Source: Spirochaetota bacterium (GTDB lineage Bacteria; Spirochaetota; UBA4802; UBA5550). From it: DNA of 64,000 nt. Position numbers and translations under genes: made by a program. Within the stretch, counting starts at the first letter, position 1, and each line of letters starts with the position of its first letter. The stretch lies in contig JALOTL010000010.1 in the NCBI GenBank assembly GCA_025457915.1, forward strand, positions 1-64,000. Reading direction: 5' to 3'. The notes below the pieces were generated by a model, which ran no database searches, was not told the origin of the DNA, and was given only the letters and a program-made list of their open reading frames with translations. This document shows, piece by piece, positions 1-64,000 of the stretch.

Positions 1-128
1 ATCCATGTCACTTTTGAAATTATCGGGTTTCTTTTTTCTATATAGGAAAATTCGATAAAAAGCAAAAAGTTTTTCACATGACCCTGCTGTTAAGAGACAT
101 ACTGCTTCTTATATGCATCATTGACCGG

Positions 129-419
129 TCATGTAAAGAAAAAAATTCCAGGCAGAGGCCTGGAAATAGTCCCGTTGAATGTTATGCAATGTCCCCCGTT
201 TTTCGCCGGAGATGGCCGGTGTGCCAGCTCGTGAAGGCGGCCGTCCCGATAATCAATGTATAAGAGTATCGTTCCGAAAATTCCTCCAAGCACCGGTGAT
301 GAGACGCGGATATAGATGATGATGCTGATGTCAAGCTCCGGGTGATTGGTCCCGATGAGGGCCCCAATCATGGCCCCTTCGTTCCCGCTGATCCCGTTGG
401 GCCTCGGACTGGTTTTCAT
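129..419 (-). CDS. Possible small or decayed membrane protein
   Basis: A minus-strand frame carries a hydrophobic, glycine-rich stretch (GAMIGALIGT, then a segment around SIIIYI and LGGIFGTILLYI) with G/C-rich third positions like neighbouring genes, so part of it may be coding. The frame reads straight through the terminator hairpin at 146-165 before it stops, which a normal gene would not do. The true end may therefore have been lost by frameshift. No family is recognised; it may be a remnant or chance. Confidence 0.25.
   Translation of the reverse strand: MKTSPRPNGISGNEGAMIGALIGTNHPELDISIIIYIRVSSPVLGGIFGTILLYIDYRDGRLHELAHRPSPAKNGGHCITFNGTISRPLPGIFFFT
135..165 (-). terminator. Intrinsic terminator, minus strand
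   Basis: An 8-bp perfect stem (TTCCAGGC, 4-nt loop, GCCTGGAA) is followed on the minus strand by a run of eight T-rich bases. It would end transcription coming from the right, meaning the small minus-strand frame next to it. Confidence 0.6.
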
Positions 420-521
420 CGGAGGCTGTCGGCTTATAAAGAGGCTGGTCTTCAAGTCCTGATCTTTACCCGGCGGCATGAAATCATTGACAGGCCGCCG
501 GGTCCGGTATTCATTCAGCCC

Positions 522-1133
522 ATGGCCACGTTTGTAACGCATTTAATCTCGGGGGCGGCCCTCGGCGCGGCCGCCGGCCGCTGGAAGCGCAGGCTGGTCT
601 TCGCGGCGGTCTCCGCTTTTTTATCAGTGCTCCCGGACATCGACGCCGTCGCCTTCAGGCTGGGGATCCCTTACGGCGACCCGATGGGACACAGGGGTTT
701 CGCCCATTCCATTGTTTTCGCGTTGCTGATCGCGGTGGCGGCCGCCCTGGTCATCGACAGGGGATTCGCCGGGTGGAAACGGTTTGCCGCGTCAGCGTCA
801 GTTTTTTTCACGGCCGTGATGATGCACGGCGTGCTGGATGCCATGACTTCAGGCGGCCTGGGCGTGGGCTTCTTTATCCCGTTTTCAATGGAGCGTTATT
901 TCCTTCCCTGGCGCCCCATACCGGTGTCGCCGATCAGTATCAGGGACTTTATTTCCGGCGCGGACGGCGGCGGATTGCTTGATTCGCGCGGCCTGTACAT
1001 ACTCGGGTCCGAGGCCTCAACTGTCATCATTCCCGTGGTGATATTATGCGCAGCAGTATCGGGGCTGCGGTACCTGGCCGCATTTCTTGTACGCAGGAGA
1101 AGAGAGCGGATCCGTGGAAATGTACCGGGCTGA
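522..1133 (+). CDS. Membrane-bound metal-dependent hydrolase (YdjM/DUF457 type)
   Basis: This is a 203-residue integral membrane protein of the YdjM/DUF457 family of predicted metal-dependent hydrolases; the substrate is unknown. The family signature is visible near the N-terminus: LPDIDA, followed by HRGFAHS, with an MMHGVLDAMT stretch further on. These His/Asp residues are the likely metal ligands. Several hydrophobic segments and a basic C-terminal tail (RRRRER) fit an inner-membrane protein. I chose the ATG that begins MATFVTHLISG because homologues start this way. There is no strong ribosome-binding site, so the start is not certain. Confidence 0.75.
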   Translation: MATFVTHLISGAALGAAAGRWKRRLVFAAVSAFLSVLPDIDAVAFRLGIPYGDPMGHRGFAHSIVFALLIAVAAALVIDRGFAGWKRFAASASVFFTAVMMHGVLDAMTSGGLGVGFFIPFSMERYFLPWRPIPVSPISIRDFISGADGGGLLDSRGLYILGSEASTVIIPVVILCAAVSGLRYLAAFLVRRRRERIRGNVPG

Positions 1134-1138
1134 CAGCG

Positions 1139-1453
1139 TCATTTCCCGGGTTTGCGGATGGAGTCGTCGTCCCATTTTTTGTATTCCTTGGGGCAGATAT
1201 CGCTGAATTCCACCGGGAATCCGAACCCGCCGTTGCCGAGCTCGTTTATCATATTTATATCGCATTTGAAGGTTTTTCCTTTTACTTTGTATTTCCCGCC
1301 TTTATGAATTTTTCCGCACTCGACGAAGCAGTCCTTCGCAAATTCCTCCCAGGTCCTTTTGTGTTCCGAAGCTTTTTCCGCCGTGGAAATTCCGCCGCCG
1401 GGATATACCAGCGCGACGGCGATAAATAAGGCCGGAATCGTAATTCTTTTCAT
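1139..1453 (-). CDS. Small secreted hypothetical protein
   Basis: A 104-residue protein with a clear signal peptide (basic start MKR, hydrophobic core, small residues before about residue 25). The mature part is lysine-rich with four cysteines (CFVECGK, KTFKCD, DICPKE), which suggests disulfides in the periplasm. GGGGAGAA lies just upstream of the ATG as ribosome-binding site. No family recognised. It ends six bases from the hydrolase gene on the other strand. Confidence 0.6.
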   Translation of the reverse strand: MKRITIPALFIAVALVYPGGGISTAEKASEHKRTWEEFAKDCFVECGKIHKGGKYKVKGKTFKCDINMINELGNGGFGFPVEFSDICPKEYKKWDDDSIRKPGK

Positions 1454-1505
1454 TTCTTCTCCCCTGTAATATAATTTTTTATGAATCGGGTCCGCCGGAT
1501 AAGCG

Positions 1506-2840
1506 CTACCTGACCCTGAAGACGGTCACCGGTTCCGTCCTTCCCTTTACCGCGACCGGGCCGAGTTTTTCAGGTTCCGTCCCGCCTGTAATATTTTTTC
1601 TTTCCGCGGGCGGTATGCTGTTCCAGGCTTCCCCGGAAACAAGAATCCGGGAGCCGAATTCCTTGTTCAGCTGTTCGATCCGCGACGCGAGGTTGACCGA
1701 GTCGCCTATTATAGTGTATTCCCTCCTCGTCTCCGATCCGACGTTTCCCGCCACCACCGTGCCGCTGTGTATCCCGATTCCGATCTCGGTCGGAGGGATG
1801 GTTTTTGCCGCGGCTTTTTCATCGATTGCTTCCAGTATGCCGATGGACGCCCTTACCGCATCGAGGCTCTCCGTTCCGGTAGGCTCCGGAACGCCGAACA
1901 GGGCCATGAACCCGTCGCCGAGGAACTTGTTGATCAGGCCGCCGTTCAGGTTGATGATGTCCACCATGAATCCGAAAAGGGAGTTCAGATATGATATCAC
2001 TTCCTCCGGGTCCCTGTTCTGGGAAAAAGACGTGAAATTTCTTATGTCAAGGAACATGATGCATACGCTCCTCGTCTCGCCCTTCAGCTCCGGCTTCATG
2101 TCCAGGAGCTTTTCAACCAGGCCCTGCGACACGTACTGTCCGAATATGCCCGTTATGCGGTTCCTTTCCTCCCTTGATTTAAAAAGATTTATCAGCCTCT
2201 TTTTGATCTGGTATGCTATGAACGCGGAGACGGCGCCGGAAAGCAATACGAACACGGCTTTCAATACATGGACCGACGGCTCTATGAGAATGGGATCTGA
2301 ATCCCTGTAAAGGGGACTGAAATATACGTAAAGAGCGATCAGGATGTATTCAACGAATGCGACAAAACCCGTAAACAGGGAGAGCCTGTAATCGAGCCTC
2401 AGGATCGACAGGCTTATTATCAGAAAATAAACAAAAGAGGCCGGTGAATAGAAGGCATACATGGGGCCGTAATAGACGTAAAGGGTAAAAATCAATGAAG
2501 AGGGGAACGATACCTCCAGGAAGGCGTTCATGTATCTGGACGGCTGCGGGAATTTTTTGTTTTTCCTGATGAACAGATCAATGAATCTGCTGAATATGAA
2601 TTCATACAGGAAGAATATGAAAAGTATCCCGCCGAACATGAACACGTCCCGTTTATTGCTGAGCGGCTGGGGCAGCTTTTCCGGAAAGAGCAGGCCTGAT
2701 ATCATGATGAAGCATGAGAAAACAAGGGCCACGAGGGCCAGGAACGAGGCCCTGAGCCTTTCGCTTTTCATTATTTCGATTTCGACCTGCCTTTCGAAAT
2801 CGTCGGAGAACCGGAAAAGATTTTTTAAAAAATTTATCAT
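1506..2840 (-). CDS. Membrane-anchored class III adenylate cyclase
   Basis: A 444-residue protein: about six membrane segments in the first 215 residues, a short linker, then a class III cyclase catalytic domain. Both metal-binding aspartates are present (FLDIRNFT and KFLGDGFMA). The purine-selecting Lys (NKFLGD) and Asp (IIGDSVN) match adenylate rather than guanylate cyclases, and the transition-state Asn/Arg pair is in VNLASRIE. It should therefore make cAMP at the inner membrane; the membrane part is probably the sensor, with no recognisable ligand domain. Its ATG overlaps the stop of the upstream gene (ATGA), so the two are translationally coupled. Confidence 0.9.
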   Translation of the reverse strand: MINFLKNLFRFSDDFERQVEIEIMKSERLRASFLALVALVFSCFIMISGLLFPEKLPQPLSNKRDVFMFGGILFIFFLYEFIFSRFIDLFIRKNKKFPQPSRYMNAFLEVSFPSSLIFTLYVYYGPMYAFYSPASFVYFLIISLSILRLDYRLSLFTGFVAFVEYILIALYVYFSPLYRDSDPILIEPSVHVLKAVFVLLSGAVSAFIAYQIKKRLINLFKSREERNRITGIFGQYVSQGLVEKLLDMKPELKGETRSVCIMFLDIRNFTSFSQNRDPEEVISYLNSLFGFMVDIINLNGGLINKFLGDGFMALFGVPEPTGTESLDAVRASIGILEAIDEKAAAKTIPPTEIGIGIHSGTVVAGNVGSETRREYTIIGDSVNLASRIEQLNKEFGSRILVSGEAWNSIPPAERKNITGGTEPEKLGPVAVKGRTEPVTVFRVR

Positions 2841-3331
2841 GGTTTAAAAATCATCCCTCCGGTCCGGGCCGATTTGTCCTCCATTCTCCGCAGATACCAT
2901 TTCCCGTCGTGTTTTTTAAGAAAAAAATAGTCCCTCCCGGTCCAGGTTTCGGCGGTATTTTTTCCTTCCCTCGTCAGGATGGTTTCCATCGTCGATTTGT
3001 ATTCGGTCTCCGCCTCCGCGGAACCGGCGTCCTTTTTGACGATTTTTATCCTTAGGCCGGATATCGTCCATTTCATCTCGCCGTTTTTTATGAGCATGGC
3101 CCATCCGTCGAGCCTTCCGAGGTCGCCTATGCCGTCTTTCGCCGAGGATTTGATGGATTTGCCGCCGGCTTTTTCAATTTCAGGGTGGAAGTATTTCGGG
3201 ATGATATTCCACTCGCCCCTGGATGCGCTGTCGTAGACCTGCCTTATGAAGTCTTCAATGTCATCTGCAAGCGCGAAGGGAGCTGTCGCCGCGGCGGCGG
3301 CAAGGATAATCACGGTCATTATTTTTTTCAT
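2837..3331 (-). CDS. Secreted SnoaL-like hypothetical protein
   Basis: A 164-residue protein with a signal peptide ending near ALA (residue 22). The mature part starts IEDFIRQVYDSASRGEW and has alternating strands ending in GRDYFFLKKHDGKWYLRRME. This resembles the NTF2/SnoaL-like fold of many small periplasmic proteins, but that is inference. It is the first gene of a two-gene unit whose second gene is the adenylate cyclase, so it could influence that cyclase from the periplasm. Confidence 0.6.
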   Translation of the reverse strand: MKKIMTVIILAAAAATAPFALADDIEDFIRQVYDSASRGEWNIIPKYFHPEIEKAGGKSIKSSAKDGIGDLGRLDGWAMLIKNGEMKWTISGLRIKIVKKDAGSAEAETEYKSTMETILTREGKNTAETWTGRDYFFLKKHDGKWYLRRMEDKSARTGGMIFKP

Positions 3332-3473
3332 TTGCGGGGCTCCGGGTGTTCGTTTTTTTAATGATCATCGGGTTAATCATAAACGCATTCCGGATATTTT
3401 CAATTAATTATTTGGGGTCCCGGTGAAAATATTGAGCAGCCCGGCCTGCGCTGGCGGAAAAGGCCCCCGTGGA

Positions 3474-4178
3474 TCATGCCACCGGCCGGGCCGATGAAAG
3501 GTTGTCCATGAGCAGGAAAAGGAGCTCCCTTGATTTTTCAAACAGCCCGTCATCTTTAAAGAACTCCCGGATGTCCTGTACGAATTCGCCAGGGGCGAGG
3601 TCGTCCGCGCATCCATCGCTTATCATCAGCAGGCCCTCCCTGGAAAACTCCAGGTGGAACTGGAGGCCGACGGTTTTTTCATTGAACACGAATGCCTGGT
3701 TCCCGCATGCCTCGCTCTCCGCGCAGGGGATGGCGCCTTCCGGGACGTCGAAGGTGTCGCCGTGCCAGTGGAACGGAACGAATTTATCCGGGAAGCCCGA
3801 AAAGGCCCGCGTTTTCCCGGCCCCGGAAAGGAGCCTTGTTTCAAACCATCCGATTTCCCTTTCGGGATTTCCCCTGACCCCGGCGCCGAGCGCGCAGGCG
3901 ATGAGCTGCGCCCCGAGGCATATGCCCAGGACCGGTCTTCCCGAAGAAACGGTTTCTTTTATGAATTTTTTTTCATGCGCGAGCCAGGGATATTTTTCCT
4001 CTTCATAAACGTTCATCGGCCCGCCCATGATTACGAGCATATCGAAACCGTCCTTCGGGGGCGCGGCTTCCCCCCTGTGTAAAGCGGTCCTGTTTATGAT
4101 GTTGCCCTTCAGGCCCGCCCATTCCCCGATCAAGCCCTCATTTTCGAATTCCGCGTGAAGAAGCACCTGTATTATCAT
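3474..4178 (-). CDS. Class I glutamine amidotransferase (GATase1)
   Basis: A 234-residue stand-alone class I amidotransferase of the GMP-synthase-like group. The catalytic triad is intact: Cys87 in GICLGAQ, His175 and Glu177 in LQFHLEFS. An oxyanion-type MGGPMNV motif sits at 51-57, and the FHWHGDTFD block is typical of this subfamily. Members hydrolyse glutamine or gamma-glutamyl compounds; the actual substrate cannot be read from sequence. It appears to be a single-gene unit. Confidence 0.85.
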   Translation of the reverse strand: MIIQVLLHAEFENEGLIGEWAGLKGNIINRTALHRGEAAPPKDGFDMLVIMGGPMNVYEEEKYPWLAHEKKFIKETVSSGRPVLGICLGAQLIACALGAGVRGNPEREIGWFETRLLSGAGKTRAFSGFPDKFVPFHWHGDTFDVPEGAIPCAESEACGNQAFVFNEKTVGLQFHLEFSREGLLMISDGCADDLAPGEFVQDIREFFKDDGLFEKSRELLFLLMDNLSSARPVA

Positions 4179-4425
4179 CGCGGTCCCCCTTTTCCCTGGT
4201 TTTTCATTTCATGCCGTCCATCCGGCTCATTTAATAATAGGGCCCGGCATTTATGCAAAACAAATACCGTCTCCGCAGGTAACGCCCGTGTAAAATTGTG
4301 ATCCCGGCCCGGGGACCTGCATGGCATCCAGGAAACAGGATCCCGGTATTTACGGCGCCAATTAATATTGACAAATAATCCGTTTTCATGGATCCTTTAA
4401 AAAAAATCACCATCAGGAGTACGGC

Positions 4426-4833
4426 ATGTTTGATATTAAGAACATACTATATCCCATCAACCTCGATTCAAAGGATTATTCCCTTGTAAAAGATGCGGTC
4501 GAGATCGCGAAGTCCATGAAAAGCTCCATCCATATACTGTACGTCAACGACCCCGGTGCTGGCTTCAATCACCCGACCGACCGTGAGGACGCCATAGCAC
4601 TCATGGTCAGGGAAGCGGTGCCCGCGGATCTGCTGGACTCCGTAAACGTCAGGTATGCCGTTTCAAAAGGCGACCTCGCTAAGGAGGTCTGGGAATACTG
4701 CAAAAAAAACGGCATAGATCTCATAGTAACGGGACACAAGCACAGGAACAGGCTCTATACGGTGCTGTTCGATTCGCCGGACCAGAGCATCATAGACGAG
4801 GTGCGGATCCCGGCGCTGATACTCCCGAAGTAA
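4426..4833 (+). CDS. Universal stress protein, UspA family
   Basis: A 135-residue single-domain Usp protein. The N-terminal strand (IKNILYPINLD) and C-terminal DLIVTGHKHRNRL...DSPDQSIIDE...PALILPK follow the family plan. The ATP-binding G-x2-G-x9-G(S/T) motif is altered (GHKHRNRL in place of G-x2-G), so nucleotide binding is doubtful. A CAGGAG ribosome-binding site is well placed, and a TTGACA box lies about 50 bases upstream. Confidence 0.85.
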   Translation: MFDIKNILYPINLDSKDYSLVKDAVEIAKSMKSSIHILYVNDPGAGFNHPTDREDAIALMVREAVPADLLDSVNVRYAVSKGDLAKEVWEYCKKNGIDLIVTGHKHRNRLYTVLFDSPDQSIIDEVRIPALILPK

Positions 4834-4866
4834 AAAACAGGCGGGACGCTTCAATCCCGCAGTCCC

Positions 4867-5409
4867 ATGCCGGTCAGGCGGTATCAGGAAATGTTTTTTA
4901 AACTCAATTCAATCAGGTCCATATTGTTCTCAGCGGCCCTGGCCTGTCTGACGGCCGCTTCTCCGTGCTCGGATGCCGCGCCGGCCGATCACCTGCTCGG
5001 CGAATACCTCGTTTGCGGCAACAGGTCCGGCGGCGAGGAATTCATCGCGGAGGTCTCATCTTATTACAGCGGCGAATATTCCGCTAAAATCATCGGTACG
5101 GTCAGCCGTGAGCTGAAGGGAGTGAGGTCAATCTGCACCTGGTGCGAATCCGGCGAAAACAACAACAGGCCGGTCATCGGGATGACGGTGCTGAAGTTCA
5201 GGAAGGGCGGGGCCGGTTTTTCCCTCTGCAGGTACATGGATCTTACCGTCGGCAGGTGGGTTTCGGGCAGGATATACTTCATAGACAGGAGACAGTTCGT
5301 CGTGGCGCCTGCGGAAAACCGTCCGCCCGCGGAAATCCTGTCCGGGCTTAAAGAGGCGGCCGCGAAGCTTCCGGCAGACGGCTACAGGTTCATCAGAAGG
5401 GGCAGGTGA
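4867..5409 (+). CDS. Exported hypothetical protein
   Basis: A 180-residue protein with an N-terminal export signal (hydrophobic core around ILFSAALACLTAA, then a likely cleavage near DAAPADH). The mature region has several cysteines and beta-strand-like stretches. No family recognised. It could start at an internal Met ten codons later without losing the signal. Its stop codon overlaps a possible GTG start of the acetyltransferase behind it, so the two are probably cotranscribed. Confidence 0.55.
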   Translation: MPVRRYQEMFFKLNSIRSILFSAALACLTAASPCSDAAPADHLLGEYLVCGNRSGGEEFIAEVSSYYSGEYSAKIIGTVSRELKGVRSICTWCESGENNNRPVIGMTVLKFRKGGAGFSLCRYMDLTVGRWVSGRIYFIDRRQFVVAPAENRPPAEILSGLKEAAAKLPADGYRFIRRGR

Positions 5410-5420
5410 GGTGGAACGGT

Positions 5421-5951
5421 ATGGCAGGGGAACGGATAACCATCGATTGCGGGAAATGCCTGCTAAGGCCCTGGGCCATGGAGGACATCTTCAGCCTGGT
5501 GGAAAACGCGAACAACCGCAGGGTCTCAATGAATTTGAGGGACTGTTTCCCGTACCCGTACGGCATGAATGACGCCAGGTCATGGATAGACCGCGCATCA
5601 AGCGAGGAGCCGATGCTCGAATTCGCCATAGTGGCTGACGGCAGGGCCGCCGGCGGAATAGGGGTCCTTCCCGGGACCGACATCTCCAGGCGCTCCGCCG
5701 AGGTGGGATACTGGCTCGGTGAAAATTTCTGGGGAAGGGGCATTGCCGCGGAGGCGCTGTCGGGCATGGTCGGGTATTCCACCGGGAAGCTCGGCATGGC
5801 CAGGCTTTTCGCCCTTCCCTTCGCGCATAACCTCGCTTCGAGAAGGGTCCTCGAGAAATGCGGTTTCGCCCTCGAGGGCATTTTACGGAAGAGCGCTTTC
5901 AAAGACGGGGCTTATTACGACCAGGCCCTTTATTCATTATTGAGGGATTGA
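5421..5951 (+). CDS. GNAT N-acetyltransferase, RimJ/RimL type
   Basis: About 176 residues of a GNAT acetyltransferase of the RimJ/RimL kind, which moves an acetyl group from acetyl-CoA to an amine, often a protein N-terminus. Visible marks are EVGYWLGENFWGRGIAAEA, the acetyl-CoA binding stretch, and the closing NLASRRVLEKCGFALEGILR. The ATG at 5421 has a GAGGTGG ribosome-binding site. A GTG 15 bases earlier overlaps the previous stop and is the alternative. Confidence 0.85.
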   Translation: MAGERITIDCGKCLLRPWAMEDIFSLVENANNRRVSMNLRDCFPYPYGMNDARSWIDRASSEEPMLEFAIVADGRAAGGIGVLPGTDISRRSAEVGYWLGENFWGRGIAAEALSGMVGYSTGKLGMARLFALPFAHNLASRRVLEKCGFALEGILRKSAFKDGAYYDQALYSLLRD

Positions 5952-6089
5952 CCTTCCGATCATTCTCCAGTCTTTTAAAAAAAAAGATAATATCCGGACC
6001 GGAATTCAATAATAATTGACAGGATTCACGTTATTTAAAATCTGTTAGTAATTTAAGAAAACGGATATCATAAAATCATGGAGAGCCAT

Positions 6090-7901
6090 ATGAACGACAG
6101 CGGCATGACGAAAAACAGGGAGCTGGTAAAGTGGGTGGAGGAAATGGCGGCGATGTGCAGGCCTGACAGGGTGTACTGGTGCGACGGCTCCAGGGATGAA
6201 TACGATTACATCATAAAGATAATGGTGGATTCCGGACTCGCCACGGTTTTAAATAAAGGCAAACGGCAGAATTCATACCTTTTCAGGTCGGACCCCTCGG
6301 ACGTGGCCAGGGTTGAGGACCGCACTTATATAGCATCAAGGAAAAAGGACGAGGCGGGCCCTACGAACAACTGGATCGACCCGGAAGAGCTCAAGAAAAC
6401 CATGAAGGGCCTCTATGACGGCTGCATGCGGGGCCGCACGATGTACGTCATACCCTTCAGCATGGGGCCAGTGGGATCGCATATCGCCCAGATAGGGGTG
6501 GAGCTGACGGATTCGCCGTATGTCGTGGTCAACATGCATATCATGACCAGGGTCGGCAGTAAGGTCCTGGATGTCCTGGGCGAGAACGGGGTCTTCATAC
6601 CGTGCCTGCATTCCGTGGGCAAGCCCCTCGGTCCCGGCGAGACGGACGGCCCGAACTGGCCCTGCGCGCCGATAGAGAAAAAATACATATCGCACTTTCC
6701 CGAGGAAAAGACCATATGGTCATTCGGGTCCGGATACGGCGGCAACGCCCTGCTCGGCAAAAAGTGCTTCGCGCTCAGGATCGCCTCGGTCATGGCCAGG
6801 GAACAGGGCTGGCTGGCCGAGCACATGCTGATCCTCGGGATAACCAGCCCGGAGGGGGAAAAGAAGTACATCGCGGCGGCATTTCCCTCTGCCTGCGGCA
6901 AGACTAACCTCGCGATGCTCATCCCCACAATTCCCGGCTGGAAGGTCGAGTGCGTGGGCGACGACATAGCCTGGATGAAATTCGGCAGCGACGGGAGGCT
7001 TTACGCCATAAACCCGGAGGCGGGCTTTTTCGGGGTGGCCCCGGGCACCTCGATGCAGTCGAACCCCAACGCCATGAAATCGATAGAAAAGAACACCATA
7101 TTCACGAACGTGGGCCTGACGGATAACGGCGATGTGTGGTGGGAAGGGATAGGATACGACCCGCCCGCAGGCAGGATCATCGACTGGACCGGTTCGGACT
7201 GGAGCAAAGACGGCGGAAAGCCGGTCGCGCACCCCAACGCCAGGTTCACGGCCCCGGCCAGCCAATGCCCTGCCATAGACCCTGCATGGGAGAACCCGGA
7301 CGGCGTGCCCATAAGCGCGATCCTGTTCGGAGGCCGCAGGCCGTCTACTATACCCCTCGTGCACCAGTCCTTCAGCTGGAACCACGGCGTCTTCCTCGGT
7401 TCGATCGTCGGCTCCGAGGTGACCGCGGCCGCGATTTCGGCCAACATCGGACAGGTACGGCGCGACCCGTTCGCGATGCTGCCGTTCTGCGGCTACAACA
7501 TGGGGGATTATTTCAGGCACTGGATATCCATGGGTAAAAAATCGGCCACGGACAGGCTGCCGAAGATATTCTACGTGAACTGGTTCAGGAAAAACAGCGC
7601 CGGAAAATGGCTGTGGCCGGGTTACGGCGAAAACAGCCGCGTTCTCAAATGGATTTTCGAAAGGGTGTCCGGGGGAGGAAAGGCGGTTGAGACCGCGATC
7701 GGCTACATGCCGACCGCGGACGCCATAGACCGCTCCGGGCTCGGCGTGAGCGATTCAGACATGGCGGAGCTTCTCGATCTGAACAGGGACGACTGGAAGC
7801 GCGAGGCCGCCGGCATCAGGGATCATTACGCGATTTTCGGGGACCGCATGCCGGACGAGCTGAAGAAGGAGCTGGCGGACCTTGAAAAGCGGCTGGGGTG
7901 A
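6090..7901 (+). CDS. pckG: Phosphoenolpyruvate carboxykinase (GTP)
   Basis: A 603-residue GTP-dependent PEP carboxykinase: oxaloacetate + GTP to PEP + GDP + CO2, the entry to gluconeogenesis from C4 acids. The length is normal for the GTP class. The kinase P-loop (FPSACGKTN, near residue 270), the GDDIAWM metal-site motif and the [11 protein letters not shown] stretch are all intact. I prefer the second ATG because GGAGAG sits 4 bases before it; a start 12 bases earlier is possible. A TTGACA box at 6016 may belong to its promoter. It stands as a single transcription unit, perhaps with the small gene behind it. Confidence 0.95.
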
Positions 7902-7948
7902 CGCGGGCGGAACAACGGTAATAATATTATGAATAGGGGGGGCCTGTC

Positions 7949-8239
7949 ATGTTCAAGAACCTGAAACTGCTTGAGGACACTCTCGTGGAGTTCGAGGACC
8001 GGATGGGGGACAGGGTGACTGCCGTCGATGATGTGCTGATCTGGCTGGAAAAATACGTCAGGTCGGTCTTTTCTAGCAGGACGGCGGCGAAGAAGGGGGA
8101 CGAGCTTGCCGTTCCGCTGGACGCGGCCTTCAACATCGCGATACAGCTTTTCGGAATGATCGACATAGGCGCTGACGGCGTCGACGACAGGCTCGCGGAA
8201 GAGCTCACCAAAATCAAGGCCAGGTACCTGGGCAAATAG
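7949..8239 (+). CDS. Small helical hypothetical protein
   Basis: A 96-residue acidic, mostly helical, soluble protein with no signal or membrane segment, preceded by a GGGGGG ribosome-binding stretch. No family recognised. It lies 47 bases behind the PEP carboxykinase gene, so it may be cotranscribed, and it converges on the threonine dehydratase gene. Confidence 0.6.
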   Translation: MFKNLKLLEDTLVEFEDRMGDRVTAVDDVLIWLEKYVRSVFSSRTAAKKGDELAVPLDAAFNIAIQLFGMIDIGADGVDDRLAEELTKIKARYLGK

Positions 8240-8254
8240 GGAGGCTTGGCGCGG

Positions 8255-9241
8255 TCACCGGCGCTCGAGCGCCCATAACAGGTGCTCCCGGTCGAGGTTG
8301 CCGCCCGTCATCATCACGACCACCTTTTTCCCCCTGAGCCTTTCCTTCATCTTGATGGCGCACGATATTCCCGCGGCCCCGGCGCCCTCGGCCAGGTTGT
8401 GGGTGTGCATGAGCGACATCCTCACCCCGTCGATGATTTCATCCTCCGTCACGGTAACGACTTCAGATATCCCTTCCTTTATTATCAGGTAAGGCACCTC
8501 GAACAGGGAGCGCGAGGCCAGCCCGTCCGCGAAGGTGTCGGCGCTGTCGGTTATTATTCGCTCGCCCTTCTGCATCGAAAGGTAAAGGGCCGGCGCCTTC
8601 TCGGCCGATACGCCTATTATCCGGACCTCCGGGTTTATCGCCCTGGCGACCCTTATGAGCGAGGCGCATCCTCCTCCTCCGCCTACGGGAATGATTATCG
8701 CGTCGACGTCCGGGAGATCCTCGAAGATTTCCAGCCCCATCGTTCCAAGGCCGTTGAGAATCTCTGGCTCGTTGCCCTGTTCTATGTAGTAATACCCGAG
8801 CTGGTCGGAAAGCTCTTCCGAGTACTGCTTGGTCTCGTAGAAATCCTTGCCGTGGATTATCAGTTCCGCGCCGAGGCCCCTTATCGCGTTGTTTATTTCA
8901 GGGTTGTTGTGCTCCGGGACGACCACGTTGCAGAACACGCCCACGTTCCTGGCCGCCCATGCGGTCGCGAGGCCGTGGTTGCCCCTCGTCGCCACTATTA
9001 TCCCGCTTTCGCGGATCTCGTCGGATATATGGGACATGAAGTTCACGGTACCCCGGATCTTGAACGAACCGGTAGGGTTGTGGTTTTCGTGCTTTATGAA
9101 GATGTCGCAGCCGCAGATTTCCGAAAGGGAGGTATAGTGTATGAGGTGGGTTTTTTTTAAAATCCGGTAAACCGTGGTCCTCGCCTTGTATATGTTCAGG
9201 AAATTGACCTGCCTGGCAAGCTCCTCGAATTCGTGCTGCAT
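8255..9241 (-). CDS. Threonine/serine dehydratase-type PLP enzyme
   Basis: A 328-residue fold-type II PLP enzyme. Lys61 in NPTGSFKIRG forms the Schiff base, and the glycine loop VGGGGGCAS (about 188-196) holds the cofactor phosphate. Overall it matches threonine ammonia-lyase (threonine to 2-oxobutyrate + ammonia) or the related serine racemase/dehydratase group. There is no C-terminal ACT domain, so it is the short, catabolic-like form with no isoleucine feedback domain. Substrate choice between Thr and Ser cannot be settled here. Confidence 0.88.
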   Translation of the reverse strand: MQHEFEELARQVNFLNIYKARTTVYRILKKTHLIHYTSLSEICGCDIFIKHENHNPTGSFKIRGTVNFMSHISDEIRESGIIVATRGNHGLATAWAARNVGVFCNVVVPEHNNPEINNAIRGLGAELIIHGKDFYETKQYSEELSDQLGYYYIEQGNEPEILNGLGTMGLEIFEDLPDVDAIIIPVGGGGGCASLIRVARAINPEVRIIGVSAEKAPALYLSMQKGERIITDSADTFADGLASRSLFEVPYLIIKEGISEVVTVTEDEIIDGVRMSLMHTHNLAEGAGAAGISCAIKMKERLRGKKVVVMMTGGNLDREHLLWALERR

Positions 9242-9363
9242 GATTTGCCTCCGTGGGTGTTCAGCGTGCGTTTATATTACCCTGTGAATCCCATAAATCA
9301 ACTAAAATTTGGGCCCTGCCGCCGTTTTGGGGGGGCACTGGCAAAATTACCGGAGAAAAATAA

Positions 9364-9391
9364 TTGACCTCCAGTTTCGGATCGCTATTAT
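9364..9391 (+). promoter_or_regulatory. Sigma-70-type promoter
   Basis: TTGACC, 16 bases, TATTAT, ending about 40 bases before the start codon of the lysine-repeat DUF6544 protein. An in-frame TTG inside the -35 box should not be taken as the start. Confidence 0.45.
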
Positions 9392-9432
9392 ATTCAAGCC
9401 CGTTATTATATCAGATTTTGACCGGAGGCCGT

Positions 9433-9582
9433 ATGAAGAAAAAAGAAGAGACCGGAAGCCGCAAGAAGAAGAAAATTGAGGATGAAGGCCGTATAAAGAA
9501 GAAAAGTGAGACCAAAGGACGTACGAAGAAGAAAGTCGAGGCTGAAAGCCGTATTAAAAAGAAAAGTGAGGCCATTAATAAA
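9433..9582 (+). repeat. Five 30-bp tandem repeats at the gene start
   Basis: Five in-frame 30-bp units encode ten-residue repeats of the form xKKKxExxxR: MKKKEETGSR, KKKKIEDEGR, IKKKSETKGR, TKKKVEAESR, IKKKSEAINK. The 12-15 bases just before the start codon (ending GGAGGCCGT) match the end of each unit (GGAAGCCGC, GAAGGCCGT). The repeat therefore seems to have grown from the ribosome-binding site and start codon. Confidence 0.8.
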
Positions 9583-10464
9583 AAGAGCGGGACCGGGGGC
9601 GGGTTAAAGAAGAAAATCATAATCGCATCCTCGATCCTGGCGGCGCTGCTCCTGGCCGCGGGCGCCTTTTTTGTCCTCAGGTACATGAACGAGAGGACGG
9701 TGGCGTCGGAAATCGAAGGACTGATAAAAATATCATCCCTCATGGAGGCGGAGAGGATAACGCCGAAGGACGTAAAAAAACTCCCTGACCCGGTAAAGAA
9801 ATACCTGGCTTTTTCCGGCGCGATGGGCAGAAGCAAGATCAGGTTTGTAAGAATGAAGCAGAAGGGAGAGATCAGGCTGAAGCAGGGAGGGGACTGGATC
9901 CCGTTCGATGCGGAGCAATACAATTTCACAGGCAGGCCGTCTTTTCTCTGGCTCGCCAGAACCAGGTTCATGAAGTACATAGACGCGGCGGTCAGGGATT
10001 ATTACCTGGGCGGCAAGGGCGGACTTGTCGTGAAGCTTTTTTCAGCGATTACGGTAACCAGCTCCGCGGGAAAGGAATTTGACCAGGGCGAGCTCCTCAG
10101 GTATCTCGCCGAATCGGCTTTATTCCCAACGGCGCTCGCGGGTGAAAATATTGAATGGAAAGCCATCGACAGGCATTCCGCCCAGGCCGTGCTGAGGGAC
10201 GGGGACATTACCGTGACCGGGGTTTTCCATTTCGGCGACAGGGGCGAGATCACGGGGTTCGAGGCCGACAGGTACATGCTGGACGGCGGGGACATAAAGC
10301 TGGAAAAATGGAGCGGCGCGCTCAAGAACTATACGAAAACAGGCGGAATGATGATCCCGACGGAGGCCGAGGTGACATGGCATCTGAAAACCGGCGATTT
10401 CACTTACGTACGGATGAAGATAACCGGGATAGAGTTCGACGTCATGTCGCAGTATAAAAAATAG
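9433..10464 (+). CDS. DUF6544-family membrane-anchored protein with Lys-rich repeat
   Basis: A 343-residue protein. Residues 1-50 are a highly basic ten-residue tandem repeat, followed by one transmembrane segment (IIIASSILAALLLAAGAFFVL, about 62-82). The soluble domain opens LPDPVKKYLAFSGAMG and contains GGDWIPFDAEQY, the pattern of the DUF6544/DUF6920 family, whose function is unknown. The basic repeat would sit on the cytoplasmic face. The ATG has GGAGG seven bases upstream. The repeat is unlikely to belong to the conserved family core. Confidence 0.75.
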   Translation: MKKKEETGSRKKKKIEDEGRIKKKSETKGRTKKKVEAESRIKKKSEAINKKSGTGGGLKKKIIIASSILAALLLAAGAFFVLRYMNERTVASEIEGLIKISSLMEAERITPKDVKKLPDPVKKYLAFSGAMGRSKIRFVRMKQKGEIRLKQGGDWIPFDAEQYNFTGRPSFLWLARTRFMKYIDAAVRDYYLGGKGGLVVKLFSAITVTSSAGKEFDQGELLRYLAESALFPTALAGENIEWKAIDRHSAQAVLRDGDITVTGVFHFGDRGEITGFEADRYMLDGGDIKLEKWSGALKNYTKTGGMMIPTEAEVTWHLKTGDFTYVRMKITGIEFDVMSQYKK

Positions 10465-10505
10465 GCCGGCCGGCTCAGCGCCAAAAGGACAGGGGCCCGC
10501 AGAGG

Positions 10506-11327
10506 ATGAAATTCATTCCAGGAATAAAACGCCCGAAGGACGCGGTCGGTTCGGAATTATTTTTTATTTTCAGGGAGAGGGAGCTGATGCTTGTCCCGGA
10601 CCGGGAAGGCCTTTCCGTCCCGGCCGGGATTGACGGCTGCACCGGCGTGGATCCGGCCTCACTCGTTTATTTCGGGAGCGCCGACGGCGTTCACTGTTAT
10701 ACGGGTGAGTCGACCGGGCCGGCGGCCGCCCGCCCTGGAGCGGTTTTCATGGACGTGCGGTCGGCGTACGGAGTCATAGGCGAGAACATGTTCGCGCTGG
10801 CGGGCCGCGCCCTGCATATAAACGACTGGAACGTGGGATCCGTTTTCTGCAGCAGGTGCGGGACCAGGCTCGGCGACAGGGAGGACGAGAGGTCCAGGGC
10901 ATGCGGGAATTGCGGTTCATCGTATTATCCCAGGATATCGCCCGCCGTGATGGTGGCCGTGACAAGGGGGGACACCATCCTGCTCGCCCGCGGAGCTCGT
11001 TTCCCGGCCGGCAGATACGGCCTGGTGGCGGGTTTCGTCGAGCCCGGCGAAAGCCTTGAGGAATGCGCGGCCAGGGAGGTCATGGAGGAGACCGGCATTT
11101 CGATCTCGGGCATACGCTATTACGCGAGCCGTCCCTGGCCCTTTACCGGTTCGCTTATGGTCGGTTTCACCGCGGATTATGCAGGGGGAGAGATCCGGGT
11201 CGACGGCGACGAGATAACCGAAGCCGGATGGTTCGGGGCCTCGGGACTGCCGGACCTGCCCGCAGTATTCAGCCTCGCGAGGACAATGATCGACTGTTTC
11301 GCGGAGAACGCGGGAAGGGGCGGATGA
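10506..11327 (+). CDS. nudC: NAD(H) pyrophosphatase / RNA deNADding Nudix enzyme
   Basis: A 273-residue NudC, which splits NADH to NMNH + AMP and in known cases removes NAD caps from RNA. The order is normal: variable N-terminal domain, zinc ribbon (Cys115, 118, 133, 136), Nudix box at about 176-198 with REVMEETG intact, then SRPWPF at 208-213, the NudC-specific motif. It starts a series of plus-strand genes (DedA, CPBP protease) but is about 90 bases from the next. Confidence 0.93.
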   Translation: MKFIPGIKRPKDAVGSELFFIFRERELMLVPDREGLSVPAGIDGCTGVDPASLVYFGSADGVHCYTGESTGPAAARPGAVFMDVRSAYGVIGENMFALAGRALHINDWNVGSVFCSRCGTRLGDREDERSRACGNCGSSYYPRISPAVMVAVTRGDTILLARGARFPAGRYGLVAGFVEPGESLEECAAREVMEETGISISGIRYYASRPWPFTGSLMVGFTADYAGGEIRVDGDEITEAGWFGASGLPDLPAVFSLARTMIDCFAENAGRGG

Positions 11328-11415
11328 TATCATGTATGAAATTCTTATCCGGCTGTTTTTTTCATTGCACGATGACCGCGCGTGAAATACCGGGCTGCAT
11401 GCGGAGTTTGAATAA

Positions 11416-11982
11416 TTGACTATCGATTCGATAATCACGGCCTACGGATATCCCGTCATAGTGCTCGGAACTTTTTTCGAGGGTGAAACGGTACTCGCGC
11501 TCGCGGGCTTCGCTGCGCACAGGGGCTACCTCAGCCTTCCGGTCGTGATGCTTATGGGTTTCATGGGAAGCCTGACGGGCGACCAGATTTATTTTTTTCT
11601 CGGCAGGTGGAGGAGCGTAAAAACACTGGAGAAGCACCCGGACTGGAAAAAGAGGATGGCCAGGGTGGCGCCCCTGATCGACAGGTACGGGCATCTCATC
11701 ATTATCCTCATGCGCTTTTTCTACGGGTTCAGGATCGTGATACCATTCGCGCTGGGAACAAGCGGCATACCAACTTCGAGGTTCATCATACTGAACGCGG
11801 CCAGCGCGCTGATATGGTCCGTCGCGGTCGCGTACTGCGGGTTTCTCTTCGGCGGCACGATTGAAATCATCCTGGACGACGTGAAGCGCTACGAGATGTG
11901 GATTTTCATCATCGCGGCTGCCGTTTTCGCCGTCTTTCTTCTGGTGCGGTTCGCTGCCAGGAAGATCAGGGGCGGTGAATGA
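11416..11982 (+). CDS. DedA-family membrane protein
   Basis: A 188-residue DedA/SNARE-associated membrane protein, of the group implicated in moving phospholipid or undecaprenyl phosphate across the membrane. FFEGETVLALAGFAAHRGYL and GDQIYFFLGR are the first conserved block. The conserved RFFYGFR and GTSGIP motifs follow, with a final transmembrane helix and a basic tail. The start is TTG with GCGGAG about 9 bases before; no ATG fits the family N-terminus better. Confidence 0.88.
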   Translation: MTIDSIITAYGYPVIVLGTFFEGETVLALAGFAAHRGYLSLPVVMLMGFMGSLTGDQIYFFLGRWRSVKTLEKHPDWKKRMARVAPLIDRYGHLIIILMRFFYGFRIVIPFALGTSGIPTSRFIILNAASALIWSVAVAYCGFLFGGTIEIILDDVKRYEMWIFIIAAAVFAVFLLVRFAARKIRGGE

Positions 11983-12003
11983 TATTCGTAAAGGAGGCAA
12001 ATA

Positions 12004-12720
12004 ATGGAAGGTAAAACGGTCACCGGAGCGGGACGTGCGGCGGTAAGACTCCTCGTCATATCGCTCCCCCTTCTTCTCAACGATTTTTACCTGATGCTCA
12101 TGCCGAAGGGCCAGGACCTGCTCAACATAGTCCTTGACCTGATCATTTACATCGGATGGCAGGGATCCATAATATATCTGGCCTACAGGGCGGGATGGTT
12201 TACCTTCGACGACCTTGGATTGAGGCCGAAGAGCGTGTTCCGGGAAATAATGAAGGGACTCCTGCTCCTGGCCGCGGTTTTTTTCGTCTTCCTTGCGCTG
12301 ATCGGCCTTGCAAACTTTTTGAAGGGGTTCTTCGGCCTTGAGATTTACAGGAAATGGTATTTTCCCCTGCCGGACTGGCACCCCGGCCTGGTGTTCCTGT
12401 ACGTGTTCTACCTTTCGGTCTCAGCGGGAATTTTCGAGGAGATAATATACCGGGGGATGGCGATCGCTATCCTGAAAAGCGTGACCGGAAGAAAAACCGT
12501 ACTGATACTGGTATCGGCGCTGCTTTTTACCCTGATACACTGGTCCATGGGGCCCATGACCTGGGTCATAGCCTTTATCTTCGGCCTGCTCTGGGCGTTT
12601 CTTTTCATTAAAACAGGGTCCCTGATCCCGGTCATGGTGGCGCATTTCACTTTCGACTTCCTGACGATATACCATTTCCATGAATTAATACTGGGTTTTT
12701 TCGGAATAAAAATCAACTGA
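12004..12720 (+). CDS. CPBP-family intramembrane metalloprotease
   Basis: A 238-residue, multi-pass CPBP (Abi/CAAX) protease. The three conserved motifs are present: EEIIYRG (Glu145, Glu146, Arg150), FTLIHW (His179) and HFTFDF (His214). Substrate unknown. An AAAGGAGG ribosome-binding site lies 5-12 bases upstream, only 20 bases after the DedA gene, so the two are likely cotranscribed. Confidence 0.88.
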   Translation: MEGKTVTGAGRAAVRLLVISLPLLLNDFYLMLMPKGQDLLNIVLDLIIYIGWQGSIIYLAYRAGWFTFDDLGLRPKSVFREIMKGLLLLAAVFFVFLALIGLANFLKGFFGLEIYRKWYFPLPDWHPGLVFLYVFYLSVSAGIFEEIIYRGMAIAILKSVTGRKTVLILVSALLFTLIHWSMGPMTWVIAFIFGLLWAFLFIKTGSLIPVMVAHFTFDFLTIYHFHELILGFFGIKIN

Positions 12721-12804
12721 ACGGATCAAAACCGTCAGCTCGCGCGGCCCGGGGCTTATTATGCGAAATATTCAGCCCGGCAGCTCTCCGCCGGAAAAAA
12801 TAAT

Positions 12805-12834
12805 TTGACTGCGGCATGTCGGCGGGCATATTTT
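12805..12834 (+). promoter_or_regulatory. Sigma-70-type promoter of the cyclase-dehydratase operon
   Basis: TTGACT, 18 bases, TATTTT. It lies about 60 bases upstream of the first cyclase gene, in the only sizeable gap before six closely spaced genes. Confidence 0.5.
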
Positions 12835-12895
12835 ATTACAGGCGGGATGAGAATACCCTGCGGTTCTGCAGCGTAAATATTCTTCCGGGGTGAAT

Positions 12896-13960
12896 ATGAA
12901 TGAAACACTGTATATAAAGCTTGGATCCACGCCCTCGGCCGAGAGGCTCGCGGCATTCATCATGGCCGCGAAGGACGAGGAGTTGTTCCACATGGACGTG
13001 TACGGCCTTGCCGACTCATGGGGGATTGACAGGATGTCCCTCCTGGAAATATTTCTTACCGGCGTTCACGAGGGGGTGTTCGAATTGGAGTGGGAGTACC
13101 ACTGCGCGCTCTGCGGGGCCGTCTCCAGGGAGAGCCTCAGTCTCCGCGACGCGCACGAGGGGGACTACTGCGCCGCGTGCATGATGGATTTCAATAATGC
13201 CCTCGACGACAACATCGAGGTCTTTTTCACTATACATCCCGGGGTTAAAAACATCCCGGGAGAATTCAAGGAGAAGTATTTCAGCGTGATTCTCGAGTCC
13301 GTAAAGAAGACGAAAAAATACGAATGGAAGGGCCCGCGCACGATTAAGGGCATGGATGTTGTAAACCACCCGCTGTTCCGCAGGCTTTTCGAGGATGAAA
13401 CGCTCCTCCCGGACCAGAGCCTGGGAATCAGGACCTCCGCCGTGCTTTTCACCGATATCAAGGGATCGACCGTGATGTACGAAACCCTGGGCGACTCCAG
13501 GGCCTTCGGACTGGTAAGGGAGCACTTCAGGATATTGTTTGATTCCATAGAGAAGAACCGCGGGGTGGCCATAAAAACCATCGGCGATGCCGTGATGGGC
13601 GTGTTCGCCTCCGGGGGCGATTCCCTCGCCGCTTCGTTCGAAGCCCAGAAGGAACTCGCGGCGTTTTACGGGCGTAAACCGCAGGAGGAAAGGATAGAGG
13701 TCAAGATGGGCATCCATTCCGGACCGGCGATAATGGTGACCCTCAACGGGAGGCTCGATTACTTCGGAACCACCGTGAACATGGCCGCCCGGATACAGGG
13801 CCTGGCCAATCCGGGCGAGGTCGTGTTTTCCGAGGCCGTTTACGAGGGTGATAAAAGCAGAAAAACAATAACCCGCTATACGCACCGCCTCGTCAAGTCG
13901 CAGGTGGAACTCAAGGGGCTGGCCGGCAGCCGCGTGATTTACAGGGCCTCGCTGGTATGA
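12896..13960 (+). CDS. Soluble class III nucleotide cyclase with zinc ribbon (DUF5939-like)
   Basis: A 354-residue soluble cyclase. The N-terminal half resembles the DUF5939 region often joined to bacterial cyclases and carries a four-cysteine zinc ribbon (CALCG and CAACM). The catalytic domain has both metal aspartates (FTDIKGST and TIGDAVM) and the purine-reading Lys (AIKTIGD). The usual Asp is Thr (YFGTTVNMAARI), a Lys/Thr pair known from bacterial adenylate cyclases, so cAMP is the likely product. ATG chosen for its GGGGTG ribosome-binding site; a GTG two codons earlier is possible. It heads an operon, with the next gene three bases away. Confidence 0.88.
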   Translation: MNETLYIKLGSTPSAERLAAFIMAAKDEELFHMDVYGLADSWGIDRMSLLEIFLTGVHEGVFELEWEYHCALCGAVSRESLSLRDAHEGDYCAACMMDFNNALDDNIEVFFTIHPGVKNIPGEFKEKYFSVILESVKKTKKYEWKGPRTIKGMDVVNHPLFRRLFEDETLLPDQSLGIRTSAVLFTDIKGSTVMYETLGDSRAFGLVREHFRILFDSIEKNRGVAIKTIGDAVMGVFASGGDSLAASFEAQKELAAFYGRKPQEERIEVKMGIHSGPAIMVTLNGRLDYFGTTVNMAARIQGLANPGEVVFSEAVYEGDKSRKTITRYTHRLVKSQVELKGLAGSRVIYRASLV

Positions 13961-13963
13961 AAC

Positions 13964-14842
13964 ATGAATAAGGATTTCAAAAACCTGACGGACGCGGCCA
14001 TGGCCCTTGCAGGAAAGATCGGGGCCGGCAGGGTCTTCGTTTTTTTAAACAGCGCGGATGATCTGGCGCTCGTCCACGGAACAGGCGTCTGTGACGATTC
14101 CCTGGTGTATGTGCTTCCGAAAAACCTGGGAGAGGAACCATCCTGCGATGCGAAAATTCTGAGGAGCTGGTCCGGCAACCAGTCCAGGTTCTCCAGGATA
14201 AAATACGCGTTCCTTCACGCCGTGCTCTGCGGCATGATAGACACCGACAGCAGGATAGTATGCGTACTGGGGCCCTGGGGGAAAAGCCACCTGGACACGA
14301 TAACGGTGCACGACCTGGGCCTTTCGTGGAGCGAGGAGTTCCCTTTCGACCCGAGGTCGCTCGCCGGCGGGACGTCCTTCGAGACGGTCATGGCGGTCCT
14401 TGACATCGCGCTCGACATAGGCGCCCTGGGGAGGGAGGGCAAATCGGTGGGGACATCATTCGTGATCGGCGACACGGACGCCGTCATGAAGCTTTCGCAC
14501 CAGGCCGTGTTCAATCCCTTCCAGGGGTACCCGGAAGAGGAAAGGGCGATAAACAGGCCCGAGGTCGTGGAGAGCATCAAGGAGCTGGCCCAGCTCGACG
14601 GAGCATTCGTCGTATCCGGGAAGGGCGTGGTGCTCGCGGCCGGGAGGCACCTCGACGCGAGGAGCGACCTCTCGGAGCAGAACAAGGGCTTCGGCTCCAG
14701 GCACAGGGCCGCTTCAGGGATCACGGCCATGAGCGGGTCGGTATCGGTCGTCGTGTCAGAAAGTTCCGGCAGGGTTACGATCTTCGAGAAGGGGAGGGTG
14801 GTCGCTTCCCTGGAGCCGGTAATAAGCCGGAGGCTGGAGTGA
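13964..14842 (+). CDS. Diadenylate cyclase (DisA_N domain), DacZ-like
   Basis: A 292-residue protein ending in a DisA_N (DAC) domain, which condenses two ATP to c-di-AMP. The two catalytic motifs are exact: DGA at 212-214 (LDGAFVVSGKG) and RHR at 246-248 (GFGSRHRAASG). No transmembrane helices (unlike CdaA) and no DNA-binding domain (unlike DisA). The first 115 residues (ALAGKIGAGRVFVFLNS, then DSRIVCVLGP) look like a pyruvate-kinase C-terminal-type alpha/beta domain, as in archaeal DacZ; that resemblance is my inference. It is wedged between the cAMP-type cyclase (3 bases) and the dehydratase genes (21 bases). Confidence 0.85.
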   Translation: MNKDFKNLTDAAMALAGKIGAGRVFVFLNSADDLALVHGTGVCDDSLVYVLPKNLGEEPSCDAKILRSWSGNQSRFSRIKYAFLHAVLCGMIDTDSRIVCVLGPWGKSHLDTITVHDLGLSWSEEFPFDPRSLAGGTSFETVMAVLDIALDIGALGREGKSVGTSFVIGDTDAVMKLSHQAVFNPFQGYPEEERAINRPEVVESIKELAQLDGAFVVSGKGVVLAAGRHLDARSDLSEQNKGFGSRHRAASGITAMSGSVSVVVSESSGRVTIFEKGRVVASLEPVISRRLE

Positions 14843-14863
14843 AAATCAGGGGGCGGGCGTGAT

Positions 14864-15982
14864 ATGGAAGCCATGGAATTCTTGAGGGGGGTCGCGGCCG
14901 ATCCACATGCATACGCGAGGAAGTGGAAATCTTCGGGGGGCGGCAGGGTCGTCGGATACTTCTGCACCTATACCCCGGACGAACTCATAAGGGCTGCGGG
15001 ATGCCTGCCATTCAGGATTTTCGGATCGGGGGGGAACATGACCAGGGCAGACGCGCACCTCCAGTCCTACAGCTGCTCGCTCGTCAGGGGCGGGCTCGAG
15101 GAGGCGCTGTCCGGAAGGCTGGATTTCCTAGACGCGACCGTGTTTCCCCACACCTGCGATTCGATCCAGAGGCTGTCAGACATCTGGCGCCTCAGCGCCT
15201 GCGTGCCGCTGCACTTCGACGTGGTCCTCCCGGTGAAGCTCAATACCGCAAGCGCCGGGAGATACATGGTCGACGTGTTCAAAAAATTCAGGTCCGACCT
15301 CGAGGGAGCGACAGGGACAGGCATTGATGCGGAAAAAATATCCGAAGAGATAAGGAATAGCAACAGGATGAAAAGGATCCTGGCCGGAATATACGAGGCC
15401 AGGAGCGCTGACCCGCTTTCGATTTCCGGGGGCGACGTTTATTCTCTGATAAAGTCGTCCATGGTGATGGACAGGGGCGAGTTCATCGGGCTCGCCGAGG
15501 AAGTGCTTGCCGGCCTCGGCCCGGGCGCTTCAGCAGGCGCCGGAAGTTTAAAAAGGATAGTCCTGGCCGGAGGGATATGCAGTCATCCCGACGTATACTC
15601 GATTCTCGAAAGGTCCGGCGCCCACGTCGTATGGGACGAGCTCTGCACCGGCACCAGGTACTTCGAAGGCGAAATATCAGAAAAGGGGGACCCGGTGGAG
15701 TCCCTGGCCGCCAGGTACATGGACAGGATCGTATGCCCTGCAAAGCATTCTGATATCTACGCGCGGGGTAAAAACATAGTAAGGATCGCTAGGGAAAGGA
15801 AGGCGGACGGCGTCATATTCATCCTCCTGAAGTTCTGCGACCCCCATGCTTTCGACTATCCGTACATGAAGGAGAGCCTCGACGCGGGTGGCATACCGAG
15901 CATTCTGCTTGAGATCGAGGAGAAGCTCCCCCCTGAAGGGCAGCTTCTCACCAGGCTCGAGACCTTCGTTTCGACTTTATAA
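14864..15982 (+). CDS. 2-hydroxyacyl-CoA dehydratase subunit, HgdB/BcrC type
   Basis: A 372-residue subunit of the 2-hydroxyglutaryl-CoA dehydratase / benzoyl-CoA reductase family (BadD/HgdB). Conserved pieces are YFCTYTPDELIRAAG, FPHTCDSIQRL and FCDPHAFDYPY; their cysteines bind the [4Fe-4S] cluster. In the family this component D removes water from (R)-2-hydroxyacyl-CoA by a ketyl-radical mechanism, after one-electron activation by the ATPase encoded last in this operon. The exact substrate (hydroxyglutaryl-, lactoyl-, phenyllactyl-CoA or other) cannot be told. Confidence 0.88.
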   Translation: MEAMEFLRGVAADPHAYARKWKSSGGGRVVGYFCTYTPDELIRAAGCLPFRIFGSGGNMTRADAHLQSYSCSLVRGGLEEALSGRLDFLDATVFPHTCDSIQRLSDIWRLSACVPLHFDVVLPVKLNTASAGRYMVDVFKKFRSDLEGATGTGIDAEKISEEIRNSNRMKRILAGIYEARSADPLSISGGDVYSLIKSSMVMDRGEFIGLAEEVLAGLGPGASAGAGSLKRIVLAGGICSHPDVYSILERSGAHVVWDELCTGTRYFEGEISEKGDPVESLAARYMDRIVCPAKHSDIYARGKNIVRIARERKADGVIFILLKFCDPHAFDYPYMKESLDAGGIPSILLEIEEKLPPEGQLLTRLETFVSTL

Positions 15983-16000
15983 AAAATTCGGGGTTGCAAG

Positions 16001-17245
16001 ATGGCCGATGAAAAAAAAACCGTGGATCCGGAGAAGGAGAAACGCAAGATAAAGTCCGTCAGGCGGATGAAGGAGATAATGACCGCCTACTACATTGACG
16101 CGAAGAACGCGGGGAAAAGCGGCAGGAAGGTCGCGTGGATCACCAGCGGCGGGCCCGTTGAGCCGCTGATCGCGATGGACGTGATACCGGTGTATCCTGA
16201 AAATCACGGCGCCATGATCGGGGCCTCGAAGATGGGAGCCGTCCTCTGCGCGAAGGCGGAGGAGACGGGCTACTCCAGGGACCTCTGCTCGTATGCGAGG
16301 TCTGACATCGGGGCATCGCTCACGAACGGCGGACCGATCGGCGGGCTTCCGGCCCCTGATTTTCTCGTGTGCTGCAACAATATCTGCGGCACGGTGCTCA
16401 AGTGGTACGAGGTCCAGGCCAGGAAATACAACGTACCGCTGTTTTTTTTCGACACGCCCTTCATACACACTGATTTCACGGAGGATGCCAGGAAGTACGT
16501 CAGGACCCAGGTCGATGAATACATCGGGTTCCTCGAGCAGGCCTGCGGGAGGAAGATGGATTACGGCAGGATGGAGGAGGTCGGCAGGCTTTCGGTGAAG
16601 GCCCAGAGGCTCTGGCGCGACGTTCTTGAGACATGCGCGCACAGCCCGGCCCCCATGACGGCCTTCGACGCGTTTTTTCATCTCGCCCTGATTGTGACCC
16701 TGAGGGGCACCCGGGTCGTTGTGGATTATTACACGGAACTGCTCGCAGAGCTAAGGGACAGGATAGCCCGGGGCATCTCCATGGTCCCGGATGAAAAATA
16801 CAGGCTCATCTGGGACAACCTCCCGGTCTGGTACAAGACCAAGTGGCTTTCGGACAAGTTCGCGGAGCACCACGCGTGCCTTGTGGCGGACACGTACTGT
16901 TCGGCCTGGAGCGGCGTGCTCGACCTCATCGACGAAAACAATTTCCTTGAATCCATGGCCACGGCATATCCCAGCATATACATAAACGTCTCGATCGACA
17001 GGATGTTCGTGATATTGAAGAACATGCTTGTCAAGTACAGGGCCGACGGACTGGTGATGCATTCGAACAGGAGCTGCAAGCCCTATTCCCTCGGGCAGTA
17101 TGATCTGCAGAAGATGGTGATGAAGGAGCTGGGAATACCGGTGCTGATCATTGAGGCAGACATGGTCGACGAGAGGAGCTTCAGCGAGAGCCAGATCGAG
17201 ACGAGGATCGACGCGTTCATGGAAGTGCTTAAACAGGGCAGGTAA
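16001..17245 (+). CDS. 2-hydroxyacyl-CoA dehydratase subunit, HgdA/BcrB type
   Basis: A 414-residue partner subunit of the same family. Cysteines in GAVLCAKAEE, SRDLCSYAR and VCCNNICGT are the cluster-ligand candidates. The C-terminal MHSNRSCKPYSLGQ...GIPVLIIEADMVDERSFSESQ is a family hallmark. It should form the heterodimer with the HgdB-type protein 18 bases upstream. Confidence 0.9.
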   Translation: MADEKKTVDPEKEKRKIKSVRRMKEIMTAYYIDAKNAGKSGRKVAWITSGGPVEPLIAMDVIPVYPENHGAMIGASKMGAVLCAKAEETGYSRDLCSYARSDIGASLTNGGPIGGLPAPDFLVCCNNICGTVLKWYEVQARKYNVPLFFFDTPFIHTDFTEDARKYVRTQVDEYIGFLEQACGRKMDYGRMEEVGRLSVKAQRLWRDVLETCAHSPAPMTAFDAFFHLALIVTLRGTRVVVDYYTELLAELRDRIARGISMVPDEKYRLIWDNLPVWYKTKWLSDKFAEHHACLVADTYCSAWSGVLDLIDENNFLESMATAYPSIYINVSIDRMFVILKNMLVKYRADGLVMHSNRSCKPYSLGQYDLQKMVMKELGIPVLIIEADMVDERSFSESQIETRIDAFMEVLKQGR

Positions 17246-17270
17246 ATCCCGGCCGGTAAAGGAGGATGAA

Positions 17271-18035
17271 ATGGCGAAAATAAATTACGGCCTCGACGGA
17301 AGGGTCGCGGTGGTAACGGGCGGAAGCAGGGGCATAGGCCTGGAGATCGCCCGGGCCCTGCTGGAACAGGGTGCGCGGGTTGCGGTCTGCGCCAGGAAGA
17401 AGGAGGCCCTCGACGCGGCGGCGGCCGAATTGAAGGGGGGCGGCGACCTCCTGGCCGGGCAGGCCCACGTTGCCAGGCCGGAAGAGGTCGACGCGTTTTT
17501 CGGGATGGTCATGGAGAAATTTTCCAGGATAGATATTCTGGTAAACAACGTCGGCATGAACCTCATTACACCGTCCGTTGCGGACGCGGAACCAGAGATG
17601 TGGAACAAGATCATGGATTCCAACCTCAACGGAGCATTCCTGTGTTCCAGGAAGGCGGCCGGGATCATGAAGGCCGGCGGCTCCGGGAGGATCGTCAGCA
17701 TCTCTTCGATAGCCGGCAGGAGGGCCTCGCCGGGCATGGGCATATACGGGATAGCCAAGGCCGCCATCGAGATGATGACCAGGGTCCTGGCCGTGGAGCT
17801 CGCGCCCTTCAACATACAGGTCAACGCCGTGGCCCCCTCCATGGTCAGGACGGACTTCAGTAAGCCATTCTGGTCTAACAGCCAGATACGCGACGAGATC
17901 GTCAAACTCATCCCAATGGGAAGGATAGCCGAAATCCGGGACGTGGTCCACCCGGTGCTCTTTCTCTGCTCGGACGGGGCCGCTTTCGTGACCGGGCAGA
18001 CCCTGCCTGTCGACGGCGGGTCCACGGCAAGGTAG
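17271..18035 (+). CDS. Short-chain dehydrogenase/reductase (FabG-like)
   Basis: A 254-residue classical SDR. The nucleotide-binding TGGSRGIGLEIA, the NNVG motif, the active-site SISSIAG serine and YGIAK Tyr/Lys pair, and the terminal VDGGSTAR are all present. Between dehydratase subunits and activator it probably interconverts a 2-oxo or 3-oxo and a hydroxy acyl group of the same pathway, but the substrate is inferred only from context. AAAGGAGG precedes the ATG. An earlier in-frame ATG lies inside the hgdA-type gene and is not the start. Confidence 0.9.
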   Translation: MAKINYGLDGRVAVVTGGSRGIGLEIARALLEQGARVAVCARKKEALDAAAAELKGGGDLLAGQAHVARPEEVDAFFGMVMEKFSRIDILVNNVGMNLITPSVADAEPEMWNKIMDSNLNGAFLCSRKAAGIMKAGGSGRIVSISSIAGRRASPGMGIYGIAKAAIEMMTRVLAVELAPFNIQVNAVAPSMVRTDFSKPFWSNSQIRDEIVKLIPMGRIAEIRDVVHPVLFLCSDGAAFVTGQTLPVDGGSTAR

Positions 18036-18052
18036 CCGGGAGATTCCGACGG

Positions 18053-18832
18053 ATGATAACCGCAGGCATAGACATAGGATCGATCACGGCAAAGGCCCTG
18101 GCCCTCTCGGGGAACGAGATCCTGGGCAGCAGGGTCGCCTTTACCGGATACAACCCGGAGCAGGCCGCGGCCGATATTTTCGGCGCGCTGCTCGCGGAAA
18201 TCGGGATCGAACGCGCCTCGATCGGGGCCGTGGTCTCAACCGGTTACGGCAGGAACGCTGTCCGGTTCGCCGACCGGGCCATTACGGAGATCATATGCCA
18301 CGCGGCGGGCGCATATTTTCAGGACCCTTCTGTCAGGACGGTGATAGACATCGGAGGCCAGGACAGCAAGATAATTTCCATTGCCGACGGCGGCAGGGTC
18401 AGGGACTTCGCGATGAACGACAAGTGCGCCGCGGGCACCGGCAGGTTCCTGGAGGTGATGTCCAGGGCGATGGAGGTCCCGCTGGACAGCTTCGGCGAGA
18501 TGTCGAGAAGGTCCAAAAGCCCCGCACCGATCAGCAACACCTGCACCGTTTTCGCGGAATCCGAGGTGATCTCCCTCATATCCAAGGGCGTGCAGCGCCA
18601 GGACATACTGGCCGGGCTTCACGAGTCGATAGCCTCTAGGATCGCCTCCATGGCGGCAAGGATCGGGGTGGCCGCACCGGTCATGATGACGGGCGGCGTG
18701 GCGAAGAACGGCGGCCTCGTGGACGCACTGGAGAGATGTCTTTCAGTTGAAATATCCGTAACGCCGAACGCCCAGGTAAACGGCGCTCTCGGGGCGGCGG
18801 TGCTGGCCGCCGGCGGTCTTGAAAAAAAATGA
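18053..18832 (+). CDS. 2-hydroxyacyl-CoA dehydratase activator ATPase (HgdC type)
   Basis: A 259-residue activator of the BadF/BadG/BcrA family with the ASKHA ATPase fold. The phosphate loop GIDIGSITAKAL, the DIGGQDSK motif, and the cluster cysteines in DKCAAGTGRFLE and NTCTVFAESE are intact. The homodimer holds one [4Fe-4S] cluster and uses ATP to push an electron into the dehydratase. Last gene of the operon, 17 bases behind the SDR. Confidence 0.93.
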   Translation: MITAGIDIGSITAKALALSGNEILGSRVAFTGYNPEQAAADIFGALLAEIGIERASIGAVVSTGYGRNAVRFADRAITEIICHAAGAYFQDPSVRTVIDIGGQDSKIISIADGGRVRDFAMNDKCAAGTGRFLEVMSRAMEVPLDSFGEMSRRSKSPAPISNTCTVFAESEVISLISKGVQRQDILAGLHESIASRIASMAARIGVAAPVMMTGGVAKNGGLVDALERCLSVEISVTPNAQVNGALGAAVLAAGGLEKK

Positions 18833-18869
18833 GGCTGTCTGCTTACGTGAACATCGCGAATAATATTAA

Positions 18870-18899
18870 TTGACATATATTCATTTTATCACCGATATA
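18870..18899 (+). promoter_or_regulatory. Possible promoter of the lipoprotein gene
   Basis: A perfect TTGACA followed after 18 bases by GATATA, in an AT-rich gap just before the lipoprotein gene. The -10 box is only a fair match. Confidence 0.4.
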
Positions 18900-18927
18900 T
18901 ATACTATACCGGTACCGGGTCTGTCAT

Positions 18928-19650
18928 ATGAAATATAAATTATTGCTGATCGCCGTTGCCTGCTTTTTTCAGGCAGGGTGCGCCACCATGAATTACCAGA
19001 GGTATTTCAGCGATACCGGCGATGTGAGGACGGAATTCGCTTCTTTCGACGATAAGTACAGGATCTATAACGGCGTCATCGCGGAAAACATTAAGTACGG
19101 CAACGGGCTGTTTTACCAGCTGCAGTTTGAAGGCCCGCTCGAGGGAGAGGACAGGTTCCTGAACGTCTACGTTCCCTACAACACCGCGGATGAAGCGGTG
19201 GTGGCCGAATCCGACGTCAGGATCGAGGGCAAGACCAGGTCCTTCATGTTCCTTGAGAGGACCTGCTGCAACAGCGAGTATCACAACATCATCAACCCGC
19301 CTTCCGACAAGGCCATACCGAATCCTTCGGGGATCATAAACAGCTACATGGGCAGCTCGGTAAGGGACGCTGATTTCCCCGTCATATTCTGCCGGCTGGG
19401 CTTCTCAACTGTAAGCGGTTATTCCATGCAGTACGTCATCTGGAGGTTCAGGGGCAGGGAATGCTTCGCCGGGGGCGAGACAAAGGACGGCCGGCCGTAT
19501 TCAAGGATAAGGGTCAGGTGGAGCGAGAGGAGCGTGGTGAAATACGCCGTAACAAGGGCCGGCTTTATCCTGCCGGTAATTTTCGATGTCGCGACGTCAC
19601 CGATCCAGCTGCTGGGGGCCGGAATTTATTACCTGGGCGAATCCGATTAG
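18928..19650 (+). CDS. Lipoprotein of unknown function
   Basis: A 240-residue protein with a lipoprotein signal: MKYKLLLIAVACFFQAGC, lipobox Cys18. The mature part is rich in aromatic residues and beta strands. Its end, PVIFDVATSPIQLLGAGIYYL, recalls the closing membrane-proximal segment of YceK/YidQ-type lipoproteins, but that similarity is weak. It converges on and overlaps the metallo-hydrolase gene by four bases. Confidence 0.6.
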   Translation: MKYKLLLIAVACFFQAGCATMNYQRYFSDTGDVRTEFASFDDKYRIYNGVIAENIKYGNGLFYQLQFEGPLEGEDRFLNVYVPYNTADEAVVAESDVRIEGKTRSFMFLERTCCNSEYHNIINPPSDKAIPNPSGIINSYMGSSVRDADFPVIFCRLGFSTVSGYSMQYVIWRFRGRECFAGGETKDGRPYSRIRVRWSERSVVKYAVTRAGFILPVIFDVATSPIQLLGAGIYYLGESD

Positions 19651-20465
19651 CCTGCCGGTTTTCCTGGTCCCGCAAGGACGCTGTTTATCAGGTTCTGCTT
19701 GGAGAAATGCCCGGCCGTAAGATAGAACATCCTGTCCTCGTCCCCGAGGAGCTTTTTCCTGATTTCCACCGGCCCGGCGCCTGATGCCTTCAGTCTTTCC
19801 GCGTCCCGCCTCAGTGTCTTCATGAAATCCAGCTTGGCCTTCAGCGAGGCGGTCCCGTTTTTTACCGGCCCCTTGAGCGAGCAGAAAATGACGTCGACGT
19901 CCAGTTCGGAGAGGGCTTCGATGGAATTAAGCGAAAAGTTGAAATCCTCATCTTGCCTCAGGTAGATGTTTTTAATCCCGCAGAATATATCGCCGGTAAA
20001 GAGCCACCCCTGTTTTTTTTCAAAAAGGCTTACATGCCCTGTTGAATGGCCGGGGGTATAAATGGGTTCAAACGAGAATTTCCCGGTATTGAAAACGCTT
20101 CCGAGTATCGCGGCTTCAGAACCTGCGGGATGCCCCCATACCAGCCTTTGGTAAAGGCGCAGATTCAACAGTCGCGGGTTCTCTATGAAGGGGACCGCCT
20201 CGTGATGGGCGAAGGCCCTTGCCCCGTGTTTTTTTATGACTTTCGCGTTGTTCCCCGTGTGGTCCTCGTGGTGGTGGGTATTTATAATGGCCGATATTTT
20301 TTTCCCGGATAGGGACTCCATGAACTGTTTCCCGGCATACCGTGTCCCTGTGTCTATGAGGACGTCGCCCGCGAGAAAGCAGTGGACCCAGTAGGGCACA
20401 ATGCCGGCGATGCTTCTTCCCATCCTGTATATTTCCACGCCGCCGGTTTCGTATGTTTTCAGCAT
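19647..20465 (-). CDS. Metallo-beta-lactamase-fold hydrolase
   Basis: A 272-residue MBL-fold protein. The zinc signature NTHHHEDHTGN is intact, followed by the expected later ligands in TPGHSTGHVSL and TGDIFCGIK. Family members hydrolyse thioesters, lactones and similar bonds; the substrate is not readable here. Its ATG (GGGAGAA ribosome-binding site) begins two bases after the Nudix gene ends, so the two form an operon facing away from the TetR gene. Confidence 0.88.
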   Translation of the reverse strand: MLKTYETGGVEIYRMGRSIAGIVPYWVHCFLAGDVLIDTGTRYAGKQFMESLSGKKISAIINTHHHEDHTGNNAKVIKKHGARAFAHHEAVPFIENPRLLNLRLYQRLVWGHPAGSEAAILGSVFNTGKFSFEPIYTPGHSTGHVSLFEKKQGWLFTGDIFCGIKNIYLRQDEDFNFSLNSIEALSELDVDVIFCSLKGPVKNGTASLKAKLDFMKTLRRDAERLKASGAGPVEIRKKLLGDEDRMFYLTAGHFSKQNLINSVLAGPGKPAG

Positions 20466-20467
20466 TT

Positions 20468-20965
20468 CTATTCTCCCGCTTTATTTTTCCGGGACAGCCA
20501 GTCTCGAACGGCCGGCCCGGTCCCGAAATCCCAGGCCCTCAGCCTGTCCGGATGGATTTTTTTGACGGCCGCGATTTCATCCCCGGTGATGATTTCTCCC
20601 CTGCAAACCGCGTGGTAGGCCGCCAGCAGCTGGTTTTGTTCCGTGTAAGCGTAAAGCCCGATCAGGTCCAGGGATTCAGTCTCGAGGCCCAGCTCTTCTT
20701 TTATCTCCCTCGCGGCCGCGGCCTCCGGGGTTTCGTTTCTTTCAATGAAGCCCGTTATCGGCGCGAAGATGTTTTCCGGCCAGAGCCTGTTCCTGGCGAA
20801 AAGCACCATCCCGTCGATTTCAACGAGCGCCGCCACTACCGGAACGGGGTTGTCCCAAAGCACCCATCCGCATTTTTCCGAGGGGCAGGCCTTCCTGTCG
20901 ATGCCGTCGACCGGCCTGGTTTCGAGCCCGGTTCCGCAGATCGGGCAGTACCTGTAGTTTTCCAT
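20468..20965 (-). CDS. Nudix hydrolase with zinc ribbon
   Basis: A 165-residue protein: a four-cysteine ribbon at the N-terminus (CPIC and CPSEKC), then a Nudix domain whose box GFIERNETPEAAAAREIKEE is complete. It resembles the C-terminal half of NudC but lacks the SQPWPF motif, so another nucleoside diphosphate is the likely substrate. First gene of a two-gene operon, divergent from TetR across a shared palindrome. Confidence 0.85.
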   Translation of the reverse strand: MENYRYCPICGTGLETRPVDGIDRKACPSEKCGWVLWDNPVPVVAALVEIDGMVLFARNRLWPENIFAPITGFIERNETPEAAAAREIKEELGLETESLDLIGLYAYTEQNQLLAAYHAVCRGEIITGDEIAAVKKIHPDRLRAWDFGTGPAVRDWLSRKNKAGE

Positions 20966-21004
20966 TTTGGATCCCCAAAAAATTCTTTACATCTATGAAA
21001 TAAA

Positions 21005-21019
21005 GTTTACAATGTAAAC
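21005..21019. promoter_or_regulatory. Palindromic operator between Nudix and TetR genes
   Basis: GTTTACAATGTAAAC is a near-perfect 15-bp palindrome (GTTTACA/TGTAAAC) midway between the divergent starts. A second dyad (ATGTTG...CAACAT) lies at 21044-21062, nearer the TetR start. This is the usual place for an autoregulating TetR repressor to bind; the link is inferred from position. Confidence 0.5.
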
Positions 21020-21086
21020 ATCATGGCGACAATATGCCGGGTAATGTTGTCGTTGTCAACATTAATTTCAGCCAGGGAGCGGATTT

Positions 21087-21653
21087 TTGAAAAAAAAATA
21101 TCATCACGGGGATCTTAAAAAAGCGATAATTGATTCCGCGGTCCGGATCATTGAAAAAAGCGGTGTCGGTGCTCTAAGCCTCAGGGAATCCGCCAGGATG
21201 ACTGGAGTCAGCCACGCCGCGCCGTACAGGCATTTTAAAAGTAAGGATGATCTCCTGGCGGCTGTTGCCGTACGGGGTTTCGAGCTTCTGGGCCGGGCCG
21301 TGGAAAAGGCAATGGCGGATAACGCGGACCGTGCCGCCGCCATAGAGGCTATGGGCAGATCGTATATTGATTTCGCGATGAATAACCCTGATATTTACAG
21401 GCTGATGTTCGGGAATACGATAAAAGAAAAAACGGAAAACCCGGCGCTGTTTTCAGCTTATGATTCCGCCTTCAGGCGGCTGGCCGCGGTTGCCGGAAGC
21501 AGCACGGGAAGTGGCGCTGAAATCGGCGCCGTGGCGGTCTGGTCCCTGTTGCACGGTTACGCGTCCCTCGTGATAGACAATTCCAGGGACAGGCACGTGG
21601 GGAGCGCGGAACAGATAAATATGATCGTGAAAAAAATCAGCCGTCTTGTTTGA
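21087..21653 (+). CDS. TetR/AcrR-family transcriptional regulator
   Basis: A 188-residue TetR-type repressor. The N-terminal helix-turn-helix is clear (SLRESARMTGVSHAAPYRHF), and the C-terminal ligand domain matches the WHG subgroup loosely (AVWSLLHGYASLV). The start is TTG, with GGGAGCGG upstream and the family-typical KKKYHHGDLKKAI beginning at once. It probably controls itself and the divergent Nudix-MBL operon. Confidence 0.9.
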   Translation: MKKKYHHGDLKKAIIDSAVRIIEKSGVGALSLRESARMTGVSHAAPYRHFKSKDDLLAAVAVRGFELLGRAVEKAMADNADRAAAIEAMGRSYIDFAMNNPDIYRLMFGNTIKEKTENPALFSAYDSAFRRLAAVAGSSTGSGAEIGAVAVWSLLHGYASLVIDNSRDRHVGSAEQINMIVKKISRLV

Positions 21654-21673
21654 AGCGGACGGAATTTTTTATT

Positions 21674-21688
21674 ATTAGAGGTTCCCTT
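21674..21688. repeat. Solo copy of the GGGNACCTCTA end motif
   Basis: ATTAGAGGTTCCCTT, one of several scattered ends of a short inverted-repeat element family in this window. No partner end is seen nearby. It is fused to the -35 region of the pirin promoter. Confidence 0.5.
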
Positions 21689-21714
21689 GTTATATAATTG
21701 TCGCTTGATATAAT
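21687..21714 (+). promoter_or_regulatory. Promoter of the pirin gene
   Basis: TTGTTA, 16 bases, then a perfect TATAAT. The first bases of the -35 box belong to the element-end motif just upstream, so an inserted end may have supplied part of this promoter. Confidence 0.5.
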
Positions 21715-21812
21715 CATGAGGCGCTTCATGTCGATAACCCGGTTCTCCGGCCTGCGGCGTCAGGACGGGCGTAAAATAGATTCGTGTCCTGCCTTATAAA
21801 CGGGGGTAAAAA

Positions 21813-22655
21813 ATGACGGCAATCAAAAAAATTTTTACGGCGAAACCGACCATCGAGGGGGCCGGGGTGAGGCTGAAAAGAGTTTTCGGGTTCCACGAGG
21901 CCGGTGTACTTGACCCGTTCCTTCTCCTGGACCATTTCGGTTCCGATAATCCCGACGATTATCTCGCGGGATTTCCGTGGCACCCCCACAGGGGGATTGA
22001 AACCGTGACATACATGATAAGCGGGTCCGTTGAACACGGGGACAGCCTCGGGAACAGGGGGGTCATCAATTCCGGGGACGTACAGTGGATGACCGCCGGG
22101 AGCGGGATAATCCACCAGGAGATGCCCAGGAAGCATTACGGGACCATGACGGGATTCCAGCTGTGGGTTAACCTTCCCGCTGGAATGAAGATGATGGATC
22201 CGGGGTACAGGGGTATACTGTCGGCGGAGATACCCGCGGTCGACATGGGCGGGGCCTCTGTCAGGCTCATAGCCGGGACAATCGGCGGGGCAGAGGGACC
22301 GGTGAAGGACATAGTTGCGGAGCCGCTTTTTGCGGATGTCTCCGTTCCGCCGGATTCCTCCGTCGTCATTGAATTCGGGGCCGGACTGGAATGCATTGCA
22401 TACGTCTTCGAGGGCGATGCTTTTTTCGACGCGGACAGGAAAAAACCCGTAACCGCTCTTAATCTTGCCGGCTTCGGACTGACGGATGGGGTGGGAATCT
22501 TTACGGCCGCGGGGGCGGCCAGGGTCATAATCGCGGCCGGGAAGCCGATAGGCGAGCCGATAGCATGGCGTGGCCCGATCGTGATGAACACGGATGAAGA
22601 GCTTGACCTGGCCTTCAGGGAATACATTGACGGGACCTTCATTAAGAAGAAATGA
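21813..22655 (+). CDS. Pirin family protein
   Basis: A 280-residue bicupin of the pirin family. The metal-binding N-terminal cupin is intact (HPHRGIETVTYMISG, then MTAGSGIIHQEMP), and the C-terminal cupin is complete. Bacterial pirins bind iron; some act as quercetinases and others regulate enzymes. Which applies here is unknown. Single-gene unit with its own promoter. Confidence 0.92.
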   Translation: MTAIKKIFTAKPTIEGAGVRLKRVFGFHEAGVLDPFLLLDHFGSDNPDDYLAGFPWHPHRGIETVTYMISGSVEHGDSLGNRGVINSGDVQWMTAGSGIIHQEMPRKHYGTMTGFQLWVNLPAGMKMMDPGYRGILSAEIPAVDMGGASVRLIAGTIGGAEGPVKDIVAEPLFADVSVPPDSSVVIEFGAGLECIAYVFEGDAFFDADRKKPVTALNLAGFGLTDGVGIFTAAGAARVIIAAGKPIGEPIAWRGPIVMNTDEELDLAFREYIDGTFIKKK

Positions 22656-22676
22656 CGGAAAGGAGCATGGTCGGGT

Positions 22677-23216
22677 TCAGCGTATATCCTGCCGCAAACC
22701 GGACAGGTGCCATTCCATATGCATTGCGATGAAGTAGATCCACTGATACAGGTCTATCTTCCCCATCCCGCCGACTGACATTGTGATCCTGCGCCGGAAA
22801 CCCTCGCCGTTTTTCATTCCCTCAAGCATGCGCAGGCATTCGGCCTTCTGTCCTGAAAGCTCGTTCCTGGTTTCATCGACCGGGGCCCGTCCTGTCGGCA
22901 GCATGTGGCGCGGTGATTCCCATGTGAAGGCGGCTGAATCGGATATTTTTTTCACGGGAGCGAGGCTGATCGCGCCTACAGGTCCGCATTGATCCGTCGG
23001 CATCTTCACCGCCTTCGAGAATTGCCTCCTCAGGGTCATGATCAAATACCGGTTTACCAGGGATACGTGTTCAAGGGTTTCGTTTATCGTCCAGTCGCCG
23101 TTTTTTCCCACCGCGGATCTTTTATCGGCCGGCAGCGAGAAAAGCCCGAGGATTTCATCGAAGGTCTCCTCCAGTGATTTCCTGATGACGGAATAGGATT
23201 CTTCAAAATTGTTCAT
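22677..23216 (-). CDS. DinB-like four-helix protein
   Basis: A 179-residue DinB-superfamily protein. The NETLEHVSLVNRYL stretch and the later AMHMEWHLSGL carry the three histidines that typically bind a metal. The family includes thiol transferases and DNA-damage-induced proteins; the specific job is unknown. Single-gene unit converging on pirin. Confidence 0.75.
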   Translation of the reverse strand: MNNFEESYSVIRKSLEETFDEILGLFSLPADKRSAVGKNGDWTINETLEHVSLVNRYLIMTLRRQFSKAVKMPTDQCGPVGAISLAPVKKISDSAAFTWESPRHMLPTGRAPVDETRNELSGQKAECLRMLEGMKNGEGFRRRITMSVGGMGKIDLYQWIYFIAMHMEWHLSGLRQDIR

Positions 23217-23366
23217 TGGAATTATTTTTTATGATCATATACCGGTTCTGTAAAATAACAATTCTTTTATTGGCGCAATTCGAATCACCGGACCGGCCGC
23301 CTGTTTCTCATCGGGCAATCAATCCTTTACAGGAAAACGCAATTGGGAGGCGCGCAGAATAAATTA

Positions 23367-23395
23367 TTGACATATTACAGGCGGGTTAATAACAG
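23367..23395 (+). promoter_or_regulatory. Promoter of asd
   Basis: TTGACA, 17 bases, TAACAG, about 35 bases before the aspartate-semialdehyde dehydrogenase start. Confidence 0.5.
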
Positions 23396-23429
23396 GATAA
23401 AACGCTTTAATACACGCGAGGTGTCTCAT

Positions 23430-24545
23430 ATGTTAAAAGTTGCATTCATCGGTTGGCGCGGCATGGTGGGTTCCGTTTTAATGGAAAGAATGAAGGCCGA
23501 GGGGGACTTCAGGGGCTTCGAACCGCTCTTTTTTACGACATCCAACGTGGGCGGAAAGGGGCCCTCGATCGGTACCGACGTCCCGCCCCTGGCCGACGCG
23601 TTCAATATAGATTTACTGAAGACTGTGGACATCATTGTAACATGCCAGGGCGGCGATTATACCGGGGAGGTTTACAAGAAAATCAGGGGCCTCGGATGGA
23701 ACGGATACTGGATAGACGCGGCATCGACGCTCAGGATGAATGACGACAGCATCATAGTGCTCGACCCGGTAAATAAAAAAGTCATAGATAACGGTCTGAA
23801 GGGCGGCGTAAAGACTTACGTCGGCGGCAACTGCACCGTGAGCCTCATGCTCATGGGACTTTCCGGATTATTCAATGCCGGGCTGGTCGAGTGGGTCACC
23901 TCGATGACCTATCAGGCGGCTTCAGGCGCGGGCGCCAAGAACATGACCGAGCTGATGAGCCAGATGTCGGACCTGGCCGGCGCGTCAAAACCCGTACTCG
24001 ATGATCCGGCATCTACCGCGCTGGACCTGGAATCGGTTGTCACGGCAAAACTGAGGGACGGGTCGGTGCCAGTGGATAATTTCGGCGTGCCCCTGGCCGC
24101 GAGTCTCATACCATGGATCGACAGGCAGATGGAAAACGGACAGACCAGGGAGGAATGGAAGGGGCAGGCTGAAACCAACAAGATCCTCGGAACCGAAAAG
24201 ACGATCCCCGTGGACGGCATATGCGTGAGGGTCGGAGCCTTGAGGTGCCACAGCCAGGGATTGACAATCAAGCTCAAAAAGAACGTTCCTCTTGACGAGA
24301 TCGAGGACATGATCGCGAAGTCAAACGAATGGGTAAAGGTCGTGAAAAACGACAGGGAGACAACGATAAAAGAGCTCACCCCGACAGCGGTTTCCGGAAG
24401 GCTGACGATTCCGGTCGGAAGGATAAGAAAAATGACCCTCGGCCCCGGGTACCTGACCGCCTTCACCGTCGGCGACCAGCTTCTATGGGGAGCCGCGGAA
24501 CCCATCAGAAGGATACTGGGGATCGTCCTGGCGCACCTGTCATGA
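23430..24545 (+). CDS. asd: Aspartate-semialdehyde dehydrogenase
   Basis: A 371-residue enzyme of the E. coli-like class, turning aspartyl phosphate + NADPH to aspartate semialdehyde for lysine/diaminopimelate, threonine and methionine. The N-terminal [18 protein letters not shown] nucleotide site and the active-site Cys in [13 protein letters not shown] are as expected. GAGGTG lies 7 bases before the ATG. A longer in-frame extension upstream covers the promoter and is not part of the gene. It is followed by a strong terminator. Confidence 0.95.
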
Positions 24546-24575
24546 GTTTTTTGCCTGAATATAACAGATGATTCG

Positions 24576-24613
24576 ACCGGGATGGCGGTTTTTACGTCAT
24601 CCCGGTTTGTTTT
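24576..24613 (+). terminator. Intrinsic terminator of asd
   Basis: A 9-bp stem (ACCGGGATG / CATCCCGGT) followed by TTGTTTT, 30 bases after the asd stop codon. Confidence 0.7.
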
Positions 24614-24691
24614 CCCGGTCAGCGGTTTTATAATACCTGTCTCAAATGTCATTTATCCTGGAATTGAACGGCTTATATTAAATCCATATTT

Positions 24692-24713
24692 TATGGGCAC
24701 CTCTATAAATTAG
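24692..24713. repeat. Solo copy of the GGGCACCTCTA end motif
   Basis: TATGGGCACCTCTATAAAT plus TAG matches the left end of the element at 29865 almost base for base. No matching second end is visible close by, so this is a solo or decayed copy in the gap behind asd. Confidence 0.55.
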
Positions 24714-24775
24714 ATTTTTTTATTTAGATTCGGAAAAAATTTTCAATAAAATGCTTTTCTTGATGGCCTGCCGAT

Positions 24776-25708
24776 TCAATGAATGAGTTTCATTTGAGGT
24801 GTTGTACCCGATTTTTTATAGGGCACGATGACTGGGTTTTCCCCTTTCCATGAAAAATTTTTTTTCATTTCATATATACTGCCTGTACCTGCAAACCATG
24901 ATTTCAAAAAGTGCACCCTCGGAATCACAAGCACCCTGCCGCTTCCTTCTCTGAATTCAATTAAATACGATGTTGAGGGGAAGAACAACTTGCTCCTGAT
25001 TGAGGATATGTCCAGGAAGATTACGCCGTTTATCGCCCCGTCGAAGATCCTGCCTTTTAAAAAAAACGGATAATGGGTATGTCCGTGAATCCAGATATCA
25101 ACCGGGAATTTTTGAAGTACCCCGGTAAACCTGTCGGATCCCGCTATGCACATTTCGCTGAAGAGGGAGGCGGGCGTTCCGTTTCCTTTTAAAACGCCGT
25201 GCGTTACGGTCACCAGTATTTTATCGCGGTTTTTTTCCACAAGGCGCTTCCACCAGTTGAAGACATCATCGGGAATGTCCGTCTCATGGGTCATTTTTTC
25301 GTCGGACATGAAGATTATTAAAAGATTTCCAATGCTGACGCTGTAATGCAGCGGTTTTTTCGTTATGGCCGAATATCTTTGAATATTTTCCGCGTCATGG
25401 TTTCCCGCCAGCTCAAACCAGTATCTGATGCCCGAGAGCGATTTCATGTCGCAGTAGAATCCGGAATTTTTTTTATTGAGACCGATATCGCCCGCGACGA
25501 TGGCTGCGTCTATGCCGGACGCAGAGGTAACTATATCCATCATGTCCCTTTTGTAAATGTTCCAGTCTATCGCGGTTTTCAGGTGCAGGTCCGAATGCGC
25601 CCAGATCCTCAGGCTCCCGTCCGGTTTTTTTGTCCGCGAAAATTCATCCGTGCATGAAAAGAGGGGGGTCATTAACATCCAGGTCAGGATTATGATCAGT
25701 TTTTTCAT
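24776..25708 (-). CDS. Calcineurin-like metallophosphoesterase lipoprotein
   Basis: A 310-residue metallophosphoesterase with a lipoprotein signal (lipobox TPLFSC). The metal motifs run in the normal order: SDLHLK, VAGDIG, ELAGNHDAE, VTHGVLKGNG, WIHGHTHYP. It should be anchored outside the inner membrane; the phosphoester substrate is unknown. Third positions are less G/C-rich than in most neighbours. Single-gene unit. Confidence 0.85.
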   Translation of the reverse strand: MKKLIIILTWMLMTPLFSCTDEFSRTKKPDGSLRIWAHSDLHLKTAIDWNIYKRDMMDIVTSASGIDAAIVAGDIGLNKKNSGFYCDMKSLSGIRYWFELAGNHDAENIQRYSAITKKPLHYSVSIGNLLIIFMSDEKMTHETDIPDDVFNWWKRLVEKNRDKILVTVTHGVLKGNGTPASLFSEMCIAGSDRFTGVLQKFPVDIWIHGHTHYPFFLKGRIFDGAINGVIFLDISSIRSKLFFPSTSYLIEFREGSGRVLVIPRVHFLKSWFAGTGSIYEMKKNFSWKGENPVIVPYKKSGTTPQMKLIH

Positions 25709-25830
25709 GTATCCATTAACGGCTTGTAAATAAATGATTCAAATAAAAAAATAAAAAAAGAAATTTAATGTTTGACTATTTTAGAATATTAATATATATT
25801 TATATAATGAAAGATTTGAGGGGAAATAAA

Positions 25831-25971
25831 ATGAAAGAAAATACAAAATCATTCTGTATAGATGAAAGATGTGAATATTATCATAGAAATAGAAATTTAT
25901 TCGGCGGATTGATAGAAAAGGGTCTCTTTAGAAAACACGTTTATACCTTCAGAAATTATCTGGGTTTTTAA
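25831..25971 (+). CDS. 46-residue small protein, AT-rich
   Basis: A short reading frame (MKENTKSFCIDERCEYYHRNR onwards, 46 residues) with GAGGGGA seven bases before the ATG and a strong terminator 24 bases after the stop. It has two cysteines, many aromatic and charged residues, and no signal or membrane segment. Its A/T-rich codons stand out from the surrounding genes. No family recognised. The ribosome-binding site and terminator together argue that it is real. Confidence 0.55.
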   Translation: MKENTKSFCIDERCEYYHRNRNLFGGLIEKGLFRKHVYTFRNYLGF

Positions 25972-25994
25972 AGCAATATCCTCCGGAAAACCTT

Positions 25995-26024
25995 AAGCCG
26001 ATGCCGACAGCATCGGCTTTTTTA
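25995..26024 (+). terminator. Intrinsic terminator of the small gene
   Basis: A perfect 10-bp stem (AAGCCGATGC, CGACA loop, GCATCGGCTT) running into seven T's. Confidence 0.85.
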
Positions 26025-26203
26025 TCATATGAATGAATTATATCCGTTCATCACTTCCAGGGCATCTTTTTTCCGGTAAAACAGAAAACGCCACTCGTCA
26101 GGCCGGTCATTTAATTCCGTTTAAAGTCTTATTATAAAGCCTGAAAAAACTCTTGATTTTTTTACTTAATAAAGACGGATCTCTTATTAATAAGGAGAAT
26201 CAG

Positions 26204-26590
26204 ATGTACAGGGAAATCATGTTCTGGACTTTTCTTGCAAACGCCGTCCTGCTGATGATGCATGAAATTGACGGCGCATACTGGAAGGAATGGAAAATGT
26301 TCAATGAATGGACGAGCAGGTTGAGCGATAAAACCGGCCTTACATTATATCTCGCCGCCCATATTCCGATCCTCACGGCAGTCATGCTGGGTTTTACGTG
26401 CCTGGATTCACCGGCCGGAAAGATTATTTCACTCGTTCTTGCGGGATTCATGCCTGTTCATTGCGCGGTTCATTTGATTGTAAGGAAAAGATCCAGTGAT
26501 GAGTTCAGGTTCCCGGCTTCATTCGCGATTATTTATGCGGCCGTACCGGTTTCCATCGTCCAGTTTTTTTCTACGGTCATGCTTTTATAA
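26204..26590 (+). CDS. DUF6713-like integral membrane protein
   Basis: A 128-residue protein with four predicted membrane segments. MFWTFLANAVLLMMHEIDGAYWKEWKMF is the recognisable block, with HEID and YWKEW as the family pattern, which I match to DUF6713 from memory. Function unknown. AAGGAGA precedes the chosen ATG; a longer frame upstream has no ribosome-binding site. Confidence 0.65.
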   Translation: MYREIMFWTFLANAVLLMMHEIDGAYWKEWKMFNEWTSRLSDKTGLTLYLAAHIPILTAVMLGFTCLDSPAGKIISLVLAGFMPVHCAVHLIVRKRSSDEFRFPASFAIIYAAVPVSIVQFFSTVMLL

Positions 26591-26608
26591 AGCGGGATTT
26601 TTGGTATT

Positions 26609-26884
26609 TCAGAAAAGCATTGAAAGGATCCTGTTCAACGTCTTTTCGATGCCGCGTTTTTCTTCCAGGATGCTCACCCTCATCGATCTTCCCCATAGGC
26701 TTGACCCATCAAGCGCGTCCGCGGCCCGCCTGGCGTGCGACAGTGTTTCCATTTCAATGGTGCAGGTTCTTTTTCTGGGATTGATCCTGACGGACCTGAC
26801 ATGGCCGTATGTTGAAAAAAGCTCCTCCATGTCCCCGTCCCTTGCGTTTTCATCCAGATTCGTTACAATCAGAATGCATCTCAT
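26609..26884 (-). CDS. RRM-domain RNA-binding protein
   Basis: A 91-residue single RNA-recognition motif with a short helical tail. RNP2 (ILIVTNL, residues 4-10) and an RNP1-like stretch (RKRTCTIEM) are present, although the RNP1 aromatic positions are partly replaced. Such small RRM proteins occur in cyanobacteria, spirochaetes and proteobacteria and are thought to bind RNA, for example in cold response. Single-gene unit, convergent with the DUF6713-like gene. Confidence 0.8.
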   Translation of the reverse strand: MRCILIVTNLDENARDGDMEELFSTYGHVRSVRINPRKRTCTIEMETLSHARRAADALDGSSLWGRSMRVSILEEKRGIEKTLNRILSMLF

Positions 26885-27045
26885 AATCGCGCCCTGTTTT
26901 GTGCCGTTTCAATTGAAAGGCATTTTTTTTAACTGATACAAATAAATAATGATCCGATGAATATTCAATAGATTATTTGTCCTGACTTGTTTCAGGCATG
27001 TAAATTTTCAACGCGCAGGATGTTGAAGCCCCGGCCGGAAGGCGG

Positions 27046-27546
27046 TTATTTGACCGGCGGTTTCTTTTCTATGACGTTGAGCAGTTCCCCGACGGTTTTT
27101 TTTCGGACCGCCGCCGAAAATTTTTTCATGCATTGAAGACGCCCTGAGCGCCACCAGTCCCCCGGGGAGTATCCCATGACCGCGATGCCGCCTTTGTCCG
27201 TTATTGCTTCCGTCCCGTTGCCTGCGGGTTCGTAATTACGGGCGAACTCTATTACACTGATGGCGTCGGAGAGGCGCTCGTCTATATTTGATTTGAATAG
27301 GGTTGATTTCAATGACGGCATGCGGCCCATTTTCCGGCTTTTTGTTTATATTTGCTCCGCCGTTGGAATAAACATCAATTGTAATAACGTTATTCGTGGA
27401 TTTGCTGGTTTTTTTTACTGTTGTTTGGGATTTGTTGACGGTATTTATTGCAGGTTTTTCGGCATTTGAGGAATTTCTGATTGAAATTATGAAAATCATT
27501 TGAAATATAATTAATGCAGTTGTTATTTCAGGATTATTTTTTTCAT
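27046..27546 (-). pseudogene. Frameshifted secreted hypothetical protein
   Basis: An ATG at 27546 begins MKKIILK and then meets TAA. One frame over, the sequence continues as ITTALIIFQMIFII and NAEKPAINTVNK, reading like the rest of a signal peptide and a Lys/Asn-rich mature start. Near 27300 the good frame shifts back, giving NIDERLSDAISVIEFARNYE and ending at 27046. Two compensating frameshifts, or sequencing errors, would join these into one exported protein of about 165 residues. Alternatively only the last 94 codons (from 27330) are a gene. No family recognised. Confidence 0.4.
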
Positions 27547-27699
27547 TCGCGTGGTTTTTTGTGGATTAGATATTATATTAATATAAGTTAACCGGTCGAG
27601 GTCAAGGTTGATTTCAGAAATCCATATTTGCACCAGATTTGAATATTATCTGGTTTTACAAAAAAAATATTAAAAAGTCAGCAGCGGGTAAATGGGTCT

Positions 27700-29289
27700 A
27701 TGGCTAAATATTCGGCATATGAAGTTCTCGAAATAAAAGGCAGCTTTTTATATTTTGTTCTTTTAATCATCATATCCATCATTGCGCATGCTTTCCAGTT
27801 CATCGCGAACGTGAAGCTGGTAGGCATCATGGGGCCGCTTTTGTTAAACGCTATATTCATCATTATCGCGTTTATCATATACCGGAAAAAAAAGAACGGA
27901 AAAAATCCGGTGATACTCTCATGGATTGTCGGGCTTTCCACAACGACCATACCGGTGCTGGCCAAATACAATTACGGGATAAACGTAGACTGGACCTTCG
28001 CCTTTGAATCATACAACAGCTCCATACTTTTTATTCTATACCCGGCCCTTCTCCAGCTCCTCTACAACAAGAGGCTGACCATATTCGCGAGTTTGTACAG
28101 CATGGTGAACTGGGTGATATTCATAGCAGTCGCGTACAGCAATGGAGCTGATATACATGTTGACGCTATGGTCGGGAACACGCCGATACACGGGGCCATA
28201 TTGCTGAGGGAGGTGTTCCTGATCATCATATCGACCGTGTTCTGGTACATTTCATACAGGAACATTCCCGCCATACAGAAATTCGACCAGAAGACCACGG
28301 AGCAGAGGAAGCTGATAGAGCAGCAGTCCGATATGCAGAAGGAGATCACCCTCGAGATAAAGGACAAGATGAACAACCTCCTGGAGCAGGTCGACGAGCA
28401 GTACAAGCTGATCGAGCAGTTCAACACCAGGATGCAGAACCAGGCTGCAACCTTCGAGGAGATTTCAGCCACTCTCGAGGAGCTCCTGGGGGCGGCTGAA
28501 AATATTTCGGATTCATCCGTCAACCAGATAGACGGCAACGTCAGGATGGAGACGATAGTAAACGAATTCAAGAACATCAAGGTCGAAACGAAAAACAAGC
28601 TCGTGGTGACCCTCGACGACATGAAATCCGTCGTCGATCTTACCAATCTGGGCACTGAAAAGCTCCAGACCGTCGAGATGACGATCGAGCAGATCAAGAA
28701 CCAGAGCGGGAAGATCGCCGAAACGGTCAGCATAATAGTCGACATAGCCGACAAGATAAATCTTCTCTCCCTTAACGCCAGCATCGAGGCGGCCAGGGCG
28801 GGCGAGTACGGCAAGGGATTCGCAGTCGTAGCGGACGAGATAGGAAAGCTCGCTTTCCAGACATCTGAAAGCATAAAGGAGATCGAAACGGTCCTTTCCC
28901 TGAGCACAAGGACTACATCGGAGGGCGTCGTAGTCATACAGTCCACGGCCGAAATGATAAAGGGCATGATAAATAAAATGGCGGACAGTTCGGACAAGAT
29001 CAAGGTGCTCCAGGAAAGCATATTCGTCGAGGAGAAGTATATCAATATCATCATCGACCAGATGTTCAAGAACATACAGCTGGCAAAGAGCATAGGATCG
29101 AGCACGGATGAGCAGAAAAACGCCATCGCAACCACCAGCAAGGCGATAGAGCATGTAAACGAGGTCATAGCGGAAATGGTGGGAGAGATTAAGGAGCTGG
29201 CGAGCTCGTCTGGTATAATATTGAAAAACGCCCGTGAACTGATGAAAAGGTCGGAGGAGGCCGTAATAATAGATAGAAAGGAAGAATAG
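27700..29289 (+). CDS. Methyl-accepting chemotaxis protein
   Basis: A 529-residue chemoreceptor. About six transmembrane helices fill residues 15-190, with only short loops, so there is no periplasmic ligand domain; sensing would be in or at the membrane. A coiled coil follows, then the signalling domain with the hairpin tip [20 protein letters not shown] leading to [13 protein letters not shown] start ATG follows GCGGGTAAATGGGTCT, with a weak ribosome-binding site. No che genes are adjacent, and a strong terminator closes the unit. Confidence 0.93.
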
Positions 29290-29297
29290 ACGGGAAT

Positions 29298-29331
29298 AAA
29301 AAAAGCCGCCCTTTCAGGGCGGCTTTTTTTA
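29298..29331. terminator. Bidirectional terminator
   Basis: A perfect 7-bp GC stem (GCCGCCC, TTTCA loop, GGGCGGC) flanked by A-runs and T-runs, so it works on both strands: for the chemoreceptor on the left and the small secreted protein on the right. Confidence 0.85.
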
Positions 29332-29338
29332 TTGTTTA

Positions 29339-29590
29339 TTAGTTCTCTTCTACGGCTTCGGGTGCCTCATCGGCTACTTTCTGCGCCTTGGCCCTGCAAT
29401 GGCCTGTAACTATCACACCCCTTTTGTTTTTATGCCTTTTAATCCATACGCATCCCTTTTCTTTGCTGAGGCATTCTTTTTTTGTGTTGCCCCTGCAAAG
29501 CGGCGCAGAGCTTACTGACGTCGGCATGTCGATGAAAGTCAATACCAGGGCGAAAACCGTGGCAACGGCGATGATCAATATCTTTTTCAT
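29339..29590 (-). CDS. Small secreted cysteine-containing basic protein
   Basis: An 83-residue protein with a signal peptide ([19 protein letters not shown]), then a short basic domain with four cysteines (LCRGN, KECLSK, GCVWIK, GHCRAK) that probably forms two disulfides, and an acidic tail. No named family recognised. Its 3' end shares the bidirectional terminator. Confidence 0.65.
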
Positions 29591-30112
29591 AACATCTCCT
29601 CATAAAATTAAAAAAATTTTGAAAACATACCATACAATTGAATAATATTATTGTCAATTATTTTTAATATTTTTTATACAGAGTCCGGTTGATGTATAAT
29701 AAAAAAAGAGGCCATGCGATTAAAACAACGGATATCAGTCCAGACACAAGCCCGGCTTCAGGGTGATTTATTCTTCAAGCTTTTTGTAATAATAATCAAA
29801 ATGACCGCCCGGCATGACGGACAGGTTTTTTGCTTTACAAAGACATTCCCGTCGGAACATTATTTATGGGCACTTCTATAAATCAGATTTATTATTATTA
29901 AACCGCTGAAAAAATCTGATGGGTGATCACAAAAACTACCGTTTTTGTGCCTGCCATAGGGCGCTAGAAAAGAAAAAAACCAGCTTGTTTGTTGGTATTA
30001 AAATAAAAAAGCTGGTTTTTGTAACCGCCCTGATTTATACATTGAATATGTCCACAAGGGAACATCCTGATTAATTATTTGAGGTTCCCTTATTATTAAG
30101 AGTCATGATTTA
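29591..30112. other. Gap holding a hairpin-rich inverted-repeat element
   Basis: The first part (to about 29860) is AT-rich with nothing recognisable. The rest is filled by a structured element described separately, ending about 20 bases before the SpoIIE-phosphatase start codon. Confidence 0.6.
29865..30092. mobile_element. MITE-like element with GGGNACCTCTA ends (copy 1)
   Basis: The left end TATGGGCACTTCTATAAATCAG-like (29865-29886) and the right end (30066-30091, reading AAGGGAACCTC...ATCAGG on the minus strand) are imperfect inverted repeats. A further diverged end lies at 30030-30056. Between them are nested hairpins: ATCAGATTT/AAATCTGAT (29882-29890, 29912-29920), CACAAAAAC/GTTTTTGTG (29928-29949), AAAAACCAGCTT/AAGCTGGTTTTT (29975-30020) and AGGGCG/CGCCCT around it. 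No protein is encoded, so it would need a transposase from elsewhere. Confidence 0.5.
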
Positions 30113-32632
30113 ATGGAAAATTTTTTAAACCACATGAGCATATTCATAATCCCGCCGCTGCTGTGCCTCATAATAGGAGTCGGGCTCGCAGTAATATCGG
30201 TATTCAAGGGCAGGCTGAAGATTGAGAACATACTGTTTTCACTGGTGTGCATATGGTGGTGCCTGCTTTCCCCGATATTCATTTCGCACCATCTCACGGA
30301 CGATGTGAACCTTATCATGAAAATTGAGAGGGGTTTTCATTTCTTTTACGTCTTTCTCCCGGCAGTCAACATAATATTCTATCATAAGATACTTAACATA
30401 AAAAGAAGATATATTGAAATCATAATCCTTGTTTTCAGCGCAGCCATGGCCGTTGCCACCCGGACGGATTATTACATATACGGCCTGAACAGGTTCGGAT
30501 GGGGATACATGGCGAAGGGCGGCGCGGCCCTTCTCATTTTCGGGTTTGTTTCGTTTCTAACCCTTTTATACGGAATATATATCTGCGTCCGGAAACTCAG
30601 GACCGAGAAGAATTATCTGGAACAGCTCAAGATCAAGTACGTCCTTTTTTCACTTAACATATCCGGCGTTCTCACGCTTTTCAACATACCCTCGATGAAC
30701 GGTTATGATTTTTACCCACTGGGCAACTTCATGTTCGTGCCGCTGATAATCATGAGCTACGGCGTTTTGCGGTACAAACTGCTGGATATCAGGAGCATAC
30801 TGCACCTGACGCTGATATGGATAGTTATTTCATCGCTTTTCATCATACCAAACATTATATTATTCATCTTCGCGAGACCTTATCTCGCCGTCGTGGAGCC
30901 GAGGCTTCTTTTTATTTTTTTCTCGCTCTGGTTCCTGCTGAACTACATATACCTCCAGAGGATCCAGCCTCTGATAAACGAGCTTTTCAACAGGCAGAAA
31001 TACAACCTCAGGAGGATGGAGTCCGAATTCATAACCGAGATTTCATACCTCAAGAACCTGAAGGAATTAATCGCCGAGTTCATGGACATCCTCAAAAGGG
31101 GCCTGGCCCTGAAGTGGGTTGATTTTTACCTGGCGTCAGGCGAGACAGGGGATTTCGAGAACATGAACGGCGACTTGATCCGGCTCGACGGGGAGATACA
31201 GGAATGGTTCGTAGGCGCCAACCACCTCGCTGAGATGAACATGGTGGAGAGGAATCCGTACTATTCGGCCATAAGGGACAAACTGATGGGCATTTTCAAC
31301 GAGTATTCATGCGCCTACATCGTCCCCCTTGTGCAGAACGAGACCCTGATAGGGATCCTGCTGCTCGGGGACAAGTCGAACCTCAAGTATCTTATAGCGG
31401 ACGAGATCACGTTCATAAACAACATCAGGACCGCCGCCGCCATATCGCTGTCGAACTCGGTAATGTACCAGAACATATCCAACCTTAAGGACAACCTGGA
31501 GCTCATAGTGGAGGAGAGGACCGGTGAACTGGCGAAGAAGAACGAGCAGATGCTTTTCGAGCTCAAGGTCGCGAAAAACGTGCAGAAAACCATCCTGCCT
31601 GCTGAGCTCCCCTTCGACGAGAGCCTCAAGATCGTGGCCAGGATCAAGCCCCTGATGGAGGTCAGCGGCGACTTTTACGACGTCATCAGGCTCCCGGGCG
31701 GCAGGGTGGGGATATCGATGGTCGACGTTTCCGGACACGGCATCCCTTCGGCCCTCCTGGCTTCCATGATCAAGGCGGAGATAGACACCCAGATAAAGGC
31801 GCATGAAGATACTGCGGAAATCTGCGCGAGGATCAACGCCAACCTGCGCGGCGTTTTGAGCGAGACCGGTTTCTATTTCACCCTGTTTCTCTGCATAATA
31901 GACACCTCCGATATGACCATGGTATACACCAACTGCGGGCACACCAATCCGCTGATTTTCCAGCCTGACGGATCCATCAGGAAGCTTTCCACCGGGGGAT
32001 TTTTCATCGGCACCCCGCTTGAGGCGACATACGAGTCCAAGAGGATAAGGCTCGGGGACGGAGACAGGATTTTCATTTTCACGGACGGCATAACCGATGC
32101 CAGGAACAGTGCCGGGGTCCTTTTCGGCGAGGACAGGTTCATCAAATCCATAAAATCCAGCATGCAAGCAGAGGTGAAATCGCAGCTCGCCGAGATTTTC
32201 GAGGATATCAGCCTCTACGGCACCGGCAGCGAATCATTGAAAAAGGACGACGCAACGCTGATGATCATCGAAATCGGCAGACCGGACTCGATAACCATGA
32301 GGATAAGGGATGCGGTGCGGCTTTACAGGGACAAGAACTTTTCCGGGGCGCTGGAAGTGCTTTCCGGCATTGAAGAGGGCGACCTTAACGGCGTGCATTT
32401 CTTCATACTGGCCAAGATGCAGCTGGCAGTGAATGAACCGGGACCGGCTTTAAAAAACGCCGATCTCGCGGTCCGGAATGAGCCGGATAATATATCCTTT
32501 ATTTATCTCCAGGGGAAGATCAGGCTGAAGCTCGGAGATTCACGGGGAGCGCTTGAATGCTTTAAAAGGGTCTACAAGTCCGACCCTGCATTCAAGAAGG
32601 TTTCCTATTACCTGGGCAGGCTCGGCGGATAA
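30113..32632 (+). CDS. 7TM-GAF-SpoIIE serine phosphatase with TPR tail
   Basis: An 839-residue membrane phosphatase. Residues 1-290 hold about eight transmembrane helices of the 7TM-histidine-kinase sensor type. A GAF-like region (about 310-450) and a coiled coil follow, then a SpoIIE/PP2C domain (about 485-690). It has the metal motifs GDFYD and DVSGHGIPSALLA, FTDGITDARN, and an acidic end before tetratricopeptide repeats (720-835). Such proteins dephosphorylate STAS-domain antagonists in partner switching; a STAS protein is encoded at 48 kb, but a direct link is not shown. Confidence 0.9.
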   Translation: MENFLNHMSIFIIPPLLCLIIGVGLAVISVFKGRLKIENILFSLVCIWWCLLSPIFISHHLTDDVNLIMKIERGFHFFYVFLPAVNIIFYHKILNIKRRYIEIIILVFSAAMAVATRTDYYIYGLNRFGWGYMAKGGAALLIFGFVSFLTLLYGIYICVRKLRTEKNYLEQLKIKYVLFSLNISGVLTLFNIPSMNGYDFYPLGNFMFVPLIIMSYGVLRYKLLDIRSILHLTLIWIVISSLFIIPNIILFIFARPYLAVVEPRLLFIFFSLWFLLNYIYLQRIQPLINELFNRQKYNLRRMESEFITEISYLKNLKELIAEFMDILKRGLALKWVDFYLASGETGDFENMNGDLIRLDGEIQEWFVGANHLAEMNMVERNPYYSAIRDKLMGIFNEYSCAYIVPLVQNETLIGILLLGDKSNLKYLIADEITFINNIRTAAAISLSNSVMYQNISNLKDNLELIVEERTGELAKKNEQMLFELKVAKNVQKTILPAELPFDESLKIVARIKPLMEVSGDFYDVIRLPGGRVGISMVDVSGHGIPSALLASMIKAEIDTQIKAHEDTAEICARINANLRGVLSETGFYFTLFLCIIDTSDMTMVYTNCGHTNPLIFQPDGSIRKLSTGGFFIGTPLEATYESKRIRLGDGDRIFIFTDGITDARNSAGVLFGEDRFIKSIKSSMQAEVKSQLAEIFEDISLYGTGSESLKKDDATLMIIEIGRPDSITMRIRDAVRLYRDKNFSGALEVLSGIEEGDLNGVHFFILAKMQLAVNEPGPALKNADLAVRNEPDNISFIYLQGKIRLKLGDSRGALECFKRVYKSDPAFKKVSYYLGRLGG

Positions 32633-32646
32633 GGTCCGGAATAAAG

Positions 32647-33741
32647 ATGAATCCGGCACCGTCTCCATCCGCTTCCGCCTTTTCGGAGTTTTCAAAAAAA
32701 TACTCCCCGCTCGTGGATGCCCTCATGGAAAATTTTTTCATGGAAAAAATCAACGGTGCGGATCACCCGTTCATCCGCGACATGTACGCCGCCCTTTCGG
32801 AATATTCAATGAGGGACGGGAAAAGGATCAGGCCGCTTCTCCTCCTCGCGTCTTACGAGGGCTATAAAAAAGGGATAAGGAGACGCGCCGAGATCATGAA
32901 GCTCGCCTGCGCGGTTGAGCTCATGCATTCCTTTCTGCTGATCCAGGACGACATAATAGACAGGTCCCCGCTGAGAAGGGGCGGAAAATCGCTGCACGTC
33001 GTTCTCGACGAAATGTTTTACGGGAAAACTCACAATAAAAGAATCGGGAGCGACCTCGGCATAGTGCTGGCGGACGTCCTGTTCGCGAACGCCATGCAGC
33101 TGATATCTTCCGCAGGGATCGGGTCGCGCGAAAAAGACGAATTCATCAGGATTTTTTCCCGCACTTACGAGATGACCGCATGGGGGCAGATACTTGATAT
33201 CACTCACAGCCGGGAGAAGAGGCCGGACCTTTCCGGCGACTGGCCCCTGGTGATAAGCGAGCTCAAGACTGCGCATTATACGATTTATTATCCCCTGGTG
33301 ATGGGATACGTTCTTTCCGGCGGGAGGGACGACAGGGAAATCGCGGCTATAAGGGAATTCTCGCTTCCGCTGGGCATAGCCTTCCAGATGAGGGACGATA
33401 TCCTGGGCACGTTCGGCAGCGAGAAGCAGTTAGGCAAATCAAACGATTCCGACCTTTCAGAGGGCAAGATGACGCTGCTTATCAAGTATACCCTGGATTT
33501 CCTGGAGGGAGATGAAAGGAAGAAATTTCTGTCGCTTTTTACATCGAAATCAAAGACTAAAAGCGACATATCCGGCATGCGCAGCATGATAAGGAACAGC
33601 GGCGCCCTTCGCATGGTCAGGGCCCGGCACCTGGAACAGGTGGAATCATCTGTCAGTCTTCTGCGCCGGCTGAGGCTGAGCGGGGGCATGAAGCTGGCCG
33701 TCGAGGGCATGATAGAAGGAATAAGCGCGATCAACGCGTAA
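32647..33741 (+). CDS. Polyprenyl (trans-isoprenyl) diphosphate synthase, divergent
   Basis: A 364-residue prenyl synthase. The first aspartate motif is QDDIIDRSPLRRGG, and the second is FQMRDDILGTFG; both are needed to bind the Mg-diphosphates. It would lengthen allylic diphosphates with isopentenyl diphosphate. It is longer than usual, with an extra N-terminal stretch, and differs from the second prenyl synthase at 48.4 kb, so the two probably make different chain lengths. It starts 14 bases behind the phosphatase gene. Confidence 0.9.
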   Translation: MNPAPSPSASAFSEFSKKYSPLVDALMENFFMEKINGADHPFIRDMYAALSEYSMRDGKRIRPLLLLASYEGYKKGIRRRAEIMKLACAVELMHSFLLIQDDIIDRSPLRRGGKSLHVVLDEMFYGKTHNKRIGSDLGIVLADVLFANAMQLISSAGIGSREKDEFIRIFSRTYEMTAWGQILDITHSREKRPDLSGDWPLVISELKTAHYTIYYPLVMGYVLSGGRDDREIAAIREFSLPLGIAFQMRDDILGTFGSEKQLGKSNDSDLSEGKMTLLIKYTLDFLEGDERKKFLSLFTSKSKTKSDISGMRSMIRNSGALRMVRARHLEQVESSVSLLRRLRLSGGMKLAVEGMIEGISAINA

Positions 33742-33759
33742 AAAAACGGGGGCAGGAAC

Positions 33760-34059
33760 ATGATGAAGGATGAAAAGGACATAAAAATCGAGGTGAAGGT
33801 GGACGAGAAGGAAGCCACCGGCGTGTTTACCAATTTCAGCAATATCAGCCATTCCCCCGAGGAGTTCATTTTTGATTTTATTTTCGTGCATCCCGCGCCG
33901 CCCCCGGGCTTCGGCAAGCTCATGTCGAGGATCATCGTCACGCCGTCGCACGCGAAAAGACTTCTCCTTGCGCTGACGGAAAATCTCAGGGACTTCGAGG
34001 AGCGGTTCGGCGAAATAGATATCCACGCGCAGGTGGAGGGGGGCGGCAACATCCAATGA
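33760..34059 (+). CDS. DUF3467 protein
   Basis: A 99-residue DUF3467 protein: KIEVKVDEKEATGVFTNF opens the domain, with the family core in SPEEFIFDFIFVHP and RIIVTPSHAKRLLLALTENL. Function unknown in the literature I know. Stop codon overlaps the start of the next gene (ATGA). The second Met codon is an equally good start. Confidence 0.85.
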   Translation: MMKDEKDIKIEVKVDEKEATGVFTNFSNISHSPEEFIFDFIFVHPAPPPGFGKLMSRIIVTPSHAKRLLLALTENLRDFEERFGEIDIHAQVEGGGNIQ

Positions 34060-34628
34060 TATCGCGTTCCGGCATGAAGCGCATTCCCGCAGCGGTCCTG
34101 TTTTTCGCGGTTTTGCTGACGGCCGCGCCGGCCGGACCTTCCTTTGCCGGCAACGGGCCCGGGAAATCCGGAAGAGGGAAAGCCGCTTTCGACGCCGTAG
34201 CGGGGATGGAGAATTACCGCACGATGGAGAAGCTGTTTTTGAAATGGAGCCTCGGCCTCAGGGAGAGCAGGAACTCCAGAAAGCTGGAGCTTCGCGACCA
34301 TCTTTACGGCCTGCTGGGAAAGGAGATCGTCACGGAGGACAATTTCATAATCATCATGCCCGGTAATAAAGAGGAGATCGAAGTCGTCTGCAACCTGATG
34401 AGCGGGAAATGGCTTCACATTCACGGGATAGTCGACGGTGAATCCCTGAAGTCCGTCTCGGGGGAAAAGATGACGTACGTGTCCCGGATGTGGAGGTCCG
34501 GTTCAACCGTTTCCGTGCGGGGAAGGATCAGGTATTACAGCATCGGCACGGACCTGAAAGGCGACAGGGTCGACCTGTACCTCGACAGGATAATACTGGA
34601 TCCCGGATTAAAGAAGCAGGGCGATTGA
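34056..34628 (+). CDS. Secreted hypothetical protein
   Basis: A 190-residue protein with a signal peptide (MKRIPAAVLFFAVLLTAAPAG, cleaved near FAG). The mature part is basic, mixed helix and strand; no family recognised. The first ATG overlaps the DUF3467 stop, so the genes are translationally coupled; a Met six codons later is also a fair start. Confidence 0.6.
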   Translation: MISRSGMKRIPAAVLFFAVLLTAAPAGPSFAGNGPGKSGRGKAAFDAVAGMENYRTMEKLFLKWSLGLRESRNSRKLELRDHLYGLLGKEIVTEDNFIIIMPGNKEEIEVVCNLMSGKWLHIHGIVDGESLKSVSGEKMTYVSRMWRSGSTVSVRGRIRYYSIGTDLKGDRVDLYLDRIILDPGLKKQGD

Positions 34629-34778
34629 CGGCCTCCCGCGTCTTTCCGGTGACGCGGACATGGAAATCACGTTTGACCGGCTTGCATGATTAATCCCCAT
34701 CCGAGTATAAAAGACAAAAAATGCTTGATCAACTCGCGGACGCTAATAAACCATCCATCACCCGGGTGAAATATCAAC

Positions 34779-36605
34779 ATGTGCGGAATAATAGGATATA
34801 TAGGTTACAAGAACGCGGCCGACGTGGTTTTAAACGGTCTTCGAAGGCTCGAATACCGGGGGTATGATTCCGCGGGGATCGCCCTCAACGACGGCAGGCT
34901 CTACATTGAAAAAACCGTTGGCAAGATAAGCAGCCTTTCGGATCTCATCGACGTTGAGAAGCTGTGCGATTACTGCGCCGGGATAGGCCATACCAGGTGG
35001 GCGACGCACGGGGTACCGTCCAGGACCAACGCGCATCCGCATACCGACTGCGCCGGCGAAATAGCGGTCGTCCACAACGGAATAATTGAAAACTACAGGG
35101 TCCTCAAGGAGGCCCTCATCAAGGAGGGCCACAGGTTCGTGAGCGAAACCGATACCGAGGTGGTGGCCCACCTGATCGAATACTATCACGGTGCGGAGCC
35201 GCTCGTGGATTCCGTGATACACGCGCTGGCAAGGATCGAAGGCGCATACGGGTTGGTCGTTGTATCATCGAAGGAGCCCGACAAGATCATTGCGGCCAAG
35301 AAGGGGAGCCCGCTCATCCTGGGCGTTGGCGACGGCGAGATGGTGATGGCATCCGACGCCAGCGCGATCGTGGAGCACACGAGGAGGGTGATATACATCG
35401 AGGACAACGAGATCCTTGAGATAAGGAAAGACGGCTACAAGACGTACGATCTTAAAAAGAACAATATAGAAAAAAAGGTCGCGAACATAGACTGGGACAT
35501 AGCGAGGATAGAAAAAGGCGGCTTTGAGCATTTCATGCTCAAGGAGATATTCGAGCAGCCTGAAACGGTTGAGAACGCGTACAGGGGACGGATCCTGCTT
35601 GACAGGGGTGTTTCAAGGCTCGACGGGCTCAGACTCTCGGACGATGAGCTCGGCGACATTGAACGGATAGTGTTCCTGGCCTGCGGCACTTCCTGGCACG
35701 CGGGACTCATCGGCGAATACATGATAGAGGAATACGCGAGGATACCGGTCAAGGTGGAATACGCGTCCGAATTCAGGTACAGGAAGCCCGTGCTGAAAAA
35801 GGGGGACCTGGTCGTGACAATAAGCCAGTCCGGCGAGACGGCCGACACTCTCGCCGCCCTCCTGGAGGCCAGGGCCAAGGGCATTGAGGCGATAGGGATT
35901 ACGAACGTGGTGGGCAGCACAATAGCGAGGGAGACCGGCCGCGGCGTTTATATTCATGCGGGGCCTGAAATAGGCGTCGCGTCCACGAAGGCCTTCACAT
36001 CGCAGATTACCGTTCTGGCGCTTTTAACCGTGCTCCTGGCCAGGAGAAAGGACATGACCCCCGAGGAAGGGAGGTCCGTGCTGGAGGACCTCATGAGAGT
36101 GCCGGAACAGATCAGGCGCATACTCCAGAATCCTGAGATAAAAAAAATCGCCGGCTTGTATGGAGAAAAAAGAAATTTTTTATATCTAGGCAGGGGGATA
36201 CAATTCCCAGTCGCCCTGGAGGGGGCGCTCAAACTGAAGGAAATATCATACCTTCATGCCGAGGGATACCCGGCGGCTGAAATGAAACACGGACCGATAG
36301 CGCTTATTGACGAAAGCATGCCGGTGGTTTTCATTGCGCCCAGGGACGAGGTTTACAGCAAGATAATCAGCAACATGGAAGAGGTCAAGGCCAGGCAGGG
36401 CAGGATCATAGCCATTGCGACCGAGGGGGATGAAGGTATAAGGCGCTACGCCGATCACGTGATATACGTCCCGGAAACGCACAGGATGCTTTCGCCGCTC
36501 CTTACCGTGATACCCCTTCAATTGCTTGCCTACCATATCGCGGTATTGAGGGGATGCAACGTCGATCAGCCCAGGAATCTGGCAAAGAGCGTCACGGTGG
36601 AATGA
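34779..36605 (+). CDS. glmS: Glutamine-fructose-6-phosphate aminotransferase
   Basis: A 608-residue GlmS: fructose-6-phosphate + glutamine to glucosamine-6-phosphate, first step to UDP-GlcNAc for peptidoglycan and LPS. The catalytic Cys follows the initiator Met (MCGIIGYIGYK). The glutaminase domain (1-240) and two SIS sugar-isomerase domains (ACGTSWHAG, SQSGETADT) are complete, and the end is KSVTVE as usual. I see no glmS ribozyme core in its 150-base leader. Confidence 0.97.
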   Translation: MCGIIGYIGYKNAADVVLNGLRRLEYRGYDSAGIALNDGRLYIEKTVGKISSLSDLIDVEKLCDYCAGIGHTRWATHGVPSRTNAHPHTDCAGEIAVVHNGIIENYRVLKEALIKEGHRFVSETDTEVVAHLIEYYHGAEPLVDSVIHALARIEGAYGLVVVSSKEPDKIIAAKKGSPLILGVGDGEMVMASDASAIVEHTRRVIYIEDNEILEIRKDGYKTYDLKKNNIEKKVANIDWDIARIEKGGFEHFMLKEIFEQPETVENAYRGRILLDRGVSRLDGLRLSDDELGDIERIVFLACGTSWHAGLIGEYMIEEYARIPVKVEYASEFRYRKPVLKKGDLVVTISQSGETADTLAALLEARAKGIEAIGITNVVGSTIARETGRGVYIHAGPEIGVASTKAFTSQITVLALLTVLLARRKDMTPEEGRSVLEDLMRVPEQIRRILQNPEIKKIAGLYGEKRNFLYLGRGIQFPVALEGALKLKEISYLHAEGYPAAEMKHGPIALIDESMPVVFIAPRDEVYSKIISNMEEVKARQGRIIAIATEGDEGIRRYADHVIYVPETHRMLSPLLTVIPLQLLAYHIAVLRGCNVDQPRNLAKSVTVE

Positions 36606-36689
36606 TCCCCGGGCGGGTATTTTAACTCGCGTCAGCCTTTGACGTGAAGCTTTTTTCAGGGTTTCTTCTATAATAAAATAATAAAAATC

Positions 36690-36711
36690 AACCTCCTGCG
36701 GGGTTTTTTTT
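36690..36711 (+). terminator. Possible terminator behind glmS
   Basis: A 6-bp stem (AACCTC / GGGGTT, with one G-U pair) followed by eight T's, 85 bases after the glmS stop. Confidence 0.4.
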
Positions 36712-36809
36712 AAACCTGTAAAATATAATTATTGACATAATGCTATTTTTCTTTTCACTATTGACAAGAAAACCGTACGGTAAAAGTAATATTCAAAAAG
36801 GAAAATGAG

Positions 36810-37181
36810 ATGATAGTAATTGAGGGCGTAAATCATATAGGAATCACGGTTTCCAACCTTGAAGAATCGATTAAATTTTACAGGGAGTTTTTCGATTTCG
36901 AGGTGATTGATAAGCTGAATACTCCCGGACAGGCATTCCTTAAAATGGGCGACATTATTCTTGGACTTTACGAAGTCCCGGGCTACAGGAACGGCGAAAA
37001 TTCCAGGGGAAGGGTTTCTTTTTTCGTGGACGAGCAGGATTTCGATGATGCGGTGGACGAGCTGAAGGAATTAAATATCGAGATAGTATACGGGCCGGAA
37101 AACATCAGGAACGGTCAGCTCGTGGTGTTTCTTGATCCCGACGGCAACTACATAGAGCTGTCCTATCCGATGATTGGGTGA
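36810..37181 (+). CDS. VOC-family (glyoxalase-like) protein
   Basis: A 123-residue vicinal-oxygen-chelate protein. HIGITVSNLEESIKFYREFF opens the domain, with a later FLDPDGNYIEL giving the Glu metal ligand. The two-repeat fold holds a divalent metal; the reaction may be isomerase, epimerase, lyase or dioxygenase. It lies ten bases ahead of the KDPG-aldolase gene and probably shares its transcript. Two TTGACA boxes (36732, 36761) precede it. Confidence 0.85.
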   Translation: MIVIEGVNHIGITVSNLEESIKFYREFFDFEVIDKLNTPGQAFLKMGDIILGLYEVPGYRNGENSRGRVSFFVDEQDFDDAVDELKELNIEIVYGPENIRNGQLVVFLDPDGNYIELSYPMIG

Positions 37182-37190
37182 AGTCTCGAA

Positions 37191-37817
37191 ATGCCGTCAG
37201 ACCTCGCAGATATTTTAAAAAAAAATAGAATCATTCCGATAGCCGTCTTCGACAGGACGGATGACGCGCTGAAAATCTGCGAGCTCCTGCTCGAAAACGG
37301 CATGAACGTGCTTGAAATAACGCTGCGTACCAAGGCGGCCCTCGAATGCATCGACGCCGCCGTGAAGAGGTTTCCGGAGATGACCGTGGGCGCCGGAAGC
37401 CTGCTGTCCATGGATTCCATGCGCGGGGCCGAGGACAGGGGGGCCAGGTTTTTCGTGTCACCATGCCTGGATCCCGAGATCCTGGATTATTCTTTCTCCC
37501 GCGGCCTTCTTTACATCCCCGGCACGGCGACCCCGACCGAAATACACACGGCGCTGAAAAAAACCGGCATCATAAAAATTTTCCCGTCCTCCAGCCTGGG
37601 CGGACCGGAATACATAAAGGCCGTGGCGGCGCCTTTCAGGATGATGGAATTCTGGGTTGTGCCTACCGGCGGTATAAACGAAAAAAATTACAGGGAATAC
37701 CTCAAGATAGACAGGGTCGTGGCCTGCGGGATGAGTTATCCCGTCGAGGAGAAGCTTGTTAAAGACGGCGATTTCAAGACCCTTTCTGAAAGAATGAAGA
37801 TTCTTTCAGCGGGGTGA
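37191..37817 (+). CDS. eda: KDPG/KHG aldolase
   Basis: A 208-residue class I aldolase that splits 2-keto-3-deoxy-6-phosphogluconate to pyruvate and glyceraldehyde-3-phosphate (Entner-Doudoroff), or acts on 4-hydroxy-2-oxoglutarate. EITLRT supplies the catalytic Glu, IKIFPSSSLGG the Schiff-base Lys, and VPTGGIN the phosphate site. No edd dehydratase gene is nearby, so pathway membership is open. Confidence 0.88.
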   Translation: MPSDLADILKKNRIIPIAVFDRTDDALKICELLLENGMNVLEITLRTKAALECIDAAVKRFPEMTVGAGSLLSMDSMRGAEDRGARFFVSPCLDPEILDYSFSRGLLYIPGTATPTEIHTALKKTGIIKIFPSSSLGGPEYIKAVAAPFRMMEFWVVPTGGINEKNYREYLKIDRVVACGMSYPVEEKLVKDGDFKTLSERMKILSAG

Positions 37818-37863
37818 TCCCCTTCATCCGCTACCCGGTTCATAAGCCGAACAGCAGCCTGCA

Positions 37864-38826
37864 ATGATTAAAATCGAACATCTTGACGGGATTTTAAAGA
37901 GCTCATACGGGAAAAGGTCCGGTCTTTTCGGAGATCCGGAGACAGACTGCTTCAGGCTTTTCAATTCTGACGGGGACGGCATACCCGGACTCGTCATAGA
38001 CCTGTATTCGGAGTTTCTGCTCGTTCAGTTTTTTAAGAGCGGGCTTTATAAAAACCGGGAGCTCATCCTGTCGCAAATACTTTCATCCGTGCAGCTGATT
38101 GCTTCAAACATCAGGGGGATACTGGTAAAGGACAGGTCCATGAATAGTTCCGTGGATCCGGGGGACCGCTGGAAAAGCGGGCTGTACAGCGGGGAAATGC
38201 CGCCCGGGGAATATATCGTAAGGCAGAACGGCGTTTCCGCCTCCGTGGATCTCATCAACGGCCAGAACACCGGGCTTTTCCTGGACATGAGGGAGGCAAG
38301 GTCTATGCTCGCCGGGTATTACAGGCCTGGAATGAGGATGCTGAATCTGTTCTGCCATACCGCGCTGTTTTCCGTGCATGCGCTGGTGACCGGCATAGGG
38401 ACAGCCGTCAATATCGATCTTTCAAAAAGCGCGCTCGAAAGGGCGAAAACCAATTATGCGATAAACGGACTGGAATACAGGGAGCAGGATTTCATATGCG
38501 GGGATGCCTGTGAATGGCTGGTTTATTTCACGAAAAAGGGGGCCTCGTTCGACATGGTGATTTTTGATCCCCCGACTTTTTCCAGGAATAAAAAAAGCCA
38601 TTTTTCAGTAAGCGGTGATTATCCGAAATATCTTCAAACAATCAGCGAAGTCGTACCGTCCGGTTTTCTTTTTTCTTCAGTGAATTCAAAATCGCTGCCC
38701 TATAAAAAATACGCGTCAATGCACGAATATTCCTGGGATCCTCTCGTCATGATGAATGAACCGTGCGATTTCACGGGAGGCTTCAATTCCCCGAAGGCAG
38801 GCCTCTGGGCAAGGCGTCAAAAATAA
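37864..38826 (+). CDS. Class I SAM-dependent rRNA methyltransferase (RlmI/RlmK-like)
   Basis: A 320-residue methyltransferase of the RlmI (YccW) type. The N-terminal region begins directly with the FRLFNSDGDGIPGLVIDLY stretch, lacking most of the PUA domain found in longer relatives. The Rossmann core has LNLFCHTALFSVHAL (motif I, with Cys-His in place of the usual Tyr-Thr), NIDLSKSALERAK and FDPPTFSRNKK. The likely target is a cytosine C5 in 23S rRNA; the truncated N-terminus leaves this unproven. Confidence 0.85.
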   Translation: MIKIEHLDGILKSSYGKRSGLFGDPETDCFRLFNSDGDGIPGLVIDLYSEFLLVQFFKSGLYKNRELILSQILSSVQLIASNIRGILVKDRSMNSSVDPGDRWKSGLYSGEMPPGEYIVRQNGVSASVDLINGQNTGLFLDMREARSMLAGYYRPGMRMLNLFCHTALFSVHALVTGIGTAVNIDLSKSALERAKTNYAINGLEYREQDFICGDACEWLVYFTKKGASFDMVIFDPPTFSRNKKSHFSVSGDYPKYLQTISEVVPSGFLFSSVNSKSLPYKKYASMHEYSWDPLVMMNEPCDFTGGFNSPKAGLWARRQK

Positions 38827-38901
38827 AGGCGACGGCGAAAAAATCTTGACATCCCGGGTTCCTGGATCAGGATCTCTGAAAAGACATTAATCGGGAAAAT
38901 T

Positions 38902-39471
38902 ATGCTTTATGTAGCGTTGATTCTGATAATCGCCGGGATCATAGTCCTGGTTTATTCCCTTCTCAACGATTCGGCAGCCCCATCCGACAGGGAGCCGGAA
39001 CGTTTTCAGCCGTCTCCATCATCTTCCGTAAAGGAGGTTAAAAGCCTTTACGATGACGAGGGATCCGTTTTAATGCAGATTGGCGAGGGTGTCGAACCGT
39101 TACCTGGAAGCGTCCAGGCCGGTTCATCCGCGGATGCCGCAGGCGACGATTACGGCGCGGTTTTGTTCGAGGACGGATCAGGTGCGGTCGATTACGAAGG
39201 AGGAGGCATAGACGAATCCCTGGTTCAGAATTTGAACAGGATAAAAAGGATCGGTTCCGGTAATATACAACTGGACCAGAGCGGCCTGAATTTTTATTCG
39301 GATAAAAAGCTTTTCCGCTACGACTTTCACAGGATCCAGGACCTCAAGGCCGGGAAAAAGACCGTGGCCCTTTTCCTGAAGGGCGGCGATACTGTGAAAT
39401 TTTTCATCCTGAACAACCCCGATCTTCCCGCGGTCATATTGAGTTCATATAAAAAATCTGCCGGAGTCTGA
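38902..39471 (+). CDS. Single-pass membrane protein of unknown function
   Basis: A 189-residue protein: one N-terminal transmembrane helix (LYVALILIIAGIIVLVYSLL), a long acidic, Ser/Gly-rich linker, then a compact beta-rich domain (GNIQLDQSGLNFYSDKKLF to VILSSYKK) that recalls a PH-like or GRAM fold. No family recognised. It lies three bases ahead of the TPR gene, so the two are one unit. Confidence 0.6.
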   Translation: MLYVALILIIAGIIVLVYSLLNDSAAPSDREPERFQPSPSSSVKEVKSLYDDEGSVLMQIGEGVEPLPGSVQAGSSADAAGDDYGAVLFEDGSGAVDYEGGGIDESLVQNLNRIKRIGSGNIQLDQSGLNFYSDKKLFRYDFHRIQDLKAGKKTVALFLKGGDTVKFFILNNPDLPAVILSSYKKSAGV

Positions 39472-39474
39472 TTC

Positions 39475-40467
39475 ATGTATTACAGGTATAAGGTCCATAA
39501 AAAAAGAAGCGGGATTTTAAAGGTGCTCGTCATCGTGGCCATGACGGTCGGCGTTATTTACGCAGGTTATCAGTACAGGCAGATGCTCATGTTCTGGAAA
39601 TATTCAACCAGCAAGCTCTACAAGAAAGTCGAATCGGTCAACACCATAAAGGATTCAAACAAGAGAAGGGAGACCCTCTCCGGCCTCGCGGCGGACATGG
39701 ATTCATACAAGGGCGACAACCAGCTTAACGTGGAAGCTTTTCTGATGTCCGGCAAGACGCATTTCCTTTATGCCGAATCGCTCCTTGAAGGCTCATTTAC
39801 GGATCTTATCATAAACGACGGTTTAAGGGACATCGGGAAAAAGGCCAGGAGGGAGCTGATAAAGTCCATGAAAGACCTGAAAAAGGCTTCGGCCCTGGGA
39901 GGCGGACTCGATCCTGAATATGCGGTTATGCTTGCCATGGCCTATTTTTATACGGATTATTACCAGCCCCAGGAAATTTACAGGATGATAGAAAAAAGCG
40001 ATATTGCCTCGGGTATAAAAAGCGTCGAAAATCACAGGTTTTATTCATTGATGCTGGTACTCGGCAAAAAAGAGGATGCCGGCATCAGGTATCTGTCTGA
40101 CAAGGGAAATATAAAGTCCGACATCAAGGGGAAGCTTTTTCTGGCCACGGCCGAGAGGATGGCGAAGAGGTATACGAACTCCATTATCAATTACAAAGCG
40201 GCCCTCGCCTCTACGGATGATCAGCAGATGAAAAAACTGATCCATATAAACCTCGGCATCGTTTACCATAACCAGTCGCTGTTCAGGGAATCAATGTCGC
40301 ATTTCAACTCGGTTGTTGAAATCGATCCCGGTGATATAAACGCCAGGATATGGATAGGCAAGAACCATTTTGCCATGGGAGAGAAGGACAAGGCCAGGGC
40401 CATCTGGAACGATATTCTTGCCAGGGATAAAAGCAACAGGGAAGTTCAGAAGCTCCTCGGCGTATAA
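39475..40467 (+). CDS. TPR-repeat membrane-anchored protein
   Basis: A 330-residue protein with one N-terminal transmembrane helix (ILKVLVIVAMTVGVIYAG) and a helical body. The last third contains clear tetratricopeptide repeats (NLGIVYHNQSLFRESMSHFN, then VEIDPGDINARIWIGKNHF). TPRs mediate protein contacts. Its place just before the mreB operon suggests a cell-envelope role, but that is inference. Confidence 0.75.
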   Translation: MYYRYKVHKKRSGILKVLVIVAMTVGVIYAGYQYRQMLMFWKYSTSKLYKKVESVNTIKDSNKRRETLSGLAADMDSYKGDNQLNVEAFLMSGKTHFLYAESLLEGSFTDLIINDGLRDIGKKARRELIKSMKDLKKASALGGGLDPEYAVMLAMAYFYTDYYQPQEIYRMIEKSDIASGIKSVENHRFYSLMLVLGKKEDAGIRYLSDKGNIKSDIKGKLFLATAERMAKRYTNSIINYKAALASTDDQQMKKLIHINLGIVYHNQSLFRESMSHFNSVVEIDPGDINARIWIGKNHFAMGEKDKARAIWNDILARDKSNREVQKLLGV

Positions 40468-40756
40468 AATTTTTTTTCAAATCATCCGCCCCGCTTTTAT
40501 TCTTGTGACTGAATCACGTAATTTTGCAGGGTATGAATTTTCTCCGCGTGGATTTTATCCCGTGGTCCAATTATTTCAACCCGTTCGTTTAATTTGGCGA
40601 TTATCGCTTGACAAATATGGGCCTTAAGATAGTAGGAATCTGGCTAAAATAAAAAAAGCCGGTTAATAACGACACCCCGCACGGGCGACCAGGGTCGCTG
40701 TTAATGAGCACAAACCGCCGGTTTCTTGTTATGCATTGAATTGGAGAGAGGAGAAT
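40468..40756. other. Leader region of the mreB operon
   Basis: This 290-base gap has a TTGACA box at 40608 with no good -10 at standard spacing, and a small inverted repeat GCGACC/GGTCGC at 40685-40698 in the probable leader RNA. No T-run follows it. I see no known riboswitch. Confidence 0.35.
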
Positions 40757-41782
40757 ATGATATTTGATTCAGTATACGGCATGTTTTCAAATGATATGGG
40801 AATTGATCTGGGTACGGCCAATACCCTTGTTCATGTCAAGGGACAGGGCATCGTTCTGAGCGAGCCGTCTGTTGTTGCGGTGCAGACGAGCACAGGCAAG
40901 GTCCTTGCGGTGGGGCACGAGGCCAAAAGGATGCTCGGAAGAACACCCGGCGACATAGTCGCGATAAGGCCGATGAAGGATGGTGTAATAGCCGATTTTG
41001 AAACTGTCGAGAAGATGATACGCTATTTTATTACGAAGGTCCATAAGAGGAAGACGCTGGTAAGGCCAAGGGTGGTAATAGGGGTGCCTTCCGGAATTAC
41101 AGAGGTTGAAAAGAGGGCTGTCAGGGAATCCGCGGAACAGGCCGGCGCAAGGGAGATTTTTCTGATCGAGGAAGCGCTGGCGGCAGCCATCGGGGCGAAT
41201 ATTCCAATACATGAACCTGCCGGCCACATGGTGGTTGATATCGGCGGTGGAACCACTGAAATAGCCGTTATATCCCTCGGAGGAATGGTAATTGCCGATT
41301 CCATCAGGATAGCCGGCGATGAGTTCGATGAAGCAATCATAAAATACATGAGAACCCAGTATAACCTTATCATAGGGGAGAGAATGTCCGAAGAGGTAAA
41401 ATTCAGGATCGGCAACGCCTTCCCGGAAAAAAAGATCGAAACCATGGAACTGAAGGGAAGGGACGCCATATCGGGACTGCCGAGGACCCTTGAAATTGAT
41501 TCCGTTGAGATCAGGAAGGCGCTTAAGGAGCCGGTTGATCAGATTCTTGACGGAATAAAACACGCCCTTGAAAAAACTCCGCCGGAACTTGCCGCGGACA
41601 TAGTCGAAAGGGGCATTGTGATGACCGGCGGCGGTTCCCTGTTGAAGGGACTCGATAAGTATATAAGCAAGGAAACCGGGGTGCCGGTAATACTTGCCGA
41701 GAATCCCCTGACGTGCGTTGTTCTCGGCGCCGGGAAGTTCCTTGAAGAACTGAAAAATCTTTATCGCGCTAATCTCAAGTAA
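40757..41782 (+). CDS. mreB: Rod-shape actin homologue MreB
   Basis: A 341-residue MreB, the bacterial actin that guides the elongasome under the inner membrane. Phosphate loops [11 protein letters not shown] and [11 protein letters not shown], and the adenosine motif [11 protein letters not shown], are all normal. The ATG chosen has GAGAGGAGA upstream; an in-frame TTG seven codons before has none. First gene of mreBCD-mrdA-rodA. Confidence 0.97.
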
Positions 41783-41791
41783 GTCCGCTAA

Positions 41792-42655
41792 GTGGAATTT
41801 TTTATCAGACATAAAACGGTGGTGGCTTTCGTTGCCTTCACGCTATTCTGCATCGTTTCGCTTTCCATCCAGTCAAGCTCGTTTACACTTACATTCGAAG
41901 GCGTATTGAGCGCACTCACCCTTCCGTTTCAAAAGGCATATAACGGAGCCCAGGATGGCGTGAGCAAGTTATGGGCCGGTTTTACTGAATTGAGCGATGT
42001 CAGGGAGGAGCTGAACAAAACCAGGAAGAAGCTTCAGAAATATGAATCCATGTCCGAGGAGTTCAGCGAAATAAGAAGGGAAAACGAAAGATTGAGAAAT
42101 CTCCTTCATATGAAGGAGAGAATAGGCTATGATTCCATACCAGCGACGATCATTTCCAAGGATCCCGACAACTGGTTCAGGACCCTTATAATAGACAAGG
42201 GAAGAAACGACGGCATCAAGGTAAACATGCCGGTTATAGCGTTCAGCGGCGGTGAAAAGGCCGTTGTCGGCAAGATCATCGAGGTGCGCGGTTCAGTTTC
42301 AAGGGTGGTCCCGATAATATCTCCGGACATGAAGCTCGGGGCCAAACTGCAGGAATCCCGCTTCCCTGGACTTCTATACGGCTACTCCGCCAATTCAAAT
42401 CTCTGCCTGATGGATTACCTGAGCAGGGCGGCCACGCTCAAATTCAATGATGTGGTGATAACATCCGGGCAGGGAGGCATTTTCCCGGCCGGTCTCGTAG
42501 TCGGCAGGGTGCTCAAGCCCGCGGCCCTTGAGTCCAGCGCATACCAGAGGGCGATCGTCGTTCCTTATGTGGACTATGATCTTCTCGAGGAGGTCTTCGT
42601 GATAAAGAAAGAGGCTGATAAGGAAATGGTTGAACTGATAGGAGAAGAGGAATGA
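41792..42655 (+). CDS. mreC: Rod-shape protein MreC
   Basis: A 287-residue MreC: N-terminal membrane helix ([19 protein letters not shown]), a periplasmic coiled coil (about 65-115, with [16 protein letters not shown]), then the two-barrel beta domain. It links MreB/MreD to PBP2. The start is GTG nine bases behind mreB, without a clear ribosome-binding site. Confidence 0.93.
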
Positions 42656-43155
42656 TTCTTTCATATGTCTTCACCGCCGTAATAATAATCATCTCGCTGC
42701 TGATCCAGGGGCATACATCATTTGACGTGCTCAGGATCGCGGGGGTAAAACCGGATCTGGTATTCATCGCCATCGTCTATCTTTCCTACAGCTTCGGGTC
42801 GTTTTACGGAGAGGTGACCGGCTTCATCAGCGGTCTTTTCCATGACGCGGTATCTAATTCTCCCCTGGGCCTGCTCACGTTCCCGAAAGTCACGCTCGGC
42901 TTCATCGTCGGCATGTTCGGAAGGAACGTCATCAAGAACAACATTGTTACCGCAAGCCTGATGCTTTTCGTGGCTTCCATCATCAAGGGAGTAATCACGC
43001 TTCTTCTCAGCTACGTTTTCCACCAGGCGTCCGTATCCAGCATATTGAGCGTAATTCTGCCGGAATCATTTTACAATGCACTTCTTGCACCGCCCCTCTT
43101 TTTTCTATTCGACAAGATATTCGAAAGGGAGCTTGACAGGGAGGGATTTTACTAA
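42652..43155 (+). CDS. mreD: Rod-shape protein MreD
   Basis: A 167-residue integral membrane protein with five or six helices and the usual MreD pattern ([34 protein letters not shown]). Partner of MreC in the elongasome. Its ATG overlaps the mreC stop (ATGA), so translation is coupled. Confidence 0.92.
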
Positions 43156-43157
43156 AA

Positions 43158-44990
43158 ATGGAATATACATCCTTCAAGACCAAAATGATGGAGGCCTTCA
43201 GGGTCAGGATGTATTTTTTCGTTTCCTCCGTCGGTTTCATTTTTTTCATTCTGGTCGTCCAGCTTGTCAATCTCCAGATCATCAGCGGCAGGGAATATGC
43301 CCAGAAATCCAGGGCCAACATGGAAAACTATATACCCATAACGGCGTCCAGGGGGGAGATTTACGACAGAAACTTCAAGTACGATGAAAAGAACGTCATC
43401 ATAGTATCGAACAGGCCCTCATTCAACATCACAACCGTACCTGAAAAGTTCAAATCAAAAAAAAAATTACAGGACACCATGCGGAGGGTTTCAAAGCTCC
43501 TGAAGGTTTCATATGAAAGCCTTATGCAGGACATGTCCAACCGCAATCCCTGGGAAAGGATAATAATAAAAGAAGACGTTGATTTCGATACCATCATTAA
43601 AATTGCTACAAACCAGAACATTTTCCCCAACGTGGACTGGGAGGACGCCCCGGTAAGGGTATATAATTTCGGCGAAATGTTCGCCCACTCTCTAGGCTAC
43701 ATAGGCAGCATCAGCAGCGAAGAATACAAAAAACTGAAGTCCGAAGGTTACAAGCACTATCAGAAAATCGGCAAGTCCGGGATCGAAAAAAGCTATGACA
43801 GGCTCCTGCGCGGCGAGGACGGGTATGTCAGAAGGATAGTCGATGTGCGCAACAGGACGGAGGGAGAAGAGGTGGGCCTGCAGCCGGTCGCCGGCAACAA
43901 CATGGTCCTGACCATGGATTACGAGATACAGAGAGTCGCATACGACGCGATGAGAGACCATCAGAAGGGGGCCCTCGTGGTATTAAAACCAGCCTCCGGA
44001 GAGGTCCTCGCGCTCATAAGCAAGCCGGATTTCGATCCGAACCTGATCATATCGAAGGACAACCAGAAGACCGTCACCGATCTCAGCGGTGATAAAAACC
44101 GCCCGTTCCTGAACAGGGCGATACAGTCCAAATATCCGCCGGCTTCGACATTCAAGCTTGTTACTACGATAGCCGGGCTGGAAAGCGGGAAGGTGCTTCC
44201 CAGCAGGTCTTACCACTGCCCGGGGAAATACACGCTCAAGGGATACAAGGACCATGATTTTTTCTGCTACGAGACTCACGGCACTCTCGATCTGTACTGG
44301 GCCATAGCTAAGTCCTGCAGCGTTTATTTCTACCAGCTTGGCCTGTCGGTTGGGCCAACGAACATACTCAGCTATGCCGAGTATTTCGGTCTGAACGAAA
44401 AAACCGGGATCGACCTGCCCGGTGAAATCAGCGGCTTCATCCCGTCCAGGAAATGGAAATACAAGACTTTCGGACAGCCGTGGTACGACGGGGACACGGT
44501 CAATCTCTCGATCGGCCAGGGGTTCGTTACGGTAACGCCTGTTGAAATGGTGAATTTAATATCCGGCCTTGTGAACAACGGTATAGTATACAAACCGCAC
44601 CTTGTAAGGGAGATCAGGACAAACGACAACAGGAAGATAATAAAATCTTTTAAAAGGGAGAAGGTGAGGGAGATACCACTCTCCCAGCTGACCATTCAGA
44701 CCGTTAAGCAGGGCATGAGGCTCAGCGTCACAAGCGGAACATCCGGAAGACTCGGCGTTCTGAAGGTACCCCTTGCCGGGAAAACCGGTACGGCCCAGAC
44801 AAGGTCAAGGCGCAAGGAAGACTTTTCGCAGCACGCATGGTTTGTCGGATACGGTCCCTACGAGGAGGAGCCGGAAAAGGCGGTGGCGGTGGCGGTACTG
44901 GTCGAATACGGGGTCGCGGGCGCGGCCAGCGCGGTTCCTATAGCCGAGAGGATTTTTTACAAGCTTAATGAACTGGGTTATTTCAAATGA
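43158..44990 (+). CDS. mrdA: Penicillin-binding protein 2
   Basis: A 610-residue class B PBP, the elongasome transpeptidase. One N-terminal anchor helix, the dimerisation/pedestal domain, then the transpeptidase domain. It has the catalytic Ser-x-x-Lys (PPASTFKLV, about residue 330), SCS in place of the more common SxD/SxN (AKSCSVYFYQLG), and KTG (LAGKTGTAQ). Two bases after mreD and overlapping rodA. Confidence 0.95.
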   Translation: MEYTSFKTKMMEAFRVRMYFFVSSVGFIFFILVVQLVNLQIISGREYAQKSRANMENYIPITASRGEIYDRNFKYDEKNVIIVSNRPSFNITTVPEKFKSKKKLQDTMRRVSKLLKVSYESLMQDMSNRNPWERIIIKEDVDFDTIIKIATNQNIFPNVDWEDAPVRVYNFGEMFAHSLGYIGSISSEEYKKLKSEGYKHYQKIGKSGIEKSYDRLLRGEDGYVRRIVDVRNRTEGEEVGLQPVAGNNMVLTMDYEIQRVAYDAMRDHQKGALVVLKPASGEVLALISKPDFDPNLIISKDNQKTVTDLSGDKNRPFLNRAIQSKYPPASTFKLVTTIAGLESGKVLPSRSYHCPGKYTLKGYKDHDFFCYETHGTLDLYWAIAKSCSVYFYQLGLSVGPTNILSYAEYFGLNEKTGIDLPGEISGFIPSRKWKYKTFGQPWYDGDTVNLSIGQGFVTVTPVEMVNLISGLVNNGIVYKPHLVREIRTNDNRKIIKSFKREKVREIPLSQLTIQTVKQGMRLSVTSGTSGRLGVLKVPLAGKTGTAQTRSRRKEDFSQHAWFVGYGPYEEEPEKAVAVAVLVEYGVAGAASAVPIAERIFYKLNELGYFK

Positions 44991-46303
44991 TAAGCAGGGA
45001 AGAGATAAACAGGATTGACTACGTCCTCGTAATAGTAGTCATGCTGCTGGTGACCATGGGCATTCTTGCCATATACAGCGCAGGTTTCGATCCGGTGGAT
45101 AAGATAAACAGCGGGCTCTATAAAAAGCAGATATTATGGTTCATTTTCGGATTCATCCTGATGATCCTTATGACCTTTCTTACGTACCAGTCGCTGGGAG
45201 ATTATTCTCTCCACATATACGGGGTTCTTCTGGTCATCCTCCTTATAACGACAATTTTCGGCAAACCGATCAGGAACACCAGGGCCTGGCTGAGTTTCGG
45301 ATTTTTTTCAATACAGCCGTCCGAATTCATGAAGCTCGGGCTTGTTATAGTCCTCGGCAAGTACCTGGAACTGCGCGAAAGGGACATCAGCCATTTCAGG
45401 GAGCTTTTCATCCCGGCGCTCCTTACCGCCGTTCCGATAATAATAATCCTGAACCAGCCGGATTTCGGTACGGCCATATTGTTCATACCCATACTGTTCG
45501 TCATGCTTTTCGTGGGAGGTGCCGACTTGGCCCACCTGGTTTCAATCGTCCTGATCGTGATCATAGCCACCGTCGTTCCGATGATACTCACTTACAGGGA
45601 ATGGATAGGCGCCGAGGGATCGAACTTCATACTGGAATTTTTCAAGGATGTGAACCTGCTCCTGATAGTTTCAGGCGTGCTGTTTGTCGCGTCGATCGTG
45701 TGCTTTGTACTGCATTTCTTTTTCGTGAACAGGGTATACCGGAGGGTTTATTTACCGGGCTTTATCATTTCTTTCGGTCTTTTATTCTCGATAGCCATAC
45801 AGAAGATTTTCAAGACCTATCAGAAAAAGAGGATCCTGGTTTTTTTAAATCCCGACCTCGATCCTCACGGGTCCGGATACAACATCATCCAGTCAAAAAT
45901 AGCAATCGGGTCCGGGGGATTTTTCGGGAAGGGTTTCCTGAAGGGGTCGCAGTCCCAGCTGGGATTCCTTCCTGAAAAAACATCGGACTTCATCTTTTCC
46001 GTCATTTCCGAGGAATGGGGATTTTTCGGATCGATCATGATGATAATACTCTTTGCGATAATAGTCTACAAGGGTATAAGGATTTCCTTCGAGGCGAAGG
46101 ACAAGTTCGGGGCCCTGCTGGCCAGCGGGATAACGTCTATATTGTTTTTCCACATCCTGATAAATATCGGCATGGTGATTGGAATAATGCCGGTAACCGG
46201 GCTTCCGCTATGCTTTGTGTCTTACGGCGGCTCGAACCTCCTGATGGCCATGATATGCATCGGCATTCTGATAAACATACGGTCAAAGAAATTCGTTTAT
46301 TGA
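44987..46303 (+). CDS. rodA: Peptidoglycan glycosyltransferase RodA
   Basis: A 438-residue SEDS-family protein with about ten membrane helices. NTRAWLSFGFFSIQPSEFMKL carries the family signature, and GSGGFFGKGFLKGSQSQLGFLPEKTSDFIFS is the conserved large-loop region. It polymerises lipid II together with PBP2. It is somewhat longer than usual, with an extra cytoplasmic/membrane insert around residues 200-290. Start overlaps the mrdA stop. Confidence 0.96.
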   Translation: MISREEINRIDYVLVIVVMLLVTMGILAIYSAGFDPVDKINSGLYKKQILWFIFGFILMILMTFLTYQSLGDYSLHIYGVLLVILLITTIFGKPIRNTRAWLSFGFFSIQPSEFMKLGLVIVLGKYLELRERDISHFRELFIPALLTAVPIIIILNQPDFGTAILFIPILFVMLFVGGADLAHLVSIVLIVIIATVVPMILTYREWIGAEGSNFILEFFKDVNLLLIVSGVLFVASIVCFVLHFFFVNRVYRRVYLPGFIISFGLLFSIAIQKIFKTYQKKRILVFLNPDLDPHGSGYNIIQSKIAIGSGGFFGKGFLKGSQSQLGFLPEKTSDFIFSVISEEWGFFGSIMMIILFAIIVYKGIRISFEAKDKFGALLASGITSILFFHILINIGMVIGIMPVTGLPLCFVSYGGSNLLMAMICIGILINIRSKKFVY

Positions 46304-46601
46304 AACCCCTGCATGAATCCATTCCATACTGCGCCCTGAACAGTACCGGGACCGTTGGACTGTTTTTTCAGATACGGTTTTTTAAAATTTTGATGTTAAG
46401 TCCGGAATTAATTATAGTCCGTCCCTTTTACCGCAAATTTTACGTGAATACGCTTTCAGCATGATCCATCGGAAGAATGGTCTCCGCCCGATAAAATATT
46501 TTTTATTTTTCATGTCCAATGCGTAAATATTATTATGGACGTTTTTTACGCTGTTGTTGTAATTTTATAAATAGTTTCCATGAACCGGCCGGGAGGTGTG
46601 A
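46304..46601. other. Gap between rodA and queC
   Basis: No gene seen. An inverted repeat GCGTAAA/TTTACGC (46521-46551) lies about 50 bases before the queC start and could be regulatory. I do not recognise a preQ1 riboswitch. Confidence 0.35.
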
Positions 46602-47291
46602 GTGAAGGGGAAAAAATGCGTCATCCTTTTGAGCGGCGGGCTTGATTCGGCTACCGTTGCGGCGGTTGCAAGGAATTCGGGGTTCGATATATCAGCCATT
46701 ACTTTTTCATACGGACAGAGGCATGATATCGAGATTGGGTCTTCAAGGAGAATAGCGGAATTTTTCAATATAACCGACCACAGGATAATACAAATTCCTT
46801 CCGATATCTTCAGGTCCGCACTTACTGATAGAAGCATTAATGTGCCCAAAAACCGGGAATCAATAGACGGCACAATCCCCCCCACTTACGTTCCCGCAAG
46901 GAACATTCTTTTTCTTTCCTACGCGCTTGCATATGCCGAATCCATTTCCGCATCCGATATATTCATTGGCGCGAACTGTATGGACTACAGCGGCTATCCG
47001 GATTGCAGGCCGGAATTTTTCGATGCTTTTCAGAAAATGGCCGATGCAGGCACGAAGGCCGGGATCGACGGCAAACCAATCAGGATAACGGCGCCCCTTC
47101 TGAAAATGAAAAAATCGGAGATAATAAAGGCCGGTACGGCTCTCGGCGTGGATTATTCAATGACGATCAGCTGTTATGATCCAGACCGAGATGGGAGATC
47201 CTGCGGCAGGTGCGACAGCTGCCGTCTCAGGATCAGGGGTTTTTCAGAGGCCGGTGTGTCCGACCCTACCGTCTACCAGATTAAATCCTGA
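46602..47291 (+). CDS. queC: 7-cyano-7-deazaguanine synthase
   Basis: A 229-residue QueC, which uses ATP and ammonia to turn 7-carboxy-7-deazaguanine into preQ0 on the queuosine path. The PP-loop SGGLDSATVA (11-20) and the zinc cysteines near the end (SCYDPDRDGRSCGRCDSC) are complete. GTG start with GGGAGGTG just upstream. No other queuosine genes are adjacent. First gene of a run of eight plus-strand genes. Confidence 0.95.
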   Translation: MKGKKCVILLSGGLDSATVAAVARNSGFDISAITFSYGQRHDIEIGSSRRIAEFFNITDHRIIQIPSDIFRSALTDRSINVPKNRESIDGTIPPTYVPARNILFLSYALAYAESISASDIFIGANCMDYSGYPDCRPEFFDAFQKMADAGTKAGIDGKPIRITAPLLKMKKSEIIKAGTALGVDYSMTISCYDPDRDGRSCGRCDSCRLRIRGFSEAGVSDPTVYQIKS

Positions 47292-48020
47292 ATGAATTCC
47301 CCATCCGGGCTCCTCGATCGGTTATCAATGTCCTTCCTTGACATCCTGAACCCGTCAAGATGCGTTTTATGCAATAACCCCGCATCATACGGGGATGCCT
47401 GCCTGTGCCCGGGGTGCGCGTCTGCAATCAGCATCAGGGACGCCGGCTGCGGTATCTGTTCGGGCACGGTAAAAAACGGCTGCTGCGATTTCTGCTCGGA
47501 CAGGCATCTGTTTTTCAGAAAAAATATTTCGGCGCTGAATTATGAAGGGCGTGCGAGGGAGATGATACACCAGTTCAAGTTCAACAGGCGGAAGAGGCTG
47601 TACCTGCATCTCGCGAAGGCGGCGCTGGGCGCCCTTGACAGGTCGAAAATCGATGCCGACATGATCACATATGTTCCCATGCGCAGGACAAAAAGATGGA
47701 AACGCGGCTTCAATCAGTCCGAGCTTGTGGCCGGCTTTATATCCAGGAATACTGGTCTGGCGCTTGCTTCCACTCTTTCTGAATGCATTTCATACTCGGA
47801 CCAAAAATACCTCCGTTCCCTTGAAAGGCACATCAATGCCATAGGAAGATTCAGGGCGGTCAATAAGGGAAAAGTCGCCGGGTCGCGTATAATTCTGGTG
47901 GATGACGTGTTCACAACCGGCGCAACCGTCAATGAATGCTCGAGGATTCTGTTAAATGCGGGCGCAAAGGAAATTTTTTCTTTGACTTTGGCGAGGTCTG
48001 AAATAAAAAGCTTGAAATGA
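47292..48020 (+). CDS. ComF-family phosphoribosyltransferase
   Basis: A 242-residue ComF/GntX-type protein. The N-terminal double zinc finger (CVLCNN, CPGC, CGICSG, CDFC) precedes a type I phosphoribosyltransferase domain with the PRPP loop VDDVFTTGATVNE. ComF proteins assist DNA uptake in some species; many others are of unknown use. The ATG follows the queC stop directly. Confidence 0.9.
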   Translation: MNSPSGLLDRLSMSFLDILNPSRCVLCNNPASYGDACLCPGCASAISIRDAGCGICSGTVKNGCCDFCSDRHLFFRKNISALNYEGRAREMIHQFKFNRRKRLYLHLAKAALGALDRSKIDADMITYVPMRRTKRWKRGFNQSELVAGFISRNTGLALASTLSECISYSDQKYLRSLERHINAIGRFRAVNKGKVAGSRIILVDDVFTTGATVNECSRILLNAGAKEIFSLTLARSEIKSLK

Positions 48021-48080
48021 TTTAACTCTTCATTTATTATCATAAAACCTCTAATAAACGATTTATCATGGAGATGCCCT

Positions 48081-48410
48081 ATGAAGAGGAAATCATTGGA
48101 TGCCGTGGAACTTCTTGTTTTCGATGGCCGCATCGATCAGGAAGTCTCGGAAGAACTTGAATCCGTATTGCAGGATTGCCTGGACAATAAAAAACTAAAT
48201 ATATGTATAGATTTAACGAATGTTAAGCACGTGTGCAGTTCCGCGCTGGGTGTTCTTGTCGCAATAAAAAGGAAGATCAAGGACAACGAGGGGGATATAA
48301 AACTCGTGATAACCAATGACAATCTCCTCAGGCTGTTCGAAACTACAATGCTGGACAAGGTATTTGAAATATACGAATCGCAGAGGGAATGCCTCGCCAC
48401 TTTCGATTAA
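48081..48410 (+). CDS. STAS-domain anti-sigma factor antagonist
   Basis: A 109-residue single STAS domain of the SpoIIAA/RsbV type. The phosphorylatable Ser is in HVCSSALGVLV (Ser53/54). It would bind an anti-sigma kinase when unphosphorylated, and SpoIIE-type phosphatases such as the one at 30 kb could reset it. Seven bases ahead of the prenyl synthase. Confidence 0.88.
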   Translation: MKRKSLDAVELLVFDGRIDQEVSEELESVLQDCLDNKKLNICIDLTNVKHVCSSALGVLVAIKRKIKDNEGDIKLVITNDNLLRLFETTMLDKVFEIYESQRECLATFD

Positions 48411-48416
48411 AGCAGA

Positions 48417-49388
48417 ATGGAAAATGATATCAGAGAAATCCTCAAGCCTGTAGACGGCTATATCCAGAAAGTTGAAGAATCAATCAGGCGGAAAATAAGC
48501 AGCGGTATCCCATTAATTGACGAGGGAGCATTGCATCTTTTTAAAAGGGGCGGCAAGAGAATAAGGGCCGCTCTCGTCGTCCTTGCCGGCGGCATTAAGG
48601 GCAGACCTCCTGACGATATAATAGATATAGCCTCGGCCTGCGAAATCGTCCATGCCGCCTCCCTGGTCCATGATGATATTATCGACCAGTCGATATTGAG
48701 AAGGGGCGATCTTACCGTATCCAGAAAATGGGGGGAAAAAATCGCCGTACTCATCGGCGACTACATGTACACCCTCGCGTTGAACATAGCCGTGAACGAC
48801 AGTCATTCCGCATTGTTTAAAATAATGGTCGAGGGCGCCAAGGACATGGTCATGGGTGAACTTTGCCAGCTTCAGTATTCGAATATCGAATCAATAAACA
48901 GGAAGCGTTACTACGAAATCATCGAGCTGAAAACCGCCAGGTTCATGGCCGTCTGCGCGAAGATGGGGGCCGTTAAATCGGACCTGTCTCCCGATGAATG
49001 CACCAGCCTCTACAATTTCGGATTAAATACAGGCTTCGCCTTCCAGATTGTCGATGACACACTCGACCTCGTAGAAAACAGCGATACCATCGGGAAGGAC
49101 ACCGGAAACGATTTCAGGGACGGGAAGATCACGCTTCCTTTTTTATTCCTGATGGAGCGCGACAGCGGATTTCACAACTTGTTGCGGAAGTTCGTATCCG
49201 ACCCCGATCCCGGACGATGGGACGAAATCAGGCTGCTGCTGAAGGACAGCGGGGCCATTGAAGAATCCATGGATGAGGCAAAAAAATTTGTTGATAAAGC
49301 GGTCTGCATGCTTGAACCTTTCCCGGATACGGAAAACAAGAAAATTTTGATGGAGCTGGCGGATTTTTTCATCGTCAGGAACTATTGA
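48417..49388 (+). CDS. Polyprenyl diphosphate synthase (octaprenyl/IspB-like)
   Basis: A 323-residue trans-prenyl synthase. VHDDIIDQSILRRG and FQIVDDTLDL are the two aspartate-rich motifs, and GKRIRAALV opens the domain. It has the length and pattern of long-chain synthases that make the menaquinone or ubiquinone side chain. It is the more canonical of the two prenyl synthases in this window. Confidence 0.92.
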   Translation: MENDIREILKPVDGYIQKVEESIRRKISSGIPLIDEGALHLFKRGGKRIRAALVVLAGGIKGRPPDDIIDIASACEIVHAASLVHDDIIDQSILRRGDLTVSRKWGEKIAVLIGDYMYTLALNIAVNDSHSALFKIMVEGAKDMVMGELCQLQYSNIESINRKRYYEIIELKTARFMAVCAKMGAVKSDLSPDECTSLYNFGLNTGFAFQIVDDTLDLVENSDTIGKDTGNDFRDGKITLPFLFLMERDSGFHNLLRKFVSDPDPGRWDEIRLLLKDSGAIEESMDEAKKFVDKAVCMLEPFPDTENKKILMELADFFIVRNY

Positions 49389-49427
49389 TTTTTAATGCCG
49401 TGCGAAGAAACGGCGAATGGAGGGCGT

Positions 49428-49649
49428 ATGATGTCAAAGGAGAAGGGGGAGGTCCTGAAGTATTACAACCTCGGGCTGGTGGCCTATAAACAGAAAAAGT
49501 GGGACGAGGCAATAAAGGCTTTTGAGATGGCGCTGAGAGTAGATCCCGGCGACGGTCCTTCTGAATTATATCTCCAGAGAGCGAGAGAGTACAAAATAAG
49601 TCCCCCGGGACCTGATTGGGACGGGGTATTCATCATGACCAGCAAATAA
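49428..49649 (+). CDS. Small TPR protein with a cyclase-type tail
   Basis: A 73-residue protein with one complete tetratricopeptide repeat (YYNLGLVAYKQKKWDEAIKA followed by FEMALRVDPGDGPS) and the tail PPGPDWDGVFIMTSK. From memory that tail resembles the extreme C-terminus of many multi-domain adenylate cyclases carrying a TPR. Here it stands alone, as if split off. ATG chosen for GGAGGG just before it. Between the prenyl synthase and bactofilin genes. Confidence 0.75.
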   Translation: MMSKEKGEVLKYYNLGLVAYKQKKWDEAIKAFEMALRVDPGDGPSELYLQRAREYKISPPGPDWDGVFIMTSK

Positions 49650-49664
49650 ATGACAGGTGACGAT

Positions 49665-50093
49665 ATGACTAAAAAAATAATCCAGGTTAACAAGAATCCC
49701 GTGTACGACGTCGGGATGATATCCACGGTTTTCGCAAAAGACACCAATTTCATCGGGGAGCTCGTCTTCAAGAAATCTCTCCAGATTAACGGCAACTTCG
49801 AGGGGGATATTGCCTCGGGAGGATATCTTGTCGTCGGCGAGGGCGCCGTTGTGAAGGCCAACATCAAGGCCAAGACCGTAATTCTTATCGGGACGGTTTA
49901 CGGCAACATAGAGGCGACCAGCAAACTCGAAATACATCCGAACGGCAAGCTATATGGGAATATCCGGACGGCGAAATTGACCATAGCCGACGGGGTTGTT
50001 TTTGAGGGCAAGTGCGAGATGATTAAAACAGAAGAAAAAAAATCCAGAAAGGACATGCCGGCAAAGACGTCCTCCGCCGAGGAGACGGCCTGA
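49665..50093 (+). CDS. Bactofilin (polymer-forming cytoskeletal protein)
   Basis: A 142-residue bactofilin. The central beta-helix shows the regular hydrophobic spacing (FKKSLQINGNFEGDIASGGYLVVGEGAVVKANIKAKTV split by turns), with basic N- and charged C-terminal tails. Bactofilins form nucleotide-independent filaments that shape the envelope, fitting an operon near rod-shape genes. ATG chosen for AGGTGA five bases away; the one 15 bases earlier has no ribosome-binding site. Confidence 0.9.
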   Translation: MTKKIIQVNKNPVYDVGMISTVFAKDTNFIGELVFKKSLQINGNFEGDIASGGYLVVGEGAVVKANIKAKTVILIGTVYGNIEATSKLEIHPNGKLYGNIRTAKLTIADGVVFEGKCEMIKTEEKKSRKDMPAKTSSAEETA

Positions 50094-50102
50094 CGGGAAC
50101 AG

Positions 50103-51101
50103 ATGAGGGATCTCAAGGAAGCAAAATTTTATTCCCGCATTGATCCTCTGCATGTCAAGTGCGTTCTCTGTCCCCACAACTGCATCATAAACGATGGCGC
50201 CTCCGGGATCTGCGGAGCAAGAAAGAACGCCGGCGGAGTCCTGTATTCAATTATATACGGAATGGTCACCGCGGTGGCCATGGATCCCATTGAAAAGAAA
50301 CCGCTCTATCATTTTTATCCCGGCTCCAGGATACTTTCCATAGGCACCAAGGGCTGCAACCTCAAGTGCCCTTACTGCCAGAACTGGCATATTTCCCAGG
50401 ACATGTCCGCCATTGCCGAATTCTACGAGCCCGGGGATGTTGTCGATCTCGCCATCAGGAATAATTCGATAGGCGTTGCGTACACCTATTCCGAGCCCAT
50501 GATCTGGTTTGAATACGTGATGGATACGGCCGGATTGTGCCGTGAAAAGGGGCTCAGGAATGTCATGGTGACGAACGGATACGTGAACAGCGACCCACTG
50601 GATGAACTGCTGGGGCTGGTCGACGCCATGAACGTCGACCTTAAATCCTTCAAGGAGGGAACCTATAAAAAAATAAACAGGGGCGGCCTCAGGGATGTTT
50701 GCGAGACAATAAGGACAGCCAGTGAAAGAGGGTGCCATGTCGAGGTAACTACCCTGATAGTTACGGGGATTAATGACGACCTGGATGAAATGAAAGATAT
50801 TATTGACTTTTTATCATCGATTGATAAGAACATCCCGTGGCACATTTCCAGGTATTTTCCGAATTATAAATATCATGAAGCCGAAACGGATGTTGAATTC
50901 ATGAAAAGGGTCTGCTTGGAGGGAAGGAAAAAACTGAATCACGTTTATTGCGGAAACGTCGCGATCCATGAAGGATCCGATACCCTTTGTCCCTCCTGCG
51001 GAAATCTGCTGATAAAGAGATCCGGTTATTTCACGAAAATTGAAGGGATGAAATCCGGAATGTGTTCGAGGTGCGGCGCCGACACCGGCATAAAAATTTA
51101 A
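50103..51101 (+). CDS. amrS: AmmeMemoRadiSam-system radical SAM protein
   Basis: A 332-residue radical SAM enzyme of the AmrS type. The cluster triad is Cys85, Cys89, Cys92 (GCNLKCPYC). There is an N-terminal four-Cys region (Cys20, 23, 27, 37) and a C-terminal pair of zinc-finger-like motifs (CPSCG, CSRCG), all typical. In the system it goes with AMMECR1 and Memo homologues, neither of which is in this window; the reaction is not established to my knowledge. Confidence 0.92.
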   Translation: MRDLKEAKFYSRIDPLHVKCVLCPHNCIINDGASGICGARKNAGGVLYSIIYGMVTAVAMDPIEKKPLYHFYPGSRILSIGTKGCNLKCPYCQNWHISQDMSAIAEFYEPGDVVDLAIRNNSIGVAYTYSEPMIWFEYVMDTAGLCREKGLRNVMVTNGYVNSDPLDELLGLVDAMNVDLKSFKEGTYKKINRGGLRDVCETIRTASERGCHVEVTTLIVTGINDDLDEMKDIIDFLSSIDKNIPWHISRYFPNYKYHEAETDVEFMKRVCLEGRKKLNHVYCGNVAIHEGSDTLCPSCGNLLIKRSGYFTKIEGMKSGMCSRCGADTGIKI

Positions 51102-51138
51102 CCGGCGCAATCATGATCGTTTATTCAAGGAACAGGAC

Positions 51139-52029
51139 ATGGCTGAAATAATCGACGGTAAAAAAATAGCTTCAGAAATCAGGGACGGAATCAGGACCAG
51201 GGTGGCCGACATGGAGAAGAAGACCGGGGGGAGGCCCGGGCTCGCAGTCGTCCTGGTTGGGAACAATCCGGCTTCCGCAGTATATGTGCGGATGAAGGGG
51301 AAGGGATGCGAAGAGGTCGGAATAAAGTCCTTCAGCTACAGCCTTCCTGAAAACGCTTCCGAAAAGGAATTGCTGGCCCTGGTGGACGACCTCAACCGCA
51401 ACAGGGAAATTAACGGGATCCTGGTACAGCTTCCGCTTCCCGGTCAGATAAAGGAGAAATCGGTCATTTATGGAATAGATCCGGCTAAAGACGTGGATGG
51501 ATTTCATCCGGTTAACGTGGGCAAGCTCCTTATCGGCGACGAAGACTGTTTTTTCCCCTGCACCCCTTACGGCTGCCAGGAGCTTATTGCAAGGCACGTG
51601 AAGGACCTGAAGGGGAAACACCTCGTGATCGTCGGCAGGAGCAATATCGTTGGAAAGCCCCTCGCGAACATGATGGTACAGAAGAACAGCAGGGCGAACT
51701 GCATCGTTACAGTGTGCCACACCGCGGCGCCGGATATAGGTTACCATACGAGGCAGGCGGACATACTGGTGGTTGCCGCAGGCAGCCCTGAAATGGTTAC
51801 CGGCGATATGGTTAAAAAGGGCGCAGTTGTAATAGATGTCGGGACAAACAGGGTCCAGGATCCGGCGGACGCCACTAAAACGAGGCTTGTGGGAGATGTA
51901 AAATTCGACGAGGTTTCCATGGTGGCTTCCGCGATAACCCCCGTGCCGGGTGGCGTCGGTCCGATGACGATAACCATGCTTTTAAAAAATACTGTTAAAG
52001 CCTACATGATTCAAAACGGCGTGGCTTGA
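51139..52029 (+). CDS. folD: Methylenetetrahydrofolate dehydrogenase/cyclohydrolase
   Basis: A 296-residue bifunctional FolD that interconverts methylene-THF, methenyl-THF and formyl-THF with NADP. The catalytic Lys lies in YVRMKGKGC, the substrate block is ILVQLPLPGQ, and the cofactor site is GRSNIVGKP. PGGVGPMT ends the domain. Last gene of the operon; it feeds one-carbon units that the methionine synthase at 60 kb would use. Confidence 0.96.
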   Translation: MAEIIDGKKIASEIRDGIRTRVADMEKKTGGRPGLAVVLVGNNPASAVYVRMKGKGCEEVGIKSFSYSLPENASEKELLALVDDLNRNREINGILVQLPLPGQIKEKSVIYGIDPAKDVDGFHPVNVGKLLIGDEDCFFPCTPYGCQELIARHVKDLKGKHLVIVGRSNIVGKPLANMMVQKNSRANCIVTVCHTAAPDIGYHTRQADILVVAAGSPEMVTGDMVKKGAVVIDVGTNRVQDPADATKTRLVGDVKFDEVSMVASAITPVPGGVGPMTITMLLKNTVKAYMIQNGVA

Positions 52030-52046
52030 AAAAATCATTTATTAAT

Positions 52047-52079
52047 AAAAAAAGCTGCCATCAAAGGGCAGCTTTTTTT
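52047..52079. terminator. Bidirectional terminator between folD and qrcD
   Basis: Stem GCTGCC/GGCAGC with a 7-nt loop, A-run on the left and T-run on the right, placed between converging genes and able to stop both. Confidence 0.8.
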
Positions 52080-52106
52080 ATCTCTACAACAATATAACAA
52101 TCGTGA

Positions 52107-53351
52107 TTAATTTCCGCCTTCCTTGTGCTTCTCTTTTTCAAGATGGGGAAAGAAGGGCATGTATTTCGCAAACCACATGTATATAAGAGCCATGGTGGCG
52201 AAGGAGCCCAGCATTACTACCCATTCCTGTATGGTGGGGAAGTATCCGGTAAAGCCCTTCCATGGGAAATTGGGTACGGAGAAACCGTGAAGCACTGCGT
52301 CGAACTTGCTGAAAACCACCGCCACGACCCCGCATATTACGCCGTAGAACAGGAATTTTTCCTGCTCCCTGAATTTTTTGAGGTTGAGAAGGACAATTGC
52401 GCCCGCGCAGCAGGCAAGCTCTACAACCAGCAACCAGATGCCGAAAAATCCGCCCCAGAGGTCAATAAAAGACCTGTCCGCAAGCGGTACGTATTTTACA
52501 GACATCACCACTATGTCATATATCCTGAAAATGGTATAGGCAATGAACATGATCCCGGAAATTTTAGCAAGCGACTGGAAAGACTCTGCCGGGGCCACTT
52601 TCTTTTTCATCACCTTTTCGGCTATTTTCGGAATAAGCAGCATGAAAGAGGTGCCGCCTGCCGTCGCGGCCACGATGGCCAGAAAGAAGTAATGCGGTCT
52701 GAACCATGTCGGTTTTCCGTAGAGGACGCCCCACATCCCGCCGCCCAGGGATCCCTGGTGGAAGAATGAAAGAAAAGTGCCTACCGCGGCCATTATCCAC
52801 ATGAGCTTGTGAAGATAATGCCCTATGTAGTGCAGAACGGGAATGCTGTCCAGGATTTTGTGCTTCAGTGCTATGGGAATGAGCTCAACGCAGAGCACGC
52901 AGAAGTAAAGCGTGAGGCACCAGACCACTTCGGTGAGCATCGACTGCGGCATCAGGTGCGATCCCCAGTTGGGATATGTATATCCGAACCATGCCCTCAG
53001 CGGCTGGCCTATATCGAACACCAGCAGGATGAATGTGAACAGGTAGCACATGAATCCCAGCAATACTGTCGAATTAATCAGGGGTTCCAGCTTGTCATTC
53101 CTGAAGATGTACAGAATGAAGCCGGTGAAAAAAGCCCCGCCGCCGAGCGCTACCAGGCCCAGATCGCCGATTATCCATATACCCATTGCGAAGTTGTTGT
53201 TCATGTCGGTATATCCGAGGCCCCAGAACAGGATCTGGATTCCGAAAATCAAAAAGCCTGCAACAAGAGCGAAAAGCACCATCAGCGTTATCCTGATGTT
53301 TTTTGAATAGCTGTTGAATTCGTTCTTGAGGTAATCTATTATTTTCTTCAC
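52107..53351 (-). CDS. qrcD: NrfD-type quinone-reducing membrane subunit (QrcD-like)
   Basis: A 414-residue NrfD/PsrC-family protein with about ten transmembrane helices. It is the quinone-binding subunit of complex iron-sulfur molybdoenzyme-type complexes. Its length matches QrcD of the sulfate-reducer Qrc complex, and it is fourth in the order cytochrome c, MopB protein, four-cluster ferredoxin, NrfD, which is the qrcABCD order. Symbol assigned from gene order and architecture rather than alignment. Confidence 0.82.
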   Translation of the reverse strand: MKKIIDYLKNEFNSYSKNIRITLMVLFALVAGFLIFGIQILFWGLGYTDMNNNFAMGIWIIGDLGLVALGGGAFFTGFILYIFRNDKLEPLINSTVLLGFMCYLFTFILLVFDIGQPLRAWFGYTYPNWGSHLMPQSMLTEVVWCLTLYFCVLCVELIPIALKHKILDSIPVLHYIGHYLHKLMWIMAAVGTFLSFFHQGSLGGGMWGVLYGKPTWFRPHYFFLAIVAATAGGTSFMLLIPKIAEKVMKKKVAPAESFQSLAKISGIMFIAYTIFRIYDIVVMSVKYVPLADRSFIDLWGGFFGIWLLVVELACCAGAIVLLNLKKFREQEKFLFYGVICGVVAVVFSKFDAVLHGFSVPNFPWKGFTGYFPTIQEWVVMLGSFATMALIYMWFAKYMPFFPHLEKEKHKEGGN

Positions 53352-53387
53352 TTTTATTTCTCCTTTATCATTTTGTTATCAGGAGTA

Positions 53388-54203
53388 TTATTTAAACCGC
53401 ATGAGATCGCGGATCCATTGCTTGCTGCTCAGGTAATAGACCTTCGGGTTCGGGAAGTTCTTTATCGCCCTGAACTTCTTCTGCTCGTCGGGTTTTTTCT
53501 GGTCTATCGTGTGCACCAGCCTGAATGCCCTGTTGTCCCTGGCAAGCCTGGAGACCTCTGATTTGGGATCGTTAAGGTCGCCGAAGACCATTGCGCCGGT
53601 GGGGCAGGCGGAAACGCAAGCCGGAGTATATAACACGGCGTTGATGTCCAGCTCCCCCTTCATGACGGCCTTGTCCCTTTCCTTTTTCCATATATGACTG
53701 CAGAACGTGCATTTCTGGATGGTTCCTCTCGACGCAATGGATACGTCGGGATTCAGGGATTTTTTGAAGCTTCCCTCGTATTTCGGTTTCCACCAGTTGA
53801 AGACCCTGGCCTCGTACGGGCAGGAGACCTGACAGTACCTGCAGCCGATGCACCTTGACCATATCTGGCTCACCACTCCGTCATCGCCGGTGTCCGTCGC
53901 CACGACCGGGCATACGGAAACGCACGGGGGCTGCGGATTTTTCGGGTCGTTTCCTTCGCACTGCTGGCACATTTTTGGAATAAACGCCACCTTTACGTCC
54001 GGGAATTTTGCGTCCCTGTCGTTGGTTATCCTCATAACATCGAGATATGTCATTTTTTTGGGAATGTCGGAATCGTCCTCGAATATGGGAAGATTGTTTT
54101 CCTGGGCGCATGACACCGCGCATTCGCCGCATCCGGTGCATTTGTCCAGATCGATGGCCATTCCCCATCTTCTTTTCATTTTATTTTCCATGTCTTTCAT
54201 CAT
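53388..54203 (-). CDS. qrcC: Four-cluster iron-sulfur subunit (QrcC-like)
   Basis: A 271-residue DmsB/PsrB-type ferredoxin. Four cysteine groups are visible: CTGCGECAVSC; CQQC with CVSVC; CIGCRYCQVSC; and CTFC with CVSAC. They pass electrons between the MopB subunit and the NrfD subunit. No signal peptide of its own, so in known complexes of this sort it travels with the Tat-exported partner. Eight bases behind qrcB. Confidence 0.85.
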   Translation of the reverse strand: MMKDMENKMKRRWGMAIDLDKCTGCGECAVSCAQENNLPIFEDDSDIPKKMTYLDVMRITNDRDAKFPDVKVAFIPKMCQQCEGNDPKNPQPPCVSVCPVVATDTGDDGVVSQIWSRCIGCRYCQVSCPYEARVFNWWKPKYEGSFKKSLNPDVSIASRGTIQKCTFCSHIWKKERDKAVMKGELDINAVLYTPACVSACPTGAMVFGDLNDPKSEVSRLARDNRAFRLVHTIDQKKPDEQKKFRAIKNFPNPKVYYLSSKQWIRDLMRFK

Positions 54204-54211
54204 TTCACCCC

Positions 54212-56179
54212 TTAACTAAGTTTGACCCTGGTAACCAGCCAGCTGGCTGTTCCAGTCAGAGGATCTATTTTATCATTCATAATTTCCCTGGGATTGACTC
54301 CCTTGTCTTCAGCATACCTGGTATAGAACTTGTGCCCGAATCCCATCGGAACGGCAACCGTATCCGGAGAAACGGAATCGGTTAGGAGTGCCTTGACGCT
54401 GCCGACCTTGCCTTTTTCGGTTATGATTTTCAGGGATTCATTGTTGCAAATCCCGTGTTTTTTCGCCGTTTCCCTGTTTATCTGAACGTAAAGCTTTCCG
54501 GATGAAAAGGTTTCGCTGCCGAGAACCTTCATCGCGTAAGGAAAAGCCAATCCGTCGCCGTCGCCGACAACGGGAGCTTCTATCGGAACAAGGGACAGGG
54601 AATAATTCGCATCCCCAAGGGCCTTCTTCAGATCCGCCAGCTGTTTTTTCAGGATATCCCCCTTGAAGGAGAATCCTGCGGCTCCGGCTGTTTTGCCCGT
54701 GAGGGCTATCAGATCGGTGTAGCTTTTCCACTGGAAAGACTGCTGCAGGCCTTCAACCATTTTGGCTATTCTCAGGACGGCGTCGCCAGCGTGAATGGCT
54801 CCATCCACCGGTTTTACAACCGGGTCCCCGGCCGCTGTTTTTGATTCGAAGGAGGTTATCGACGGCAGGACGTAGTCCGCATAGGCGGCCGTATCATTGA
54901 CGAGCGGCATGATGGCCACAACAAATGATTTTTCAAGCTTCGCCGCGAGTTCCTTTCCGTAAACGCTCTTGTAGACCGGATCGGCCCCGTTTACAATCAG
55001 CATGTCGAAGTTTTTCGTCTTTACGAATTCATCGAAACCCGCGCATTTTTTTGATTCTGCCAGGAATTTGGCGGCCGTCTGGATCGGCGCCGCCCCGGCA
55101 AAATTGACATTCTGTTTTGTCGTTACGGACCTTGACTTGACGATCGTGTTGAGGCCGTAAACTGCTATAATTTCCGCCGAGGATGAGCTGATGGCCTTCC
55201 CGCCCTTTCCGGCTACCGCCACCGGGCTTTTTGCCCTGGACAGGGCGTCTGCCAGCTCCTCGATTTTTTTCGCGGGGACGCCTGTAAGCCTGGACGCGGC
55301 TTCAGGGGTGTATTCCCCGGCAATGGCGGACCAGGCGCCGAAATCGGCCGCTCCGGATCCCATGCCTTTTTTCTTGATGAGATGGTTGGCTATGCCCAGC
55401 GCTACAAAAATTTCCGTTCCGGGTTTTATTGGAACCCATTCATCCGCGGCGGAGGCGGTTCTTGTGCATACCGAATCGACCTGGATGAATTTCACCTTTC
55501 TTTCCTTCCACCTTGAGAAGGACTTGCTGATAGATGCGGAATCACCCCATCCCTCCAGCAGCCTTGCGCCGAAGCTCAATATGAAGTCCGCGTCGTCGAA
55601 ATTGTAATCAAGCATTCCGCCGACCGCCCCGGCAGTCAGTGTGTCAAGAGTGGGTTCATAATAGGAATGGTTGCTTCCAATGGAGTTCACCATCCTGTCG
55701 AGAAGCTCGGAGGAAAGGTTTCTTTCCTTGTTTATCGAGGCGATCCTGTCGTTTTTACCGGACTTGATGATCCCGTTTATTTTGGATGATATGTCCTTGA
55801 TGGCCTCGTCCCATGTGACCGGGGTGAATTTTGCGCGGCCCTTGCTGCCGGTGTTCTTCAGGGGGGTGGTGATCCTGTCGGGATGGTAAAGCATCTGAAG
55901 CGACGTCTGACCGAACGGACAGCCGCTGTTTGATGTTTCAACCTTCACCGCCCTTTCACCGATCATCCTGACCGATATGCTGCATTTGTTCGGGCAGATC
56001 TCACAGACGCCTTTCAGGTATTTTTCCAGTCCGGATGACGGGACATGCTGGTCCTGGGTCCACTCGACCAACCACTGCAGAGAAATAAACGGGGCGCCGG
56101 AGAAAACTGTCCCGACCGCCGAACCGGCAATAGCGCCGCCGGCTATTTTCAGAAAATCTTTTCTATCTATTTTTTTCAT
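54212..56179 (-). CDS. qrcB: Molybdopterin-oxidoreductase-like subunit without Mo ligand (QrcB-like)
   Basis: A 655-residue MopB-family protein. The N-terminal cluster motif is complete (CEICPNKC, then GCPFGQ). The usual Cys, Sec or Ser that binds molybdenum is not seen where expected (the region reads SYYEPTLDTLTAGAVGGM), so it probably acts as a structural electron-transfer scaffold, as described for QrcB. The N-terminus is Tat-like, but with Arg-Lys in place of twin Arg (DRKDFLKIAGG), then a hydrophobic core. 31 bases behind the cytochrome gene. Confidence 0.85.
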   Translation of the reverse strand: MKKIDRKDFLKIAGGAIAGSAVGTVFSGAPFISLQWLVEWTQDQHVPSSGLEKYLKGVCEICPNKCSISVRMIGERAVKVETSNSGCPFGQTSLQMLYHPDRITTPLKNTGSKGRAKFTPVTWDEAIKDISSKINGIIKSGKNDRIASINKERNLSSELLDRMVNSIGSNHSYYEPTLDTLTAGAVGGMLDYNFDDADFILSFGARLLEGWGDSASISKSFSRWKERKVKFIQVDSVCTRTASAADEWVPIKPGTEIFVALGIANHLIKKKGMGSGAADFGAWSAIAGEYTPEAASRLTGVPAKKIEELADALSRAKSPVAVAGKGGKAISSSSAEIIAVYGLNTIVKSRSVTTKQNVNFAGAAPIQTAAKFLAESKKCAGFDEFVKTKNFDMLIVNGADPVYKSVYGKELAAKLEKSFVVAIMPLVNDTAAYADYVLPSITSFESKTAAGDPVVKPVDGAIHAGDAVLRIAKMVEGLQQSFQWKSYTDLIALTGKTAGAAGFSFKGDILKKQLADLKKALGDANYSLSLVPIEAPVVGDGDGLAFPYAMKVLGSETFSSGKLYVQINRETAKKHGICNNESLKIITEKGKVGSVKALLTDSVSPDTVAVPMGFGHKFYTRYAEDKGVNPREIMNDKIDPLTGTASWLVTRVKLS

Positions 56180-56210
56180 CGATTAAATTACTCCTCTAAT
56201 CATCAGAATA

Positions 56211-56762
56211 TTAATCGTGGCAGACTGCGCACTTGTTGCTTAAGTTCAACGCCGTATGGCAATCCTCGCATTGACCCATCAGCATCTTTCCCTTGATTTT
56301 ATCGTTTGATGTGGACATTCCTTTTTCACCGTGGCATGAGCCGCATCTGGACTTGAGCCTGCCGTCCTCGAACTTCGCGGTCATGACGACTTTATGGCTG
56401 AAATAAACAAGGTCCGGCTGCCTGGCAAACGATTCCCAGGGTTTGTCCGTATCCTTGTGTTTAGCGAGGAACGGTTTTTTCAGGGGCTGTGCGGGATCTT
56501 TGCTGGTTGCCGGTCCTTTCCTGTCATGGCAGGACGTGCATTCGGCTATGGTCGGGATTCCCTTGAATCTTCCATTTTCATCATAGCCGTGGCAGGTTTC
56601 ACATGTGGCGCCATATTTTTCAGTGTGCGTCTTGTGGTTGAATGGCTCCATTTTTTTCGCCTGCAGGTTCATTCCGTAATCGCATGCTTTCTGGAAGAGA
56701 ATGAATGAGATGTACGTAAAAACAATGAATGGTATTGTAATAAGCACTATTGACCGTTTCAC
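56211..56762 (-). CDS. qrcA: Pentahaem cytochrome c (QrcA-like)
   Basis: A 183-residue multihaem cytochrome c anchored by one N-terminal helix (IVLITIPFIVFTYISFILF). Five CxxCH sites are visible: CETCH, CTSCH, CGSCH, CEDCH, CAVCH. Described QrcA proteins are, as I recall, hexahaem, so one motif may be missing or unusual here. It would accept electrons from periplasmic cytochrome c3 fed by hydrogenase or formate dehydrogenase. I chose a GTG start because AAGGAG lies 7 bases upstream; an ATG 32 codons earlier lies in the promoter-operator region. Confidence 0.83.
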   Translation of the reverse strand: MKRSIVLITIPFIVFTYISFILFQKACDYGMNLQAKKMEPFNHKTHTEKYGATCETCHGYDENGRFKGIPTIAECTSCHDRKGPATSKDPAQPLKKPFLAKHKDTDKPWESFARQPDLVYFSHKVVMTAKFEDGRLKSRCGSCHGEKGMSTSNDKIKGKMLMGQCEDCHTALNLSNKCAVCHD

Positions 56763-56816
56763 CAATTTACTCCTTATCTCTTTAAATGTATTTTTTAAGC
56801 AGAATTCGAATGAGTA

Positions 56817-56835
56817 ACAGTTAAGAATTAACTGT
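56817..56835. promoter_or_regulatory. 19-bp palindrome at the qrc promoter
   Basis: ACAGTTAAGAATTAACTGT: two perfect 8-bp arms with a 3-bp centre. It sits just downstream of the likely -10 box and about 55 bases before the qrcA start, a classic repressor position. Confidence 0.55.
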
Positions 56836-56845
56836 AAGTTATTGT

Positions 56846-56874
56846 AATTAATTATCATGAAATATATATGTCAA
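56846..56874 (-). promoter_or_regulatory. Promoter of the qrc operon
   Basis: On the minus strand: TTGACA (56874-56869), 17 bases, TTAATT (56851-56846). The palindrome follows at once. Confidence 0.45.
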
Positions 56875-57141
56875 CAAAATTATGGGGGCCTGCATAAATT
56901 ATGGATTGCGCGGAATAATCGCCGTCGGCGGTCCGGAAATAAATTTTAAGCATGATTTTTTAAAGTTAAGGCAGATGCCTGATTTAAAGTTTTATTTGCA
57001 ACCGGAACACGCTCTTTAGCGGAAACTGATAGATGGAAATGAAAATAGAATTGCCGGACCGATTAAAAAATGCATATGAACTGGCATGATAAACTATTTA
57101 GAAATTTATAATATCGTTAAATGTTTTATCGCAAATATAAT

Positions 57142-57308
57142 AAGGGAACCTTTAATAGTCAAATCAGTATCTTACCTTGTGGCCGCTCCTCTACATCCAT
57201 CTAGTCGCGGCATTAGTGCTTTCGTGCACGTCAGGCACAACATCTGATAAAATCAGGAATTATGATTTGTAATACCAGAGAAACTCCTGATTTTTAGAGG
57301 TGTCCATA
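57142..57308. mobile_element. MITE-like element with GGGNACCTCTA ends (copy 2)
   Basis: The left end AAGGGAACCTTTAATAG leads to ATCAG (57142-57167). The right end (57286-57308) reads on the minus strand TATGGACACCTCTAAAAATC then AGG. The two ends are imperfect inverted repeats of each other and match the ends of copy 1 in sequence and order, though in reverse orientation. About 167 bases, no reading frame, different interior from copy 1. Confidence 0.5.
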
Positions 57309-57590
57309 GTTGCGATAGAGATTAAAAAAACTGCAGTTTATTAATGAATGATATAAAGATACCGTTCCTCTGGTAGTGAAGGAATTTATAAGAATAAAAA
57401 ATTAACACATTATTTATTTTGTTTAGTGTTGTTGATTGGAGGTTTTCTTCCGCAAGCAGTGATGATTATAATTCGATTAATTCAATTTCTATTTCAGTCC
57501 TGAATTAGCCGCCGGAATTTTATCGAGCATCGGATCCGGGCCGCGATGATTCCGGCACATTAAGGCCTGAGAGGGTATTTTTATAAAGGT

Positions 57591-57620
57591 GCTCAAGCCG
57601 CACCGCGGTCCGGCTTGAGC
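57591..57620. terminator. Strong hairpin downstream of the 60-residue gene
   Basis: A perfect 10-bp stem (GCTCAAGCCG / CGGCTTGAGC) with a 10-nt loop that is itself palindromic (ACCGCGGT). On the minus strand it is followed only by a loose T-rich stretch, so it is an imperfect terminator for the small membrane-protein gene. Confidence 0.45.
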
Positions 57621-57672
57621 ATAATAAACGGAAAATCGTAATTATTCGAATGGAATCATACGGTCTGATATC

Positions 57673-57855
57673 CTATTGCGCTTTCTTCTTCATTACGGAA
57701 TCAGTAATAATCGACGCAAGCACGAACGCCGCAGATGCAGCAATAACAATGATCCAGTCAGACCTGTCTATCCCGAAAGAACTGTTGTAGCCGCCTGCAA
57801 GAACGAATACCGTCAGAAAAAAAATAATAAAGGAGAATGCAATTAGAATTTTCAT
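57673..57855 (-). CDS. 60-residue two-helix membrane protein
   Basis: A short protein with two hydrophobic helices (about 3-21 and 33-53), a short loop with GIDRSD, and a basic end (KKKAQ). GAGGTGAT lies just before the ATG. No family recognised; small proteins of this shape are often membrane-complex accessories. Confidence 0.6.
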   Translation of the reverse strand: MKILIAFSFIIFFLTVFVLAGGYNSSFGIDRSDWIIVIAASAAFVLASIITDSVMKKKAQ

Positions 57856-57930
57856 AAATCACCTCGTAATCTCGATTGAATTAATGTAAATGATTGGTAC
57901 GTTTTACTTCTTCGGTGATTTCGGAGGTGA

Positions 57931-58284
57931 TTAATAAAAGGTGGATTTCGACCATCTGGGGAATTTATCCGCCATGGCGAATAAATTCGGAAACGCGGCC
58001 ATTTCCGGACAACATGAAGGATGAATTTTTTCGTGGTATCCGGATTTATTTACCGCGTCGAATGGCGTTGCAATTTTTTTAACCGGTTCATTTTTAAAAA
58101 AACCGGGGCCGGCTATTGCGGAAGTTTTTTCGTACGATCCGTTATTATGTTTATTTTTATCCGGGGTATCGTCGATGCGACGACTGCCGGAAGTTATCGA
58201 TAAAACCAGCAGGAATGCTGCCAGCATTGCTGTCGCGGTCTTTCTTTTATTGATTGAAATATGAATTATTTTTCGGGGCATCAT
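57931..58284 (-). CDS. Possible exported hypothetical protein
   Basis: A 117-residue frame with a signal-like N-terminus (KRKTATAMLAAFLLVLSITSG) and a lysine-rich remainder containing a Cys pair (HPSCCPEM). No clear ribosome-binding site and no family recognised. It is downstream of exbB-exbD on the same strand but 111 bases away. It may not be a gene. Confidence 0.35.
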   Translation of the reverse strand: MMPRKIIHISINKRKTATAMLAAFLLVLSITSGSRRIDDTPDKNKHNNGSYEKTSAIAGPGFFKNEPVKKIATPFDAVNKSGYHEKIHPSCCPEMAAFPNLFAMADKFPRWSKSTFY

Positions 58285-58395
58285 TTTAAAATTAGAGTGC
58301 TTCTACAAAATATTTAATGATTCTGTATGTGATTGCTATAGGAGATGGTTCCCTCGCGGCACGGAAAATTTCACCGGCCCTGGTTTATGACGGGG

Positions 58396-58818
58396 TTACT
58401 TGTACGGCTCGATGCGCAAATAGGTTTTTTTAATGCCGGCGGTATTTGCGATATCGATCAATTTTATTATGTAATCGTATTTGCAGTTTCTGTCGCCGTT
58501 GATTATAAGCGTCGCGTCGGCGACCTTTTTTTTCAATTCAGACAGCTGGGCGGAGATTTTGGCCTCGTCGGCCCTGATGTCGAATCTGGCCTCGTTGATG
58601 AAAACCCCGCCGCCCCTGTCGACGGTTACCGTTTCATTTTTTTTTGATTCGGCTGTCTGGCTGGATTTTCTGGCCCCCGGGAGATCGACACGGATGCTCT
58701 GACCCATCATGAGGGGAGTTGAGATCATGAATATTATGAGCAATACCAGCACGATGTCGGTAAACGGCGTGATATTGATCTCGACCATCGTTTTCCGGAT
58801 CTTTTTTCTTCTCTGCAT
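58396..58818 (-). CDS. ExbD/TolR-family biopolymer transport protein
   Basis: A 140-residue protein with one transmembrane helix. The conserved Asp is in the pattern EINITPFTDIVLVLLIIFMI, followed by a periplasmic domain. It forms the proton-driven motor with the ExbB/TolQ protein encoded 4 bases upstream. The Asp that takes protons is present. No TonB or TolA gene is adjacent, so the energised partner is unknown. Confidence 0.9.
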   Translation of the reverse strand: MQRRKKIRKTMVEINITPFTDIVLVLLIIFMISTPLMMGQSIRVDLPGARKSSQTAESKKNETVTVDRGGGVFINEARFDIRADEAKISAQLSELKKKVADATLIINGDRNCKYDYIIKLIDIANTAGIKKTYLRIEPYK

Positions 58819-58822
58819 CCGA

Positions 58823-59461
58823 TTATTTCAACCGATTTATCAGGTCAATAAGCTCCGAAGAGCATAACTCCATGTCGATGGTAGCGTTGTCGATTCTTTT
58901 CATTATCAAGTTGTACGCGAAGACAGCCGGAACGGCCACGAAGATTCCCGCAGCGGTCGAAACAAGGGCCTCTGCTATCCCCCCTATTACGATGTTTATT
59001 CCACCGCCAGCGCCGGATGATGACAGGTCGCTGAATGCGTGTATTATCCCGATGACTGTTCCGAAAAGGCCGATGTATACCGATGTGCTTCCTATCGTGC
59101 CCAGGATGTTGGTGTATTTTTCCATCGTTTTTATTTCGATGGCGATCCTGCGTTCCATTGAATTTTTTATGTGCGATTCAGGCAGCGATATGTGGTCCAG
59201 GCCTTCCTTTGCGACTCTTGCCAGGGTGCTCCTGCCGTTTTCACAGAAGCCTATCGCCTTCTTAGGGTCCGTTTTTTTCAGAAGCACCTTAATGTGGGCA
59301 ATGAAGGATGACGGATCTTCTTTTGCGTTAAAATGGAAATATATATATCTTTCTATAATTATTCCCAGGGTGGCAATGGAGCAAAACAACAGGAATACCA
59401 CGGTAAAACCGCTGGCCGATATGAGGTGATACAAGAAGGATTTTTCCGCCATTTTCAACAA
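58823..59461 (-). CDS. ExbB/TolQ/MotA-family proton channel
   Basis: A 212-residue protein with three transmembrane helices. The MotA/TolQ/ExbB domain is clear (NILGTIGSTSVYIGLFGTVIG, then IAEALVSTAAGIFVAVPAV). It pairs with the ExbD-type protein just downstream. Confidence 0.92.
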   Translation of the reverse strand: MLKMAEKSFLYHLISASGFTVVFLLFCSIATLGIIIERYIYFHFNAKEDPSSFIAHIKVLLKKTDPKKAIGFCENGRSTLARVAKEGLDHISLPESHIKNSMERRIAIEIKTMEKYTNILGTIGSTSVYIGLFGTVIGIIHAFSDLSSSGAGGGINIVIGGIAEALVSTAAGIFVAVPAVFAYNLIMKRIDNATIDMELCSSELIDLINRLK

Positions 59462-59591
59462 CCTTTTTTGAGGATTATTATTGGATCAATATTGTGTTGT
59501 CAAATCTATTTAAAAGTTACCGCCGGAGGATTGTATAAATATCCCCCTTCATGAAAATTTTTTCACGGACTTATTGAAGAGCCGCGTATTC

Positions 59592-62015
59592 TCAGGAAGC
59601 GCTGATCAGTTTTTTGGCCCTGTTTACCCCTTCGACCGCGTCCCTGCCGTAGTAAGCGCCTATGCCCCTCGCGTATTCTTCATTGACCACGGCACCGCCG
59701 ATAAGAAGTCTCGACCCGATATTTTCCCGGTCCAGGGCGTCCCTGACGGCTTTCATCTCGTTCATTGTCGTGGTCAGGAGTGAGCTCAGGCAGATGATGT
59801 CCGGCTTGATCCGCTTCGCGCTGTCTATGATTTGCTCCACTGAGACGTCCTTGCCCAGGTCATGGACTTCGAAACCGTGGTTTTCAAGCATCATCGACAC
59901 GATGTTCTTCCCTATATCGTGGATGTCTCCCTTGACGGTGCAGATCAGAACCCTGCCCAGCGATGATGATGATTTCTGGGAGAGTATCGGCTTGACGACC
60001 TCGAAGCCTTTTTTCATCGCCCCGGCCGACGCTATCATCTGCGGAAGGAAGTATTCCCCCGAGCTGTAAAGTTCTCCGACCCTCTCCAGGCCCCTGATCA
60101 GCGCCCGTTCCATGATGTCCTCGGCCTTTTCTGTCGCCAGGGCCTTTTGTACCAGACCGCCTATTTCATCCGGGTTGCCCTCGACGACCATGCCGTATAT
60201 GGAATCCAGTATGCCGCCGGATTTTTCCTGTGCGGAGGTGGCGGCCTTTTCCGGCTCGGTCTTCTGCCCGAGCCGGGCTATGTATTTCTGCGCGGCAGGA
60301 TCCCTGCCGGTAAGAAAATCGAGTGCAAGCTTTTCCTCCTCCGAGTACCCGTCTATCACCCTCATGGTCGAGGGATTGATGATGACGGCTGTGACGCCGC
60401 TTTCAACCGCAAGCCTGAAATACGCGTTATTAATATATTTTCTCTGCGGCAGCCCGAAGGATATGTTGCTGAGCCCCAGCGATGTCTTGATGCCCTTTTT
60501 CGAAAAGTGTTCGATCACCTTCAGCGTTTCCGCGGCGCTGCCCGGCTCGGCGGCCTCGGCCAGCATGAGGGGATCGATGAATATCCTTGACGGATCGATG
60601 CCCTCTTTTTCCAGCCTGGAAAGGAGTTTTTCCCCGGCATCGATCCTTTTCGAGGCCTCCCTGTGCACGCCCGTGTCGTCAAGGCACAGGGCTATTGCGA
60701 AACAGCCGTACCGCCTGATGACCGGCACGAGCCCGGCAATGCTTTTTTCCTTTCCGTTTATGGAATTGAGTATCGGTATCCCCGGATATGAGATGAGGGC
60801 CCTTTCAATGACACCGCTGTTGTCTGAATCTATCATGAGCGGCACGCTGACCAGGTTTGATAAAAGGGTAACAGACCTTCTCATCGTCGCGGCCTCGTCA
60901 GTACCGGGGACGCCCACGTTTATATCGAGTATGTGCGCCCCTTCCTTTTCCTGCTTTTTTGATTCCTCCCTCAGGAAATTCTGTGAGCCCGTCCTGAGGT
61001 CCTCGGCGAATTTTTTGCGCGCCGTCGGGTTCAGCCTCTCCCCTATTATCACCGTGTCCCTGTGGGATTGAAGATCGAGGGTCCTGAACCTGCTGGTGAT
61101 GAATGAATGGTTCGTCCTGAATTCCCGCGGGGCGTATTTTTCGGAGTCAACAGCCTTTCTGAGCGCCCTGATGTGGTCCGGCGTGGTGCCGCAGCATCCG
61201 CCGATGATTTTCACCCCGAGCCTGGCGAATTCAAGCGACGTCGCCGCGAATATTTCCGGCTTCAGCCTGTATACCGCCTTTCCGTCCTCCATTTCCGGCA
61301 GGCCCGCGTTGGACCAGACGCTCAACGGAATGCCGGTTCTCTCTAGAAGGGAGAAATTTTCCCTGAATATCCCGAGAAGCCCTTCCGGGCCCATGCTGCA
61401 GTTTGCTCCCGCTGCCGCGGCGCCGCAGCCGGCAAGGGTGGCCACGGCTGTGAATATGTCAGTACCGGTCAGGGTCTTTCCGTTTTCTGAGAAGGTCATG
61501 CTGCAGATAGCTGGCAGGCCCGCGTCCCTGGCCGCAAGGAGGGCGAGTTTGGCCTCCTGGATGTCGCTCATGGTTTCGATTATCGCGGCGTCCGCGCCGC
61601 CTTCGGCCAGTCCCATGGCCTGGACGAGATAAGACTCATAGACTTCCTCGCAGGATGTCTCTCCCATTGGTTCTACGAGCCTGCCGCATGGTCCGATGGA
61701 GCCGCCCACGAGTCCGCCTGTTGATTTCGCGGCCCTTCTTGCAACAGCCGCCGCCTTTTCGTTGATTTCCCCGCACCTGTCGGCGAGTCCGTATTCCTCA
61801 AGCTTGATCCTGCTGGCCCCGAACGTATTTGTTTCTACCATGTCGGACCCGGATTCAAAGTACAGCCTGTGTATTTCTTCAATTATATCGGGTTTTTCTA
61901 TATTAAGGAGTTCGAATGATCCCCTGTAGCCCGGAAGCCTGGCAAGCAGAAGTGTTCCCATTGCGCCGTCGATAAGGATCGGACCGGGTTTTTTCAGTTT
62001 CTCAATAAAATTCAT
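59592..62015 (-). CDS. metH: Cobalamin-dependent methionine synthase, lacking reactivation domain
   Basis: An 807-residue B12-dependent methionine synthase: homocysteine + methyl-THF to methionine + THF. Order: homocysteine domain (1-290, zinc cysteines in GANCSMGP and GGCCGTTP), pterin domain (about 330-575, LDINVGVPG), then the cobalamin cap and Rossmann domain (about 625-805, with DIHDIGKNI and LSSLL). The C-terminal SAM-binding reactivation domain of E. coli MetH is absent, as in other short forms, so a separate activase is needed. ATG chosen for GGAGGAAG just before it; an upstream in-frame TTG lies inside the promoter. Confidence 0.93.
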   Translation of the reverse strand: MNFIEKLKKPGPILIDGAMGTLLLARLPGYRGSFELLNIEKPDIIEEIHRLYFESGSDMVETNTFGASRIKLEEYGLADRCGEINEKAAAVARRAAKSTGGLVGGSIGPCGRLVEPMGETSCEEVYESYLVQAMGLAEGGADAAIIETMSDIQEAKLALLAARDAGLPAICSMTFSENGKTLTGTDIFTAVATLAGCGAAAAGANCSMGPEGLLGIFRENFSLLERTGIPLSVWSNAGLPEMEDGKAVYRLKPEIFAATSLEFARLGVKIIGGCCGTTPDHIRALRKAVDSEKYAPREFRTNHSFITSRFRTLDLQSHRDTVIIGERLNPTARKKFAEDLRTGSQNFLREESKKQEKEGAHILDINVGVPGTDEAATMRRSVTLLSNLVSVPLMIDSDNSGVIERALISYPGIPILNSINGKEKSIAGLVPVIRRYGCFAIALCLDDTGVHREASKRIDAGEKLLSRLEKEGIDPSRIFIDPLMLAEAAEPGSAAETLKVIEHFSKKGIKTSLGLSNISFGLPQRKYINNAYFRLAVESGVTAVIINPSTMRVIDGYSEEEKLALDFLTGRDPAAQKYIARLGQKTEPEKAATSAQEKSGGILDSIYGMVVEGNPDEIGGLVQKALATEKAEDIMERALIRGLERVGELYSSGEYFLPQMIASAGAMKKGFEVVKPILSQKSSSSLGRVLICTVKGDIHDIGKNIVSMMLENHGFEVHDLGKDVSVEQIIDSAKRIKPDIICLSSLLTTTMNEMKAVRDALDRENIGSRLLIGGAVVNEEYARGIGAYYGRDAVEGVNRAKKLISAS

Positions 62016-62032
62016 GGCTTCCTCCAATTTAT

Positions 62033-62060
62033 ATATCAATATATCTTGATATATTGATAT
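62033..62060. promoter_or_regulatory. 28-bp perfect palindrome over the metH promoter
   Basis: Two 13-bp arms (ATATCAATATATC / GATATATTGATAT) with a 2-base centre, no mismatch. It fills the whole spacer and most of the -10 box of the metH promoter, so a bound protein would shut the promoter. The shape fits an ArsR-family repressor such as the S-adenosylhomocysteine sensor SahR; that identity is inference. Confidence 0.65.
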
Positions 62061-62066
62061 AGTCAA
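62038..62066 (-). promoter_or_regulatory. metH promoter
   Basis: Minus strand: TTGACT (62066-62061), exactly 17 bases, TATATT (62043-62038). The predicted leader is short, with the ribosome-binding site following almost at once. Confidence 0.6.
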
Positions 62067-62161
62067 GTTTTTTTATGCTGCCGCAGTTGTATAATGATCA
62101 TATTATTTTGGATGCTTTACCGTCTTCCATTTTTTTACAATCCCCTCGTCAGCAGAGTCCG

Positions 62162-62192
62162 GGCATATCCGGATAATAGCGGCATATCCGGA
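62162..62192. repeat. Pair of 12-bp direct repeats
   Basis: GGCATATCCGGA occurs twice, starts 19 bases apart. Possible tandem binding site; not near a recognised promoter box. Confidence 0.5.
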
Positions 62193-62281
62193 GACAGGGG
62201 AAACAGAAGGCGGTTTTTTTCAATAAACAATATAGCTGATTATTCAAAGTATAAATCATTTTTTTATCATCCAGGATATGA

Positions 62282-62296
62282 AATAAGGGAACCTCC
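62282..62296. repeat. Solo copy of the GGGAACCTC end motif
   Basis: AATAAGGGAACCTCC, matching the left end of the element at 57142. It lies about 25 bases upstream of the promoter of the DUF1554 lipoprotein; no second end nearby. Confidence 0.5.
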
Positions 62297-62320
62297 AATG
62301 GCGTGCGCCGCCGATTTTAA

Positions 62321-62349
62321 TTGACAACAATTTGAATCTATAATATTTT
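62321..62349 (+). promoter_or_regulatory. Promoter of the DUF1554 lipoprotein
   Basis: TTGACA, 17 bases, TATTTT, about 70 bases before the start codon. Confidence 0.6.
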
Positions 62350-62418
62350 AATGAATGGTAGTTACTAAAGACATGTTATGTTCTCACCTTCATTTTCAAG
62401 GTTAAAAAAGGATATTGT

Positions 62419-63009
62419 ATGCCAAAGAAAATACTTATCATGCTCCTGCTGCTTTTACTGCCTGTTTTTTATATATCCTGTGAAAGGGACAACATGTTCA
62501 GGAACGCGATGATAGGGGCCCTCCTCCCTGGACAGAAGACCATTTACATGTATTCGTCCGGGACCAGTTTAACGGGCGACTTCGGGGGTAGGGCAAAGGC
62601 CGATTCTGAATGCATCAAGGCTCTCCCGGAAAACCTGGGATTCAAGATGAACGTCCGCGCCTTTTTAAGCGTGGACGCATCGGACCAGATCAGTAACATG
62701 CCGTTGAATTTTTATGTGCCTACGACCGAGCCGATACTCGGACCGACCGGAAAACCAATAGCATTGAACTGGAACGATCTCCTGGACGGAACAATATTGA
62801 TCAGCCTTGGCGATGCCGACGTTACAACTTCAAGCTGGTGGTCCGGCTCAAATCCCGACGGGACCGTCACTACGAACTGCAATTCGTGGACTACAATTGT
62901 AGCTGTGAACGGTTACGTCGGATCGGCGAATATGAAAGATATATTCTGGATATTCAGCGCCAGTCCACCCTGTGGAGGGGGTGCCGAAATTCTGTGCATA
63001 GCCTGGTGA
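62419..63009 (+). CDS. DUF1554 lipoprotein
   Basis: A 196-residue lipoprotein (MPKKILIMLLLLLLPVFYISC, lipobox Cys21). The mature part follows the DUF1554 plan: a start like TIYMYSSGTSLTGDFGGRAKAD, a Cys-containing first helix (SECIKALP), NWNDLLDGTILISL, NCNSWTT, and a closing disulfide-type CGGGAEILCIAW. The domain is frequent in Leptospira surface lipoproteins and occurs in other phyla too. Function unknown. Its stop abuts the stop of the converging gene. Confidence 0.78.
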   Translation: MPKKILIMLLLLLLPVFYISCERDNMFRNAMIGALLPGQKTIYMYSSGTSLTGDFGGRAKADSECIKALPENLGFKMNVRAFLSVDASDQISNMPLNFYVPTTEPILGPTGKPIALNWNDLLDGTILISLGDADVTTSSWWSGSNPDGTVTTNCNSWTTIVAVNGYVGSANMKDIFWIFSASPPCGGGAEILCIAW

Positions 63010-64000
63010 TCAAAGTCCCTTCAGCGAGGCGGCCGCCGCGGCAAGTACCTTCTCCGCGGACTCCCTGTCTTCAACGGATTCAACCGCATATATTGTTTTA
63101 ATCCTGACCGTTCTTTCGTTTTTCAGCTTTATCCTTAACCTCGAGAGGGACTTGGCGAGTTTCTGCATCATCACGGCGGCCTCGCCCCTGCCTGTCCCGT
63201 CAAAAATTATCGCCACGTTTTCGCCGAGGCTGAAAAGGTCCGCATTCCCGGCCGCCTCCCTGAATAACGGCTGAAGAAGGCCCAGCAGGGCTTTTTTTTC
63301 GCTCCCGGTGAAAATGCCGGGCTCGAAGAAAGATATGACCGCAAGGCTGGAGGGGGACTCGCCCTGTAAACCCCGCTTGATGATCCCGTCCAGTTTTTTC
63401 AACAGGCAATCCCGGCTGAAGAGGCCGGTCTCCCCGTCTATAAGGCTGTCGTCGCTCGCAAATAAGCCGTAAAGGAACTTCAGCTCGGGATCCAGAAGAG
63501 ACCTGATCGAGGAGATTTCGTCAAACGCCAGCGGCTCCAGCCTGGTTATGTTCATGGTTCCGAAGAGGATGTCGCCGTCCACGAGCGGTACTATTATTTT
63601 TCTGCCGCCGTCAAGCACCACCCCGGATGATTTTTTCATCTCGGTGCCGATTGTTTCGATGCTGAGGTTGTCCAATCCGCCCGCGCCGATTTTTGCGAAG
63701 GAGTCCCCGGATAATTCGTATCTTTTCGACATCGAGCCGGGCGAGGCAAGGAGATATATCGATACGGAATCCAGCGAGTATCCGGCCCGCACCCGTTTCA
63801 TTATTTCCAGCACACGGTCCGGATCCTCTTTCACGGCGCCGTCCGGACCGGCGGGATCGCTTTTCATTTTTTCCGCCTGCAGGCCGGGAGGGGTTTCGAT
63901 CATGTTGTAGGATATCGTGGTCAGCGCGCCGGGCCTCCTGGTAAGAAACACGTAAACGGCCGCAGACAACAGGCAGGACAGTATCAGGATGAGCAGGGCC
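63010..64000 (-). CDS. Membrane-anchored GAF/degenerate-GGDEF protein (partial)
   Basis: The reading frame is open to the window edge, so the true start lies outside; about 330 residues are seen. It begins in a transmembrane segment (ALLILILSCLLSAAVYVFL). A GAF-like region follows, then a domain starting DGETGLFSRDCLLKKLD with the layout of GGDEF. The catalytic GGDEF is replaced by a LGENV-like stretch (LFSLGENVAIIFDG), so it should not make c-di-GMP and may serve as a sensor or binding domain. Function otherwise unknown. Confidence 0.7.
   Translation of the reverse strand, partial: ALLILILSCLLSAAVYVFLTRRPGALTTISYNMIETPPGLQAEKMKSDPAGPDGAVKEDPDRVLEIMKRVRAGYSLDSVSIYLLASPGSMSKRYELSGDSFAKIGAGGLDNLSIETIGTEMKKSSGVVLDGGRKIIVPLVDGDILFGTMNITRLEPLAFDEISSIRSLLDPELKFLYGLFASDDSLIDGETGLFSRDCLLKKLDGIIKRGLQGESPSSLAVISFFEPGIFTGSEKKALLGLLQPLFREAAGNADLFSLGENVAIIFDGTGRGEAAVMMQKLAKSLSRLRIKLKNERTVRIKTIYAVESVEDRESAEKVLAAAAASLKGL

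Follow-up and report, generated by a model that had tools for sequence, protein, structure and literature searches.

A perfect 30-bp palindrome at the metH promoter of a Spirochaetota bacterium very probably serves as operator for a SahR-type repressor whose gene is on another contig (C12) of the same genome. On this reading, which is drawn from sequence comparison, the build-up of S-adenosylhomocysteine (SAH) would free both metH and ahcY, the genes for cobalamin-dependent methionine synthase and SAH hydrolase. The palindrome lies in the window, the 64,000-nt stretch of DNA that was analysed.

The metH promoter and its palindrome

The palindrome occupies positions 62032-62061 and consists of two 14-bp arms around a 2-bp centre (14+2+14), reading TATATCAATATATC-TT-GATATATTGATATA on the plus strand. 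The promoter runs on the minus strand, in the order TTGACT (-35 box, 62066-62061), 17 nt, TATATT (-10 box, 62043-62038), about 12 bases, GGAGG (Shine-Dalgarno sequence, 62025-62021) and the metH ATG (62015-62013), the gene spanning 59592-62015; TTGAC is also present 5' of most orthologous operators. The initial annotation had proposed this TTGACT-17-TATATT promoter directly upstream of a cobalamin methionine synthase, and it is indeed seen there. The palindrome described with it exists but is larger than the 28 bp (13+2+13) then given, and it covers, besides the spacer as claimed, the entire -10 box instead of four of its bases; the span quoted at that stage, 62033-62066, takes in the palindrome and the -35 box. 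Perfect palindromes with arms of at least 14 bp and loops of 0-8 are expected about 0.002 times in the window and 5e-5 times in the AT-rich intergenic region, and none arose when that region was simulated 3000 times with a Markov model; the metH palindrome is beyond chance expectation. Only one longer perfect palindrome is present in the window, at 29295-29333, a GC-rich 18+3+18 inverted repeat between A- and T-runs that has the look of a bidirectional terminator.

Within the 30 bp, ATAT recurs at 8-bp steps in four rungs, and two ATC-N10-GAT sites are placed 8 bp apart, namely the 20-bp core ATATCAATATATCTTGATAT (62033-62052) and a weaker site in a register moved by 8 bp, ATATCTTGATATATTGATAT (62041-62060). 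The axis of the core, the exact 20-mer held in common with the sahR-like gene discussed below, is 4 bp off the axis of the perfect palindrome. Across 34 spirochaete promoters, ATAT was found at offsets -8 (21 promoters), 0 (32), 8 (32), 16 (31) and 24 (14), of which 0-16 are partly set by the search itself and -8 and 24 are free of it; counts at offsets adjoining these two are near zero except at +/-2, where longer AT runs contribute. A second full ATC-N10-GAT occurs at exactly +8 in 10 of 67 promoters, a sample that takes in related genomes and hence gives no probability, and at none of the other offsets from 1 to 18; several phyla have SahR promoters with such a second site at exactly 8 bp. 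Within this ATAT ladder, the metH palindrome represents the symmetric variant with four rungs. It might hold two SahR dimers abreast, or one dimer shifting register, and so respond at a threshold unlike that of sahR-ahcY, although we consider this rather doubtful. No description of the 8-bp pitch in spirochaete operators, or of the four-rung metH form, was found in the literature. In part of one related family (f5: G042, G027 and G036; loci L039, L035 and L038), the middle of the sahR operator is 8 bp shorter, and that of G042, TATTACTATATC-TT-GATATAGTAATA, shares its type of axis with the window's metH palindrome.

The product of metH (807 aa) is of the MetH type, with S-methyl_trans, Pterin_bind and two B12-binding domains. 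No Met_synt_B12 activation domain was detected in it by domain search, and PF02965, the B12 reactivation domain, has no match in this genome. RACo-type reactivation of MetH has been proposed for Desulfovibrio (PMC5764234), and the single RACo gene found here (C19:171808-172527) is, by analogy, a candidate reactivator of this MetH. No SahR-type site was found at that gene.

The sahR-ahcY locus and the extent of the regulon

In pattern scans of the 3.66-Mb genome, ATATCAATATATCTTGATAT has exactly one other exact copy, at C12:74879-74898, which stops 8 bases ahead of the ATG of an ArsR-family gene (74907-75824). The encoded protein (305 aa) combines an N-terminal ArsR helix-turn-helix (HTH) domain, the best HTH_5 match of the genome (E 1.9e-12), with a C-terminal S-adenosylmethionine (SAM) methyltransferase domain; the four other HTH_5 matches have no copy of the site. 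The gene directly following is ahcY, and the two are probably co-transcribed. The SAM/SAH-binding motif DLGCGTG is present in the C12 protein and mostly invariant in 20 homologues; the structure model has a confident methyltransferase fold (mean pLDDT 91.8), and its closest folds include SAH-bound methyltransferases. In the protein tree, the C12 protein lies among spirochaetes, in a group with homologues from Desulfovibrionaceae and Desulfobacteraceae (100/96). Judged by its HTH_5 match and by its grouping with these homologues, it is classed as a likely SahR ortholog. The initial annotation had named a SahR-like repressor as the natural candidate and had expected an ArsR-family gene carrying the same site; the exact core copy upstream of the ArsR-methyltransferase gene, with ahcY adjoining, bears out both.

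Other copies of the palindrome had been expected at further methionine genes. This holds for ahcY, through the sahR-ahcY unit, but not for metK or the two metF-type genes, which were located in the genome and have no operator. The regulon therefore appears to be minimal here, consisting of sahR-ahcY and metH as far as site searches indicate, and smaller than predicted. At up to 3 mismatches, a handful of AT-rich matches to the core were obtained genome-wide; three that were examined (L010, L011 and L019, 2-3 mismatches) lie near no methionine gene, resemble chance matches and were rejected as targets. The two findings on which the proposal had been staked, a copy near methionine genes and an ArsR-family regulator in the genome, were both looked for and are both present.

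Conservation among spirochaete relatives

The order sahR then ahcY is kept in 28 of 30 spirochaete relatives. In these 30 genomes, the sequence that best fits the operator TACTATATCAnnATATnnTGATATAGTA begins 23-59 bases before the sahR start and agrees with 17-24 of the 24 consensus positions, so that by sequence match a recognisable operator is located just 5' of sahR in most of them, the match being weak in a few (G031, G036). TTGAC precedes the operator by 20-30 bases in most relatives, commonly by 23, and the left arm therefore overlaps the position of the -10 box. The operator pattern has matches in 22 of 27 genomes, compared with one for the reversed control.

At metH, the site is present in orthologs from G005, G010 and G011, with an identical 28-mer in G005, a different genus whose MetH is 61% identical. 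Eight close metH orthologs within the order have no site (G020, G022, G023, G027, G031, G036, G039 and G042), and control of metH by the predicted operator is thus patchy across the order. In a sister genus (g3), additional sites are found before genes for the corrinoid activator RACo (G002, G012, G015, G017 and G019), an apparent extension of the regulon; in G002 and G015, a homocysteine methyltransferase/MTHFR-like gene is likewise preceded by one. G012, which shares its family with the window genome, was identified through sequence identity of L024 and L115 as the MAG Spirochaetes bacterium RBG_16_49_21, and this assigns the window to Spirochaetota. The five RACo genes concerned (DUF4445; L105-L109) have a gene for a CooC-like ATPase or for formate-tetrahydrofolate ligase nearby. 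That they serve a MetH devoid of the reactivation domain was considered and set aside, because the MetH of G015 has this domain. No report of a spirochaete SahR was found in the literature available to us.

Relation to known regulators and proposed control

SahR has been described as binding a 20-bp palindrome whose ATC-10 nt-GAT is held in common with SamR, and its core targets, defined as those found in the majority of SahR genomes, are sahR, ahcY, metH, metF and metK (PMC4239095). Autoregulation has been reported in Ensifer, and SAH is cited as the effector in Desulfovibrio (PMC8877191). The system described here resembles SahR of Desulfovibrio and other Proteobacteria in its 20-bp ATC-N10-GAT operator, a likeness judged by described length and spacing, in the site preceding sahR itself (C12:74879-74898), as for autoregulation, and in having ahcY and metH as predicted targets. 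It differs in belonging to Spirochaetota, whereas the published survey covered Proteobacteria, in the lengthening of the operator as an 8-bp ATAT ladder, and in the lack of sites at metF and metK. The last point does not by itself exclude membership, since the core is defined by majority and a single genome need not have all of it. Wider comparison points the same way as the likeness: ATC-N10-GAT is found in 64 of 81 upstream regions (3 expected in shuffles); it is present 5' of many Desulfovibrionaceae and Desulfobacteraceae homologues and of named homologues from Desulfobacterota, Geobacteraceae, Acidobacteriota and Planctomycetota, many with ahcY adjoining, and the sahR-ahcY order recurs in many Desulfovibrio and Geobacter loci.

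The regulator could instead resemble SamR, a distant SahR homologue of Xanthomonadales with a 24-bp palindrome (PMC4239095), and use SAM as a corepressor in place of SAH as an inducer. Written as CTATATC...GATATAG, the spirochaete operator is likewise 24 bp long and has the ATC-10 nt-GAT in common, and the SamR effector was left open in that study; however, metK is the sole SAM-cycle gene of SamR regulons (PMC4239095), whereas here ahcY adjoins the regulator and metK has no site, and we regard this reading as unlikely. Fusions of ArsR with a methyltransferase that methylate arsenite have been described (PMC10190100), and the C12 protein has a weak, sub-threshold match to arsenite methyltransferase, but it is most improbable that it is an arsenic sensor/methylase of this ArsRM type with an incidental metH site: it has only three cysteines, which all fall within the methyltransferase domain and leave the HTH domain with none, ahcY is the conserved neighbour, and sites occur solely at methyl-cycle or corrinoid genes. 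Hardly any weight is given, either, to the palindrome being an RNA or DNA structure (terminator, riboswitch or AT-rich extrusion) and not an operator. A perfect, AT-rich inverted repeat with a short loop would suit such a structure, yet it spans the -10 box and is hence mostly untranscribed, and an exact copy of the 20-mer is present at sahR, with conservation extending to diverged genomes. Moreover, no Rfam match was obtained around the metH palindrome or at the sahR-ahcY, metK, metF and RACo loci. MetJ, MetR and SAM/SAH riboswitches control the same pathway; MetJ sites differ in being tandem repeats (PMC4239095).

Under SahR-type control, dimers would bind the palindrome through their winged-helix domains and mask the metH promoter from its spacer through the -10 box to the start region; judging by where the site lies in the promoter, RNA polymerase would be blocked. 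Accumulated SAH would then bind the C-terminal methyltransferase-fold domain and cause SahR to let go of DNA, a step proposed because of the family, the conserved SAM/SAH-binding motif and the confident model. Expression of ahcY and metH would rise together, and SAH would be converted to homocysteine and on to methionine. Altogether, SahR, a known SAH sensor, probably works in Spirochaetota too, which extends this type of methyl-cycle control to a phylum that the published survey of Proteobacteria did not include. The genome offers a testable minimal regulon of two operons, the RACo gene joins the predicted SahR targets in one sister genus, and the 8-bp ladder provides a concrete hypothesis for the packing of winged-helix dimers on DNA.
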